From Chlorobium sp. (lineage in GTDB: Bacteria > Bacteroidota > Chlorobiia > Chlorobiales > Chlorobiaceae): a stretch of DNA of 38,891 bases. Position numbers and translations under genes: made by a program. Location: contig SZXW01000005.1 of assembly GCA_005862285.1 (NCBI GenBank), positions 1-38,891 on the forward strand, in the 5' to 3' direction. Within the stretch, counting starts at the first letter, position 1. Each line of letters starts with the position of its first letter. Shown here one piece after another: positions 1 to 38,891 of this stretch. A model generated the notes under the pieces. It saw nothing but the letters and a program-made list of their open reading frames with translations, was not told the DNA's origin and ran no database searches.

Positions 1-148
1 CATGTGATTCTCCATGACGGTCATCTGGTCCATCTGGGCCACCACCGGGGCCGAAAGTTCGAGCATTGGCACCATTGATGAAGGTTGTCAGAGAAACACC
101 GCAAACCAGCAAAACCGTACCTGCGAATTTCGAGATGCTTTTTTTCAT
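1..148 (-). CDS. Small exported protein, N-terminus only (runs off the window)
   Basis: Only the first 49 codons are present and the gene continues beyond base 1. The start is an ATG at 148, preceded by a clear AAGGAG ribosome site about 6 bases upstream. The protein opens MKKSISKF, followed by a hydrophobic stretch (residues 9-22) and an Ala-x-Ala-like end near residue 29 (NGANA), which is a good Sec signal peptide. The mature part starts with a Gly/Pro/Asp-rich segment (GPGGGPDGPDD) and His. Such an N-terminus is seen in small periplasmic metal- or stress-associated proteins of the Spy/CpxP/ZraP type, but too little is present to assign a family. Export is well supported; function is unknown. 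Confidence 0.6.
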   Translation of the reverse strand, partial: MKKSISKFAGTVLLVCGVSLTTFINGANARTFGPGGGPDGPDDRHGESH

Positions 149-213
149 TGCAGCTCCTTTTTAGTGTTCAACGGCAAAGAAAAACTATGCGAAAAATAAC
201 TGCTTCTTTTAAA

Positions 214-357
214 AGGGCATTTCTATTTATTTGTTCCGAATCACGATTGCTGCGTTGGGCGGTGCTCGAAATCCTCATGTACTACATGTAAACTCCGGTT
301 TCTCCGCTCCGTCCGCCTTGCTCTCGTGCTTCTCACGACAATAAATAGATGTGCCCT
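214..357. repeat. 144-bp imperfect palindromic element
   Basis: The outer arms are AGGGCATTTCTATTTATT (214-231) and the reverse complement of its near copy at about 340-357 (AATAAATAGATGTGCCCT). Inside, GGGCGG near 256 pairs with CCGCC near 313, and the centre carries the perfect palindrome CATGTACTACATG. The whole element can fold into one long interrupted hairpin. It fills the intergenic region between the exported-protein start (148) and the transporter stop (508). I see no credible gene in it, and nothing else in 358-507. The ends and centre look like an interspersed palindromic repeat, but the copy number cannot be judged from this window. Confidence 0.6.
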
Positions 358-507
358 AAAATGAATAAAGAAAATACAACATCTTTCTCCTGACTATAAG
401 TTTCTGGGTTGGATAGTGATAATAATTCAAAGAAACATACGACATGACGAATAAAAAAGCTGTCCTGGAAAAAAACTGAGATGGCCACTTGCTCAAAAGT
501 CGCGAAA

Positions 508-1203
508 CTATACAGCGGCGCCGAAAATTCTGCCGACAGCTGCCGTGAGCCCCATGGCGAGCGCTCCCCAGAAAGCCACTCGCAACGATCCTTTGACAAT
601 CGGCGCGCCGCCTGCATATGCAGCAGTTCCTCCAAGCAGAATCAGAGCAACGAGCACCGTTACGGACAGGATTTCGGGAATCAGGCCTGACGGCGCCAGC
701 ATCGAAGAGGCAACCGGAATGACTGCCCCGGCGATAAAGGAGATCGCGGAGGAGATCGCAGCCTGGATCGGACGTGCGCGCAGTGTCTCTGTAATGCCGA
801 GCTCATCACGGGCATGCGCACCGAGAGCATTGTGTGCCGTAAGTTGTTCAGCCACCTTTCTTGCAAGCGGCTTGTCGAGCCCGCGGTCCACGTAGATACC
901 GGTCAGTTCCTGCAGTTCGAGTTCAGGTTCGGTTTCAAGTTCGCGTTTTTCTTTTGCAATGTCTGCATTTTCGGTATCGGCCTGCGACTTGACCGAAACA
1001 TACTCTCCGGCCGCCATCGACATGGCACCGGCGACCATTCCCGCCATACCGGTCAGCAGGATGCTGCTTTTCGTCGCACCTGCGGCGGCTATGCCCATGA
1101 CGAGGCTTGCGACCGAGATGGTTCCGTCATTCGCTCCAAGCACAGCAGCTCGAAGCCACCCGATCCTGTCAGCCCTGTGGGTCTCCTTATGTATGCGCGG
1201 CAT
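508..1203 (-). CDS. VIT1/CCC1-family iron/manganese transporter-like membrane protein
   Basis: The protein is about 231 residues. Residues roughly 20-75 hold two helices with the family's hallmark run VLGANDGTISVASLVMG and GAMSMAAGEYVSVKSQ. A charged cytoplasmic region follows (about 75-140, starting with acidic KRELETEPELELQE), then three C-terminal helices (about 145-231). This five-helix plan fits the VIT family, which moves Fe2+ or Mn2+ out of the cytosol. The ATG at 1203 is chosen over an upstream TTG (1209) because AAGGAG lies 8 bases before the ATG and only 2 before the TTG. The nearby bacterioferritin fits a role in iron handling, though the two genes are not adjacent. Substrate is inferred from family membership. 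Confidence 0.88.
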   Translation of the reverse strand: MPRIHKETHRADRIGWLRAAVLGANDGTISVASLVMGIAAAGATKSSILLTGMAGMVAGAMSMAAGEYVSVKSQADTENADIAKEKRELETEPELELQELTGIYVDRGLDKPLARKVAEQLTAHNALGAHARDELGITETLRARPIQAAISSAISFIAGAVIPVASSMLAPSGLIPEILSVTVLVALILLGGTAAYAGGAPIVKGSLRVAFWGALAMGLTAAVGRIFGAAV

Positions 1204-1308
1204 CGGCAAATCTCCTTTTTATAACCAGGCAATGGAGCCGGAGGCTTTACTGAATTTTCATCCCGCTTTTCCGGTTACTGCACTACACTTGGAATCGGGG
1301 GCTGATAT

Positions 1309-1770
1309 TTATGATTCCTCATCTTCTTTAGGAATATTCTCAGATTTGCCATGACCATTCGAAGAAAGAGTGCCTCCCGCCAGCATGGACCTTCCTGATG
1401 ACAGCCACGATTTTATGATTTCCATAGGCTTGCCAATTATTTTTGATATTGTTTCGGGAGTTAATTCGGCAATCTCCTCGAGCAGCACTGTCAGTTTTAT
1501 ATCAGCTTCCTGTTTAACCAATTCTTCGCCCAGGTGTTCCATAGGTTTACACGATGGCTGCGGTATACAGGATATTTTCCCGTTGGTAAAGCTGTCGTGG
1601 TATGAATTTCTGAACGTTTTGAATATCTCGATTACCGGAGTTTCAGGAGTCACATTCAGGTAAGTTCTGAAGACAAGGTGATTGGCTCCTTCCCTGGAAC
1701 CTGTCATCCAGTAGGCCAGGTTATAGATATCGTCGATCAAATCGTTTGGAGTCCGTTTTTTTGATGCCAT
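1309..1770 (-). CDS. Degenerate sigma-70/ECF-like protein
   Basis: 153 residues, ATG at 1770 with GGAG seven bases upstream. Residues about 10-58 follow the pattern of sigma region 2 (DDIYNLAYWMTGSREGANHL, then FRTYLNV and FKTFRNSYHDSF). Residues about 93-130 follow a sigma region 4 helix-turn-helix (LLEEIAELTPETISKIIGKP, then IKSWLSSGRSML). The arrangement and spacing match ECF sigma factors. However, the acidic face of region 2 usually written DLVQETF reads HLVFRTY here, so contact with core polymerase may be altered. The linker has two cysteines (CIPQPSC) and the tail is polar and acidic. It may be a divergent sigma factor or a sigma-like regulator. No anti-sigma gene is next to it. The similarity is seen by eye and is weak. 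Confidence 0.5.
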   Translation of the reverse strand: MASKKRTPNDLIDDIYNLAYWMTGSREGANHLVFRTYLNVTPETPVIEIFKTFRNSYHDSFTNGKISCIPQPSCKPMEHLGEELVKQEADIKLTVLLEEIAELTPETISKIIGKPMEIIKSWLSSGRSMLAGGTLSSNGHGKSENIPKEDEES

Positions 1771-1971
1771 AGATACTCTCCGTTAGTAAAGGATATGGAA
1801 ACCGGTCAAACATCCAGGGGGACAGGAGGACATCGCTGATACATGAATCGATTTTTGTGATTCAAATACACTTCGAGAACTGTAAAATAATACAATAATC
1901 CAAGAATAGGAAACGTGGATGAATGTGCCTCTTGTCAAAACAGCATGGAAGAGGTTCAATATGGATTTCAT

Positions 1972-2439
1972 TCAGCCGATCTGGTCACTCAGATAATTCT
2001 GTATACCCATCTGATTGATCTGGTCAAGCTGCGCTTCGATCCAGTCGATATGCGCTTCTTCTTCTTTCAGGATTGTGTCAAGCAGTTCTTTGGTTCCATT
2101 GTCGCCGACTTTCACGGCAAGTCTTATGCCATCATTGTAGGAAGCAATGGCATCACTCTCTGCCGAATGATCTTTTTTGTGCTGTTTTTCGACAGTATCG
2201 CCAATACTGATTTTGTTGAGGTTGCTGACGACCGGGGTTCCCTCGAGGAAAAGGATGCGGCCGATAAGCTTCTCGGCATGCCTCATTTCGTCGATAGCAC
2301 GCTTTTCATCCGCTTTATGCAGTTTTTCATATCCCCAATTGTCGCACATTTCCGAATGAACCATATACTGATTGATTGCTGTGAGCTCTTCGGAGAGCAA
2401 ACTGTTCAGCTTTTCGATGAGTTGCGGGTTTCCTTTCAT
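1972..2439 (-). CDS. bfr: Bacterioferritin
   Basis: 155 residues, the usual length for the family, with AGGAGG nine bases before the ATG at 2439. All six ferroxidase-centre ligands are in place: E18, E51, H54, E94, E127 and H130. M52, the heme ligand at subunit interfaces, is also present within IDEMRHAEK. The protein is expected to assemble into a 24-subunit shell that oxidises Fe2+ and stores it as ferric mineral. It stands alone, transcribed away from the YceI gene. The VIT-type transporter at 508-1203 on the same strand supports a local iron theme. No Fur box was recognised upstream. Confidence 0.96.
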   Translation of the reverse strand: MKGNPQLIEKLNSLLSEELTAINQYMVHSEMCDNWGYEKLHKADEKRAIDEMRHAEKLIGRILFLEGTPVVSNLNKISIGDTVEKQHKKDHSAESDAIASYNDGIRLAVKVGDNGTKELLDTILKEEEAHIDWIEAQLDQINQMGIQNYLSDQIG

Positions 2440-2570
2440 TACGGCCTCCTGTGGTTGATATTGGGTTTACTTCATGAGCTTGACTGAATATTTCTTTACC
2501 GATAGAACTTGATATGTCAGATGAGCAGGTAATACCGAAGGTTTCATGCCGGATGCGTGAAAAAAAAGTT

Positions 2571-2614
2571 GGTTAAAAAAAAGGGCATTGATATGAATCA
2601 ACACCCTTTTAACC
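2571..2614 (-). terminator. Hairpin with flanking T tract, minus-strand terminator candidate
   Basis: Read on the minus strand, GGTTAAAAGGG pairs with CCCTTTTTTTTAACC, and the inner arms TTGAT/ATCAA extend the stem. It is followed by AACTTTTTTTTC. It lies about 250 bases beyond the stop of the YceI gene and would stop minus-strand transcription before bfr. The stretch 2615-2865 between them holds no convincing gene; a 14-codon frame (MRES...) is present but unsupported. The rest of 2440-2570 shows only the bfr ribosome site. Confidence 0.5.
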
Positions 2615-2865
2615 TGAAATAAAGAACAAGAGAAAAAGAACAAACACAACCAACACTTTGAAAAACAAAGCCGCTGGTTTAAAAATTCCTGAGGTATAAA
2701 ATTTTTTTACTGCCGAACGAAAACCTGTAAAGCAGAATTACTTTCTCTCATTAAGCAGTTACCGCCCTCCGCTTTGAAAGGTTAAGTCAGAGATTGCTCA
2801 GGGAATCAGGTTTTCAGCAGGTTTTCGCTGCCGGAAACAGCGGGCTTCCGTAACAGGACCCGGTT

Positions 2866-3462
2866 TTACTGGCCGGTTTTGACGAGTTCGATGTCGAGCA
2901 CGATATCGACATCATTTCCGATAGTTACACCCCCGGCATCCAGCGCCTTGTTCCAGGTAATGTCGAAATCCTGACGGTTGATGCGGGCTGTTGCTGTCGT
3001 TGCGCGCTTTGTCTTTCCCCATGCATCGCGGATTTCAGTTGAAAACGGTTCGACATTCAGCACTACCTCATGTGTTTTGCCGTGCATCGTCAGGTCGCCG
3101 GCAACCTTCAGCTTGCCGTCGGCGGTCCGGCTCCATTTTTTTGAAACGAACGTTATGCCGGGATATTTTGCAACATCGAAAAAGTCCGGACCGCGCAGAT
3201 GTTCGTCGCGCTTCTGTACATTCGTATTGATCGATGTAGCAGCGATAGTCGCCGAAACCTTCGAAGCCGTGAAATCACTGTCGCCGAGATCAACGGTCCC
3301 GCTGATCTGGGAAAAACTGCCTTTCACCTTCGATACCATGAGGTGAGTGATCGAAAAACCTACGCTCGAATGGTCCTGATCGATCGACCATGTCGAAGCC
3401 ATAGCGGCATTCGGTGTAATGAGCGCGATGCCGAGCGCAAACATCCTGATAAATCTTTTCAT
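2866..3462 (-). CDS. YceI-family periplasmic lipid-binding protein
   Basis: 198 residues. Residues 1-22 form a Sec signal peptide ending AAMAS. The mature part begins with the family signature TWSIDQDHSSVGFSITHLMV, continues with VKGSFSQISGTVDL and LRGPDFFDVAKYP, and ends IVLDIELVK, giving full-length coverage of the YceI beta-barrel. Members bind polyprenoid-like lipids in the periplasm and are often base- or stress-inducible; the ligand here is unknown. There is no cytochrome b561 partner beside it, and the gene appears monocistronic. Confidence 0.93.
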   Translation of the reverse strand: MKRFIRMFALGIALITPNAAMASTWSIDQDHSSVGFSITHLMVSKVKGSFSQISGTVDLGDSDFTASKVSATIAATSINTNVQKRDEHLRGPDFFDVAKYPGITFVSKKWSRTADGKLKVAGDLTMHGKTHEVVLNVEPFSTEIRDAWGKTKRATTATARINRQDFDITWNKALDAGGVTIGNDVDIVLDIELVKTGQ

Positions 3463-3642
3463 AGTGATGCAAGTTTTGATTATCGAGACTGCCTGTTGAT
3501 ACGGAAAGAACCCGGAACGGTCAAATCATGGTTAACAATAGTTAATATAGTTAAAAGCCCAAAAAATAGAGGAGATAATCGATGGTGACTGTTGCCGGAA
3601 TGAACACTTGCCCGATGAAAAATGGGCGCGAATTTTTTTCTC

Positions 3643-3673
3643 TTTGCAGTTTTCGGAATTTAACGTACTTTAA
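3643..3673 (+). promoter_or_regulatory. Possible Chlorobi-type promoter ahead of the SAM riboswitch
   Basis: TTTG at 3643-3646 is followed after 19 bases by TACTTTAA (3666-3673). This is a partial match to the TTTG / TAnnTTTG promoter known in the Bacteroidetes/Chlorobi group. Transcription would start roughly 20 bases before the riboswitch P1 stem. The surrounding DNA is rich in GTTAA words. The rest of 3463-3642 holds three GTTAA copies near 3534-3556 and nothing else I can support. Confidence 0.35.
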
Positions 3674-3702
3674 CAATCGTTAAGAGTTCTTTAAAGTTAA
3701 TG

Positions 3703-3832
3703 GTCATCAAGAAAGGTGGAGGGAATAGACCCGTTGAAACCTTGACAACCGATTCCGTCCTTGACGGAACACGGTGCCGCATTCTACTTCCACAAGTCTG
3801 TACCAAGAAGGTCAGACAGGAAGAAAGATGAG
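3703..3832 (+). promoter_or_regulatory. SAM-I (S-box) riboswitch
   Basis: The conserved S-box parts occur in order: TCATCAAGAAAGGTGGAGGG at the 5' side, GACCCGTTGAAACC, GACAACC, then CGGTGCCGCATTCTAC and the closing GAAAGATGAG. P1 is formed by TCATC (3704-3708) with GATGA (3827-3831). It sits about 180 bases upstream of a methionine/cysteine transsulfuration gene, the expected kind of target. Binding of S-adenosylmethionine would switch the downstream expression platform and lower expression of the gene at 4015. Confidence 0.92.
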
Positions 3833-3963
3833 TGAAAAAGAGCTTTTCAGGAGCCCTCTTTTCAAAACAGGCTTGCACTTCTTGCTGCAGGCCGAAAAGA
3901 AACAGAGTATAGCTTGAACCTCTTCCATGCTCATCAGGGAAGGGGTTTTTCGTTTTCTCCCGT

Positions 3964-3984
3964 TCGGGTGACCCGATTTTTTTT
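3964..3984 (+). terminator. Probable riboswitch-controlled terminator
   Basis: TCGGG and CCCGA form a short GC stem with a TGA loop, followed at once by eight T residues. It lies 25-30 bases before the start codon at 4015, so it can only be an attenuator. An overlapping alternative stem, CCCG-TT-CGGG, would break it. A second candidate hairpin (AAAAGAG...CTCTTTT, about 3836-3864) lies just after the aptamer, so which hairpin acts is uncertain. Confidence 0.5.
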
Positions 3985-4014
3985 ACAACCAATAATTGAC
4001 AGAAAGAGGTATTC

Positions 4015-5151
4015 ATGAGTTTCCAGACTGACACGATCCATGCCGGAGTGGAACCGGACAAAGCGTACGGCGCAATTATGACCCCGATTTACCAGAGCTC
4101 GACCTTCGTGTTCGAGGATATCGGCAAGCACAGGGGGTTCGATTACACGAGGAGCGGCAACCCAACCCGCAAGGCGCTCGAGGACAGCATCAGCTCCCTC
4201 GAAGGGTGTTCCTGCGCCGTAGCGGTGACAACCGGCATGGCGGCGATCACAACCGTGCTGAACCTCTTTCATGCGGGTGACGAGATCATCTGTACCGACG
4301 ACTGCTACGGCGGCACATCGAGGCTCATGAAAACCGTGGAGGAGCATTTCAATATCAGGGTACATTTCGTGAACCTGCAGGATGCCGAAAACCTGCTTCC
4401 CTACGTGAATGACCGGACAAAGGCCGTATGGGTGGAAACTCCGTCCAATCCGCTCCTGAACCTTGTCGATATCGCAGCGGTCGCAGCCCTTTCAAAAAAA
4501 CACGGTCTGCTCACGATCGTTGACAACACCTTCCTTTCGCCTTACGGTCAGAAGCCGTTCGAGCTCGGGGCGGATATCGTGGTGCATTCGACCACCAAAT
4601 ACCTGAACGGCCATTCCGACGTGGTGGGCGGTGCGGTACTATCGAACAGCGAGGAGCTCGACGCGAAGCTGAAGTTCCTCGTTAATGCCCTCGGCACTTG
4701 CGCCCAGCCCTTCGACTGCTGGCTGGTGCTGCGCGGCATCAAGACCCTTGTCCTGCGCATGCGCGAGCACGAGCGCAACGCGCAGGCCGTTGCGGAGTAT
4801 CTCCAGGGCCACCCGAGGGTGAAGCGTGTCTTCTATCCTGGTCTTCAGGCACATCCGCAGCACGAGCTTGCAAAGAAGCAGCAGAAGAGCTTCGGCGGCA
4901 TGGTGTCCTTCGAGCTCGACGGTACGATCGACGATGTTAACCGGGTGCTGAAAGGCACGAAGCTCTTCTCGCTTGCCGAAAGCCTCGGCGGTGTTGAATC
5001 GCTGATCGAGCACCCCGCCACCATGAGCCATGCATCGATGGACAGGGAGCATCGCCTCGCGGCAGGCATTACCGACAACATCATCAGGCTTTCCGTCGGT
5101 CTGGAGGATGGAATCGACCTGATCGAGGACCTCGGAAGGGCCCTCGGATAA
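4015..5151 (+). CDS. Cys/Met metabolism PLP enzyme (cystathionine gamma-lyase or gamma-synthase)
   Basis: 378 residues, full length for the family. K195 in HSTTKYLNGHSD is the pyridoxal-phosphate lysine. YTRSGNPT (44-51) holds the phosphate-binding Tyr and Arg of the neighbouring subunit, and D170 in IVDNTF contacts the pyridine nitrogen. The C-terminus has SLAESLGGVESLIEHPATMSH. Enzymes of this family make cystathionine from an activated homoserine and cysteine, or cleave cystathionine to cysteine; sequence alone does not settle which. The SAM-I riboswitch upstream favours a role in methionine synthesis. The ribosome site AGAGGT lies about five bases before the ATG. No other methionine gene is adjacent. 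Confidence 0.9.
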   Translation: MSFQTDTIHAGVEPDKAYGAIMTPIYQSSTFVFEDIGKHRGFDYTRSGNPTRKALEDSISSLEGCSCAVAVTTGMAAITTVLNLFHAGDEIICTDDCYGGTSRLMKTVEEHFNIRVHFVNLQDAENLLPYVNDRTKAVWVETPSNPLLNLVDIAAVAALSKKHGLLTIVDNTFLSPYGQKPFELGADIVVHSTTKYLNGHSDVVGGAVLSNSEELDAKLKFLVNALGTCAQPFDCWLVLRGIKTLVLRMREHERNAQAVAEYLQGHPRVKRVFYPGLQAHPQHELAKKQQKSFGGMVSFELDGTIDDVNRVLKGTKLFSLAESLGGVESLIEHPATMSHASMDREHRLAAGITDNIIRLSVGLEDGIDLIEDLGRALG

Positions 5152-5178
5152 TGCTGATTTCAGCAGAACATGAATTTA

Positions 5179-5213
5179 GGTAAGCCCTGATTGTTTATCT
5201 TTCAGGGTTTACC
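5179..5213 (+). other. Intergenic hairpin
   Basis: GGTAAGCCCTGA pairs with TCAGGGTTTACC across an 11-base loop, leaving one G-T wobble. It lies between the PLP-enzyme stop and the metallopeptidase start. No T tract follows, so it is either a Rho-independent-like stop of weak type or an RNA end-protecting stem. Confidence 0.45.
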
Positions 5214-5236
5214 GGCAACAAACAGGCAGATGTTTC

Positions 5237-5989
5237 ATGTTTTCTTCCAGCTCCGCCTTCATTGAAAAAAAGGCAGAATCACTGACCTACACTGTTAAAG
5301 TCAGCAAACGGGCGAAAAATGCCCGTTTGAAAATGATGCCCCATGCCGGACTGGTCGTGGTGGTGCCTTCCGGTTTCACGCAAAGAAAGATCGATTCGCT
5401 GCTGCAGCAACACGAGGCATGGATCAGGAAAGCCGCCCGGAAGATCGAAGCCCATCGTCCCGAACCTCTGCCGATGGAGGAAAACGGCCTGCCCTCGGCG
5501 ATCCATCTTCGTTATCTTTCCGAGGAGTGGAGTGTCAGCTACCACACCCGCAGCTCGCGTTCGGTCAGGGCCGATCATGAAGGAATGGCGCTTCATGTTC
5601 CCGCGGACCCGTCCGATAGGGAGCAGTGCCGGAAACTTCTGCTCTCATGGCTGCGCCTTCGTGCCGGAAAGGTTCTTCTTCCCCGGCTCGGCGAAGTGGC
5701 CGAAGCCCACGGGTTCGGGTTTGCAAAGGCCGGGGTCCGGCTTCAGCATTCACGGTGGGGAAGCTGTTCGTCGCGCGGCAGGATCACACTCAATACAAAG
5801 CTGCTTTTCCTGCCGGACTACCTTGTATACTATATAATGGTCCACGAGCTTTGTCACACGGTACATATGAACCACTCACGGGCATTCTGGGAACTTGTGA
5901 AAAGGCACGATCCCCTCTGCCGGGCCAGCAACCGGGAGATGAATACTGCCTGGAAATATGTTCCGGAATGGGCTTCTGTTCAGCCGTAA
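5237..5989 (+). CDS. YgjP/DUF45-type zinc metallopeptidase-like protein
   Basis: 250 residues. The zinc-binding motif HELCH is at 203-207, with a third His at 213 (HMNHSRAFWELV). It is preceded by the family mark RWGSCSSRGRI (173-183) and LPDYLVYYIMVHE. This matches the YgjP/DUF45 metal-dependent hydrolase fold, related to the SprT/M48 group. E204 would be the catalytic base. The N-terminal 90 residues include the typical VVVPSGF and a helical segment. The enzyme is expected in the cytoplasm, as no signal peptide is seen. Its substrate is unknown. The start codon has only a weak ribosome site. It converges with the small membrane-protein gene, overlapping it by ten bases. Confidence 0.88.
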   Translation: MFSSSSAFIEKKAESLTYTVKVSKRAKNARLKMMPHAGLVVVVPSGFTQRKIDSLLQQHEAWIRKAARKIEAHRPEPLPMEENGLPSAIHLRYLSEEWSVSYHTRSSRSVRADHEGMALHVPADPSDREQCRKLLLSWLRLRAGKVLLPRLGEVAEAHGFGFAKAGVRLQHSRWGSCSSRGRITLNTKLLFLPDYLVYYIMVHELCHTVHMNHSRAFWELVKRHDPLCRASNREMNTAWKYVPEWASVQP

Positions 5990-6252
5990 CGTTTTTTCGC
6001 CATCAGCTTGACTCCTGAAAAGAGTATCGAGACAAGCAGCAGGAGCACCCCGCAGACAAGGGAGAGCAGAGCATCGGCAAGAGCGGCGGGAATACCTGAT
6101 GTCAAGCCTGTCATTCCAACCGATACGCCCCATGCAAGCACGATCAGCACAAGAGCCGTGATCCTGATCGGCTTCATCAGGGCGGCAACAGACAAAAACG
6201 CTGCTGAAAACGCGAACAATACCCACCAGAGAGGTTCAAGGAAAAAATGCAT
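5980..6252 (-). CDS. Small membrane protein, function unknown
   Basis: 90 residues with three hydrophobic segments (about 7-25, 29-48 and 59-80) and a basic end (KLMAKKRYG), consistent with an inner-membrane protein of three helices. The 3' end overlaps the metallopeptidase gene tail to tail. No Shine-Dalgarno sequence is obvious before the ATG. I do not recognise the family. It could be spurious, but the uninterrupted transmembrane pattern over the whole frame argues for a real gene. Confidence 0.55.
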   Translation of the reverse strand: MHFFLEPLWWVLFAFSAAFLSVAALMKPIRITALVLIVLAWGVSVGMTGLTSGIPAALADALLSLVCGVLLLLVSILFSGVKLMAKKRYG

Positions 6253-6436
6253 GGACAGGAGATCGTAATTCTGAAATGACTGATGCCTGTTGAAAATACG
6301 ATCTGAAGCGATAATAAGAAAATGAGGCGATGTTTCTGTACAGTAAACCTAAGATGTTTTTACAGGAACAGTTAAATAACTACATTAGTTTAAGGCCATT
6401 CCTGAATGTTTTCATTCACCTCCAAGCGTCAAGGCC

Positions 6437-7540
6437 ATGAATATCGGGATTCCAAAAGAAATAAAATCGGGAGAGAACAGGGTTTCCTGCACGCCTGCCG
6501 GGGTTCGCCATCTTGTCTCGTCGGGCCATCGCGTCGTTGTCGAAGCTTCTGCAGGGGTCAACAGCGGTTTCAGTGATGATAAATACAAGCGGGCTGGTGC
6601 AGTGGTAACTTCATCTCCGGAAAAAGTATGGAAGAGCGACCTTGTCGTGAAGGTCAAGGAGCCTCTCAGCCAGGAGTACGGTTTCTTCAGGAAAGACCTC
6701 ATGATCTTCACCTATTTGCATCTTGCCGGTGTGCCGTCGCTTGCAGTGGAACTGCTCGAAACCAATGTGACCGCGATCGCCTACGAAACCGTGCAGGAAA
6801 ACGGACGGCTTCCGCTGCTGGCCCCGATGAGCGAGATCGCCGGCAAAATGAGCGTGATGATGGGAGGTTTCTACCTCGCGAAACATCAGGGTGGTGAAGG
6901 GAAACTGCTCGGAGGCGTTCCGGGTGTGCTGCCCTGCAGGGTCACGGTTTTCGGAGGAGGGTCGGCCGGTATGCACGCAGCGAAGGTTGCTGCAGGTCTC
7001 GGGGCTGATGTGACGGTGCTCGAGGTCGATCAGGACAGGATGCGCTTTCTGGAATCCGCCCTGCCTCCGCAGGTTCATACACTTTATTCGACTGAACAGC
7101 ATATCGACGAACAGCTTGAAACGGTCGATCTGCTGATAGGTGCGGTGCTTGTTCCGGGCGCTACCGCTCCGAAGATTGTGAAACGGGAGATGCTGAAAAT
7201 CATGAAGCCCGGGGCTGTATTTGTCGATATTTCGATCGATCAGGGCGGCTGCGGCGAAACCAGCAGGCCGACAACTCACGACAACCCGGTCTTTGTCGAG
7301 GAAGGGATTCTTCATTACTGTGTAGCGAACATGCCCTCGGCTTATCCCCAGACCTCGACAGAAGCGCTGACCGGGGTTACACTTCCCTATATAAGGAGAA
7401 TTGCGGATTTCGGGCTTGAAAGTGCAATGGTCATGATGCCGGGACTTTCGATGGGCCTGAATATCTGGAACGGCGCGGTTACGCACGAAGCCCTCGCCCG
7501 TTCGCTCGGGAAGCCCTATCTCGAAAACCCTTTTGTCTGA
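6437..7540 (+). CDS. ald: Alanine dehydrogenase
   Basis: 367 residues, normal length. The N-terminus MNIGIPKEIK and the pyruvate-binding residues R15, K74 (VKVKEP) and H95 (TYLHLAG) match the family. The NAD-binding domain has FGGGSAGMHAAK followed by an acidic end of the second strand (VLEVD). The C-terminal active-site segment includes DQGGCGETSRPT and VANMPSAYPQTS. It interconverts L-alanine and pyruvate plus ammonia with NADH, linking carbon and nitrogen metabolism. It appears monocistronic and converges on the PPC-domain gene, with a palindrome (7537-7557) containing both stop codons. The 184 bases upstream (6253-6436) hold no clear site. Confidence 0.95.
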   Translation: MNIGIPKEIKSGENRVSCTPAGVRHLVSSGHRVVVEASAGVNSGFSDDKYKRAGAVVTSSPEKVWKSDLVVKVKEPLSQEYGFFRKDLMIFTYLHLAGVPSLAVELLETNVTAIAYETVQENGRLPLLAPMSEIAGKMSVMMGGFYLAKHQGGEGKLLGGVPGVLPCRVTVFGGGSAGMHAAKVAAGLGADVTVLEVDQDRMRFLESALPPQVHTLYSTEQHIDEQLETVDLLIGAVLVPGATAPKIVKREMLKIMKPGAVFVDISIDQGGCGETSRPTTHDNPVFVEEGILHYCVANMPSAYPQTSTEALTGVTLPYIRRIADFGLESAMVMMPGLSMGLNIWNGAVTHEALARSLGKPYLENPFV

Positions 7541-7553
7541 ATGCTTCGAAGCT

Positions 7554-7997
7554 TCAGGGGACGAGCAGCTTGAAACCGCTTTCACTGTCAGGTTGGCGGG
7601 TTGCAGTGTTGTCGAGCAGTTCGGTCAGCACGATTTCCATCACGAGCCAGACCTTGACACCCCTCCGCACGCAACCGGTAACCGTATTTTCCTCGCGGCC
7701 GCAGGCCATGTGCATGTGCAGCACCGGATTACCCTCTTCATCGGGAAAGATCGTCCCGGTTCCGGCAATTTCATGAGCGTCGTAGAGTTCATGAGTCATG
7801 ATGCTGATGGGGATCGCCCGGCTCTCTTCCGGGCCGACCACCAGCAAGCTTCCCTTGTCGGCGCCGCCCATCGCAATGAGCGAAGCCCGCGTTATGCTAA
7901 GATCGCGGGCGAACTGTTCGAGCTTCTCATGGACGATTTCGCCGTCATCGAGCCTTATGACAAAAGTCCTGCCCTGTCTTGCTTCGGAATATTTCAT
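7554..7997 (-). CDS. PPC/DUF296-domain protein (putative DNA-binding)
   Basis: 147 residues spanning one PPC domain: RQGRTFVIRLDDGEIVHEKL at the N-terminus, ASLIAMGGADKGSLLVV, then the conserved HMHMACGREENTVTGCVRRG and VWLVMEIVLTEL. The His residues of the central motif are those expected to bind a metal in bacterial members. The family resembles the DNA-binding AT-hook-associated domain of plants; bacterial members are small trimeric proteins of unknown role. No AT-hook is present. The gene lies between ald and tspO, both separated by clear gaps. Confidence 0.85.
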   Translation of the reverse strand: MKYSEARQGRTFVIRLDDGEIVHEKLEQFARDLSITRASLIAMGGADKGSLLVVGPEESRAIPISIMTHELYDAHEIAGTGTIFPDEEGNPVLHMHMACGREENTVTGCVRRGVKVWLVMEIVLTELLDNTATRQPDSESGFKLLVP

Positions 7998-8143
7998 AGG
8001 TACGGTTATCGGTTTAAAGCTTTATGGTTCCTCCTGTTCTGTTATGGTGAAGCGGCCGGTTTCATTTGGTGAACAGGTAATGGAAAAATGTAGCGAAAGA
8101 CGTTCTGTTGTTCAAATCATTTCCCTTGCAACGAACCGGATTT

Positions 8144-8530
8144 TTACCGGTTCAGCCTGTAAATACCCAGGTTAAGGTAGGCCGCGAAAAGCCCCCAGCA
8201 GAAATAGGGTATCAGCAGTAACGCCGAGATCGTGCTTGCCTGTGAAAACAGAACGATGATAAAGACAAGGGTTATGTCGATCAGCAGCAGGTCAATCAGG
8301 GCGGGCAATATTTTCCTTTTTTTGAAAAAGAGGGTGGTCCAGCTGAAACTTGCCGTGAAATGAACGGCAAGTATAAAACCGGTCAGCCAAGGGTGCGGTT
8401 TTACAGGAGAAAAGAAATAGAAGAACAGTGATGCGATGATAAAAATGTAGAGCAGGGTCCATACCGGACCGAAAATGTTCTTGGGAGGAGTGAAAGGGGG
8501 TTTTTTCAGTTCATCATACCATGTTGCCAT
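8144..8530 (-). CDS. tspO: TspO/MBR-family protein lacking the first transmembrane helix
   Basis: 128 residues. The family signature is present: WYDELKKPPFTPP, then GPVWTLLYIF, and near the end LLIPYFCWGLFAAYLNLGIY. TspO proteins bind tetrapyrroles such as protoporphyrin and cholesterol-like ligands. Here the protein begins directly at the WY motif, which normally follows about 25-30 residues carrying helix 1. The ATG at 8530 has AAGGAG eight bases upstream, and the frame upstream meets a stop within about 10 codons, so a longer product is not encoded. Four helices remain. A photosynthetic host rich in bacteriochlorophyll would give tetrapyrrole handling a purpose, which is inference. Confidence 0.85.
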   Translation of the reverse strand: MATWYDELKKPPFTPPKNIFGPVWTLLYIFIIASLFFYFFSPVKPHPWLTGFILAVHFTASFSWTTLFFKKRKILPALIDLLLIDITLVFIIVLFSQASTISALLLIPYFCWGLFAAYLNLGIYRLNR

Positions 8531-8728
8531 CGTGCTTGCTCCTTGACCGGAAACAGATCATTGTAAAGGCTCTTGCGGTCTTTTCCAATAATAACCCGGA
8601 AGCTTTCTTTATTTGTTCCATGTTACAATTGCTTCCATGCTGTTTCCGGAAGGAATGGGGTTCCGCTTTGTCCTGGAAAGGCGTTTTTCCGTTTTCAATG
8701 CATTTCAGGAACCGGAGAAAGCCTGTTG

Positions 8729-9037
8729 TCAGTTTTCAAAAAATTCTATCTGAAGATTTTCGTCTTCCTGTTCTGTTACGTTATAGCTTCCTTTTTTCGT
8801 GATCGAAAGCCCCATTCTGTCTCCTGCAGGAATGATCATCTGCTCTATTTTTTCAGCTTCGCTCTTTGGACAGCTTTTATTGAAAAAGAGGTTCAGGGTC
8901 GAGCCCGTATTTTCAAACTGAAGGAGGAAGTCGTTGTGGTCGACGAATACGAGGTCTTCATATGCATAAGTTATTTCATGGCCGAGCTCTTCAAGGAGCT
9001 GCATGACGGTTCCGAGGGGTTTCAGCTTCTGTGTCAT
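8729..9037 (-). CDS. Small conserved-looking protein downstream of the NifO-like gene
   Basis: 102 residues, soluble, no signal peptide. It starts three bases after the stop of the NifO-like gene, so the two are almost certainly co-transcribed and translationally coupled. The sequence is mixed alpha/beta with an acidic end (TEQEDENLQIEF) and a single Cys. I do not recognise a family. The context suggests a role linked to the upstream thioredoxin-fold protein. The 198 bases between it and tspO (8531-8728) show nothing clear. Confidence 0.65.
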   Translation of the reverse strand: MTQKLKPLGTVMQLLEELGHEITYAYEDLVFVDHNDFLLQFENTGSTLNLFFNKSCPKSEAEKIEQMIIPAGDRMGLSITKKGSYNVTEQEDENLQIEFFEN

Positions 9038-9040
9038 AGT

Positions 9041-9493
9041 TCAGTGTTCAGGTGTTGTGCATGAATAGTTGTTTGTATTCGGACAGGTGTTCATATCGGT
9101 CATTCTCATGGATTCCACGACTTTTTCCGCTCCGGGGACAGCTCTGAGGCTTATGATATCTCGAAGCACGGTCGTATCGAATCCCTGGATATGGTGGTTC
9201 CCGATTTTCATGAGCGGTCTTTTTATCAGGATCGGGTCCTGGATCATCATGTCGAGGGCTTCCTCTATCGAATAATCCATAGGGTCAACCTCTCCTGATT
9301 TCACCGTCGGCGCCGAAGGGTTGAAACACTCGCTTGCCGGTTTGTTTCCGAGATACCTGGCCAGCTCCTCTCTCGTCCACGGGTGTGTCAGCAGGTTTAT
9401 CGTTTCAACGGTGTTTCCCGAAAGTTCAAGCATCGCTTTCTGACGGTTGTTGTTCCGGCATCCCGGTTTTTCAAAAAAAAGGATTGATGACAT
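9041..9493 (-). CDS. ArsC/Spx-fold nitrogenase-associated protein (NifO-like)
   Basis: 150 residues. The N-terminus ILFFEKPGCRNNNRQK places Cys12 at the position of the ArsC active site, but with the NNRQK run typical of nitrogenase-associated members rather than the arsenate reductase loop. A conserved ILIKRPLMKIG follows in the middle, as in ArsC-like proteins. Related proteins sit in nif clusters and have been called NifO. No nif structural gene is in this window, so the nitrogen-fixation link is from family knowledge. The C-terminal 25 residues have extra Cys residues (NTCPNTNNYSC). The gene leads a two-gene operon, with an AT-rich dyad 54-84 bases upstream of its start. Confidence 0.75.
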   Translation of the reverse strand: MSSILFFEKPGCRNNNRQKAMLELSGNTVETINLLTHPWTREELARYLGNKPASECFNPSAPTVKSGEVDPMDYSIEEALDMMIQDPILIKRPLMKIGNHHIQGFDTTVLRDIISLRAVPGAEKVVESMRMTDMNTCPNTNNYSCTTPEH

Positions 9494-9546
9494 TTAAGTA
9501 AAAAATATGAGTGCAATCAATCAATAAGCATTATATTTTTAGGTAG

Positions 9547-9577
9547 ATATTAATTTATATCCGATATAATTTAATAT
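9547..9577. promoter_or_regulatory. AT-rich dyad upstream of the NifO-like operon
   Basis: Two 14-base arms, ATATTAATTTATAT and ATATAATTTAATAT, flank CCG and are inverted copies with one mismatch. The dyad ends 54 bases before the start codon at 9493, a normal operator position. The binding protein is unknown. The wider intergenic region 9494-9917 is AT-rich and otherwise carries only the repeat at 9752-9870. Confidence 0.45.
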
Positions 9578-9751
9578 TAATTGAGCAAATGCAATAAATA
9601 TTTTTGTTAAATGTTTGTTACGTTTTTTTCTGTTGAAGCAAGGTATTTCAGGCAGGGTGTACTGCAGGAAGAAGGAAGTTAAGGGATGAGGCCGGCTCAA
9701 AAGCAAATCAAAGGTGTCATTTTAAGAGATAATCCGTCTGCTCCTCCGGTA

Positions 9752-9870
9752 ATTCTGAGTTTGACGAAGTCGGGCGAAGAATCCGGAAAATTCGAATAGG
9801 ATATTATCAATTAATTACATAATGGGACTATCCGATTACTGGATTCTTCACTTCGTTCAGAATGACAAAC
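9752..9870. repeat. Inverted pair of the 'TTCTGAACGAAGTGAAGAATCC' type repeat
   Basis: The left arm contains ATTCTGAG, CGAAGT and GGGCGAAGAATCC. The right arm (GGATTCTTCACTTCGTTCAG, then AATGAC) is the inverted copy. The same word family recurs several times at 18861-19580. Between the arms lies AT-rich DNA without a gene. This looks like a dispersed palindromic repeat rather than a gene remnant. Confidence 0.6.
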
Positions 9871-9917
9871 AAAACGAGTCATAGAGAACTCATGGCATAA
9901 ATCCATTTGAGACAGCT

Positions 9918-11624
9918 TCACTTCGATTCACGTTCTACGGTAGGTACGAAGTTTTTTGCCCTGCCTTCTCTCGGAAGAGCGAGAATTTCCCTCGAGCGGT
10001 CGAGCGCGTCGTCGATGTTGCCGAATATATTTTCTTTGCCGATCTCGTCGAAGAGTTCGAATTGCTGAAGAGCGAACAACGGCTGGGTATGTACACCCGA
10101 GAGAATCAGACGGGTACCGGTTTTTTTGCAGTCCTTGAGCAGCTCCTTTATCATGTTCAGGCCGGTGGCATCGATGGTCAGTACCCTGCGCATCCTGATG
10201 ATGCGGATTTTGGGCGCATTTTCAACGATATGCATGGCATCCCTGAACTTCGATGCGGCTCCGAAGAAAAACGGTCCGGTTATTTCGAAAACCTCGACAC
10301 CGTCGGGGACTTTCCTTGTCACGATTGTATTTGGGTCATCCTCTTCGTCACGGTCCTTGAGCTCATCGGTAACCACTCCGACATTGGCAAGTCCGGCCAT
10401 ACGCTGCATGAAGAGTATCACGGAGAGCAGCATGCCGATCTCGATGGCCAGGGTGAGATCGAAGACAACGGTAAGCGAGAAAGTGGTGAGAAGAACGATG
10501 ACGTCGCTTCTCGGGCTTTTCATAAGCTGCCGGAATACCTTGATTTCGCTCATGTTCCAGGATACGACGATGAGGATCGCCGCCAGTGCCGGCATGGGGA
10601 TCAGCTTTGCCCACCTGCCGAAGAGCATCATGATCAGGAGCAGCGTGACAGCATGTACAATACCTGCAACCGGCGTTCTTCCGCCGTTTTTTACGTTGGT
10701 TGCAGTTCGGGCAATTGCGCCGGTAACGGGAATGCCTCCGAAGAATGGAGTAATGAAGTTTGCCGCACCCTGTGCTATCAGCTCCATGTTTGATTTGTGC
10801 CTTCCTCCGATCATACCGTCAGCGACGACGGCTGAAAGCAGCGCTTCGATTGCTCCGAGCAAAGCGATCGTGGTCGCCGGCATGATGAGCTGGCGGATTG
10901 TCTGAAAGTCGAAAGAAGGAATGGACGGGGCAGGGATCATGGAAGGGATTTCGCCGAACCTCGATTCAATTGTCGGCACATCGAGGTGCAACAGATGAAC
11001 GGCGATGGTCGAGACGAGGATGGCAACGAGCGATCCGGGGATTTTCCGGTATACCTTTGGCCAGAAGACTATGACAAGCAGGGAAAAGATCCCTACCAGA
11101 AAACTTGAGAGGTGGAATGTCTGGATGTTGGACGCATAAACCGACCATTTTCCAACAAAATCGCCGGGAACGACGGCAATTTCGAGACCGAGGAAATCCT
11201 TGATCTGGCTTGAAAAAATGATTACGGCGATTCCGCTCGTGAAGCCCACGATGACGGGGTAGGGGATGAACTTGATCAGGGAGCCGAACTGGGCGAATCC
11301 CATCAGCATGAGGATGACGCCGGCCATCATGGTTGCAAGCAGCAGTCCGTTGATGCCATATTGCTGGACGATGCCGTAGAGAATGACGATAAAAGCTCCG
11401 GTCGGGCCGCCGATCTGCACCCTGCTGCCGCCGAGAAAGGAGACTATGAAGCCGCCGATAATTGCGGTGATGAGGCCTTTTTCAGGTGAAACGCCTGATG
11501 CGATTGCAAAAGCGATAGCAAGAGGGAGCGCCACGATGCCAACCATGATGCCTGCAACGACATCTTTCATGATCCGGTCTGGCTTGAGCTCGGGTAAAAC
11601 AGTAAAGAACTTGGGTTTGAACAT
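9918..11624 (-). CDS. SulP-family anion transporter with C-terminal STAS domain
   Basis: About 568 residues from the ATG at 11624, chosen because GAGG lies six bases upstream; an in-frame ATG at 11657 would add 11 residues. The membrane part has the family's repeated helices, with [32 protein letters not shown] and [16 protein letters not shown] cytoplasmic STAS domain follows from about residue 440 ([20 protein letters not shown], then [14 protein letters not shown]). SulP proteins carry sulfate, bicarbonate or other anions, usually with Na+ or H+. A sulfur-oxidising autotroph could use either anion, and sequence does not decide. It stands alone. An inverted TTTTACC/GGTAAAA pair lies upstream near 11693-11728. 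Confidence 0.92.
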
Positions 11625-11851
11625 TCTAAACCTCGTAATCTGTATCATGAAGAACATTTATCCTGCTCCGCAGAGCGGTTCTATATACCATTTTTACCTT
11701 GCTTTATCAATACAGCGGTAAAATCATTCATAAAAATCCGTATTGCGTCTTTTTTTCAGGTTTGCCTGATGATTTTTCATTCAATACTGTGCAGGTTTTC
11801 ATACCTTTATAAAGGGAAAAATAATTTTTCATTCATGAAGCCTCTCCGAAC

Positions 11852-12445
11852 ATGAACTCAACCGACCCCCTTCTGCAGCCTCTTTCCCTCGAAGAGATAG
11901 AGGAACTTGAAGATTTTCTCGCTTCCGATTCGACCCCTGATGAGTGCATGACTTCAATGGACATGCTCGACGGTTATATGACCTCGATTATCGCCGGTCC
12001 GGAAGTGCCCCATCCCGATATCTGGATCTCCTATATCTGGGACCAGGAGAAAGGTGAAGAACCTGCCTATATATCCGATGACGAAGCTTCCATCGTCCGG
12101 GAATACCTTCTCCGGCACATGAACAGCATTGCCATGCAGTTCGAGGAGGACCCTGAAGATTTTCTGCCGCTTTATGAAAGGCGTGAATACATGGACGAGG
12201 ATGACATGGCTTTTGCAGTTGAAGACTGGGCACTCGGGTTCACTATGGGCATGGAACTGACACATGAATCCTGGAAGCCGTTTTTCAACGACGATGAAAC
12301 CGCTGTTCTCGCTTTTCCCATGTTCGTGCTTGGAAGGATCACCGATGATTACGATTCTATGTCCGATGATGACAGGGACGACCTTGTCCGCAGGATGCCG
12401 GATTTCGTGATCAGGATTCATGATTACTGGAGCGAACATAAATAA
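11852..12445 (+). CDS. UPF0149/YecA-family protein
   Basis: 197 residues, very acidic, cytoplasmic. The family features are LDGYMTSIIAGPE near residue 40, the Trp-containing DIWISYIW, and VEDWALGFTMGMELTHESW in the middle, an all-helical YgfB/YecA domain. The C-terminal SEC-C zinc motif found in some YecA proteins is missing. Function of the family is poorly known. It is followed by a strong terminator and then by rubrerythrin, so it is probably a single-gene transcript. Confidence 0.82.
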   Translation: MNSTDPLLQPLSLEEIEELEDFLASDSTPDECMTSMDMLDGYMTSIIAGPEVPHPDIWISYIWDQEKGEEPAYISDDEASIVREYLLRHMNSIAMQFEEDPEDFLPLYERREYMDEDDMAFAVEDWALGFTMGMELTHESWKPFFNDDETAVLAFPMFVLGRITDDYDSMSDDDRDDLVRRMPDFVIRIHDYWSEHK

Positions 12446-12514
12446 ACCTCGATATTTCATGAAGCAATAACATTGTTTCGTGTCCTGCAGCTTCAGAACC
12501 ATAGAGAATTATTC

Positions 12515-12570
12515 CCCGCAGCCGCTGAATGCAGTTTTCAAGTGCGAGCAACAGGCTGCGGGCTTTTTTT
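12515..12570 (+). terminator. Rho-independent terminator
   Basis: CCCGCAGCC (12515-12523) pairs perfectly with GGCTGCGGG (12554-12562) across a 30-base loop, followed by C and seven T residues. It ends the UPF0149 transcript and insulates rubrerythrin. Confidence 0.8.
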
Positions 12571-12657
12571 AGAACTTGCTTTTTTTATTGCGCATGACTG
12601 CTATTTTCCAGTTCGCTTTATGTATGATCATTTAATTATAAAAGGAGAAATATAAAT

Positions 12658-13155
12658 ATGGCTACCACCAACGATAATCTGAAAGATGCCTTTGCCGGAG
12701 AGAGCCAGGCAAACCAGAAATATCTCGCATTTGCGAAAGCCGCTGAAAAAGAGGGGTACCGAAACGTTGCAAAGCTTTTCCGCACTACGGCACAGGCCGA
12801 AAGGATCCATGCGGAAGGGCATCTGGAAGCGCTTTGCGGGATCGGTTCAACTGCGTTCAACCTTCTGGCTGCGATAGGCGGAGAAACGTACGAACATACC
12901 GAAATGTACCCGCCCATGCTCGAACAGGCAGAGGCTGACGGACATGCAGCGAAAAAAATGTTCCAGTACGCCCTCAAAGCTGAAATGAAGCATGCCGAAC
13001 TATACAGGCAGGCACTCGAGGCCGTTAAAAACGGTAAGGACATCACGGCGACAGAAGTCTGGCTCTGTCCCTGCTGCGGTCATATCGAGCTGGAAAATCC
13101 GCCGGCAATCTGCCCTATCTGCGGAGCGAAAGCAGCACAGTTCGTTCAGGTCTGA
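12658..13155 (+). CDS. rbr: Rubrerythrin
   Basis: 165 residues. An N-terminal four-helix di-iron domain carries the repeated E-x-x-H/Y pattern (AGESQANQKYLAF, AQAERIHAEGHL, GGETYEHTEMYP and KAEMKHAELYRQ). A C-terminal rubredoxin-like knuckle holds one iron through CPCCGH and CPICG. Rubrerythrins reduce hydrogen peroxide in anaerobes using electrons from rubredoxin or a similar donor. AAAGGAG precedes the ATG by nine bases. The gene is insulated by the upstream terminator and a downstream hairpin. It fits a strict anaerobe's defence against brief oxygen exposure. Confidence 0.96.
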   Translation: MATTNDNLKDAFAGESQANQKYLAFAKAAEKEGYRNVAKLFRTTAQAERIHAEGHLEALCGIGSTAFNLLAAIGGETYEHTEMYPPMLEQAEADGHAAKKMFQYALKAEMKHAELYRQALEAVKNGKDITATEVWLCPCCGHIELENPPAICPICGAKAAQFVQV

Positions 13156-13171
13156 CAGGGGATGGGAAAGT

Positions 13172-13260
13172 GGGGATTAGGTAATGGGTAGTGGGGATTG
13201 GGTGAAGAGCCCCGACATTTCGGGGCTCAAAACCTCCCATTTCCCATTACCTGTTACCCC
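13172..13260. repeat. 89-bp palindromic element with a central hairpin
   Basis: Outer arms carrying GGTAATGGG on the left and CCCATTACC on the right (13172-13195 and 13233-13260) are inverted imperfect copies. At the centre GAGCCCCG and CGGGGCTC (13207-13228) form a perfect 8-bp stem. It lies between the convergent rubrerythrin and exported-protein genes and probably stops transcription both ways, although no T tract follows. Confidence 0.6.
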
Positions 13261-13281
13261 TTCTTCACTCATTTCCGACAT

Positions 13282-13728
13282 TCATCGTCTTTTGATTGCT
13301 ATGCGGCTGAATGAATACCAGTCACCGCCCTCATCGCCTCTGACGGTATAATCATAAACTTTGATCCGCATTCCTTTCATGAGGTACCCGTCGTTTGCGG
13401 GGTGGTTGATGACAAGGGTGATATCGCTTCCGCTTTTGTAGGAACGGGAAGCAACCGCTGTTTCAAGGCTTTCGACCCTGGTTTTCTTCAATAAGATCCT
13501 GTAATGAGCGGGTATGGTCCGGTCATGTCCGAGCGACCCCGACATGGGATACCATTTTCCATTATCGTAAATACCGCTTCCCTTGACGAATCTGTCCGCG
13601 TTCCAGGATATGCTGTCGATGACTCCTTCGATATGCATCGGTCCGACCTGCGGAATCGGCGCTGCCTTGGACAGTTCCGGGCAGAGAACGGATAGCAGCA
13701 GGATTGCAGCTGTTATCAATGTTTTCAT
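13282..13728 (-). CDS. Exported protein of unknown function
   Basis: 148 residues from the ATG at 13728, chosen because GGGGGA lies four bases upstream and because a longer frame (to 13803) would overlap the next gene. The first 22 residues form a Sec signal peptide ending LSKAAP. The mature protein includes MHIEGVIDSISWN, typical of a small beta-rich periplasmic domain, and HYRILLKKTRV. I do not recognise a named family. The upstream small membrane-protein gene is 25 bases away on the same strand, so the two may be co-transcribed. Confidence 0.72.
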   Translation of the reverse strand: MKTLITAAILLLSVLCPELSKAAPIPQVGPMHIEGVIDSISWNADRFVKGSGIYDNGKWYPMSGSLGHDRTIPAHYRILLKKTRVESLETAVASRSYKSGSDITLVINHPANDGYLMKGMRIKVYDYTVRGDEGGDWYSFSRIAIKRR

Positions 13729-13753
13729 TATGTCCCCCGGTTTTGCGTTGAAG

Positions 13754-14041
13754 TTATTGCTGAATATGATCTTTTGTTGCAAGGAGGAGAATTCCTGCAG
13801 CAAGATCGGCGAATATCCATAGCTGCCGGTTCAGTTCGATTTCCATGACTGGATTATAAAGGATCGTAAACAGTGCATAGACCAGAACGAGCAGCGGAAT
13901 TTTTTTCAGTGAGTTCACATAGGTACCCCATGCAAAGGTTCCTCCGGCCATGACGGTAAGAATGTTATGAAATCCGGCCGGCAGGGGGATGAGGTCAATA
14001 AAGAGCAGTGCTGCAGTGATATAGATAAGTTGAACTGGCAT
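13754..14041 (-). CDS. Small membrane protein (DUF6804-like)
   Basis: 95 residues with three or four hydrophobic helices. The pattern LIPLPAGFHNILTVMAGG, a central LFTILYNPVMEIELNR and WIFADLAAGILLL resembles the DUF6804 group of small inner-membrane proteins, by eye only. Function is unknown. No Shine-Dalgarno sequence is visible. It precedes the exported-protein gene and is divergent from the Kef-type antiporter gene, with 165 bases between. Confidence 0.6.
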   Translation of the reverse strand: MPVQLIYITAALLFIDLIPLPAGFHNILTVMAGGTFAWGTYVNSLKKIPLLVLVYALFTILYNPVMEIELNRQLWIFADLAAGILLLATKDHIQQ

Positions 14042-14206
14042 TATGGTTCAGTTGTGGAAATTAAGGTTATCTCCTAAAGACAAATATACTCAGCAGCATA
14101 TGAAAATATGCAGGATAGGCGCAGCCGGGTTTGCATATGACTATTCGGGACGCTACCTTTTTTGTATACCTGAACCTTTAGTTTTTCATGACCAGGCCTT
14201 TCTTTC

Positions 14207-15967
14207 ATGCATAATTTCGATTTCCTCGGTGCACTTTCGCTTATCGGTGCGATAGCTGTCGCTATCATTCTGATTTTTCAGCGATTGAGGATCCCGCCTG
14301 TCATCGGATTGATTTTTACCGGCATTATTCTCGGGCCTTCCGGCATAGGTGTTGTATATGACAAGGAGCTCATTTCGGTACTTGCCGAGCTTGGTGTTGT
14401 CCTGCTTTTGTTTACCATAGGGCTCGAGTTTTCCCTTGATGACCTGAAACGGCTTAAAAGGATAGTGCTGGTGGGCGGCATTGTACAGATCCTTGTAACG
14501 GGACTTGCCATCAGTTGCCTTTCCTTCTGGTTCATGCTTATGATCGGACGGGCCATAACCGTTTCTGCAGCGGTTTTCCTCGGTTTTGCCTTTTCTGTCA
14601 GCAGTACCGCTATCTGTCTTAAAATCCTTTCTGATCGTGACGAGCTGACTCTGCCGCATGGCCGCATCGCTCTCGGTATCCTGATTTTTCAGGACATTGC
14701 GGTCGTTCCGCTCATGATCGGTATCGACCTGCTTAATCCTCAGGCAGCCATTCCATTCGGCATGCTTTTTAAAAAAATTTCACTGATCATTCTCTTTTCT
14801 GCCGGTATTTTTTTCAGTTTCAGGTTCCTGATGCCGAAACTTGTCCGGGTCATCGCATCACTGCATGCAAGGGAGGTTCTCGTGATTGGCGGCCTTGTCA
14901 TCTGTTTCGGTGCGGCCTATCTCACTTCACTTGCCGGACTGTCGCTTGCGCTCGGTTCATTTATTGCGGGAATGGTGATTGCAAGCACTGACGAAAGCCA
15001 TCAGATAAGCGTCTCGATCGATCCTTTCCGTGAAGCTTTCACCAGTATTTTTTTTATATCGGTCGGACTCCTGCTTGATGTTTCAGTGATCAACCTGCCG
15101 CTTTTCGTGGCGATAGCCCTTGTCGTCCTGCTTGTCAAGGGAATCCTCGTTGCCGGAGTGTCACTATTTCTCGGCAATTCTCCGAGGGTAAGCATGATGG
15201 CCGGAATGGCACTCGCACAGATAGGGGAGTTCTCTTTCGTGCTGGCGGAGACCGCCCTGAAAAATCACGTGATCGATCATGAGCTGTTCCAGTCCATGCT
15301 TGCGATCATTGTTGTCACCATGATCGTGACGCCGGCAATGATTTCCCTTGCACCGAAATTTGCCGACCAGGTCGCGCCCGCGCTCGGTTTCATTCCTCTT
15401 GTTTCGAAAGAGAATCCTTCACATGGTGTCCGGCCACCTGACAGCACCATAATCTGTGCCGGCGAGATTCATGCATCCATCGTCGGATTCGGCGTGAACG
15501 GCCAGAATGTGGCTGCCGTGCTTCATGCAACCAATATTTCCTATTCGATCCTCGAGATCGACCGGGAAACGGTTAAAAACATGCGGAAAAAAGGTGAACC
15601 GATCTATTACGGTGATTGTACGGACAAAAAAGCACTGCTCCGGGCCGGTGTCGACCATGCCCGTGCTGTCGTGATCGGCGTTTCGGATGCAGCTGCCGTC
15701 CGCAAAAGCATTGCCGTAATCCGGGAGATCAATCAGAAAGCATATATCATCGTCAGGGCAAGGACACTCGATGATGTCGCCGCGCTATACAGGGCCGGAG
15801 CCGATGTCGTTGTGACCGAAAAATTCGAAACTTCAATCCAGATTTTTTCACTGCTGCTCAATCATTTCACCGTTGCCCCGGAACTGATCCTCGAGCAGCA
15901 GGAGATCATCAGACGCGAGTGTGAAAAAATCTTCTCTGGTTCTATGCCTGTCCCGGCTGTGAAGTGA
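14207..15967 (+). CDS. CPA2 (Kef-type) cation/H+ antiporter with TrkA-N regulatory domain
   Basis: 586 residues. About 12 transmembrane helices cover residues 1-385, including GLIFTGIILGPSGIG, TIGLEFSLDDLKRLK, and FQDIAVVPLMIG with the ion-binding Asp region. A cytoplasmic TrkA-N/RCK domain follows (about 405-530): HASIVGFGVNGQNVA is the Rossmann loop, and YGDCTDKKALLRAGVDHA the second half. KefB/C and related antiporters exchange K+ or Na+ for H+ under nucleotide or thiol control. No separate KefF/G subunit gene is adjacent. Ion specificity is not evident. A terminator follows at 16000. Confidence 0.92.
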   Translation: MHNFDFLGALSLIGAIAVAIILIFQRLRIPPVIGLIFTGIILGPSGIGVVYDKELISVLAELGVVLLLFTIGLEFSLDDLKRLKRIVLVGGIVQILVTGLAISCLSFWFMLMIGRAITVSAAVFLGFAFSVSSTAICLKILSDRDELTLPHGRIALGILIFQDIAVVPLMIGIDLLNPQAAIPFGMLFKKISLIILFSAGIFFSFRFLMPKLVRVIASLHAREVLVIGGLVICFGAAYLTSLAGLSLALGSFIAGMVIASTDESHQISVSIDPFREAFTSIFFISVGLLLDVSVINLPLFVAIALVVLLVKGILVAGVSLFLGNSPRVSMMAGMALAQIGEFSFVLAETALKNHVIDHELFQSMLAIIVVTMIVTPAMISLAPKFADQVAPALGFIPLVSKENPSHGVRPPDSTIICAGEIHASIVGFGVNGQNVAAVLHATNISYSILEIDRETVKNMRKKGEPIYYGDCTDKKALLRAGVDHARAVVIGVSDAAAVRKSIAVIREINQKAYIIVRARTLDDVAALYRAGADVVVTEKFETSIQIFSLLLNHFTVAPELILEQQEIIRRECEKIFSGSMPVPAVK

Positions 15968-15999
15968 ACAACTCATGTACAAGGAATACTCGTGACGGT

Positions 16000-16030
16000 G
16001 CCCGCTGGCCGGCCGGGCTTTTTATTTTTA
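16000..16030 (+). terminator. Rho-independent terminator
   Basis: GCCCG (16000-16004) pairs with CGGGC (16014-16018) around CTGGCCGGC, and the stem is followed directly by TTTTTATTTTTA. It ends the Kef-type antiporter transcript. Confidence 0.72.
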
Positions 16031-16102
16031 CTTTCCGGAAATTTGAATGGATATTACAGTGTCGTTCAGTATTACCCTGAAATAAGAGAGTAAAATACGT
16101 TC

Positions 16103-16813
16103 ATGCCGCTTGTATGTGATAAATGTGGTCTCGCCGGAATCGCCGAAGTAGCGAAATACTGTCCTCGCTGCTCAACTGCACTTAAAAAGGATGCAGCATC
16201 TTCTCATTCTTCAAAAGTGGAAAGGATATCGGGTTCCGTTATTAAGGCGATTCTCGTGTTCCTCGTGATTCCCTCTTTTCTGCTGGCTGTCGGCTTTTTG
16301 AAGCCTCCCCGATTTATACGTGTAACTGCGAAACAAGTTGCCCGGAACAACTTGACGACAAGTGCCGTGCCAGGTAACGGCATTAAAAAAACCAGATGGA
16401 ATTACGAAAGCTATCCGGATAAAAAGGGAGGAGGCCAGATTCTGGCAGCCACTCTTGTTTCCAGAAATACGGTCGAATTCAATTCCCCATATGAGGGGGC
16501 TCAGCACGCAACTCTTACCCTCTTCAAGCATCCCAAGTACGGTAACGAAGTATTGTTGAGTATTGAAAAGGGCAGGTTTTTAACAGGTGTGCCCGGTGCG
16601 TATGGGAACGTCCGTTTCGATAATAGGCCGGTTATTGAATTTCCGATCGAAGCACCTGCCGAGCACAAGTTAACGCACGTTGTTTTGAAAGGGTATGATG
16701 AATTTGTCACGGAAATGAAAAATTCCTCGAAGATAAGGATTGAAGTGCCGTTCAAAGACGAAGGAACTCATGTTTTCGAGTTCAATGTCGCTGGATTGAA
16801 AAGTCTGGAGTGA
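16103..16813 (+). CDS. Zinc-ribbon membrane-anchored protein of unknown function
   Basis: 236 residues. Residues 5-23 form a zinc ribbon (CDKCGLAGIAEVAKYCPRC), a single transmembrane helix spans about 46-66, and a 165-residue beta-rich domain follows. That domain carries YAA/S-N-x-V-x-F-like features: LAATLVSRNTVEFNSPYEGA, TLTLFKHPKYGNEVLLSIEK, VRFDNRPV and a C-terminal EGTHVFEFNVAGL. I recall the same domain as an unnamed module in many proteobacterial hypothetical proteins with a double-CxxC or lipoprotein N-terminus. The ribbon should face the cytoplasm and the beta domain the periplasm. No partner gene is evident. Confidence 0.75.
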   Translation: MPLVCDKCGLAGIAEVAKYCPRCSTALKKDAASSHSSKVERISGSVIKAILVFLVIPSFLLAVGFLKPPRFIRVTAKQVARNNLTTSAVPGNGIKKTRWNYESYPDKKGGGQILAATLVSRNTVEFNSPYEGAQHATLTLFKHPKYGNEVLLSIEKGRFLTGVPGAYGNVRFDNRPVIEFPIEAPAEHKLTHVVLKGYDEFVTEMKNSSKIRIEVPFKDEGTHVFEFNVAGLKSLE

Positions 16814-17125
16814 AAGTTTGATTACTATCCGCCATCAGGTAGAACACCGGGCTTTTTTTCGGTTTCACTGCCCGGATGTCAATAACCGGTTGTTGCAGCA
16901 AATGTATTCAGGATTTCCTGTGCGGCTATTCTTTTATCCAAATAACACGTTAATTTTTATTAAATTACGTTGTTACAAGATGTGGATGCCAGAAATCTTG
17001 CCTTTTACGTGACATAATCCGAAAATGCCACGTAACTTCTTTATCAAAAAGGCGATAGGCCTGCCTTAAAAAGGATTTTGATTATATTGCTATCTATTTC
17101 AATTCACCATTAGCTGTTATACGTC
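16814..17125. other. Intergenic region with two inverted repeats
   Basis: CCGGGC (16847-16852) and GCCCGG (16870-16875) can pair, a weak hairpin after the zinc-ribbon gene. TTACGTG (17005-17011) and CACGTAA (17029-17035) form a perfect 7-base inverted repeat about 90 bases before the hydrolase start, at a plausible operator position. No gene or other RNA is visible. Confidence 0.4.
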
Positions 17126-18088
17126 ATGACACAGCAAGCACCACTTCCTACAGAAAAATTCAGGAATTACACTGAAGAGCTTCTCAGGCTCAAGGAATCG
17201 GGCAAAAAGGTTACAGTCCAGCGTGCGGCATATGAATATTCACTTATCGACAGGAGCCATTTTATCGAACTGAACGGTATTGTTCATCATTATCATGATT
17301 CGGGCCCGGCAGATGCAGCAGAAACCATCGTGCTCATTCATGGCTGGGACTGCTGGTGGATGTGGTGGCACCATGTGATCAAGAACCTTAACAGCAAAGG
17401 AATTCGAACAATCGCATACGATATGAGGGGGCACGGGTGGTCGGACAACGATCCTAAAAACCACTACCATATCGATTTTTTTGCTCACGATCTGCGTGAA
17501 CTTGTAAACAAGCTTGAACTGAAGCGGTTCCACATTGCGGCATTTTCCTTCGGGCCTTTTGTCGCCCTCGATTATGCCCGCTATAATCCGGGACTTATCC
17601 GTTCGATGACTTTTTTCAATTTCGGCATGCTGCCGAACAATGCTGTTATCGGCCCACTCGCTACAAACATTATAACCTTTGTGTTCAACAATCTGCTGCG
17701 GAAACTGACCTGGTGGGTTCCTGCCTACGTCTACGCCCGTGTCGTTCTGGCGAAGAATACGGTTCCCGTGCACGATATCCTGATCGGGTTCAAGAGCCTC
17801 GGTCTCTGTTCGCCTGCGGCTATCGATCAGACTACCCGTCAGATCACATCGATCGATATAACCGAATCGGTGCCGGAAATGGTCAAGGCTGCGGATGCTC
17901 CGATGCTTTTTGTCGCGGGAGCAGGCGATGCGATCATGACAAGCAAGAACACGAAAAAGCTTGTCGAGATAGCGGGCAAGGGTTCATTTGCCGAAGTTCC
18001 GAAGTGCGGCCATCTGATTACGATCGAGCTGCCTGAAACTGCGTCGAATTATATCATGCAGCAGATAAGGGCTACGGCGGGAACGTGA
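17126..18088 (+). CDS. Alpha/beta hydrolase
   Basis: 320 residues with an alpha/beta-hydrolase core starting near residue 46. The oxyanion HGWD is at 72-75, DMRGHGWSD at 99-107, the nucleophile S141 lies in AFSFGPF, acid D268 in AGAGDAIM, and His296 in KCGHLITIE. The elbow has Ala in place of the first Gly of the usual G-x-S-x-G, which some active members tolerate. The N-terminal 45 residues are an extension with no signal peptide. A Trp-rich run (WDCWWMWWHH) follows the oxyanion motif and suggests a hydrophobic or membrane-near substrate. The substrate is unknown. It converges on trpF with only three bases between stops. Confidence 0.88.
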   Translation: MTQQAPLPTEKFRNYTEELLRLKESGKKVTVQRAAYEYSLIDRSHFIELNGIVHHYHDSGPADAAETIVLIHGWDCWWMWWHHVIKNLNSKGIRTIAYDMRGHGWSDNDPKNHYHIDFFAHDLRELVNKLELKRFHIAAFSFGPFVALDYARYNPGLIRSMTFFNFGMLPNNAVIGPLATNIITFVFNNLLRKLTWWVPAYVYARVVLAKNTVPVHDILIGFKSLGLCSPAAIDQTTRQITSIDITESVPEMVKAADAPMLFVAGAGDAIMTSKNTKKLVEIAGKGSFAEVPKCGHLITIELPETASNYIMQQIRATAGT

Positions 18089-18091
18089 GCT

Positions 18092-18739
18092 CTAATACAC
18101 CGCTTCGCGCACAGCTCTTATGAATGCCCTCATTTTCACCGGGTCCTTGATGCCCGGTTCCTGTTCCACACCGCTTGCGGTATCGACACCGTAAGGCCGG
18201 GTTCGCAGGATCGCTTTGCTGACATTCCCTTCGTTCAGCCCTCCGGCAAGTATGGTGTAACATGAGCTCCTGATTTCATTGAATATACGTTCGGCAAGTG
18301 TTGAATCTATAATTTCTCCGGTGCCGCCGAACATCCCTTTGCGGTAGGTATCGAAAAGAAAAGTGTTCACTCCGCTTTTTTCTGAGAAATCGTAAACTTC
18401 TTTTACGTTGAAATCAATTTCCGGCCTGAATACTTTGATGACCCGTGCTTCTTTTATGGACTGTGCTTGTTCGGAGGTATAATGTTCATTATGCAGCTGG
18501 GCGACCTGTATACCGCAGGACCGGCAGATTTCATCGATCTCTTCCGGCGATTGTTCCACAAAAATACCGGTTGTCGTAACGAAAGGCGGAAGCCTGTCAA
18601 TGATAGCCTTTGCTTTTTCAACTGTGATAAATCTCGGGCTTTTGCCGCTGAAATTGAACCCGAGCGCATGCGCGCCTGCATTGCAGGCTTCAAGTGCATC
18701 GGAAAGACGCGTTATGCCGCAAATCTTGATTTTTGTCAT
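18092..18739 (-). CDS. trpF: Phosphoribosylanthranilate isomerase
   Basis: 215 residues, a single TIM barrel. The catalytic base Cys7 is in KIKICGIT and the general acid D130 in FLFDTYRKG. GGTGE and ILAGGLNEGNV form the phosphate-binding loops, with GVDTASGVE near the end. It converts N-(5-phosphoribosyl)anthranilate to the carboxyphenylamino-deoxyribulose intermediate of tryptophan synthesis. No other trp gene is adjacent, so it is a dispersed pathway gene. There is no clear ribosome site before the ATG. Confidence 0.95.
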   Translation of the reverse strand: MTKIKICGITRLSDALEACNAGAHALGFNFSGKSPRFITVEKAKAIIDRLPPFVTTTGIFVEQSPEEIDEICRSCGIQVAQLHNEHYTSEQAQSIKEARVIKVFRPEIDFNVKEVYDFSEKSGVNTFLFDTYRKGMFGGTGEIIDSTLAERIFNEIRSSCYTILAGGLNEGNVSKAILRTRPYGVDTASGVEQEPGIKDPVKMRAFIRAVREAVY

Positions 18740-18883
18740 GGAAAAAGCCGGGTTTTGTTTTTATGAGTTGCATCAGCATTATCCTGGTCAACAATGCACA
18801 TTTCTGTTGCCGGAAGTTAATACTCCGGCGATTAGTGGTATATCCGGTTATACACAAATTGTCATTCTGAGACCGATGTAATC

Positions 18884-19580
18884 GGGCGAAGAATCCATAA
18901 CCCTATCCTGAACAATAAGACAGATCCTTCACTACGCTACGCTTCATTCAGGATGACATCGATCTTTCGGAATAAACTCCTTGCTTTTGTCATCCTATCT
19001 TTTCTTGTCATTCTGAACGAAGTGAAGAATCCATAATGGGCAAAATCAGAAATGGATGCTTCACTGCATTTCATTGCGTTCAGCATGACGGAACACGATG
19101 TCATGCTGACTTCCCCATATCCGGCATCTACCGTACCTGGACCAAGAATTTACTTTAAAACAGTACTTGTTCATGGAAAGTGCGATGCTATTGGGCGAAG
19201 AGAAAAATCAATAACCTTATTTCTGAACAATAAGACAGATCCTTCACTACGCTACGCTTCATTCAGGATGACATCGATCTTTCGGAATAAACTCCTTGCT
19301 TTTGTCATCCTATCTTTTCTTGTCATTCTGAACGAAGTGAAGAATCCATAATGGGCAAAATCAGAAATGGATGCTTCACTGCATTTCATTGCGTTCAGCA
19401 TGACGGAACACGATGTCATGCTGACTTCCCCGTATCCGGCATCTACCGTACTTGGACCATGAATTTACTCAAAACAGTACTTGTTCATGGAAAGAGCGAT
19501 GCTATTGGGCGAAGAATCAATAACCCTATCCTGAACAATAAGATAGATTCTTCACTATGCTATGCTTCGTTCAGGATGAC
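18884..19580. repeat. Tandem repeat, 2.2 copies of a unit of about 310 bp
   Basis: Copy 1 is 18884-19192 (309 bp), copy 2 is 19193-19506 (314 bp) and a partial copy 3 is 19507-19580. Each begins GGGCGAAGA and shares long identical stretches such as ATGGGCAAAATCAGAAATGG and TCAGCATGACGGAACACGAT. Differences are a few substitutions and small indels, so the duplication looks recent. Each unit holds forward and inverted copies of the smaller ATTCTGAACGAAGTGAAGAATCC word seen also at 9752-9870. Open frames within the repeat are not gene-like. The flank 18740-18883 and 19581-19769 hold no gene, apart from a possible promoter (TTG at 19709, TACATTA at 19732) for the tRNA. Confidence 0.85.
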
Positions 19581-19769
19581 CGGAAAAATCCTATACTCAT
19601 CTGCGACCTGTTGATACCAAAGTTATAAAATACGCTTTCCTCGCCGAAGGACAAGGTAATAAGGCTGAGCACAAGGGATGATTGAATCAGGAAGGGCGGC
19701 TTCGCTGATTGTTATTCCGGGATTTTCTCCGTACATTACAAGACATTCGATTTTTCTGATTCGGAAAAC

Positions 19770-19841
19770 TGGGGCGTCGCCAAGTGGTAAGGCATCGGCC
19801 TTTGGAGCCGACATCCGCAGGTTCGAATCCTGCCGCCCCAG
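19770..19841 (+). tRNA. trnQ: tRNA-Gln (TTG anticodon)
   Basis: The acceptor arms TGGGGCG and CGCCCCA pair over seven bases. The anticodon loop CTTTGGA gives TTG, and the T loop is GGTTCGAATCC. The CCA end is not encoded. A terminator follows at once, so the transcript is very short. Confidence 0.93.
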
Positions 19842-19889
19842 CATACAACAAAAAAGGCAACCTGATGAAGTTGCCTTTTTTGTTGTATG
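19842..19889. terminator. Bidirectional terminator between tRNA-Gln and ahcY
   Basis: A perfect 20-bp stem (arms 19842-19861 and 19870-19889, with core AAAAAAGGCAAC / GTTGCCTTTTTT) closes on the loop CTGATGAA. T tracts exist on both strands, so it can end both the tRNA transcript and the metK-ahcY transcript. Confidence 0.9.
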
Positions 19890-19904
19890 GAGCTGAACCG
19901 GTAA

Positions 19905-21320
19905 TCAGTAGCGGTAGTGTTCGGGTTTGTAGGGTCCTTCGACCGGCACGCTGATGTAGTCGGCCTGCTCCCTGGTGAGCGTGGTCAGCTTGACGCCAAT
20001 CTGTCCGAGGTGCAGTCGTGCGACCTCTTCGTCGAGCTTTTTCGGCAGGCGGTAAACATCTACGGCATAGTCATTTTTCCAAAGTTCGATCTGTGCCAGC
20101 GTCTGGTTGGTGAATGAGTTGCTCATCACGAACGACGGGTGGCCTGTCGCGCATCCGAGGTTGACGAGTCTTCCTTCGGCGAGCAGGTAGATGCAGTGGC
20201 CATCTTCGAAGATGTACTTGTCCACCTGCGGCTTGATGTTGAGCTTCGTAGCCCCCTTGAAGTTGTTAAGCGCATCGACCTGGATTTCGTTGTCGAAGTG
20301 GCCGATGTTGCAGACGATAGCTTCATCCCTCATCTGCTTGATGTGCTCGAGCGTGATCACATCCTTGTTGCCGGTGGTGGTGACGAAGATATTACCCTCT
20401 TTGACAGCCTCTTCCATGGTGGTAACTTCAAAGCCCTCCATCGCGGCCTGCAATGCGCAGATCGGATCGATCTCCGTGACGATTACGCGGGCGCCGTAGG
20501 TGCGCATCGAGTGGGCGCAGCCTTTGCCGACATCGCCGTAGCCGAGCACGACGGCCACTTTGCCGGCGATCATGACGTCGGTGGCGCGCTTGATGCCGTC
20601 TGCAAGTGATTCGCGGCAGCCGTAGAGGTTGTCGAACTTCGATTTGGTGACCGAGTCGTTGACGTTGATGGCAGGGAAGAGCAGTTCACCTTTTTCCATC
20701 ATCTGGTAGAGGCGGTGCACACCGGTGGTGGTCTCTTCGGAAACACCCTTCATCTCGGCAGCGACCTTGTGCCAGCGCTGGTTGTCTTCTTCGAAGACTT
20801 CGCGGAGCTGCTGGTAGAGCGCTTTTTCTTCGGCGTTGCCCGGTATTTTTTCGAGCAGTGAAGGATCGTTCTCGATTTTGTACCCAAGGTGGATCATCAG
20901 GGTAGCGTCACCGCCGTCATCGACGATTAGGTTCGGACCATTGCCGTTCTCGAATTCGAGGATCTGGCGGGTACACCACCAGTATTCCTCGAGCGTTTCG
21001 CCTTTCCATGCAAAAACCGGTATCCCGGCTTTTGCGATGGCTGCTGCTGCGTGGTCCTGGGTCGAGAAAATGTTGCAGCTCGCCCAGCGCACTTCGGCGC
21101 CGAGCTCTACAAGCGTCTCGATGAGGACAGCCGTCTGTATTGTCATGTGCAGAGAGCCTGCGATACGGGCGCCTTTCAGGGGGTACTGTCCGGCATATTT
21201 CCGTCTGGTGGCCATGAGGCCCGGCATCTCTTTCTCGGCGATCTCGATCTCCTTGCGTCCCCAGTCCGCAAGTGAGAGATCGGCGACTTTATAGTCAAGA
21301 ACCCCGGCTTCTGTAGTCAT
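19905..21320 (-). CDS. ahcY: Adenosylhomocysteinase
   Basis: 471 residues, the long form of the enzyme. Visible motifs are [16 protein letters not shown] near residue 55, [20 protein letters not shown] with the catalytic Lys/Asp region, the NAD loop [27 protein letters not shown] and the C-terminal KPEHYRY. It splits S-adenosylhomocysteine to homocysteine and adenosine. GGAG lies five bases before the ATG. It is the second gene of the metK-ahcY operon, 30 bases after the metK stop, and shares the metK leader RNA. The operon therefore makes SAM and clears the product of its use. Confidence 0.97.
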
Positions 21321-21350
21321 AGAATCTCCAGTAAGTTAATTGGTTATTGT

Positions 21351-22565
21351 TCAGGCCAGGTTCAGGGCTTTCTTCAGTTCTTCCACTTTTTCGGTTTTTT
21401 CCCAGGGGAAATTTTCCCTGCCGAAGTGGCCGTAGGCTGCAGTTTCCTGATAGCACCAGCCGTGCGGTTTGTCGAGGTTGAAGCGCCTGATGATAGCGGC
21501 CGGGCGGAGATCGAAAATCTGCTCGGCATGCTCCTGGATTTTCTCATCGCTGAGGCCGTGCTTCGCGGTGCCGTGGGTGTTGATGTAGATCGAAACCGGG
21601 CGGGCAACGCCGATGGCGTAAGAGACCTGGACGGTGCATTTGTCTGCGAGGCCTGCAGCCACGATATTTTTAGCTACGTGACGCGCTGCATAGGCTGCGC
21701 TGCGGTCGACTTTCGAAGGATCTTTGCCGCTGAATGCGCCGCCGCCATGCGGAGCTGCGCCGCCGTAGGTGTCGACGATAATCTTGCGGCCGGTAAGACC
21801 GGTGTCGCCGTGTGGTCCGCCGATTTCAAAACGGCCTGTCGGGTTGATATGAAATTTGGTTTTCTCGTCGAGCAGTTCAGCAGGGATGACCACCTTGATA
21901 ACATTGTCGATGACATCTTTTTTGATCACTGCCTGGAAATCGGCTTCGCTCATGCCTGCCGGTTCGGGATCGTGCTGGGTTGAAACGACGACGGCATCGA
22001 CACGTGCCACTTTCTCGTCGATATATTCAAGCGTGACCTGGCTTTTCGAGTCAGGGCGGAGGTAGGTCATGATCTTGCCTTCCTTGCGGATTTCGGCAAG
22101 CTTCTTGACAAGCTGCTGTGCGAACTGGATAGCGGCAGGCATCAGTTCCGGGGTTTCCGTGCAGGCATAGCCGAACATCATACCCTGGTCGCCGGCACCG
22201 ACGCGGTCGAACTCGTCGGCGATCTCTTCCTTGCGGTCGACACCGCGGTTGATGTCGGGCGACTGGCTGTGCAGTGCGGAAAGAACGCCGCAGGAATTGG
22301 CTTCGAACATGTATTCGCCTTTGGTGTAGCCGATTTCGCTGACAACCTTGCGGGCGATTTTCTGGATATCGACACTGCCTTTTGTGGTGACTTCACCGCC
22401 GACGATCACCTGGCCTGTCGTAACGAAGGTTTCACAGGCGACGCGTGAACCGGGGTCCTGGATGAGAAACTGGTCGAGTACGGCATCGGAAATCTGGTCG
22501 GCAACTTTGTCCGGGTGTCCTTCTGATACGGATTCTGAGGTAAAGAAATACCTTGACTGTGACAT
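21351..22565 (-). CDS. metK: S-adenosylmethionine synthetase
   Basis: 404 residues. Signature segments are [17 protein letters not shown] at the N-terminus, [12 protein letters not shown] for ATP binding, and [20 protein letters not shown] with the phosphate-binding residues. The C-terminus has [12 protein letters not shown]. It makes SAM from methionine and ATP as a tetramer. The ATG has no Shine-Dalgarno match (AACCTTTTCGAACC precedes it), which is unusual for such an important gene and leaves initiation control open to the structured leader. First gene of the operon with ahcY. Confidence 0.97.
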
Positions 22566-22619
22566 GGTTCGAAAAGGTTTGAATTAAACGATTGACAACA
22601 ACAAGAGATAAAACTGACT

Positions 22620-22745
22620 GCCGGAAAGTTTTTGTGAGGATATTTCGCAGGGAAATGACTGGACACGAAAAACCTTCCGAAAGCTTCACGGGGCGCTCTA
22701 TGCCCCGGAGCTCGCGGCACCGTGTCCATAGGTAATGGGGATGCC
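22620..22745 (-). ncRNA. Structured metK-ahcY leader, matching the SAM-Chlorobi RNA context
   Basis: On the minus strand GGACACG (22727-22721) pairs perfectly with CGTGTCC (22667-22661). Inside, CGGGGC and GCCCCG close a second stem around ATAGAGC. It lies between a Chlorobi-like promoter and the metK start. A candidate motif named SAM-Chlorobi, found only upstream of metK and ahcY operons in this phylum, is described in the literature, and the position and gene order match. I compared structure and context by eye, not to the published consensus. Boundaries are approximate. Confidence 0.7.
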
Positions 22746-22758
22746 AATAAAATCAAGT

Positions 22759-22791
22759 CAAAATGTAAGCATTCGTATGATATGATGCAAA
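22759..22791 (-). promoter_or_regulatory. Chlorobi-type promoter for metK-ahcY
   Basis: On the minus strand TTTG (22791-22788) is followed after 20 bases by TACATTTTG (22767-22759), close to the TTTG / TAnnTTTG pattern. It sits just beyond the stop of the nucleotidyltransferase gene and immediately ahead of the structured leader, as expected. Confidence 0.55.
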
Positions 22792-22798
22792 AAATCTC

Positions 22799-23776
22799 TT
22801 AACCCAGCCGGATTTCAGAGAAATCACCGATATTGATCTCGTTCGGATTACCTGTTACTGTTGCGTTGTTTCCAACGATCGATCGGTCGAGCATGATATG
22901 GGTAACCCGTGCATCGTTGCCGATTATGGTATCTTTCACGATAGCGTTCGATATGACTGCCTGTTCTCCGACTGTCGTGTTGGGGCCGATGATGGCATTT
23001 TCGAGTACCGCGCTGTCCGCAATGAAAACCGGATCGTTGATGATGCATCCCGCATGCAGCTTCGCAGGCGGGTGATTTTTAAGAAGAATCTCGTTCGTCG
23101 AAAGCAGTGTCTCGGGCTTGCCGCAGTCATACCATCCATGCACCGGGAAGGTCGTGAATCGTTCCCCGTTTTCTATCATCAGCTGCAGTGCATCGGTCAA
23201 CTGGTATTCGCCTTTTGTCCGTATCCTGTTGTCGATCAGGTTGTTGATGCAGCTGAAAAGCGGTCCGGCCTGCCGGAGAAAATACAGACCGACGATCGCG
23301 AGGTTGCTGACAGGGGTATCCGGTTTCTCCACAAGCTTGAGGATTTTGCCGCCGCCGGTCACGGCAACGCCGAACCTTCTGGGGTCGGTCACCTCCTTGA
23401 CCCCGATAGAGGAGTAAGGGTTTTTCAGGACAGGTTCGAGGTCGACATCGAAGATTGTGTCTCCGAGAATGATGAAAAGCGGTTCGTTTTCCACGACGAA
23501 CGATTCGCACATCCAGATAGCATGTGCAAGCCCGAGCTGTTCCTCCTGGTTGACAAAGGTGAATTTTATATTGTAATGTTTGACAAGCCACTCTTCGATC
23601 ATGTTTCCGAGATATCCGACGATGATGATGGCCTCATCGATCCCGGACTCGATCAGTTTGTCCATGATATGACCGATGATCGGTTTTCCTGCCACATTGA
23701 GCATTACCTTGGGGTGTGAAAAGGTATGCGGGCGTAAACGGGTGCCCATACCCGCAACAGGAATAATTGCTTTCAT
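22799..23776 (-). CDS. Sugar-phosphate nucleotidyltransferase with left-handed beta-helix tail
   Basis: 325 residues. The N-terminal nucleotidyltransferase has the G-x-G-T-R-L-R-P signature (AGMGTRLRPHTFSHPKVM), the metal-binding LGDTIFDVD, the VEKPD segment and GWYDCGKPE. From about residue 245 hexapeptide repeats form a left-handed beta-helix (for example FIADSAVLENAIIGPNTTVG). Such enzymes make NDP-sugars, often dTDP- or UDP-glucose, for cell-surface glycans; the sugar here cannot be told. No sugar-pathway gene is adjacent. The ATG lacks a clear Shine-Dalgarno sequence. Confidence 0.88.
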   Translation of the reverse strand: MKAIIPVAGMGTRLRPHTFSHPKVMLNVAGKPIIGHIMDKLIESGIDEAIIIVGYLGNMIEEWLVKHYNIKFTFVNQEEQLGLAHAIWMCESFVVENEPLFIILGDTIFDVDLEPVLKNPYSSIGVKEVTDPRRFGVAVTGGGKILKLVEKPDTPVSNLAIVGLYFLRQAGPLFSCINNLIDNRIRTKGEYQLTDALQLMIENGERFTTFPVHGWYDCGKPETLLSTNEILLKNHPPAKLHAGCIINDPVFIADSAVLENAIIGPNTTVGEQAVISNAIVKDTIIGNDARVTHIMLDRSIVGNNATVTGNPNEINIGDFSEIRLG

Positions 23777-23985
23777 GATTTTTCAGGGGATTTTAAATTT
23801 ATTACCAGCTTTACCATATTAGTAAAACGAGATGGAAAATTGAACTCTTCCGTTGTTTCCGTTCAATGGAATAAATTTAAGGAAAATCAGTTGTATTTTT
23901 TTATTGCGGCTTTCATATTATGCTTTTCGGAGAAGCATCCGGCGCTGAGTCCATTGTTATTTTTTTCCTATTCAGCAGGCATATC

Positions 23986-24390
23986 ATGGCAGAACAGATA
24001 AAAGGAATTGTCAAACAATCGGGAGTTATTCCTGTTATTGAAAACAGGCTTGTGCTGATTACATCGAGACGTTCCGGCAACTGGATCATTCCGAAAGGAT
24101 ATGTTGAAAAAGGTCTGACACCGCATGAGTCCGCGGCAAAGGAAGCATATGAGGAGGCTGGTCTGATAGGGCGTGTTCATCCTGAAGCTGCGGGGCATTA
24201 TCGCTACAGGAAATACGGCAAGTTTTTTTCGGTGATGGTTTATCCGTTTTTTATCGAGACCGTACTTGATGAATGGGAAGAGATGCACTGCCGCAAAAGA
24301 GCTCTCGTTACGCCTGCAGAGGCGGTTGAAATGGTATGCGAGGAAAATCTTCGCCGGATCATCGCCGAGTATTTCAGGCATTCCATATAG
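23986..24390 (+). CDS. Nudix hydrolase
   Basis: 134 residues from the ATG at 23986 (MAEQIKGIV). A longer frame reaching 23920 has no better start and adds a hydrophobic non-family piece. The Nudix box is GYVEKGLTPHESAAKEAYEE followed by AG. Its seventh position is Leu instead of Glu and the REUxEE Arg is Lys, as in a known subgroup with a PKG-x-x-E-K-G-L loop. The EE pair that binds Mg2+ is intact. This group often acts on diphosphoinositol polyphosphates or dinucleoside polyphosphates; the substrate here is unknown. It is divergent from the nucleotidyltransferase gene, with 209 bases between. Confidence 0.85.
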   Translation: MAEQIKGIVKQSGVIPVIENRLVLITSRRSGNWIIPKGYVEKGLTPHESAAKEAYEEAGLIGRVHPEAAGHYRYRKYGKFFSVMVYPFFIETVLDEWEEMHCRKRALVTPAEAVEMVCEENLRRIIAEYFRHSI

Positions 24391-24547
24391 GTCATTTTTA
24401 TTCGAGAGCACCTGTCGAACTGCTGTTTTTTTCTGTAATGCTTGAGCAATGTGCCTGCAGTTTTTCTTTTCAGTGCTCTATAATCCTTCATGACAAGATC
24501 TCTGTCCGGGAAGTGTAAAGGAGATTTTAAATGTAGAAAGATTTTTT

Positions 24548-24577
24548 TTTGTAATTAGTGATCATGTGGTATATTAG
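24548..24577 (+). promoter_or_regulatory. Possible promoter of the tRNA cluster
   Basis: TTTG (24548-24551) and TATATTAG (24570-24577) are 18 bases apart, with the first tRNA starting 19 bases later. The rest of 24391-24547 shows no gene, only a ribosome-site plus ATG-TAG word at 24518-24536. Confidence 0.4.
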
Positions 24578-24595
24578 GAGCCTTCCGTTAAGGAA

Positions 24596-24668
24596 CGGGG
24601 CGTGGCGCAGTTGGTAGCGTGCCTGCTTTGGGAGCAGGAGGTCCCGAGTTCGAGTCTCGGCGCCCCGA
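24596..24668 (+). tRNA. trnP: tRNA-Pro (TGG anticodon)
   Basis: The acceptor arms CGGGGCG and CGCCCCG pair fully, the anticodon loop TTTGGGA gives TGG, and the T arm is CCGAGTTCGAGTCTCGG. First of four tRNAs in one cluster; CCA is not encoded. Confidence 0.93.
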
Positions 24669-24691
24669 CATGTGGCTATGCAATGGAAGCT

Positions 24692-24764
<73 letters not shown>

Positions 24765-24790
24765 CAAGGCCAGAATCTTATGTTTTTTAT

Positions 24791-24865
24791 GGTGATTGTA
24801 GCTCAGTTGGTTAGAGCGCCAGGTTGTGGCCCTGGAGGTCGGGGGTTCGAGTCCCCTCATTCACC
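24791..24865 (+). tRNA. trnH: tRNA-His (GTG anticodon)
   Basis: The anticodon loop TTGTGGC gives GTG, and the extra 5' G (position -1) opposite the discriminator C is present, as expected for tRNA-His. The acceptor arm GTGATTG against CATTCAC leaves one T-T mismatch at the fifth pair. Third tRNA of the cluster. Confidence 0.9.
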
Positions 24866-24874
24866 CTCTGATAC

Positions 24875-24946
24875 GGCCCCATCGACTAGTGGTTAGGTCA
24901 TCACCCTTTCAAGGTGGTAGCACGGGTTCGAATCCCGTTGGGGTCA
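24875..24946 (+). tRNA. trnE: tRNA-Glu (TTC anticodon)
   Basis: The arms GGCCCCA and TGGGGTC pair with one G-T. The anticodon stem-loop CACCCTTTCAAGGTG gives TTC. The T arm is ACGGGTTCGAATCCCGT. It is the last tRNA before the terminator at 25047; glutamyl-tRNA also feeds tetrapyrrole synthesis in this kind of host, which is background inference. Confidence 0.92.
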
Positions 24947-25046
24947 CACAATTTCTCTTCACAATCCGGTATGGCTCTGTAAATTTCCGGACACGGTTCA
25001 CGTTCAGTCAGCGGGATCGGTTACAGGCCTGCACTGAGATACGTTT

Positions 25047-25084
25047 AAAAGCCCTGTCCGTTCCCGGTTCAGGGCTTTTTTTAT
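25047..25084 (+). terminator. Rho-independent terminator
   Basis: AAAAGCCCTG (25047-25056) pairs perfectly with CAGGGCTTTT (25070-25079), running into a T tract. It ends the four-tRNA transcript 25 bases before pheT. Confidence 0.85.
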
Positions 25085-25109
25085 TCATGAATGCAGATTC
25101 TCCTGTCTT

Positions 25110-27521
25110 ATGAAAATATCTGTCAGCTGGCTTAAAGATTTTCTTCCTTCCCTTTCTTCCGATACTCCGGCTCTTGTTGAAAAACTCACCAATCTCGGCC
25201 TCGAGGTCGAGGATGTCATCGAGCAGCAGCCTCCCGACGAACTTGTGGTAGTGGGCAGAATCGAAGAGGTTCTTCCTCACCCCAATGCCGAACGCCTGAC
25301 TGTCTGCATTGTCGATACAGGCAAGGATGAACCGATTCAGGTTGTATGCGGAGCACCGAATGTCAGGGCGGGCATGCTTGTTCCGGTAGCACTGGTTAAC
25401 GCGAAGCTCGCCATTCCCGGCGGAGGGGACCATGTAATCAAAGCTTCGAAAATACGAGGTGAGCGTTCCTTCGGCATGATCTGTGCCGCCGACGAACTCG
25501 GGTTGTCCGACGATCATACGGGCGTCATGGAGCTTGACGCTTCATGCAGGATCGGTGAGCCGGTCGCAAATTTTCTCGAAGGCGGCACCGTGCTCGATAT
25601 TGCAGTCACTCCTAACAGGCCGGATGTGCTTTCACATCTCGGTGTCGCAAGAGAACTTGCCGGCGGGGAAGAGATAAGCTTTCCTCGGCGTCATGAGGTT
25701 GCATTTTCAAAATCCGGCCCTCTTGTCGATGTTGAGGATGCCGTGTCATGTCCCTATTATGCAGCGGTTGTCATAAAAGGCATCACTGTTGCCCCGTCAC
25801 CTGGATGGCTGTGCCGTAAACTGGAAAGCATAGGTCTGAGGCCGAAGAACAATATTGTCGATATCACGAACTATATCCTGCATGCTCTCGGCCAGCCCCT
25901 GCACGCGTTCGACCTCGGCAAGCTTGCAGAAAACCGTATAGTAGTAAGGAGCGATGTGCGTGCAGAGTTTGTCGCGATCAACCAGCAGATCTGCCAGGTC
26001 GAACCGGGAATGCCGGTTATATGCGATGCCGAGAAACCTGCGGCCCTCGCCGGAGTGATGGGTGGTCTTTATTCAGCAGTAAGCGAAACTACTACCGACA
26101 TCCTGCTCGAAGCTGCGTATTTCTCGCCTTCGATGATCCGCAAATCCGCCCGAAAAGCGGGTATTTCGTCCGATTCATCATACCGGTTCGAAAGGGGGGT
26201 CGATCCCTGCAACGTGAAGAGATCTGCGGAATGCGCAGTTGCGCTTATTCTCGAGCTTGCGGGAGGCCGTATCGAGGAAGCCCGTGAATGGGGTTCCGAA
26301 CCCGACGAGCTGCGAAAGGTTGTCCTGAGGCCTGCAAGAGTGAACGAATTGCTCGGGACCTCACTTGACGCTGCATCCATGACAGGTATGCTCAGCCGAA
26401 TAGGCTTCTCGGTTCTGGAATCTGGCGAAGAAGCCGTTACTTTTCAGGTGCCGTCCTTCAGGGTTGATGTTTTTCAGGAGATAGACCTTGTGGAGGATAT
26501 AGCCCGTCTGCACGGATATGACAATATCGTACCTTCAGACCAGATGGCTACAATCTATCCGCAATCCCGGAGTACTCCGGAGTTTTTCCCGGATTTTCTC
26601 CGTTCGGTCATGGTCGGGCTGAATTTCAGGGAGATCCTCACCAACCCGCTCATGAAACGCGAAGAAGCAGGATTGTTCAGCGATCGGCTGGTCGGTGTTC
26701 TCAATCCCATCAGCGAAGGTCTTGAAGTGCTCAGGCCGGGTCTGGTGCCGGGATTGCTGAAGGTCATCGCCCATAACATCAGGTACGGAAACAGGGATAT
26801 GAAGTTTTTCGAGCTTGCTCGTGGTTTCCGGAGTGCACCCGGTGAGGGCGGACAGGGGAGGTCCGGGCTCGAAGGTTTCAGTGAACAGGAATACCTTGTT
26901 ATCGGGATGACCGGAGGCCGTTTTCCAAGAAGCTGGAGCCAGCCTTCGGAAAAGGTTGATTTTTACGACGTTATGGGTGCTGTGGAGATGCTGCTGGAGA
27001 AACTGAATTTGCTTGATAAATCAACGGTGAATATTTATAATGAACAAACAGCAGGTATTGCTCTTTTAACGACCGCATCGGGAAAAAGCTTTTCCCATAA
27101 CCTTGGCACAGTAAGGCGGATTGATGCGGATTTATTGAGGGCATTCGATATCGGGCAGGATGTTTACGTGGCTGAAATTGATACGTCTGTGCTGGAACGT
27201 TGTTTCAATCCGGCAGTTATCTATGAGCCGCCTTCCAGATTTCCTGTTGTTCAGAGGGATATATCGCTTATTCTTCCGCAAGATGTTACCGTCAGGTCGC
27301 TTGTTGAACTTGTTCGTTCGAGCGATTCACTTATCAGGGATGTCTGCGTTTTCGATCTTTTCGAGCGCAAAGACAGTGAAGGAGGGGAACGCAGTGTCGC
27401 GCTCTCCTTTGACATCGCCGATCATGCGGGAACGCTTCAGGATGACAGGATCAGCGATATTCTTTTAAAAGTCGGCAGCAATGCCGTGAGTAAGCTTGGT
27501 GCGGTAATTCGACAAGTCTGA
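25110..27521 (+). CDS. pheT: Phenylalanyl-tRNA synthetase beta subunit
   Basis: 803 residues, normal length. In order: the N-terminal MKISVSWLKDFLPSL, an EMAP-like tRNA-binding domain (about 40-150, with VCGAPNVRAGMLVPVA), the B3/B4 editing region with ITNYILHALGQPLHAFD, the B5 region (about 400-480, with FQEIDLVEDIARLHGYDN) and the C-terminal anticodon-binding FDX-ACB domain (about 705-803, starting PPSRFPVVQRDISLI). It pairs with PheS, whose gene is not in this window. It is followed closely by the coiled-coil gene and zapA, a common pheT-zapA arrangement, so the three probably form an operon. No strong ribosome site precedes the ATG. Confidence 0.97.
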   Translation: MKISVSWLKDFLPSLSSDTPALVEKLTNLGLEVEDVIEQQPPDELVVVGRIEEVLPHPNAERLTVCIVDTGKDEPIQVVCGAPNVRAGMLVPVALVNAKLAIPGGGDHVIKASKIRGERSFGMICAADELGLSDDHTGVMELDASCRIGEPVANFLEGGTVLDIAVTPNRPDVLSHLGVARELAGGEEISFPRRHEVAFSKSGPLVDVEDAVSCPYYAAVVIKGITVAPSPGWLCRKLESIGLRPKNNIVDITNYILHALGQPLHAFDLGKLAENRIVVRSDVRAEFVAINQQICQVEPGMPVICDAEKPAALAGVMGGLYSAVSETTTDILLEAAYFSPSMIRKSARKAGISSDSSYRFERGVDPCNVKRSAECAVALILELAGGRIEEAREWGSEPDELRKVVLRPARVNELLGTSLDAASMTGMLSRIGFSVLESGEEAVTFQVPSFRVDVFQEIDLVEDIARLHGYDNIVPSDQMATIYPQSRSTPEFFPDFLRSVMVGLNFREILTNPLMKREEAGLFSDRLVGVLNPISEGLEVLRPGLVPGLLKVIAHNIRYGNRDMKFFELARGFRSAPGEGGQGRSGLEGFSEQEYLVIGMTGGRFPRSWSQPSEKVDFYDVMGAVEMLLEKLNLLDKSTVNIYNEQTAGIALLTTASGKSFSHNLGTVRRIDADLLRAFDIGQDVYVAEIDTSVLERCFNPAVIYEPPSRFPVVQRDISLILPQDVTVRSLVELVRSSDSLIRDVCVFDLFERKDSEGGERSVALSFDIADHAGTLQDDRISDILLKVGSNAVSKLGAVIRQV

Positions 27522-27534
27522 TACTCTTTGTTCT

Positions 27535-27837
27535 ATGCGGGATTCTGATGGGCAAAACAACAAGGCAGAGATCAATCATCTTGAGGATAATATAGAGAAC
27601 CTCATTACAAGGTTGAACGACTGCCGTAAGGAAAACGAGTTATTGCGATCTGAACTGACAAGTCTGCAGAATATCTTAAGGTCATGCAAACTTCCCGGAA
27701 GCCTTGGAACTGCCGTAACTGATACGGAAGTTGTTTCCGGAGGTATCGAATATGCAGAAAAAATGCAGGTGAAACAGAAACTCCTCATGCTGTTGCAGAA
27801 GATAGAGATGGAGTTCAGGAACAATCAGGCCTTGTAG
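27535..27837 (+). CDS. Short coiled-coil protein between pheT and zapA (ZapB-like?)
   Basis: 100 residues. Residues about 8-52 form a heptad-patterned coiled coil (INHLEDNIENLITRLNDC, then ENELLRSELTSLQNIL), and a second helix lies at about 75-98. It begins 13 bases after pheT and ends nine before zapA, so the three are co-transcribed. Position and shape suggest a division-associated coiled-coil protein like ZapB, but sequence identity to ZapB is not evident and the role is inferred from context. Confidence 0.7.
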   Translation: MRDSDGQNNKAEINHLEDNIENLITRLNDCRKENELLRSELTSLQNILRSCKLPGSLGTAVTDTEVVSGGIEYAEKMQVKQKLLMLLQKIEMEFRNNQAL

Positions 27838-27846
27838 AGTGACGAG

Positions 27847-28110
27847 ATGGAGAAAATTGAAGTAAATGTTTATGGAGACAACTATCCTTTAAGGGTCGAG
27901 AGACGGGAAGTGACCGAAAAGGCTGCCCGGGAGGTTGATGGTGTCATGCGGCTTTTTGCCGATAAGGCACCGACTTACCAGCCGGTCAAGCTTGCGGTAC
28001 TTGCCGCGATTTCATTTGCCGAAAAAAAAATCGAACTTGAAGAGGAAATTGTGCTGTTGAATCAAAAAATTTCCCGGCTGAACAATTTGATTGGGCAAAA
28101 TCTCCAGTAA
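27847..28110 (+). CDS. zapA: Cell division protein ZapA
   Basis: 87 residues, usual length. The N-terminal globular part has the family pattern VNVYGDNYPLRVE and KAAREVDGVMRLFA, followed by KLAVLAAISFAEK and a C-terminal coiled coil (IELEEEIVLLNQKISRLNNL). ZapA crosslinks FtsZ filaments at the division ring. The following RNA at about 28183 recalls the zapA-ssrS order known in other bacteria. Confidence 0.9.
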   Translation: MEKIEVNVYGDNYPLRVERREVTEKAAREVDGVMRLFADKAPTYQPVKLAVLAAISFAEKKIELEEEIVLLNQKISRLNNLIGQNLQ

Positions 28111-28182
28111 ACGTTTACATTAAAGTAGAAGAAATATCCGCACCAGTTGATTGGGGTGTATTGTAAGTAAAAGAACTAACAC

Positions 28183-28349
28183 TTTAGAACAGGGAGCCCA
28201 AACTCTTCTTTTTGATTGCAGGCCTTGGTGGGTTTCTCCAGCTTCATGCAGGGAGCGATTCATGGATGATGGCAACATGGTCCCATTGGAAGCAAAAAAT
28301 CTGAAGGAGGTACCCACCGTGTCACACGGGTTCTTGAATCTTACACACC
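28183..28349 (+). ncRNA. ssrS: Candidate 6S RNA (SsrS)
   Basis: The region between zapA and rny can fold as a 6S-like rod. The closing stem is GAGCCC with GGGTTC. A large central bubble follows, whose 3' strand carries the mini-hairpin GTGTCACAC. Then GGTGGGTTTCTCC pairs with GGAGGTACCCACC, and a terminal arm runs from GCTTC to GAAGC. A terminator follows. Location next to zapA is the classical site of ssrS. 6S RNA binds the housekeeping RNA polymerase holoenzyme. The call rests on structure and position, not on a covariance search; a short open frame across it (28151-28393) is not gene-like. Confidence 0.6.
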
Positions 28350-28372
28350 CCGCCCATGGTGCGGATTTTTTT
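28350..28372 (+). terminator. Rho-independent terminator after the 6S-like RNA
   Basis: CCGC (28350-28353) and GCGG (28361-28364) close on CCATGGT and are followed by ATTTTTTTTG. The stem is short but the T tract is long. Confidence 0.6.
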
Positions 28373-28430
28373 TGTTTAATAGTGTGCTCATGATACTAAG
28401 AAGAGCACAAAAATGGAGGTACCTCTACTG

Positions 28431-30005
28431 ATGAACATTGTTATAAACCTGTTATTACTTGTCAGCGCATCATGTATTTTTTTCGCAGCAGGTTTTTTTA
28501 TCGGCCGTTTTTTCCTTGAACGAATAGGCACGACAAAAGTTCTCGAAGCTGAAGAACGAGCGGTGCAGATTGTACAGGAGGCTCAGAAAGAAGCCAACGA
28601 CTACAAGGAGCTGAAAGTCAGCGAAGTTAACCAGGAATGGAAAAAGAAGAGGCGGGAATTTGACCAGGAAGTCGTTATCAAGAACAACAAGTTCAACCAG
28701 CTGCAGAAGCAGATCCAGCAGCGCGAAGGCCAACTGAAAAAACAGAGTCAGGACCTCAGGGACACAGAAAGGAAGCTGCAGGAACAGCGCAAGGAGATCG
28801 AGCAGACCATGGAACTCGTGAAAGTTCGCTCTTCTGATCTGGAACGTATAATTCTCGAACAGAATCAGCGCCTTGAAAGCATCAGCAACCTTCAGGCCGA
28901 AGAAGCAAGGCAGATGCTTATCGACAACATGATAGCGAAAGCCAAGGAAGAAGCTACCGAGACTATTCACCGGATTCACGAGGATGTGGAGCAGAAAGCC
29001 GGCCGGCTTGCGGAGAAAACGCTGCTTACCGCAATCCAGAGGATTTCTTTCGAACAGGCGACGGAAAATGCCCTCTCTGTGGTCCATATCCAGAGTGACG
29101 AACTCAAGGGCAGGATTATCGGGCGTGAAGGCCGCAATATCAAGGCTTTTGAAAATGCTACCGGCGTCGATATCATTGTTGACGATACTCCCGAGGTCGT
29201 GATCCTCTCCTGTTTCGATCCACTGCGCCGTGAGCTTGCCAAGCTGACACTGCAGAAACTTCTCATCGACGGCATCATCCATCCCGTTGCAATCGAAAAA
29301 GCGTTCGAGGATGCAAAAAAGGAGATCGACGACGTGATCATGAGTTCCGGTGAGGAGGTGCTTTCCTCTTTGCAGATCACCGACATTCCTACCGAGCTTG
29401 TTTCACTCATCGGACAGATGAAATTCCATACGGTTTACGGCCAGAACCTTCTTCAGCACAGCAGGGAGGTCGCCATGCTTTCCGGTCTGATGGCCGCCGA
29501 GCTGAAGCTCGATGCACGTCTTGCCAAACGGGCCGGTCTTCTGCATGACATCGGTTTGGTCCTGCCTGAAAGCGAAACCCCGCATGCCGTCACCGGTATG
29601 AATTTTCTCAGGAAGTTCAATGAATCTGCCGTTGTGCTCAATGCAATCGGCGCTCATCATGGCGATATGGAGAAAGAATCGCCGATTGCTGACCTTGTCG
29701 AAGCGGCGAACGTCATTTCACTCTCAAGGCCAGGTGCAAGGGGTGCGGTTACAGCCGACGGCAACGTCAAGCGGCTCGAAAGCCTTGAAGAGATTGCCAA
29801 AGGTTTTCCCGGTGTTCTGAAAACCTATGCATTGCAGGCCGGCCGGGAGATCAGGGTTATTGTCGAAGGGGATAACGTAAGCGATTCGCAGGCCGATATG
29901 CTTGCTCACGACATCGCAAACAAGATCGAGTCCGAAGTACAGTATCCCGGTCAGATAAAAGTATCCATCGTCCGGGAAAAACGGTCTATCGCCTACGCGA
30001 AATAG
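28431..30005 (+). CDS. rny: Ribonuclease Y
   Basis: 524 residues from the ATG at 28431. GGAGGT lies ten bases upstream, inside an alternative frame extension starting at 28413 that I reject. Domains in order: an N-terminal membrane helix (about 3-25), a long coiled coil (about 40-205), a KH domain (LKGRIIGREGRNIKAFENAT near 225-245) and an HD domain with LLHDIGLVLPES as its metal-binding core. It is the membrane-bound endoribonuclease that starts mRNA decay in bacteria without RNase E as main enzyme. It is followed by a terminator at 30012. Confidence 0.95.
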   Translation: MNIVINLLLLVSASCIFFAAGFFIGRFFLERIGTTKVLEAEERAVQIVQEAQKEANDYKELKVSEVNQEWKKKRREFDQEVVIKNNKFNQLQKQIQQREGQLKKQSQDLRDTERKLQEQRKEIEQTMELVKVRSSDLERIILEQNQRLESISNLQAEEARQMLIDNMIAKAKEEATETIHRIHEDVEQKAGRLAEKTLLTAIQRISFEQATENALSVVHIQSDELKGRIIGREGRNIKAFENATGVDIIVDDTPEVVILSCFDPLRRELAKLTLQKLLIDGIIHPVAIEKAFEDAKKEIDDVIMSSGEEVLSSLQITDIPTELVSLIGQMKFHTVYGQNLLQHSREVAMLSGLMAAELKLDARLAKRAGLLHDIGLVLPESETPHAVTGMNFLRKFNESAVVLNAIGAHHGDMEKESPIADLVEAANVISLSRPGARGAVTADGNVKRLESLEEIAKGFPGVLKTYALQAGREIRVIVEGDNVSDSQADMLAHDIANKIESEVQYPGQIKVSIVREKRSIAYAK

Positions 30006-30011
30006 AACTTG

Positions 30012-30049
30012 ACGAGGCTGGCTCAGATGCAAAATTGAGTCAGCCTCGT
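30012..30049. terminator. Terminator between rny and hisB
   Basis: ACGAGGCTG-CTCA pairs with TGAG-CAGCCTCGT with one mismatch, around GATGCAAAAT, and is followed by TCTTT. It lies between the convergent rny and hisB genes and can serve both. Confidence 0.65.
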
Positions 30050-30093
30050 TCTTTGATATGACTGTTCGGACCGATCGGTCATATCGGTCATAT

Positions 30094-30696
30094 TTACAGC
30101 ATGCCCTTGGTCGAGGGGATGGCGGTGCCTGTGATAGCTACAGCATCTCTCATAGCATAAGCAAACGATTTGAAGAGTCCCTCGATCTTGTGGTGAGTGT
30201 TCTGTCCCTCGAGGATTTTCAGGTGTATGTTGGCTTTCATGCTTCCCGACAGCGATACGAAAAAATGTTCCACCATTTCAGTTGAAAAGCCCTGGACAAC
30301 GGAGCGGCGGAATTCTGCGCTGAACACACAGTAGCTTCTTCCTCCAAGATCGAGAGCGCATCGGGCGAGAGCCTCGTCCATCGGAATGATTGCCCATCCA
30401 TACCTGCGGATACCCTTCTTGTCGCCAAGGGCCTTCGTGATTGCATCGCCAAGCACGATCGCTATGTCTTCAACCGTGTGATGATCATCGACATCGAGGT
30501 CGCCCTTGCACTGCAGTGAAAGATCGAAACCTGAATGACGGCTGAAATTGACGAGCATATGGTCAAGAAACACCACACCTGAATTGACGGTGCTTTTACC
30601 TGAACCGTCAAGGGTTACCGTTACGGTGATATCGGTTTCTTTCGTGGTTCTCTGCACAGTTGCGGTACGTGCGGCACCGGTTACTTTTGATGGCAT
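30094..30696 (-). CDS. hisB: Imidazoleglycerol-phosphate dehydratase
   Basis: 200 residues from the ATG at 30696, matching the family's usual length of about 195-200. A frame reaching 30813 would add 39 unrelated residues. Metal-binding His motifs are present: [39 protein letters not shown] and [20 protein letters not shown]. It dehydrates IGP to imidazole-acetol phosphate in histidine synthesis. It lacks the phosphatase domain fused in enterobacteria. No other his gene is near. The ribosome site is weak. Confidence 0.95.
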
Positions 30697-31077
30697 CTGA
30701 TCGAGTCCGGATAAATTGATTGGCGGCCTTTTATTTGAATACATTGATAAAGCTGCCCTGCAACAAGTAGTTAAATGTAAAGAAAAATATGCAAATGAAC
30801 CTCCTACGGTCACAAGCGGTTGCTACTGCAGAGGAAGGCCCGGAGATCGTTTCACGCGAACATGGGCCGGTAGGGTCAGTTATCCTGAAAATCATGGTCT
30901 ATTTGCCAGGTTTTTTTGCTGATTTTTCGTCTGCCTCAAATTAAATAGTTACATTTAAACAAGTTCAGAGAAGTAAACGATTATCGTCCATCCGGATGCA
31001 AGATATTTCCGTGCTTGTCTCATGATTTTTCATGATGGCTTCATGATTTTCATAACATATTTCAGATAGGAACCGAT
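30697..31077. other. Divergent intergenic region with phased TCATGA sites
   Basis: Between hisB and the ABC operon. TCATGA occurs three times, at 31020, 31030 and 31041, one helical turn apart and ending 32 bases before the first ABC gene. Upstream there is mostly A/T-rich DNA, with a GC-rich stretch near 30820-30880 that shows no clear stem. No gene is supported here. Confidence 0.5.
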
Positions 31078-31878
31078 ATGAGGTGTTATGTCCTGAGGTC
31101 ATTGATGATTTTTTTCTTTGTTACAAGTGTTTGCATATTATCCGGCTGCAGCAAGCGGGAAAATATTACAAACGGTGACCAGCTTGACGGGAAGGAATTT
31201 GCTGTTCTTGCAGGAAGTGTCTGCGACAAACTTGCACTGCAGAAATTTCCCAATGCAAGGTTCCAGTATTTCAATAGTGTCGCTGATGAGGTGCTTGCCC
31301 TTCAGTCAGGTAAAGTCGATGCCATTTCCCTTGATGAACCTATTCTCAGAGTGATAGCGGCAAGAACTCCGGAGTTGAAACTGCTGCCGGAACTTATATC
31401 CAGCGACCGGTATGGATATGCCGTCAGTCTCGCAAATCAGGAGCTGAAAGAGGAGATTGACCTGACGGTTAAAGAACTGAAGGCCAATGGAGCGTATAAT
31501 GAAATGCTTCACCGTTGGTTTTCCCGGAGCGGCAGACAGTCTGTGATGCCTGATATTCAGTCTGACGGAAAAAACGGTGTTTTGCGGTTGGGAACTGCAC
31601 CTGTTACCGAGCCCTTCTCCTATGTTGACGGGTCCGGAAACATTGTCGGGTTTGATATTGAAATGGCAAAACATGTCGCTCAAAGACTTCACAGGAATCT
31701 TGAAGTTGTAAATATGGATTTTGGTGCGTTGATTCCGTCACTTGCAGCTGGAAAAGTCGATATGATCGGGGCCTGTATCATCATTACTGACGAACGGGCA
31801 AAAAAAGTGCTGTTTTCTGAACCGTATTACACCGGAGGAATCGGTGTCATGGTCAGAGATCAGAAAACGGTTCAGTAA
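31078..31878 (+). CDS. Lipoprotein with circularly permuted family-3 solute-binding domain (copy 1)
   Basis: 266 residues. Residues 1-24 are a lipoprotein signal with lipobox LSGC (Cys24). Residues about 38-148 match the C-terminal portion of a family-3 binding protein (GKEFAVLAGSVCDKLA, VDAISLDEPIL, then ELKANGAYNEMLHRWF, the normal end). After a linker, residues 167-262 match the normal N-terminal half (LRLGTAPVTEPFSYVDG, GFDIEMAK, IITDERAKKVLFSEPYY). The order is therefore reversed relative to GlnH or HisJ. D86 and R240 fall at the positions that contact the amino and carboxyl groups of amino-acid ligands. It leads an apparent operon with the ATPase that follows, 90 bases away. Ligand unknown. 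Confidence 0.85.
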   Translation: MRCYVLRSLMIFFFVTSVCILSGCSKRENITNGDQLDGKEFAVLAGSVCDKLALQKFPNARFQYFNSVADEVLALQSGKVDAISLDEPILRVIAARTPELKLLPELISSDRYGYAVSLANQELKEEIDLTVKELKANGAYNEMLHRWFSRSGRQSVMPDIQSDGKNGVLRLGTAPVTEPFSYVDGSGNIVGFDIEMAKHVAQRLHRNLEVVNMDFGALIPSLAAGKVDMIGACIIITDERAKKVLFSEPYYTGGIGVMVRDQKTVQ

Positions 31879-31968
31879 ATTGTGACTATGGACTTTTGTC
31901 TGTTCTGCGATATTCAGGGATCCTGACGGAAGTCAAACAATATTCACAGGAAACAAGCCTTTCAGCTG

Positions 31969-33060
31969 ATGATAAAGATTGAACATCTATCAAAAAATTT
32001 CGGTTCTCTCTCCGTGCTAAGGGATATTTCAGTCGAAATCAAGGAAGGTGAAGTCATTTCGATCATAGGTCCTTCCGGAGCCGGTAAAAGTACGTTTCTC
32101 CGATGTATCAACCTTCTTGACCGACCAAGCAGCGGTTCAATATTGATAAAAGGGATCAATATCCTCGATCCGAAAATCGATGTGGCCAAAGTCAGACAGA
32201 AAATGAACATGGTTTTCCAGGCGTTCAATCTGTTTGCCCATATTTCTGTACTTGAAAACCTTACCATCGCCCCGATGAAGCTTCTCGGCAAAAGCCGGGA
32301 ATCTGCAGAGAAGAAAGCCCATGAACTTCTCAATCTTGTAGGTCTAAGTGATAAAGCCGGCTCATACCCTGACGAGCTTTCGGGTGGCCAGAAACAGCGC
32401 GTCGCGATTGCTCGATGTCTTGCAATGGAACCGGAGGTGATTTTATTTGATGAGCCGACCTCAGCGCTCGATCCGACAATGATCAACGAGGTGCTGTCCG
32501 TTATCCGCCGGCTTGCCCGACAGGGACTGACTATGCTGATTGTTACTCATGAATTGGATTTCGCGAAGGATGTTTCCTCACGGGTATTCTATCTGGACGA
32601 GGGGGGCATTTACGAGGACGGCACCCCCCGGCAAATCTTCGAAAATCCGCAAAAAGAAAAGACAAAGGCATTTATCAAAAAACAGGAAAGTTTTTATCAG
32701 CATATCGTTTCATCGAATTACGACCTTTATGCACTCATTGCCGAAGTGGACTGTTTCTGCAGCAGACTGATGGTAAATGTGCAATCACGAAAGAACCTTA
32801 TGGTTCTGATCGAAGAGGTGCTGCAGCTTTTCAGAAAGTCAACCTTATCGTTTCCGCTTGACATGACGGTCAACTACGAAGAAAAAACCGAAATGCTCGA
32901 GCTTCTGTTTGAAGCGCCTCCGGGTTCCGTCAACCCCATGCTTACTGAGTCCGGAGATAACGGTTCAGCTCTTCCGGCTATCGAATCCCGCCTGCAGAGC
33001 CAGGAGTACCGGCAACTTGGCGGAAGGAACAGATTGAGCCTCTATCTTAAAAAACCTTAA
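31969..33060 (+). CDS. Amino-acid-type ABC ATPase with degenerate RsbW-like C-terminal domain
   Basis: 363 residues, about 120 longer than a GlnQ-type ATPase. Walker A GPSGAGKST (34-42), Q-loop VFQAFNLF, signature LSGGQKQR (137-144), Walker B VILFDEP (157-163) and H-loop THE (193-195) are all intact. Residues about 248-360 resemble, by eye, the RsbW-like kinase encoded two genes downstream: YDLYALIAEV against EKLYLL, VLIEEVLQLF against LAVEEAFVNI, and a closing GRNRLSLYL against GSNVLTLKF. The kinase's Asn (N box) and DxG residues are replaced, so this tail probably does not bind ATP. It could be the docking site for the STAS protein or the kinase, which is inference. Confidence 0.88.
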   Translation: MIKIEHLSKNFGSLSVLRDISVEIKEGEVISIIGPSGAGKSTFLRCINLLDRPSSGSILIKGINILDPKIDVAKVRQKMNMVFQAFNLFAHISVLENLTIAPMKLLGKSRESAEKKAHELLNLVGLSDKAGSYPDELSGGQKQRVAIARCLAMEPEVILFDEPTSALDPTMINEVLSVIRRLARQGLTMLIVTHELDFAKDVSSRVFYLDEGGIYEDGTPRQIFENPQKEKTKAFIKKQESFYQHIVSSNYDLYALIAEVDCFCSRLMVNVQSRKNLMVLIEEVLQLFRKSTLSFPLDMTVNYEEKTEMLELLFEAPPGSVNPMLTESGDNGSALPAIESRLQSQEYRQLGGRNRLSLYLKKP

Positions 33061-33076
33061 TAAAAAAGAACAGGGA

Positions 33077-33415
33077 ATGATCATACAGACTGTCAGAGAA
33101 TCCGCGGCTATGGTTGTCTCACTTTCAGGAAGACTGGATACCGTTACCGCACCCGACTACGAAAAAAAATTCGATGAACTGATCTCCAGGGAGGAAATCA
33201 ATTTCGTTGTCGATTTCGACAAGCTTGAATACATAAGCAGCGCCGGTCTAAGGGTGATTCTTGCCACGTCAAGGCGTATCAAGGGTAAAAACGGAAAAAT
33301 CCACCTTGCCAATATCAGCGGAAATGTAAAGGAAGTTTTCGAAATGTCAGGTTTTGCAGGTATTTTTCCGGTTTACGGCACAGTTGCCGAGGCACTGAAA
33401 ATGATAACAGGGTGA
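33077..33415 (+). CDS. STAS-domain protein (anti-anti-sigma / RsbV-like)
   Basis: 112 residues, one STAS domain: VVSLSGRLDTVTAPDYEK at the N-terminus, VVDFDKLEYISSAGLRVIL in the middle, and a C-terminal GTVAEALKMI. Ser55 in the ISSAGLR loop aligns with the serine phosphorylated in RsbV and SpoIIAA. A CAGGGA ribosome site precedes the ATG. Its stop is immediately followed by the ATG of the kinase-like gene, implying coupled synthesis of a STAS/kinase pair. Lying inside an ABC operon, it may control the transporter or a sigma factor; no sigma factor gene is in the operon. Confidence 0.88.
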   Translation: MIIQTVRESAAMVVSLSGRLDTVTAPDYEKKFDELISREEINFVVDFDKLEYISSAGLRVILATSRRIKGKNGKIHLANISGNVKEVFEMSGFAGIFPVYGTVAEALKMITG

Positions 33416-33844
33416 ATGACGTGTTCACTGTCTGAAATCACGATATCGGCAGATCTCGAAAAGCTTTATCTATTGAACGGATTTATCGTGCACTACGCTG
33501 AAGCTTCGGGTTGCGATATGACCGGAATAAACAGGGTTCTCCTTGCTGTCGAGGAAGCTTTTGTAAATATCTGCAGATACGCATACCCCGGGCACAAAGG
33601 CGAAGTCACTGTTTCGTGCTGTCTGGAAAACGGATCACTGGTAGTTGTATTTGCCGATAAAGGAATTCCGTTCAACATGCTCTCTGTTCCCGATCCCGAT
33701 ATATCAATTGGTATGGATGAACGATCTCCCGGAGGTCTCGGGATACATTTCATACGGAAGCTGACAAGCAGTGTCTTGTACAGCCGGGAAAACGGAAGCA
33801 ATGTTCTGACGCTGAAATTCAGCTGTATCAGGACAACAGAATGA
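33416..33844 (+). CDS. RsbW-like serine kinase / anti-sigma factor (HATPase_c_2)
   Basis: 142 residues. N box AVEEAFVNICRYAY has E46-E47 and N51, the G1 box is ADKGIPFN (D81, G83) and the G2 region SPGGLGIHFI, so all nucleotide-binding motifs of RsbW/SpoIIAB-type kinases are present. ENGSNVLTLKF closes the fold. The ATG directly follows the STAS stop codon, so translation is coupled. Family members phosphorylate a STAS partner and bind a sigma factor or other target. No PP2C phosphatase that would reverse this is found in the window. Confidence 0.88.
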   Translation: MTCSLSEITISADLEKLYLLNGFIVHYAEASGCDMTGINRVLLAVEEAFVNICRYAYPGHKGEVTVSCCLENGSLVVVFADKGIPFNMLSVPDPDISIGMDERSPGGLGIHFIRKLTSSVLYSRENGSNVLTLKFSCIRTTE

Positions 33845-33891
33845 ATCATACCTGATTAATTACAAACACAATCATGAAAAACGAGGAACCC

Positions 33892-34677
33892 ATGAAAAAC
33901 CTTTTTTCCCCACGGATCAGCCTTGTCTTTGTTCTTTCACTATTCATCATGCTCACCGGTTGTGAAAAAAGGGAGAAAATCACTCGTCTCAAGCAGCTTT
34001 CCGGAAAGGAGTTTGCCATACCGACAGGGACGGTTGCCGATAAACTGGTGCTTTCGAAAATACCTGATGCAAAATTCAAATATTTCAACAGCGTCATGGA
34101 TGCAGCACTTGCCGTTAAAACGGGCAAAGCCGATGCGGCAGCATATGATGAACCTATCCTGAAAAACATAGCGGCCAAAAACAGCGGTATTTCTGTTCTG
34201 TCGGAAATGATCACCAACGACAATTACGGTTTTGCTGTCCGCCTCGATGACAAAAAACTGAAAGATGCCATCGATTCCACCGTCAAGGAGCTGAAACAGA
34301 GCGGGACCTATGACGACATGATGCACCGGTGGTTTCCTAAAACAGGTAATCCTGCCCCGATGCCGGTTATAACCTCGGATGGCACCAAAGGCGTCATCAG
34401 GTTCGGCACCGCTTCGGTAACCGAGCCGTTTTCCTTTGTCGACGGTTCCGGAAAAGTGGTGGGATTTGATATCGAACTTGCTTCATACGTTGCGAAAAAA
34501 ATGGGCAGGAAGCTTGAAATCGTCAATATGGATTTCGGCGGTATGATCCCTGCACTGATTACCGGCAAAGTCGATATGATCGGAGCCTGCATAACCATCA
34601 CCGGCGAACGCTCCAAACAGGTACTGTTTTCCGATCCTTATTATATCGGGGGAATAGCGGCGATGGTCAGGGACTGA
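33892..34677 (+). CDS. Lipoprotein with circularly permuted family-3 solute-binding domain (copy 2)
   Basis: 261 residues from the ATG at 33892, preferred over 33874 because GAGGA lies just upstream and a better signal peptide results. The lipobox is LTGC (Cys24). The layout is the same as copy 1: the lobe-2 segment comes first (SGKEFAIPTGTVADKL, ADAAAYDEPIL, ending LKQSGTYDDMMHRWF), then the normal N-terminal half (IRFGTASVTEPFSFVDG, GFDIELASYVAKKMG, ITGERSKQVLFSDPYY). D86 is kept. The two copies are clearly paralogous, separated by the ATPase and switch genes. It is likely to deliver ligand to, or signal to, the fused permeases downstream. Confidence 0.85.
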   Translation: MKNLFSPRISLVFVLSLFIMLTGCEKREKITRLKQLSGKEFAIPTGTVADKLVLSKIPDAKFKYFNSVMDAALAVKTGKADAAAYDEPILKNIAAKNSGISVLSEMITNDNYGFAVRLDDKKLKDAIDSTVKELKQSGTYDDMMHRWFPKTGNPAPMPVITSDGTKGVIRFGTASVTEPFSFVDGSGKVVGFDIELASYVAKKMGRKLEIVNMDFGGMIPALITGKVDMIGACITITGERSKQVLFSDPYYIGGIAAMVRD

Positions 34678-34697
34678 AGTGTTCTATCGTTTAAAAA

Positions 34698-36230
34698 ATG
34701 AAGCAGATAACGCGATCTATATTCACAGTTTTCCTGTCGCTTTTCGTTCTTGCTTCCTGTAGCGGGAGGCATGATGTTCAAAGCAGGCAGGGTAAACCCC
34801 TGTATGCTTCGGTAGAAGATGTGGCAGCCGGACGTATCGGTGTGCTGCTCGGTTCGACACACGACCAGTATGCAAGGAAAAACTTCACCAGGGCCACAAT
34901 ACTGGAGTATAAATCGCTGCCTGACCTTATAATGGCAGTGAAAACCGGAAAGGCCGATGCCGGTATCTACAATTCCGTTCAACTTCCGGAACTGCTTCAT
35001 GAGCAGAGTGAGCTCGGCATTTTGGGGAAACCGCTTTTTTCCTCCAGTACTGCCATGGGTTTCAAAAAGGGTGACAAGGAACTCCGTATGTCGTTCAACA
35101 AGTTCCTTGCAGAGATTCGCCAGAATGGTGTGTATGACGATATGGTCCGCAGGTGGATGAAAAACCGGGATACCCATATGCCAGATATAAGGAGCAATGA
35201 GAAGGCGAAAAGGACGCTTGTTGTCGGAAATGTTTTTGATATGGGTTTGCCGTTTACAGCTGTAAGCGACAACAGGCTCGTTGGTTTCAATGTCGAACTG
35301 ATTGACAGGTTCGGGGTGTATCTTGGAAAGAATGTCGTTTATCGGAATCTTGAGTTCGGCAACCTTATCGCATCGCTTTCAACCGGTAAAATCGATATGA
35401 TCGGATCGGTGCTGGCAATCACGCCGGAGCGGGCAAAAAGCATCGATTTTTCCGATCCCTATTTTGATGCGGATGCATGCATGTTCGCACTCAGGAAAAA
35501 TATCGCGGTACCGGGGGTTGATTCCGGAAAAACGGATAACAGTGATGTCCCGACATCGTTTTTCTCCGGCATTGTCGAGAGCTTCAGGAACAATATCATC
35601 CGGGAGAACCGCTGGAAGCTCATAGTGGAGGGGCTCCAGGTCACGATAGTGATCTCCTTTTTGTCGGCTCTCCTTGGAACATTTTTAGGCGGTTTTATCT
35701 GTCTGCTGAGAATGTCGAAAAACATGGTGCTCCAGTCGGCAGGGAGAACATACATAACTATCATGCGGGGCATACCCGTTCTGGTTGTACTGATGCTGAT
35801 TTTCTATGTCGTGTTCGCTTCGGTTAACATAGATCCGGTTTTTGTGTCGGTCATAGCATTCGGGATGAATTTTGCAGCATATGCGGCGGAGATATATCGT
35901 GCAGGCATAGAGAGTATCGACCGGGGGCAGACGGAAGCAGGTGTCGCAATGGGGTTTACAAAAGTGCAGATCTTCCTTGATATTATCCTGCCTCAGACGG
36001 TCATGCGGATCCTGCCGGTTTACAAGGGGGAGTTTATCACCCTGGTAAAGATGACCTCTATTGTCGGCTACATCGCTGTTCAGGACCTTACAAAGGCAAG
36101 CGACATCATCCGGAGCCGGACTTTCGACGCTTTTTTCCCGATTATCATGGTAGCCGTTCTTTATTTTCTTATTTCCTGGACTCTAATGCTTTTGATCGAC
36201 CGTCTTGAAGTTCGGTCATTCCAGAGCTGA
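34698..36230 (+). CDS. Permuted solute-binding domain fused to ABC permease (copy 1)
   Basis: 510 residues. Lipobox LASC (Cys21). The permuted binding domain spans about 35-265 (AAGRIGVLLGSTHDQYA, ADAGIYNSVQL, VYDDMVRRWM, then LVVGNVFDMGLPF, GFNVEL and ITPERAKSIDFSDPYF). A permease domain covers about 300-500 with the EAA loop YRAGIESIDRGQTEAGVAMG and RGIPVLVVLMLIFYVVFAS. The permease is of the HisM/GlnP amino-acid type. Position 92 is Asn where the free binding proteins have Asp86, and GFN replaces GFD, so ligand binding may be changed or lost. It is 20 bases after copy 2 of the binding protein. Two such fusions could form the permease dimer. Confidence 0.88.
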   Translation: MKQITRSIFTVFLSLFVLASCSGRHDVQSRQGKPLYASVEDVAAGRIGVLLGSTHDQYARKNFTRATILEYKSLPDLIMAVKTGKADAGIYNSVQLPELLHEQSELGILGKPLFSSSTAMGFKKGDKELRMSFNKFLAEIRQNGVYDDMVRRWMKNRDTHMPDIRSNEKAKRTLVVGNVFDMGLPFTAVSDNRLVGFNVELIDRFGVYLGKNVVYRNLEFGNLIASLSTGKIDMIGSVLAITPERAKSIDFSDPYFDADACMFALRKNIAVPGVDSGKTDNSDVPTSFFSGIVESFRNNIIRENRWKLIVEGLQVTIVISFLSALLGTFLGGFICLLRMSKNMVLQSAGRTYITIMRGIPVLVVLMLIFYVVFASVNIDPVFVSVIAFGMNFAAYAAEIYRAGIESIDRGQTEAGVAMGFTKVQIFLDIILPQTVMRILPVYKGEFITLVKMTSIVGYIAVQDLTKASDIIRSRTFDAFFPIIMVAVLYFLISWTLMLLIDRLEVRSFQS

Positions 36231-36317
36231 GCCGAATGAAATTTACTGTCGTCTCGTGATGATTTACTCGGAAAGAAGGAAGCGCTGTGAATTAGCACAT
36301 TGTTCAACATGTTATCA

Positions 36318-37877
36318 ATGAAACGATTTTTTCGTGCCTTGGCTGCTGCCTGCATGTTTGCGTTCATTCTCGCTTCCTGCGTCAGCCAGAATGGAAAGGG
36401 AGGTTCAGCAGAGAATACAGGGTATGCATCTGCCGATGACCTGAAAAACAGGCGCATAGCTGTGATGCTTGGCTCGGTCCACGACCGGTACGCGAAAAAA
36501 AACTATCCGGACGCCACGATCCTGCAATACAAATCTCCTACCGACCTGGTGGTTGCCGTAAAAACAGGGAAGGCCGATGCGGCCATCTATACCTATGACG
36601 AACTTGCCGAGGTTCTGAAACAGCATACCGATCTCGGACTTCTGGGCAAACCGCTTTTTGCGACGCCTGTGGCCATGGGATTTCACAAGGGAGATGATGA
36701 GCTGCGGGTTTCATTCAACCGTTTTCTGAAGCAAATCCGGGATAACGATGTGTATGACGATATGATGCAGCGGTGGATAAAAAGCGGCAGCACGGTTATG
36801 CCGGATATTCCTTCGGCCGGTAAATCCACGGGGACGCTTGTTGTCGGCATGGTAAACGATAACGGACTTCCGTTCACGGCGGTCAAGGACAATAAACTTG
36901 TCGGTTTCAATATCGAGCTTCTCGACAGGTTCGCGGCTTCAATCGGCAAGAACGTGACCTACCAGAACCTTGAGTTCGGCAGTCTTATAGCGGCGCTCGA
37001 AAGCAGAAAAATCGATATGATCGGTACGGTCATGTCGGTAACTGACGAGAGGAAGAAAAACGTCGATTTTTCCGAGCCCTATTATGCACAGGATGTCTAT
37101 GCGTTTACGCTCAAATCGAATATCGTATCCCCCGGGAATAGCACGGCCCATGAGGCCCGGTTCCGGATGCCTCCCTTTCTTGACGGCATCATCAGCAGTT
37201 TCCAGAGCAACATCGTCCAGGAGAACCGCTGGCGCCTGATCATCGACGGTCTCTGGGTAACGGTGGTTATCTCGTTCCTCTCGACCATGTGGGGAACGGT
37301 GCTCGGCGGATTCATCTGTTTCATGCGCATGTCGCACGTAAAGCCGCTTGAAATGGCGGCGAAGTTCTACATTTCGATCATGCGCGGCACGCCGGTGCTC
37401 GTGGTTCTCATGCTGATCTTCTATGTGGTATTCGCATCGGTGAACATCGATCCGGTCATTGTGGCTGTGATCGCCTTCGGACTGAATTTCGGTGCCTATG
37501 CATCGGAAATCTACCGGGCGGGGATCGAGAGCATCGACCGGGGACAGACCGAAGCCGGCATCGCGATGGGGTTCACCAAAGTGCAGACTTTCCGGTACAT
37601 CATTCTGCCGCAGACGATCATAAGGATCCTGCCTGTTTACAAGGGAGAGTTCATATCGCTGGTGAAAATGACCTCGATCGTTGGTTACATAGCCGTGCAG
37701 GACCTCACAAAGGCGAGCGACATCATCCGGAGCCGGACCTTCGACGCTTTTTTCCCGATCATCATGGTTGCTGTGCTCTACTATCTGATTTCATGGTCGC
37801 TGCTGCTCTTCATCGGACACATGGAAAAGACGATCGATCCGAGGCTCAAGCGCAGAGCAGCGACGCAACAGGCATGA
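36318..37877 (+). CDS. Permuted solute-binding domain fused to ABC permease (copy 2)
   Basis: 519 residues from the ATG at 36318; an ATG at 36309 and a TTG at 36300 are alternatives, and none has a close ribosome site. The signal ends in lipobox LASC (Cys21). The order is the same as in copy 1: permuted binding domain (NRRIAVMLGSVHDRYAKK, ADAAIYTYDEL, VYDDMMQRWI, LVVGMVNDNGLPF, GFNIELLDRF, VTDERKKNVDFSEPYY), then the permease with YRAGIESIDRGQTEAGIAMG. Position 92 is Thr in place of the ligand-contact Asp. The permease halves of the two fusions are nearly the same sequence, pointing to a tandem duplication. Last gene of the operon; 88 bases separate it from copy 1. Confidence 0.87.
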   Translation: MKRFFRALAAACMFAFILASCVSQNGKGGSAENTGYASADDLKNRRIAVMLGSVHDRYAKKNYPDATILQYKSPTDLVVAVKTGKADAAIYTYDELAEVLKQHTDLGLLGKPLFATPVAMGFHKGDDELRVSFNRFLKQIRDNDVYDDMMQRWIKSGSTVMPDIPSAGKSTGTLVVGMVNDNGLPFTAVKDNKLVGFNIELLDRFAASIGKNVTYQNLEFGSLIAALESRKIDMIGTVMSVTDERKKNVDFSEPYYAQDVYAFTLKSNIVSPGNSTAHEARFRMPPFLDGIISSFQSNIVQENRWRLIIDGLWVTVVISFLSTMWGTVLGGFICFMRMSHVKPLEMAAKFYISIMRGTPVLVVLMLIFYVVFASVNIDPVIVAVIAFGLNFGAYASEIYRAGIESIDRGQTEAGIAMGFTKVQTFRYIILPQTIIRILPVYKGEFISLVKMTSIVGYIAVQDLTKASDIIRSRTFDAFFPIIMVAVLYYLISWSLLLFIGHMEKTIDPRLKRRAATQQA

Positions 37878-37887
37878 CCCTGGTGGC

Positions 37888-38133
37888 TCAGTGCGACATG
37901 AATTTGTTGATCACATAAAGGATGAAGCTGAGCAGGATGGAAAGAAGGATGGATGTGCCGAGGGGGAAATAGAAATGGAAATTTTCCTTTTCTACCTTGA
38001 TGTCGAGGGGAAGATTGCCGATCCAGTGCAGCCAGTTCGACGCTCCGGCTTTTCCTGCGGCCATGAGAAGCAGTCCTAAAAGCACGGCGGCAAGGCCTCC
38101 GATGACAAGTATTTTTCCGGCTTCAGAAAACAC
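37888..38133 (-). CDS. DUF2905 small membrane protein
   Basis: 81 residues with two transmembrane helices (about 5-27 and 55-76) joined by WIGNLPLDIKVEKENFHFYF, the DUF2905 signature (GxLPxDIxxxxxNxxxYFP). Function unknown. It converges on the ABC operon with ten bases between the stops and is divergent from secG. Confidence 0.9.
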   Translation of the reverse strand: MFSEAGKILVIGGLAAVLLGLLLMAAGKAGASNWLHWIGNLPLDIKVEKENFHFYFPLGTSILLSILLSFILYVINKFMSH

Positions 38134-38218
38134 GGCTTGGATATTTTTTAAAAGTTGCTAACTTAAGGCCTTTAACACGGAAGATACGATATTCGGGAAT
38201 TAATAAAAGCAGCTTGAA

Positions 38219-38593
38219 ATGCATCTATTCATTGTAATTGTCAGCTTTCTTGCAGCGATCATGCTTGTCGGTGTTATCCTTCTGCAGAGCCCTAAAAGCG
38301 GCAGCGGACTGACCGGCGGCATCTCGACTCTCGGAACGGTCCAGACGCTCGGTGTCAGAAGGACCGGCGATTTCCTGAGCAAGACGACGGCCATTCTTGC
38401 CGCGATTGTCCTGCTGCTTTGTTTTATCGCCCAGTTCACCCTGCCCGGCAGACAGTCTGCAAAGGCAACGAAAAGCGTCCTTCAGGAAAATGTACCCATG
38501 GTTCCTATGACGCCTTCAGCTCCTGCAGTTCCTTCCGCTCCGGTGGCTCCGGCCCCGGTTTCACCGGCAGCTCCAGCCGCACCGGCAAAATAA
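38219..38593 (+). CDS. secG: Protein translocase subunit SecG
   Basis: 124 residues. Two transmembrane helices (about 2-22 and 56-77) flank the conserved cytoplasmic loop [19 protein letters not shown], typical of SecG. It assists SecYE-mediated export. The C-terminal 30 residues are almost only Pro, Ala, Val and Ser (for example [16 protein letters not shown]), a low-complexity tail of no assigned role. It is followed by a tRNA after ten bases, probably on the same transcript. Confidence 0.93.
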
Positions 38594-38602
38594 GAATATG
38601 CT

Positions 38603-38675
38603 GCACCCGTGGCTCAATCGGTAGAGCAACTGACTCTTAATCAGTGGGTTCCAGGTTCGAGTCCTGGCGGGTGCA
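38603..38675 (+). tRNA. trnK: tRNA-Lys (CTT anticodon)
   Basis: The arms GCACCCG and CGGGTGC pair fully. The anticodon stem-loop ACTGACTCTTAATCAGT gives CTT. The T arm is CCAGGTTCGAGTCCTGG. CCA is not encoded. It lies ten bases after the secG stop. Confidence 0.92.
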
Positions 38676-38686
38676 CGAGATAAAAT

Positions 38687-38718
38687 AAAGGCTTACAGGT
38701 TTTGACTTGTAAGCCTTT
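38687..38718 (+). terminator. Hairpin after tRNA-Lys
   Basis: AAAGGCTTACA (38687-38697) pairs perfectly with TGTAAGCCTTT (38708-38718), loop GGTTTTGACT. The T tract after it (CGTGTTTTG) is weak. It would end the secG-tRNA transcript and, on the other strand, face the gene at 38772. Confidence 0.65.
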
Positions 38719-38771
38719 CGTGTTTTGTGGCGTAACAGATGTTTTCTCGTCAGGTGTTATCTGCGCATTTG

Positions 38772-38891
38772 TTACAAAACAAAATCCGATGCCTTGATGC
38801 TGCTGACACCCGACAGCTTGATGGCGAATTCCGAGTCCGCATCGCTGTCCGTATTACCGTACAGAATTCCCGTAGCACTGTCAAACCTTAG
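38772..38891 (-). CDS. C-terminus of an RTX/VCBS-type calcium-binding secreted protein (partial)
   Basis: The last 39 codons of a gene entering from the right; the stop TAA is at 38774-38772. The peptide includes RFDSATGILYGNTDSDADSE and ends VSSIKASDFVL. This matches the closing segment of RTX/haemolysin-type and large VCBS adhesin proteins, which usually read as a tyrosine/Asp-rich turn followed by a final short hydrophobic end acting as a type I secretion signal. The upstream part lies outside the window, so size and domain order are unknown. Confidence 0.65.
   Translation of the reverse strand, partial: LRFDSATGILYGNTDSDADSEFAIKLSGVSSIKASDFVL

Follow-up and report, generated by a model that had tools for sequence, protein, structure and literature searches.

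RsbV/RsbW pairs control sigma factors. The locus described here raises the question of what such a pair would act on when, as in a Chlorobium sp. genome, a STAS gene and an RsbW-type kinase gene lie inside an ABC importer gene cluster that includes no sigma factor gene, an absence already recorded in the initial annotation.

Gene content of the importer locus

The window examined is a 38,891 nt stretch of Chlorobium sp. DNA (GenBank accession SZXW01000005.1), in which seven ORFs on one strand make up the locus (Table 1). The gene order, single strand and short gaps given in the initial annotation were confirmed; all ORFs are found at the positions it assigned, and the Pfam domains are those claimed: ABC_tran (6.6e-37), STAS (1.9e-20), HATPase_c_2 (2.3e-24), BPD_transp_1 in both permease fusions, and SBP_bac_3 split into two stretches in reversed order. 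The gaps between consecutive ORFs are 90, 16, 0, 29, 20 and 69 nt, and the STAS stop codon (33413-33415) does immediately precede the kinase ATG at 33416, as had been noted. This spacing is compatible with a single operon. Promoter- and terminator-like sites at the locus were no commoner than in shuffled sequence.

Table 1. Features of the locus, with positions in the window.
Feature	Position	Strand	Remarks
Circularly permuted SBP_bac_3 lipoprotein 1	31078..31878	+	Lobe 2 first, lobe 1 second; ligand Arg, Asp kept
ABC ATPase nucleotide-binding domain, GlnQ/polar-amino-acid type (aa 1-240)	31969..32688	+	
ATPase C-terminal RsbW/SpoIIAB-like pseudokinase domain (aa 241-363)	32689..33060	+	N-box Asn, G1/G2 glycines lost
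Stand-alone STAS protein, RsbV/SpoIIAA type	33077..33415	+	Predicted phosphoacceptor Ser55 in YISSAGLR
RsbW-type serine kinase (HATPase_c_2)	33416..33844	+	N-box, G1, G2 motifs intact
Circularly permuted SBP_bac_3 lipoprotein 2	33874..34677	+	Arg, Asp kept
Permuted SBP-permease fusion (BPD_transp_1)	34698..36230	+	Arg kept; ligand Asp replaced by Asn
Permuted SBP-permease fusion (BPD_transp_1)	36300..37877	+	Arg kept; ligand Asp replaced by Thr

A sister locus, L042, has the identical seven-gene order. Because dN/dS between the window and L042 is <1 for all seven genes (0.07-0.15; kinase 0.43), the genes are maintained. The layout is not a chance arrangement, since further genomes, also from other phyla, have it too.

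The permutation reported for the SBP domains was confirmed with phmmer, query residues 171-266 aligning with 6svf 8-103 and residues 40-155 with 114-228. Lobe order is thus reversed relative to the canonical N-to-C order in the SBPs of the window, as it is in tail-linked relatives. The operon includes SBP_bac_3 domains, a HEQRo-type permease and a GlnQ-type ATPase, and TIGR01726 scored above its cutoff, all features of a polar amino acid (GlnPQ/HisP-type) importer, although the ATPase scores 302 bits against the GlnQ model, under the equivalog cutoff of 379. The substrate is probably an amino acid.

The ATPase tail and the switch proteins

The initial annotation was incomplete in two respects, as it missed the identity of the ATPase tail and the phosphatase/sensor arm. 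The profile of the tail (∼120 C-terminal residues) matches that of the operon's own kinases (hhalign E 9.6e-9, 95.7%) and does not match the STAS profile, and HATPase_c_2 was matched by 10 of 14 tails (best 8.4e-6). A search of PDB sequences with the tail profile found no relative, the sole match being ribosomal L23 (E 0.5), so a fold search was needed. With the AlphaFold model of the tail (pLDDT 88, pTM 0.82) as a Foldseek query (E 6.4e-5), the best 11 PDB matches were all partner-switch kinases; VIA Z was 11.3-13.4 for UsfX, RsbW, the Rv1364c RsbW domain, SiaB and SpoIIAB, but only ∼7 for histidine kinases. Sequence profiles and modelled fold together identify the tail as a pseudokinase, the ATP-binding residues having been lost.

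The best-conserved stretch of the tail is helix 1 (AEIxxFCEK), not the nucleotide pocket, and this helix is conserved also in tails from loci that lack a STAS gene. The G2-helix motif (DELGLxIIxNLTE) is kept in 26 of 28 tails with STAS versus about half of those without, but the tree yields just 3 independent pairs and the difference is not significant given phylogeny; a STAS-dependent constraint on the tail is not claimed. The tails of the window ATPase and of L042 both lack this motif, and among STAS-bearing loci it is the tail of the window that has degenerated furthest.

The window STAS scores above the TIGR00377 cutoff, and YISSxGLR is invariant in all 31 STAS sequences compared. RsbW-type kinase motifs (N-box Glu/Asn and glycine boxes) are kept in the window and its relatives, as are SpoIIE motifs in 21/21 phosphatases. 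The window locus itself lacks a gene for a SpoIIE-type PP2C phosphatase. The genome's second locus has one, as do complete relatives; at these loci the SpoIIE/PP2C domain is carried on a dCache-HAMP membrane sensor and an NMT1-type binding protein is encoded alongside, upstream of the importer. One locus of the window's own genome has STAS and tail without a kinase.

Profile searches with Sigma70_r3 and Sigma70_r2 (PF04539/PF04542, in place of a SigB/F/G-specific model) found no SigB/F/G-type sigma factor in the window's genome. Likewise, none of SigB/F type was found across eight Chlorobiaceae genomes, each of which has one Sigma70_r3 protein, RpoD-sized. The window's genome encodes three ECF-size sigma factors. 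As only RpoD and ECF-size proteins were found, a sigma factor was rejected as the likely output of the switch.

Distribution in relatives

Relatives of the tailed ATPase were found in at least six phyla, and co-occurrence was counted at 51 well-covered tail-ATPase loci. The permuted importer is present at 50 of these, STAS at 17 and the kinase at 13, while a dCache-SpoIIE phosphatase occurs at 16, beside STAS in 15 cases and without it in one. The initial annotation had proposed conservation of gene order as a check, and the outcome is divided: STAS recurs across phyla and, when present, is usually directly downstream of the ATPase gene, but 34 of the 51 loci keep the tail with STAS absent from the locus. 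The STAS/kinase module is thus facultative. In the STAS-less Chlorobiaceae genomes searched, just distant STAS and kinase homologues were detected and, given also the number of STAS-less loci, the tail must have some role without this STAS. On the ATPase tree, the STAS presence/absence label switches ∼12 times.

The complete set of importer and switch was found in the isolates Nitrosomonas communis and Methylobacter marinus. Twelve control loci with tail-less ABC ATPases, mostly of other ABC types (the tail-less GlnQ type is nearly absent from the sampled Chlorobiota), had no STAS, kinase or SpoIIE gene in their flanks. No tail relative was found on viral contigs, and the one plasmid match, in Selenomonas ruminantium pSRC1, is a minimal form with no adjacent STAS or kinase gene.

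A candidate partner switch acting on the importer

These findings suggest a gene-control switch re-aimed at a membrane pump. We lean slightly towards the amino-acid ABC importer being the output of an Rsb-type partner switch, with STAS shuttling between the kinase and the pseudokinase tail of the ATPase. Unphosphorylated STAS would dock on the tail and would leave it on phosphorylation of Ser55 by the adjoining RsbW-type kinase, and the SpoIIE/PP2C domain on the dCache-HAMP sensor would dephosphorylate STAS on a periplasmic signal. STAS would then move between an active kinase and the degenerate copy on the pump, and no sigma factor would be freed. For the wider proposition, that fusion of a degenerate kinase copy to an ABC ATPase has redirected an entire phospho-partner switch (sensor phosphatase, STAS and kinase) away from transcription and onto a pump, we consider the case evenly balanced. 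The earlier suggestion that what the pair gates is the transporter and not a sigma factor is supported by the RsbW-like tail, the lack of a SigB/F/G-type sigma factor and the recurrence of STAS, kinase and SpoIIE phosphatase genes beside the ATPase gene in several phyla.

A read-through AlphaFold model of tail, linker and STAS from another locus (tethered, most rows unpaired, and obtained without coordinates or a negative control) has a pTM of 0.82 with a disordered linker, where ∼0.5 would be expected if the two halves were placed independently (our estimate from the pTM formula). The model implies a predicted docking of STAS on the tail. Such contact would be expected to affect ATPase activity, and cross-talk between the two loci of this genome may occur.

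The tail may instead serve mainly in dimerisation or stability of the ATPase (cf. the MlaF C-terminal extension), STAS being an occasional stabilising addition with no phospho-switching. This is unlikely; retention of tails with a conserved helix 1 in STAS-less loci agrees with it, as does the requirement of MlaB for MlaF stability [PMC7367683], but the motifs of the kinase, of SpoIIE and of the phosphoacceptor are all preserved and occur alongside STAS. It is also quite unlikely that the importer is the sensor, its tail pairing with the active kinase (RsbW-type proteins are dimers) or titrating STAS such that transport or ligand occupancy sets STAS phosphorylation, with the output elsewhere. 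Complete loci already have a dedicated input in the NMT1 protein and dCache-SpoIIE, the importer is the sole conserved candidate output gene at the locus, and the locus with STAS and tail but no kinase also argues against this reading, even though tail and kinase have a common fold, helix 1 is better conserved than the nucleotide pocket, and the three ECF-size sigma factors are possible distant outputs.

That the operon merely houses a conventional partner switch whose target is unlinked, with no contact with the tail, is distinctly improbable. Such hitchhiking would fit the retention of the tail in the absence of STAS in most relatives, and also the repeated label changes on the ATPase tree. 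However, the tail fold is specifically of RsbW type, the known STAS-binding fold, several phyla repeat the association, phosphatase alongside STAS, and the eight Chlorobiaceae genomes lack a SigB/F-type sigma factor.

If correct, the proposed switch on the importer would let cells in several phyla control nutrient uptake directly and quickly, without transcription, and would be a concrete case of partner switching on an enzyme instead of transcription. It would also show a route from anti-sigma kinase to pseudokinase docking site, and supply the kinase and phosphatase lacking for MlaB-type regulation. The natural system is testable, one operon encoding every component: the kinase, a phosphatase and its sensor, STAS, and the ATPase with a domain of STAS-binding fold. 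No paper describing such a system was found in the open-access literature searched.

In GlnPQ-type importers, the permease carries tandemly fused substrate-binding domains [PMC8025302]. The present importer likewise has at least one SBP module fused to a permease and a GlnQ-type ATPase, but a circular permutation places lobe 2 before lobe 1 in its SBP modules, and it has additional permuted lipoproteins and the ATPase tail. ABC ATPases of the MalK/MetN type are regulated via a C-terminal domain of OB-type or ACT-type fold; here, the C-terminal domain has the fold of an anti-sigma kinase. In the MlaFEDB system, MlaB, a STAS protein, binds the ABC ATPase MlaF, and the position of the STAS phosphosite falls at the interface between them [PMC7367683]. 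In both systems a stand-alone STAS is encoded together with an ABC transporter, and the transporter's ATPase is extended at its C terminus. However, MlaFEDB is an MCE lipid transporter, the MlaF extension is ∼25 residues and not kinase-like, and MlaB contacts the nucleotide-binding domain, whereas the predicted STAS partner here is the tail. The window STAS scores 15 bits against mlaB_1 (cutoff 90), and the permeases are of the amino-acid type (BPD_transp_1), not MCE-type. To our knowledge, Mla has no cognate kinase or phosphatase, whereas a kinase is encoded at the window locus and a phosphatase in relatives. The RsbU-RsbV-RsbW and SpoIIE-SpoIIAA-SpoIIAB switches share the phosphoacceptor-Ser STAS, the HATPase_c_2 kinase, the SpoIIE-type PP2C with a sensor, and the abutting STAS and kinase genes, but here the operon has no sigma factor and the genome none of SigB/F type, and the extra partner is a pseudokinase fused to an ABC ATPase. 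The locus extends these known themes, MlaB-MlaF together with Rsb partner switching.

Composition and setting of the importer locus

The seven plus-strand genes read in the initial annotation as one importer operon were confirmed at their positions, and lie between two genes on the minus strand. By Pfam and NCBIfam, the genes include two SBP_bac_3 lipoproteins, two SBP-BPD_transp_1 fusions and a 363-residue GlnQ-like ABC ATPase; the STAS protein scores above the TIGR00377 cutoff, and the kinase matches Pfam HATPase_c_2. All genes are under purifying selection relative to the sister locus, L042, the kinase most weakly. The source is a Chlorobiaceae-like genome, as indicated by a SAM-Chlorobi riboswitch and by nearest relatives that are Chlorobiaceae MAGs; two SAM-related riboswitch classes occur within 39 kb.

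Positions of features in the window and in related loci
Feature	Location	Strand	Remark
S-box riboswitch	3701-3834	+	SAM-related
SAM-Chlorobi riboswitch	22659-22746	-	SAM-related
hisB	30094-30813	-	flanks the seven-gene run
Seven-gene run	31078-37877	+	importer operon
SBP-permease fusion	34698-36230	+	permuted SBP
SBP-permease fusion	36300-37877	+	permuted SBP
DUF2905 gene	37888-38133	-	other flank
STAS gene, second locus of the same genome	L026:8200-8700		intact
STAS gene, sister genome	L074:9280-9900		broken
Lipoprotein gene, Geobacteraceae MAG	L096:4300-5390		BMP-family-like

Circular permutation affects all four SBP modules, in which the lobe that is second in normal proteins stands first. 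The tandem SBDs of GlnP (6h30) align as a single stretch (query 31-261, chain 97-324) made up of SBD1 lobe 2 and then SBD2 lobe 1, a pattern suggesting an origin of the permutation by tandem duplication followed by trimming at both ends. Among relatives, the amino-acid-binding Arg and Asp of GlnBP are kept in 39/39 and 35/39 lipoproteins, whereas permease-fused modules keep the Arg and have lost the Asp in about half. Judged by these residues, the lipoproteins probably serve as amino-acid receptors, and some of the permease-fused modules may have a docking or auxiliary role. The two window fusions keep the ligand Arg and lack the ligand Asp, unlike the lipoproteins, and the usual mode of amino-acid binding may not apply to such modules. 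Five loci (L054, L081, L090, L100, L102) concatenate three or four permuted modules on one permease, reaching 1254 aa.

The ATPase tail and its predicted contact with STAS

ABC families leave ATPase residues ~241-363 unexplained, and the link between this tail and the kinases had been overlooked in the initial annotation. HATPase_c_2 is matched individually by the tails of 10 of 14 relatives (best 8.4e-6), with no match to the window's own tail. The profile of the 14 gives a 114-column alignment with that of the operon kinases (hhalign E 9.6e-9, probability 95.7%) and none with the STAS profile. Partner-switch kinases (UsfX, RsbW, the Rv1364c RsbW domain, SiaB and SpoIIAB) are the best Foldseek matches to an AlphaFold2 model of the window tail (65-row alignment, pLDDT 88.2, pTM 0.82) and fill all eleven best VIA rows (Z 11.3-13.4), followed by a Leptospira response regulator (10.6) and histidine kinases at ~7 at most. 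The tail N-box keeps its Glu residues, but the Asn is lost and there is no G1 or GGLG box, all of which the separate operon kinase retains. Given a kinase-type fold lacking these motifs, the tail is an RsbW-like pseudokinase that, from the motifs, has probably lost ATP binding. A G2-helix motif is present in the tails of 26 of 28 STAS-bearing loci, the exceptions being the window and L042, versus only about half of STAS-less loci, though an independent-pairs test yielded 3 pairs only and proves nothing.

In L046, a locus of another species, the ATPase and STAS genes share one frame, and TAG read-through therefore gives a tail-linker-STAS chain. The AlphaFold2 model of this chain (alignment of 55 rows, 5 joined and the others tail-only or STAS-only) has pLDDT 90.6 and pTM 0.82, with the linker disordered. 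Against the pTM of ~0.5 that we estimate for two independently placed halves, the value implies a confident relative placement of tail and STAS, and the artificially tethered model lends moderate support to the predicted contact between them. YISSxGLR is present in 31/31 STAS proteins and the PP2C motifs in 21/21 SpoIIE phosphatases. In L077, L078, L090, L100 and L103 (Methylobacter, Nitrosomonas, Nitrotoga), the kinase gene lies directly after STAS on the opposite strand, convergent, and the G1 box is DDAP, not DxGxP.

Distribution of tail and switch genes

A tail-profile search of genome contigs found 112 relatives, of which 80 were kept, in Chlorobiota, Ignavibacteriota, Pseudomonadota (Methylobacter, Methylovulum, Nitrosomonas communis, Ca. 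Nitrotoga), Thermodesulfobacteriota (Geobacter and others), Gemmatimonadota and Bacillota (Pelotomaculum). Several are MAG contigs that may be wrongly binned; the complete set is also found in isolates (L077, L078). L049 and L056, from MAGs assigned to Sphingomonadales and Candidatus Kuenenia, have closely similar tail-ATPases, which likely reflects mis-binned contigs or recent transfer. In the Geobacteraceae MAG, the lipoprotein gene sits between ATPase and STAS. Selenomonas ruminantium plasmid pSRC1 (L122) carries a minimal importer of SBP, permease and tailed ATPase, annotated as ordinary, beside genes for a sugar-binding protein and a methyl-accepting chemotaxis protein.

Permuted SBP and permease genes are found at 50 of 51 well-covered loci (≥6 kb upstream, ≥2.5 kb downstream), STAS at 17, kinase at 13, dCache-HAMP-SpoIIE at 16 and an NMT1-type binding protein at 15, the usual complete order being NMT1 - dCache-SpoIIE - (permuted SBP)n-permease - ATPase/tail - STAS - kinase. 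Among the 51, L074 is the only locus with SpoIIE but no STAS; its STAS frame is broken relative to the near-identical L026, and the other locus of that sister genome, L042, retains STAS and kinase. On the ATPase tree, STAS presence changes ~12 times, with good branch support for at least 8 of these, and the module thus comes and goes. No STAS, kinase or SpoIIE gene was found within ~1.5 kb of 12 tail-less ABC ATPase loci of the same phylum, and a 2-3 Mb Chlorobiaceae genome usually has a handful of STAS hits. Since most relatives keep the tail with no STAS at the locus, and the searched Chlorobiaceae genomes of this kind have no close STAS or kinase homologue elsewhere, the tail must have some role of its own, perhaps dimerisation.

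The window's genome has a second tail-ATPase (C1:835200, 61% identical) in the order NMT1 - dCache-SpoIIE - (CN)2-permease - ATPase/tail - STAS, then an acpS-like gene, with no adjacent kinase; the window locus has a kinase and no phosphatase. Sharing components, the two loci would together make one complete switch. At the same hisB...DUF2905 site in another genome (G036, L027), NMT1 and SpoIIE genes lie upstream of the importer, so the window locus has probably lost both.

Output and known systems

With one sigma region 3 protein per genome, of RpoD size, in eight Chlorobiaceae genomes, and only ECF-size others in the window's genome, SigB/SigF-type output appears unlikely in these Chlorobiaceae; an ECF or other output could still exist.

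MlaB-MlaF is a known case of STAS control over an ABC ATPase, with the STAS phosphosite (Thr52) located at the interface and binding weakened by a phosphomimetic; the authors found no other STAS-ABC pairs in the PDB and consider control of MlaB an open question (PMC7367683). ABC transporters go unmentioned in a review of STAS-only proteins (PMC8256260), and the literature searched, which lacked most subscription papers, yielded no description of this system. Like Mla, the window locus combines a separate STAS gene with an ABC transporter. Given this precedent and the lack of a description, the parts are known, while their combination and the pseudokinase-tailed ATPase are apparently new.

Follow-up and report, generated by a model that had tools for sequence, protein, structure and literature searches.

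The window (our term for the whole stretch of DNA analysed, 38,891 nucleotides) is an entire contig, G000:C15, of a 2.6-Mb Chlorobium genome, and the named organisms closest to it belong to Chlorobiaceae. In its last quarter, the ATPase of a GlnQ-type amino-acid ABC transporter carries a C-terminal extension that is a degenerate RsbW/SpoIIAB-type domain. The next two genes encode a STAS protein and an RsbW-like serine kinase, and genes for substrate-binding proteins, two of them fused to a permease, flank this set (Table 1).

Table 1. Features of the importer and partner-switch genes in the window
Feature	Position	Strand	Size and evidence
GlnQ-type amino-acid ABC transporter ATPase gene with C-terminal pseudo-RsbW domain	31969..33060	+	363 aa
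ABC ATPase domain	31969..32685	+	239 residues; Walker A, Walker B and signature motifs intact; PF00005 6.6e-37; solved relatives include ArtP
Degenerate RsbW/SpoIIAB-fold domain (the extension)	32686..33057	+	124 residues; profile, fold and model
YDLYALIAEVDCFCSR, end of a loop and helix alpha1 of the extension	32719..32766	+	most strongly conserved segment of the domain across the family; entropy 0.5 bit
N-box remnant EEVLQL in the extension	32812..32829	+	both Glu in 40/40; Asn replaced, by Leu in the window copy
G1 remnant EAPPG in the extension	32911..32925	+	Asp lost
G2 remnant NGSAL in the extension	32959..32973	+	GGxG lost
STAS gene, anti-sigma-antagonist type	33077..33415	+	112 aa; PF01740 1.9e-20; TIGR00377 1e-23
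STAS phospho-acceptor motif YISSAGL	predicted Ser55 at 33239-33241	+	SS[AT]GL in 28/28 linked STAS proteins examined
RsbW-like serine kinase gene	33416..33844	+	142 aa; retains intact N, G1 and G2 boxes; PF13581 2.3e-24
Substrate-binding protein, permuted halves	31078..31878	+	PF00497 2.1e-34 at residues 169-264
Substrate-binding protein, permuted halves	33874..34677	+	comparison with solved binding proteins
Substrate-binding domain (permuted halves) fused to permease	34698..36230	+	510 aa; PF00497 and PF00528
Substrate-binding domain (permuted halves) fused to permease	36300..37877	+	525 aa; PF00497 and PF00528

The part of the ATPase that precedes the extension is intact. The GlnQ profile (NCBIfam) matches residues 1-238 at 2.1e-90, with a score under the equivalog cut-off, and the polar amino-acid ABC_tran domain has the Walker A, signature and Walker B motifs of a GlnQ/HisP-type ATPase. 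The system shares a polar amino-acid ATPase with the GlnPQ and ArtPQ importers, and GlnP also has a binding domain fused to the permease. Unlike these importers, the system in the window adds the C-terminal pseudo-RsbW domain and has the halves of its binding domains in permuted order.

An earlier reading, made from the sequence alone, had proposed that an intact ATPase is followed here by a pseudo-RsbW domain that parallels the kinase encoded downstream. (About 356 bases separate the final codon of the extension from the start of the RsbW gene.) A comparison restricted to the extension and the RsbW of the window shows no similarity above chance: BLASTP between the two gave zero alignments with E up to 100, and the extension by itself had no match in Pfam; NCBIfam gave nothing useful either. 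Once orthologues are used, the assignment is secure. The Pfam family HATPase_c_2 is matched by 37 of the 40 orthologous extensions (best 7e-9, in a wider set) and by 7 of the 12 extensions from the genus. When a profile of the extensions was aligned to a profile of the linked RsbW proteins with hhalign, P was 1.1e-14 over 116 colinear columns; as a negative control, the STAS profile against the extension profile gave P of 0.24. The parallels pointed out in the sequence-only reading (EEV and EEA, FEAPPG and FADKG, GRNRLSLYL and GSNVLTLKF) all fall in register in this alignment. When ten members were scanned, HATPase_c_2 barely reached the Pfam cut-off in one, so the architecture may already show in databases for some proteins.

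Structure prediction agrees. From a 40-sequence alignment, AlphaFold2 gave a model of the window's extension with pLDDT 87.7 and pTM 0.82, and the top 17 fold matches of this model in the PDB are all SpoIIAB, RsbW or UsfX. VIA-align Z scores are 13.1 for UsfX, 12.5 for RsbW and 12.0 for SpoIIAB, versus about 7 for histidine-kinase domains. The folds that would have spoken against a pseudo-RsbW domain (ACT/NIL or OB) are absent from this result, and on profile, fold and motifs that claim is borne out. A sequence-profile search of the PDB with the extension family gave no anti-sigma match, and only the fold comparison recovers these kinases.

The extension shares with RsbW, SpoIIAB and UsfX the whole fold, the colinear profile, the N-box glutamate and the conserved alpha1 face. 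It differs from them in being fused to an ABC ATPase and in having lost, in all members, the Asn, the Asp and the GGxG. The sequence-only reading had noticed in the window copy that the Asn and Asp needed for ATP are missing, and this holds for the family: the N-box Asn is found at or near its position (46-49) in 0 of 40 extensions and the G1 Asp at the aligned position in 0 of 40, versus 19 of 19 linked RsbW proteins for each. Most extensions have [DE][LI]G in place of GGxG, which all 19 linked kinases keep. What the extensions do keep are both N-box glutamates, invariant in 40 of 40. The second of these, four residues ahead of the lost Asn, corresponds in the N-box register to Glu49 of RsbW. 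In a crystal structure, Glu49 touches the phospho-acceptor Ser56 of RsbV (PMC7340262). In the same structure, alpha1 and beta1 form the dimer face of RsbW, and RsbV is bound by alpha1-alpha3 (PMC7340262).

The pattern of conservation in the extension is the reverse of that in the linked kinase. In the extension, entropy is 0.5 bit in alpha1, 1.0-2.0 bits elsewhere in the fold and 2.0 bits in the region of the ATP lid; in the linked RsbW proteins, it is 1.26 bits in alpha1 and about 0.7 bits in the ATP boxes. Against its closest orthologue, the window's extension has a dN/dS of 0.27 (one pair, NG86) and is thus under purifying selection. It is also the most divergent member of the family, with 38% identity to relatives whose ATPase parts are 77% identical, and it has evolved much faster than the other extensions.

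Of 98 genomes in the class Chlorobia, 40 encode the extension (one of the 40 is a weak partial match). It also occurs in Thermodesulfobacteriota, Pseudomonadota, Bacillota, Gemmatimonadota and Ignavibacteriota, as well as on single contigs assigned to other phyla; metagenome bins among these carriers may be misassigned. Named isolates with the extension belong to Methylobacter, Methylovulum, Nitrosomonas communis, Trichlorobacter and Pelotomaculum. Among cultured carriers, Methylobacter tundripaludum and Nitrosomonas communis have STAS as well. A plasmid of Selenomonas ruminantium encodes a full-length homologue, which is annotated merely as an amino-acid ABC ATPase.

All the extensions, whatever their phylum, group together as a single clade (100/100) in a phylogeny of the fold, and every intact RsbW group that we examined falls outside it. 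The idea that the domain was captured from the neighbouring kinase is therefore not supported: the linked kinase is only slightly nearer to the extension in profile score (best 28 bits) than the unlinked U1 group (best 23 bits). Because all extensions form one clade separate from intact RsbW, they point to a single old fusion rather than to a window copy newly taken from its neighbour, and the joining of ATPase and extension was probably one ancient event. We did consider a fresh derivation of the window extension from the adjacent kinase, and the clade placement speaks against it. A topology that holds the extension and the linked kinase together was not rejected (p-AU 0.29).

A frequent gene order in relatives is an NMT1-type binding protein, a dCache-HAMP-SpoIIE (PP2C) phosphatase, a binding-protein/permease, the ATPase with its extension, STAS and RsbW. 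We counted neighbours at 53 loci whose flanks extend 5.5 kb or more on the upstream side and 1.5 kb or more on the downstream side. PP2C, STAS and RsbW are all present at 15 of these, so that a complete partner-switching module (a PP2C phosphatase, a phosphorylatable STAS protein and RsbW encoded together) recurs beside this ATPase. Another three loci have PP2C and STAS, four have PP2C alone and two have STAS alone. At 10 there is a histidine kinase in the flank and no PP2C or STAS, and 19 have none of these genes. Thus at least one of PP2C and STAS is adjacent at 24 of the 53 loci, from Chlorobiota, Thermodesulfobacteriota, Pseudomonadota and Bacillota, and neither is at 29. STAS lies beside an extension-bearing ATPase in Ignavibacteriota as well. 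Within the class Chlorobia, a specific STAS subfamily occurs in 15 genomes, all 15 of which have the extension (hypergeometric P of 2e-7, not corrected for kinship).

The linkage is patchy. In at least eight genomes that carry the extension, neither a SpoIIE match nor a related STAS was found at the thresholds used. On the tree, the linkage to STAS is scattered and needs 15 changes. We therefore rejected a single ancestral state in favour of several losses or gains.

Two observations concern the loci that depart from the common order. At eight Methylobacter- or Nitrosomonas-type loci, RsbW follows STAS in the opposite orientation; five of these antiparallel RsbW proteins were aligned, and they are a different subgroup, with D-x-A and not D-x-G, that barely matches the extension (P of 0.016). 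And at three cassettes without PP2C, STAS or RsbW, a hybrid histidine kinase gene lies directly 3' of the ATPase.

The genome of the window has two cassettes. The one in the window encodes STAS and RsbW without a phosphatase, and the other (G000:C1, 832-837 kb) encodes PP2C and a second STAS without RsbW. The dCache-PP2C phosphatase that the window cassette misses is thus found in the second cassette (L142:3925-10678, at about 830-837 kb of G000:C1), and in a near relative the second copy of the cassette has no recognisable STAS. From these contents, the parts of the switch are split between loci. The genome also has a STAS gene in a module that is not linked to the importer, at about 121-123 kb of G000:C1. 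(The two ATPase paralogues of this genome, at 31969-33060 of the window and at L142:9201-10289, are 75% identical in the ATPase part and 34% identical in the extension.) Among sigma factors with region 3, to which our search was confined (ECF factors fall outside it), the genome encodes only an RpoD-like protein and no SigB/F/G-type factor. RsbW therefore has no client of the SigB/F/G type here.

At one locus in a relative (L025), the extension and STAS share one frame, with a lone TAG between them. We modelled the two together with AlphaFold2, reading the TAG as glycine purely as a tether and using 60 aligned rows. The model has pLDDT 92.6 and pTM 0.83, with low confidence in the linker alone; these values come from one run on the relative, and the tether may itself favour contact. 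By our estimate, a pTM of about 0.55 would be expected for two domains of this size placed without relation to each other, and on that basis the relative placement of the extension and STAS appears to be predicted with confidence. Foldseek on the tethered model returned matches to single-domain chains only, and so gave no comparison of the arrangement with the SpoIIAA-SpoIIAB complex. The sequence-only reading saw the extension as a binding platform that physically links the transporter to the switch. This is plausible, and it is supported by the operons in several phyla, the tethered model, the conservation of alpha1 and the lack of a SigB/F/G-type sigma factor; the extension also occurs in genomes without a recognisable switch, and the link itself stays an inference.

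In our proposal, to which we give a probability of roughly 55%, the importer is a target of partner switching by virtue of its extension, a catalytically dead domain with the RsbW fold. The proposal builds on features that were computed directly, namely the fold, the family-wide loss of the ATP ligands, purifying selection, the recurrent operon, the intact motifs of RsbW and the intact serine of STAS. On the ATPase dimer, two extensions would pair via alpha1 and beta1, as in RsbW, and unphosphorylated STAS would dock on the extension as SpoIIAA does on SpoIIAB. Since the extension would not bind ATP, it could not phosphorylate and release STAS. Instead, the free RsbW kinase would phosphorylate STAS and so remove it from the extension, and the dCache phosphatase, sensing a periplasmic ligand, would restore it. 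Occupancy by STAS would then set the activity of the ATPase dimer, with STAS acting as either an activator or an inhibitor. The full scheme, in which a dead RsbW domain was fused once, long ago, and serves as a dock for STAS, and in which the dCache-PP2C sensor and the RsbW kinase set import post-translationally and independently of sigma factors in at least four phyla, we regard as about an even bet.

The strongest objection comes from the genomes without the switch and the 29 loci with neither PP2C nor STAS: STAS cannot be the sole reason that the extension is kept. The divergence of the window's own extension also counts against the proposal, as does the origin of the complex model in one tethered run on a relative. 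The extension must have a basic role of its own, most likely that of pairing the two copies of the ATPase by means of the conserved dimer face known from RsbW, and the switch was coupled onto this function, or lost from it, in different lineages. This raises the possibility that the extension is only a dimerisation or autoregulatory domain, like the C-terminal domains of MetN or MalK: a dead RsbW dimer would join the subunits or act as a sensor, and STAS, RsbW and PP2C would be optional companions in some lineages. The retention of the extension in at least eight genomes without recognisable STAS or PP2C fits this, as does the patchy linkage on the tree. The best-conserved element, alpha1, belongs to the homodimer face of RsbW, and the association of nucleotide-binding domains is what the C-terminal domains of ABC ATPases generally affect (PMC7367683). 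Yet dimerisation would not explain why PP2C, STAS and RsbW recur in several phyla beside exactly this subfamily of ATPases, nor why the tethered STAS model is confident. As a complete account we think it somewhat unlikely, and the two functions can coexist in one extension.

We also considered that information might flow the other way, with the transporter as the sensor: the extension would hold or free STAS (or RsbW) according to the state of transport, and free STAS would act elsewhere. A dead kinase domain could sequester STAS equally well in this direction, and the 10 loci with a histidine kinase in place of the PP2C set hint that the transporter may be a general component of signalling circuits. 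However, many of these histidine kinases are several kilobases away and may be unrelated. Furthermore, the cassette has no conserved gene for an alternative output, the genome has no SigB/F/G-type sigma factor, and the dedicated dCache-PP2C sensor upstream suggests that the input comes from elsewhere. Reversed flow thus seems improbable. We give almost no credence to the idea that the extension is a known regulatory domain of ABC transporters (NIL/ACT, TOBE or CBS) or that the resemblance is due to chance or decay. The window's own extension does lack a Pfam match, but in Pfam none of the 40 members matches NIL/ACT, TOBE or CBS (there are stray weak matches to other families), as compared to 37 of 40 for HATPase_c_2; the anti-sigma kinases are the top PDB matches, with a clear gap to the rest; and the extension is under purifying selection.

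A close parallel to STAS docking on the extension is MlaFB, in which the STAS protein MlaB sits directly on the ABC ATPase MlaF, whose C-terminal extension is short (about 25 residues) and swaps between subunits (PMC7367683). In the PDB, the authors of that study saw no further pairing of a STAS protein with an ABC protein, and they left open whether phosphorylation plays a part (PMC7367683). In the window, too, a STAS protein is encoded beside an ABC ATPase and is probably bound to it. In contrast to MlaFB, the proposed dock is a folded RsbW-fold domain of 124 residues, and the operon includes an intact kinase and, in relatives, PP2C. The window STAS matches the MlaB family (NCBIfam) at only 0.02, and its best match is to anti-sigma antagonists.

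Partner switching is known mostly for releasing sigma factors. The output of SiaABCD is SiaD, a diguanylate cyclase. The SypA/SypE, RbaV, HmpV and SiaABCD systems, which have targets other than sigma factors, share with the cassette a phosphatase, a STAS protein, an RsbW-type kinase and sensor domains (PMC8256260). The targets of SypA/SypE, RbaV and HmpV are unknown (PMC8256260), whereas the candidate target in our system is a transporter that carries a dead kinase domain. Several members with unknown targets are listed in a review of STAS-only proteins, from which the term ABC is absent (PMC8256260). Our literature search, whose coverage largely excluded subscription journals, found no earlier report of a link or a fusion between a transporter and a partner switch.

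Among green sulfur bacteria, and in many further phyla, the ATPase of an importer ends in a dead kinase fold, often beside a complete phosphate switch. This suggests that a kind of switch normally associated with gene expression acts directly on nutrient import. If our proposal is correct, the dead kinase domain shows directly how a partner switch acts on a transporter, and STAS proteins have a second route, besides MlaFB, for controlling ABC transporters. With the kinase, phosphatase and STAS encoded together, the possibility of phosphorylation that was raised for MlaFB could be tested directly in these systems.

In the binding protein at 33874-34674, residues 40-155 correspond to the C-terminal half of solved binding proteins (6svf and 4zv1) and residues 171-266 to the N-terminal half. 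The fusion protein encoded from 34698 has the same swapped order. The binding protein at 33874-34674 also gives a single unbroken alignment to residues 97-324 of a chain with tandem domains (6h30). The swapped halves are either a circular permutation that arose naturally or the remainder of tandem binding domains. Elsewhere in the window, an open reading frame at 9921-11657 (579 residues) has a STAS domain of its own; it is probably a SulP-type permease that is unrelated to the importer cassette.
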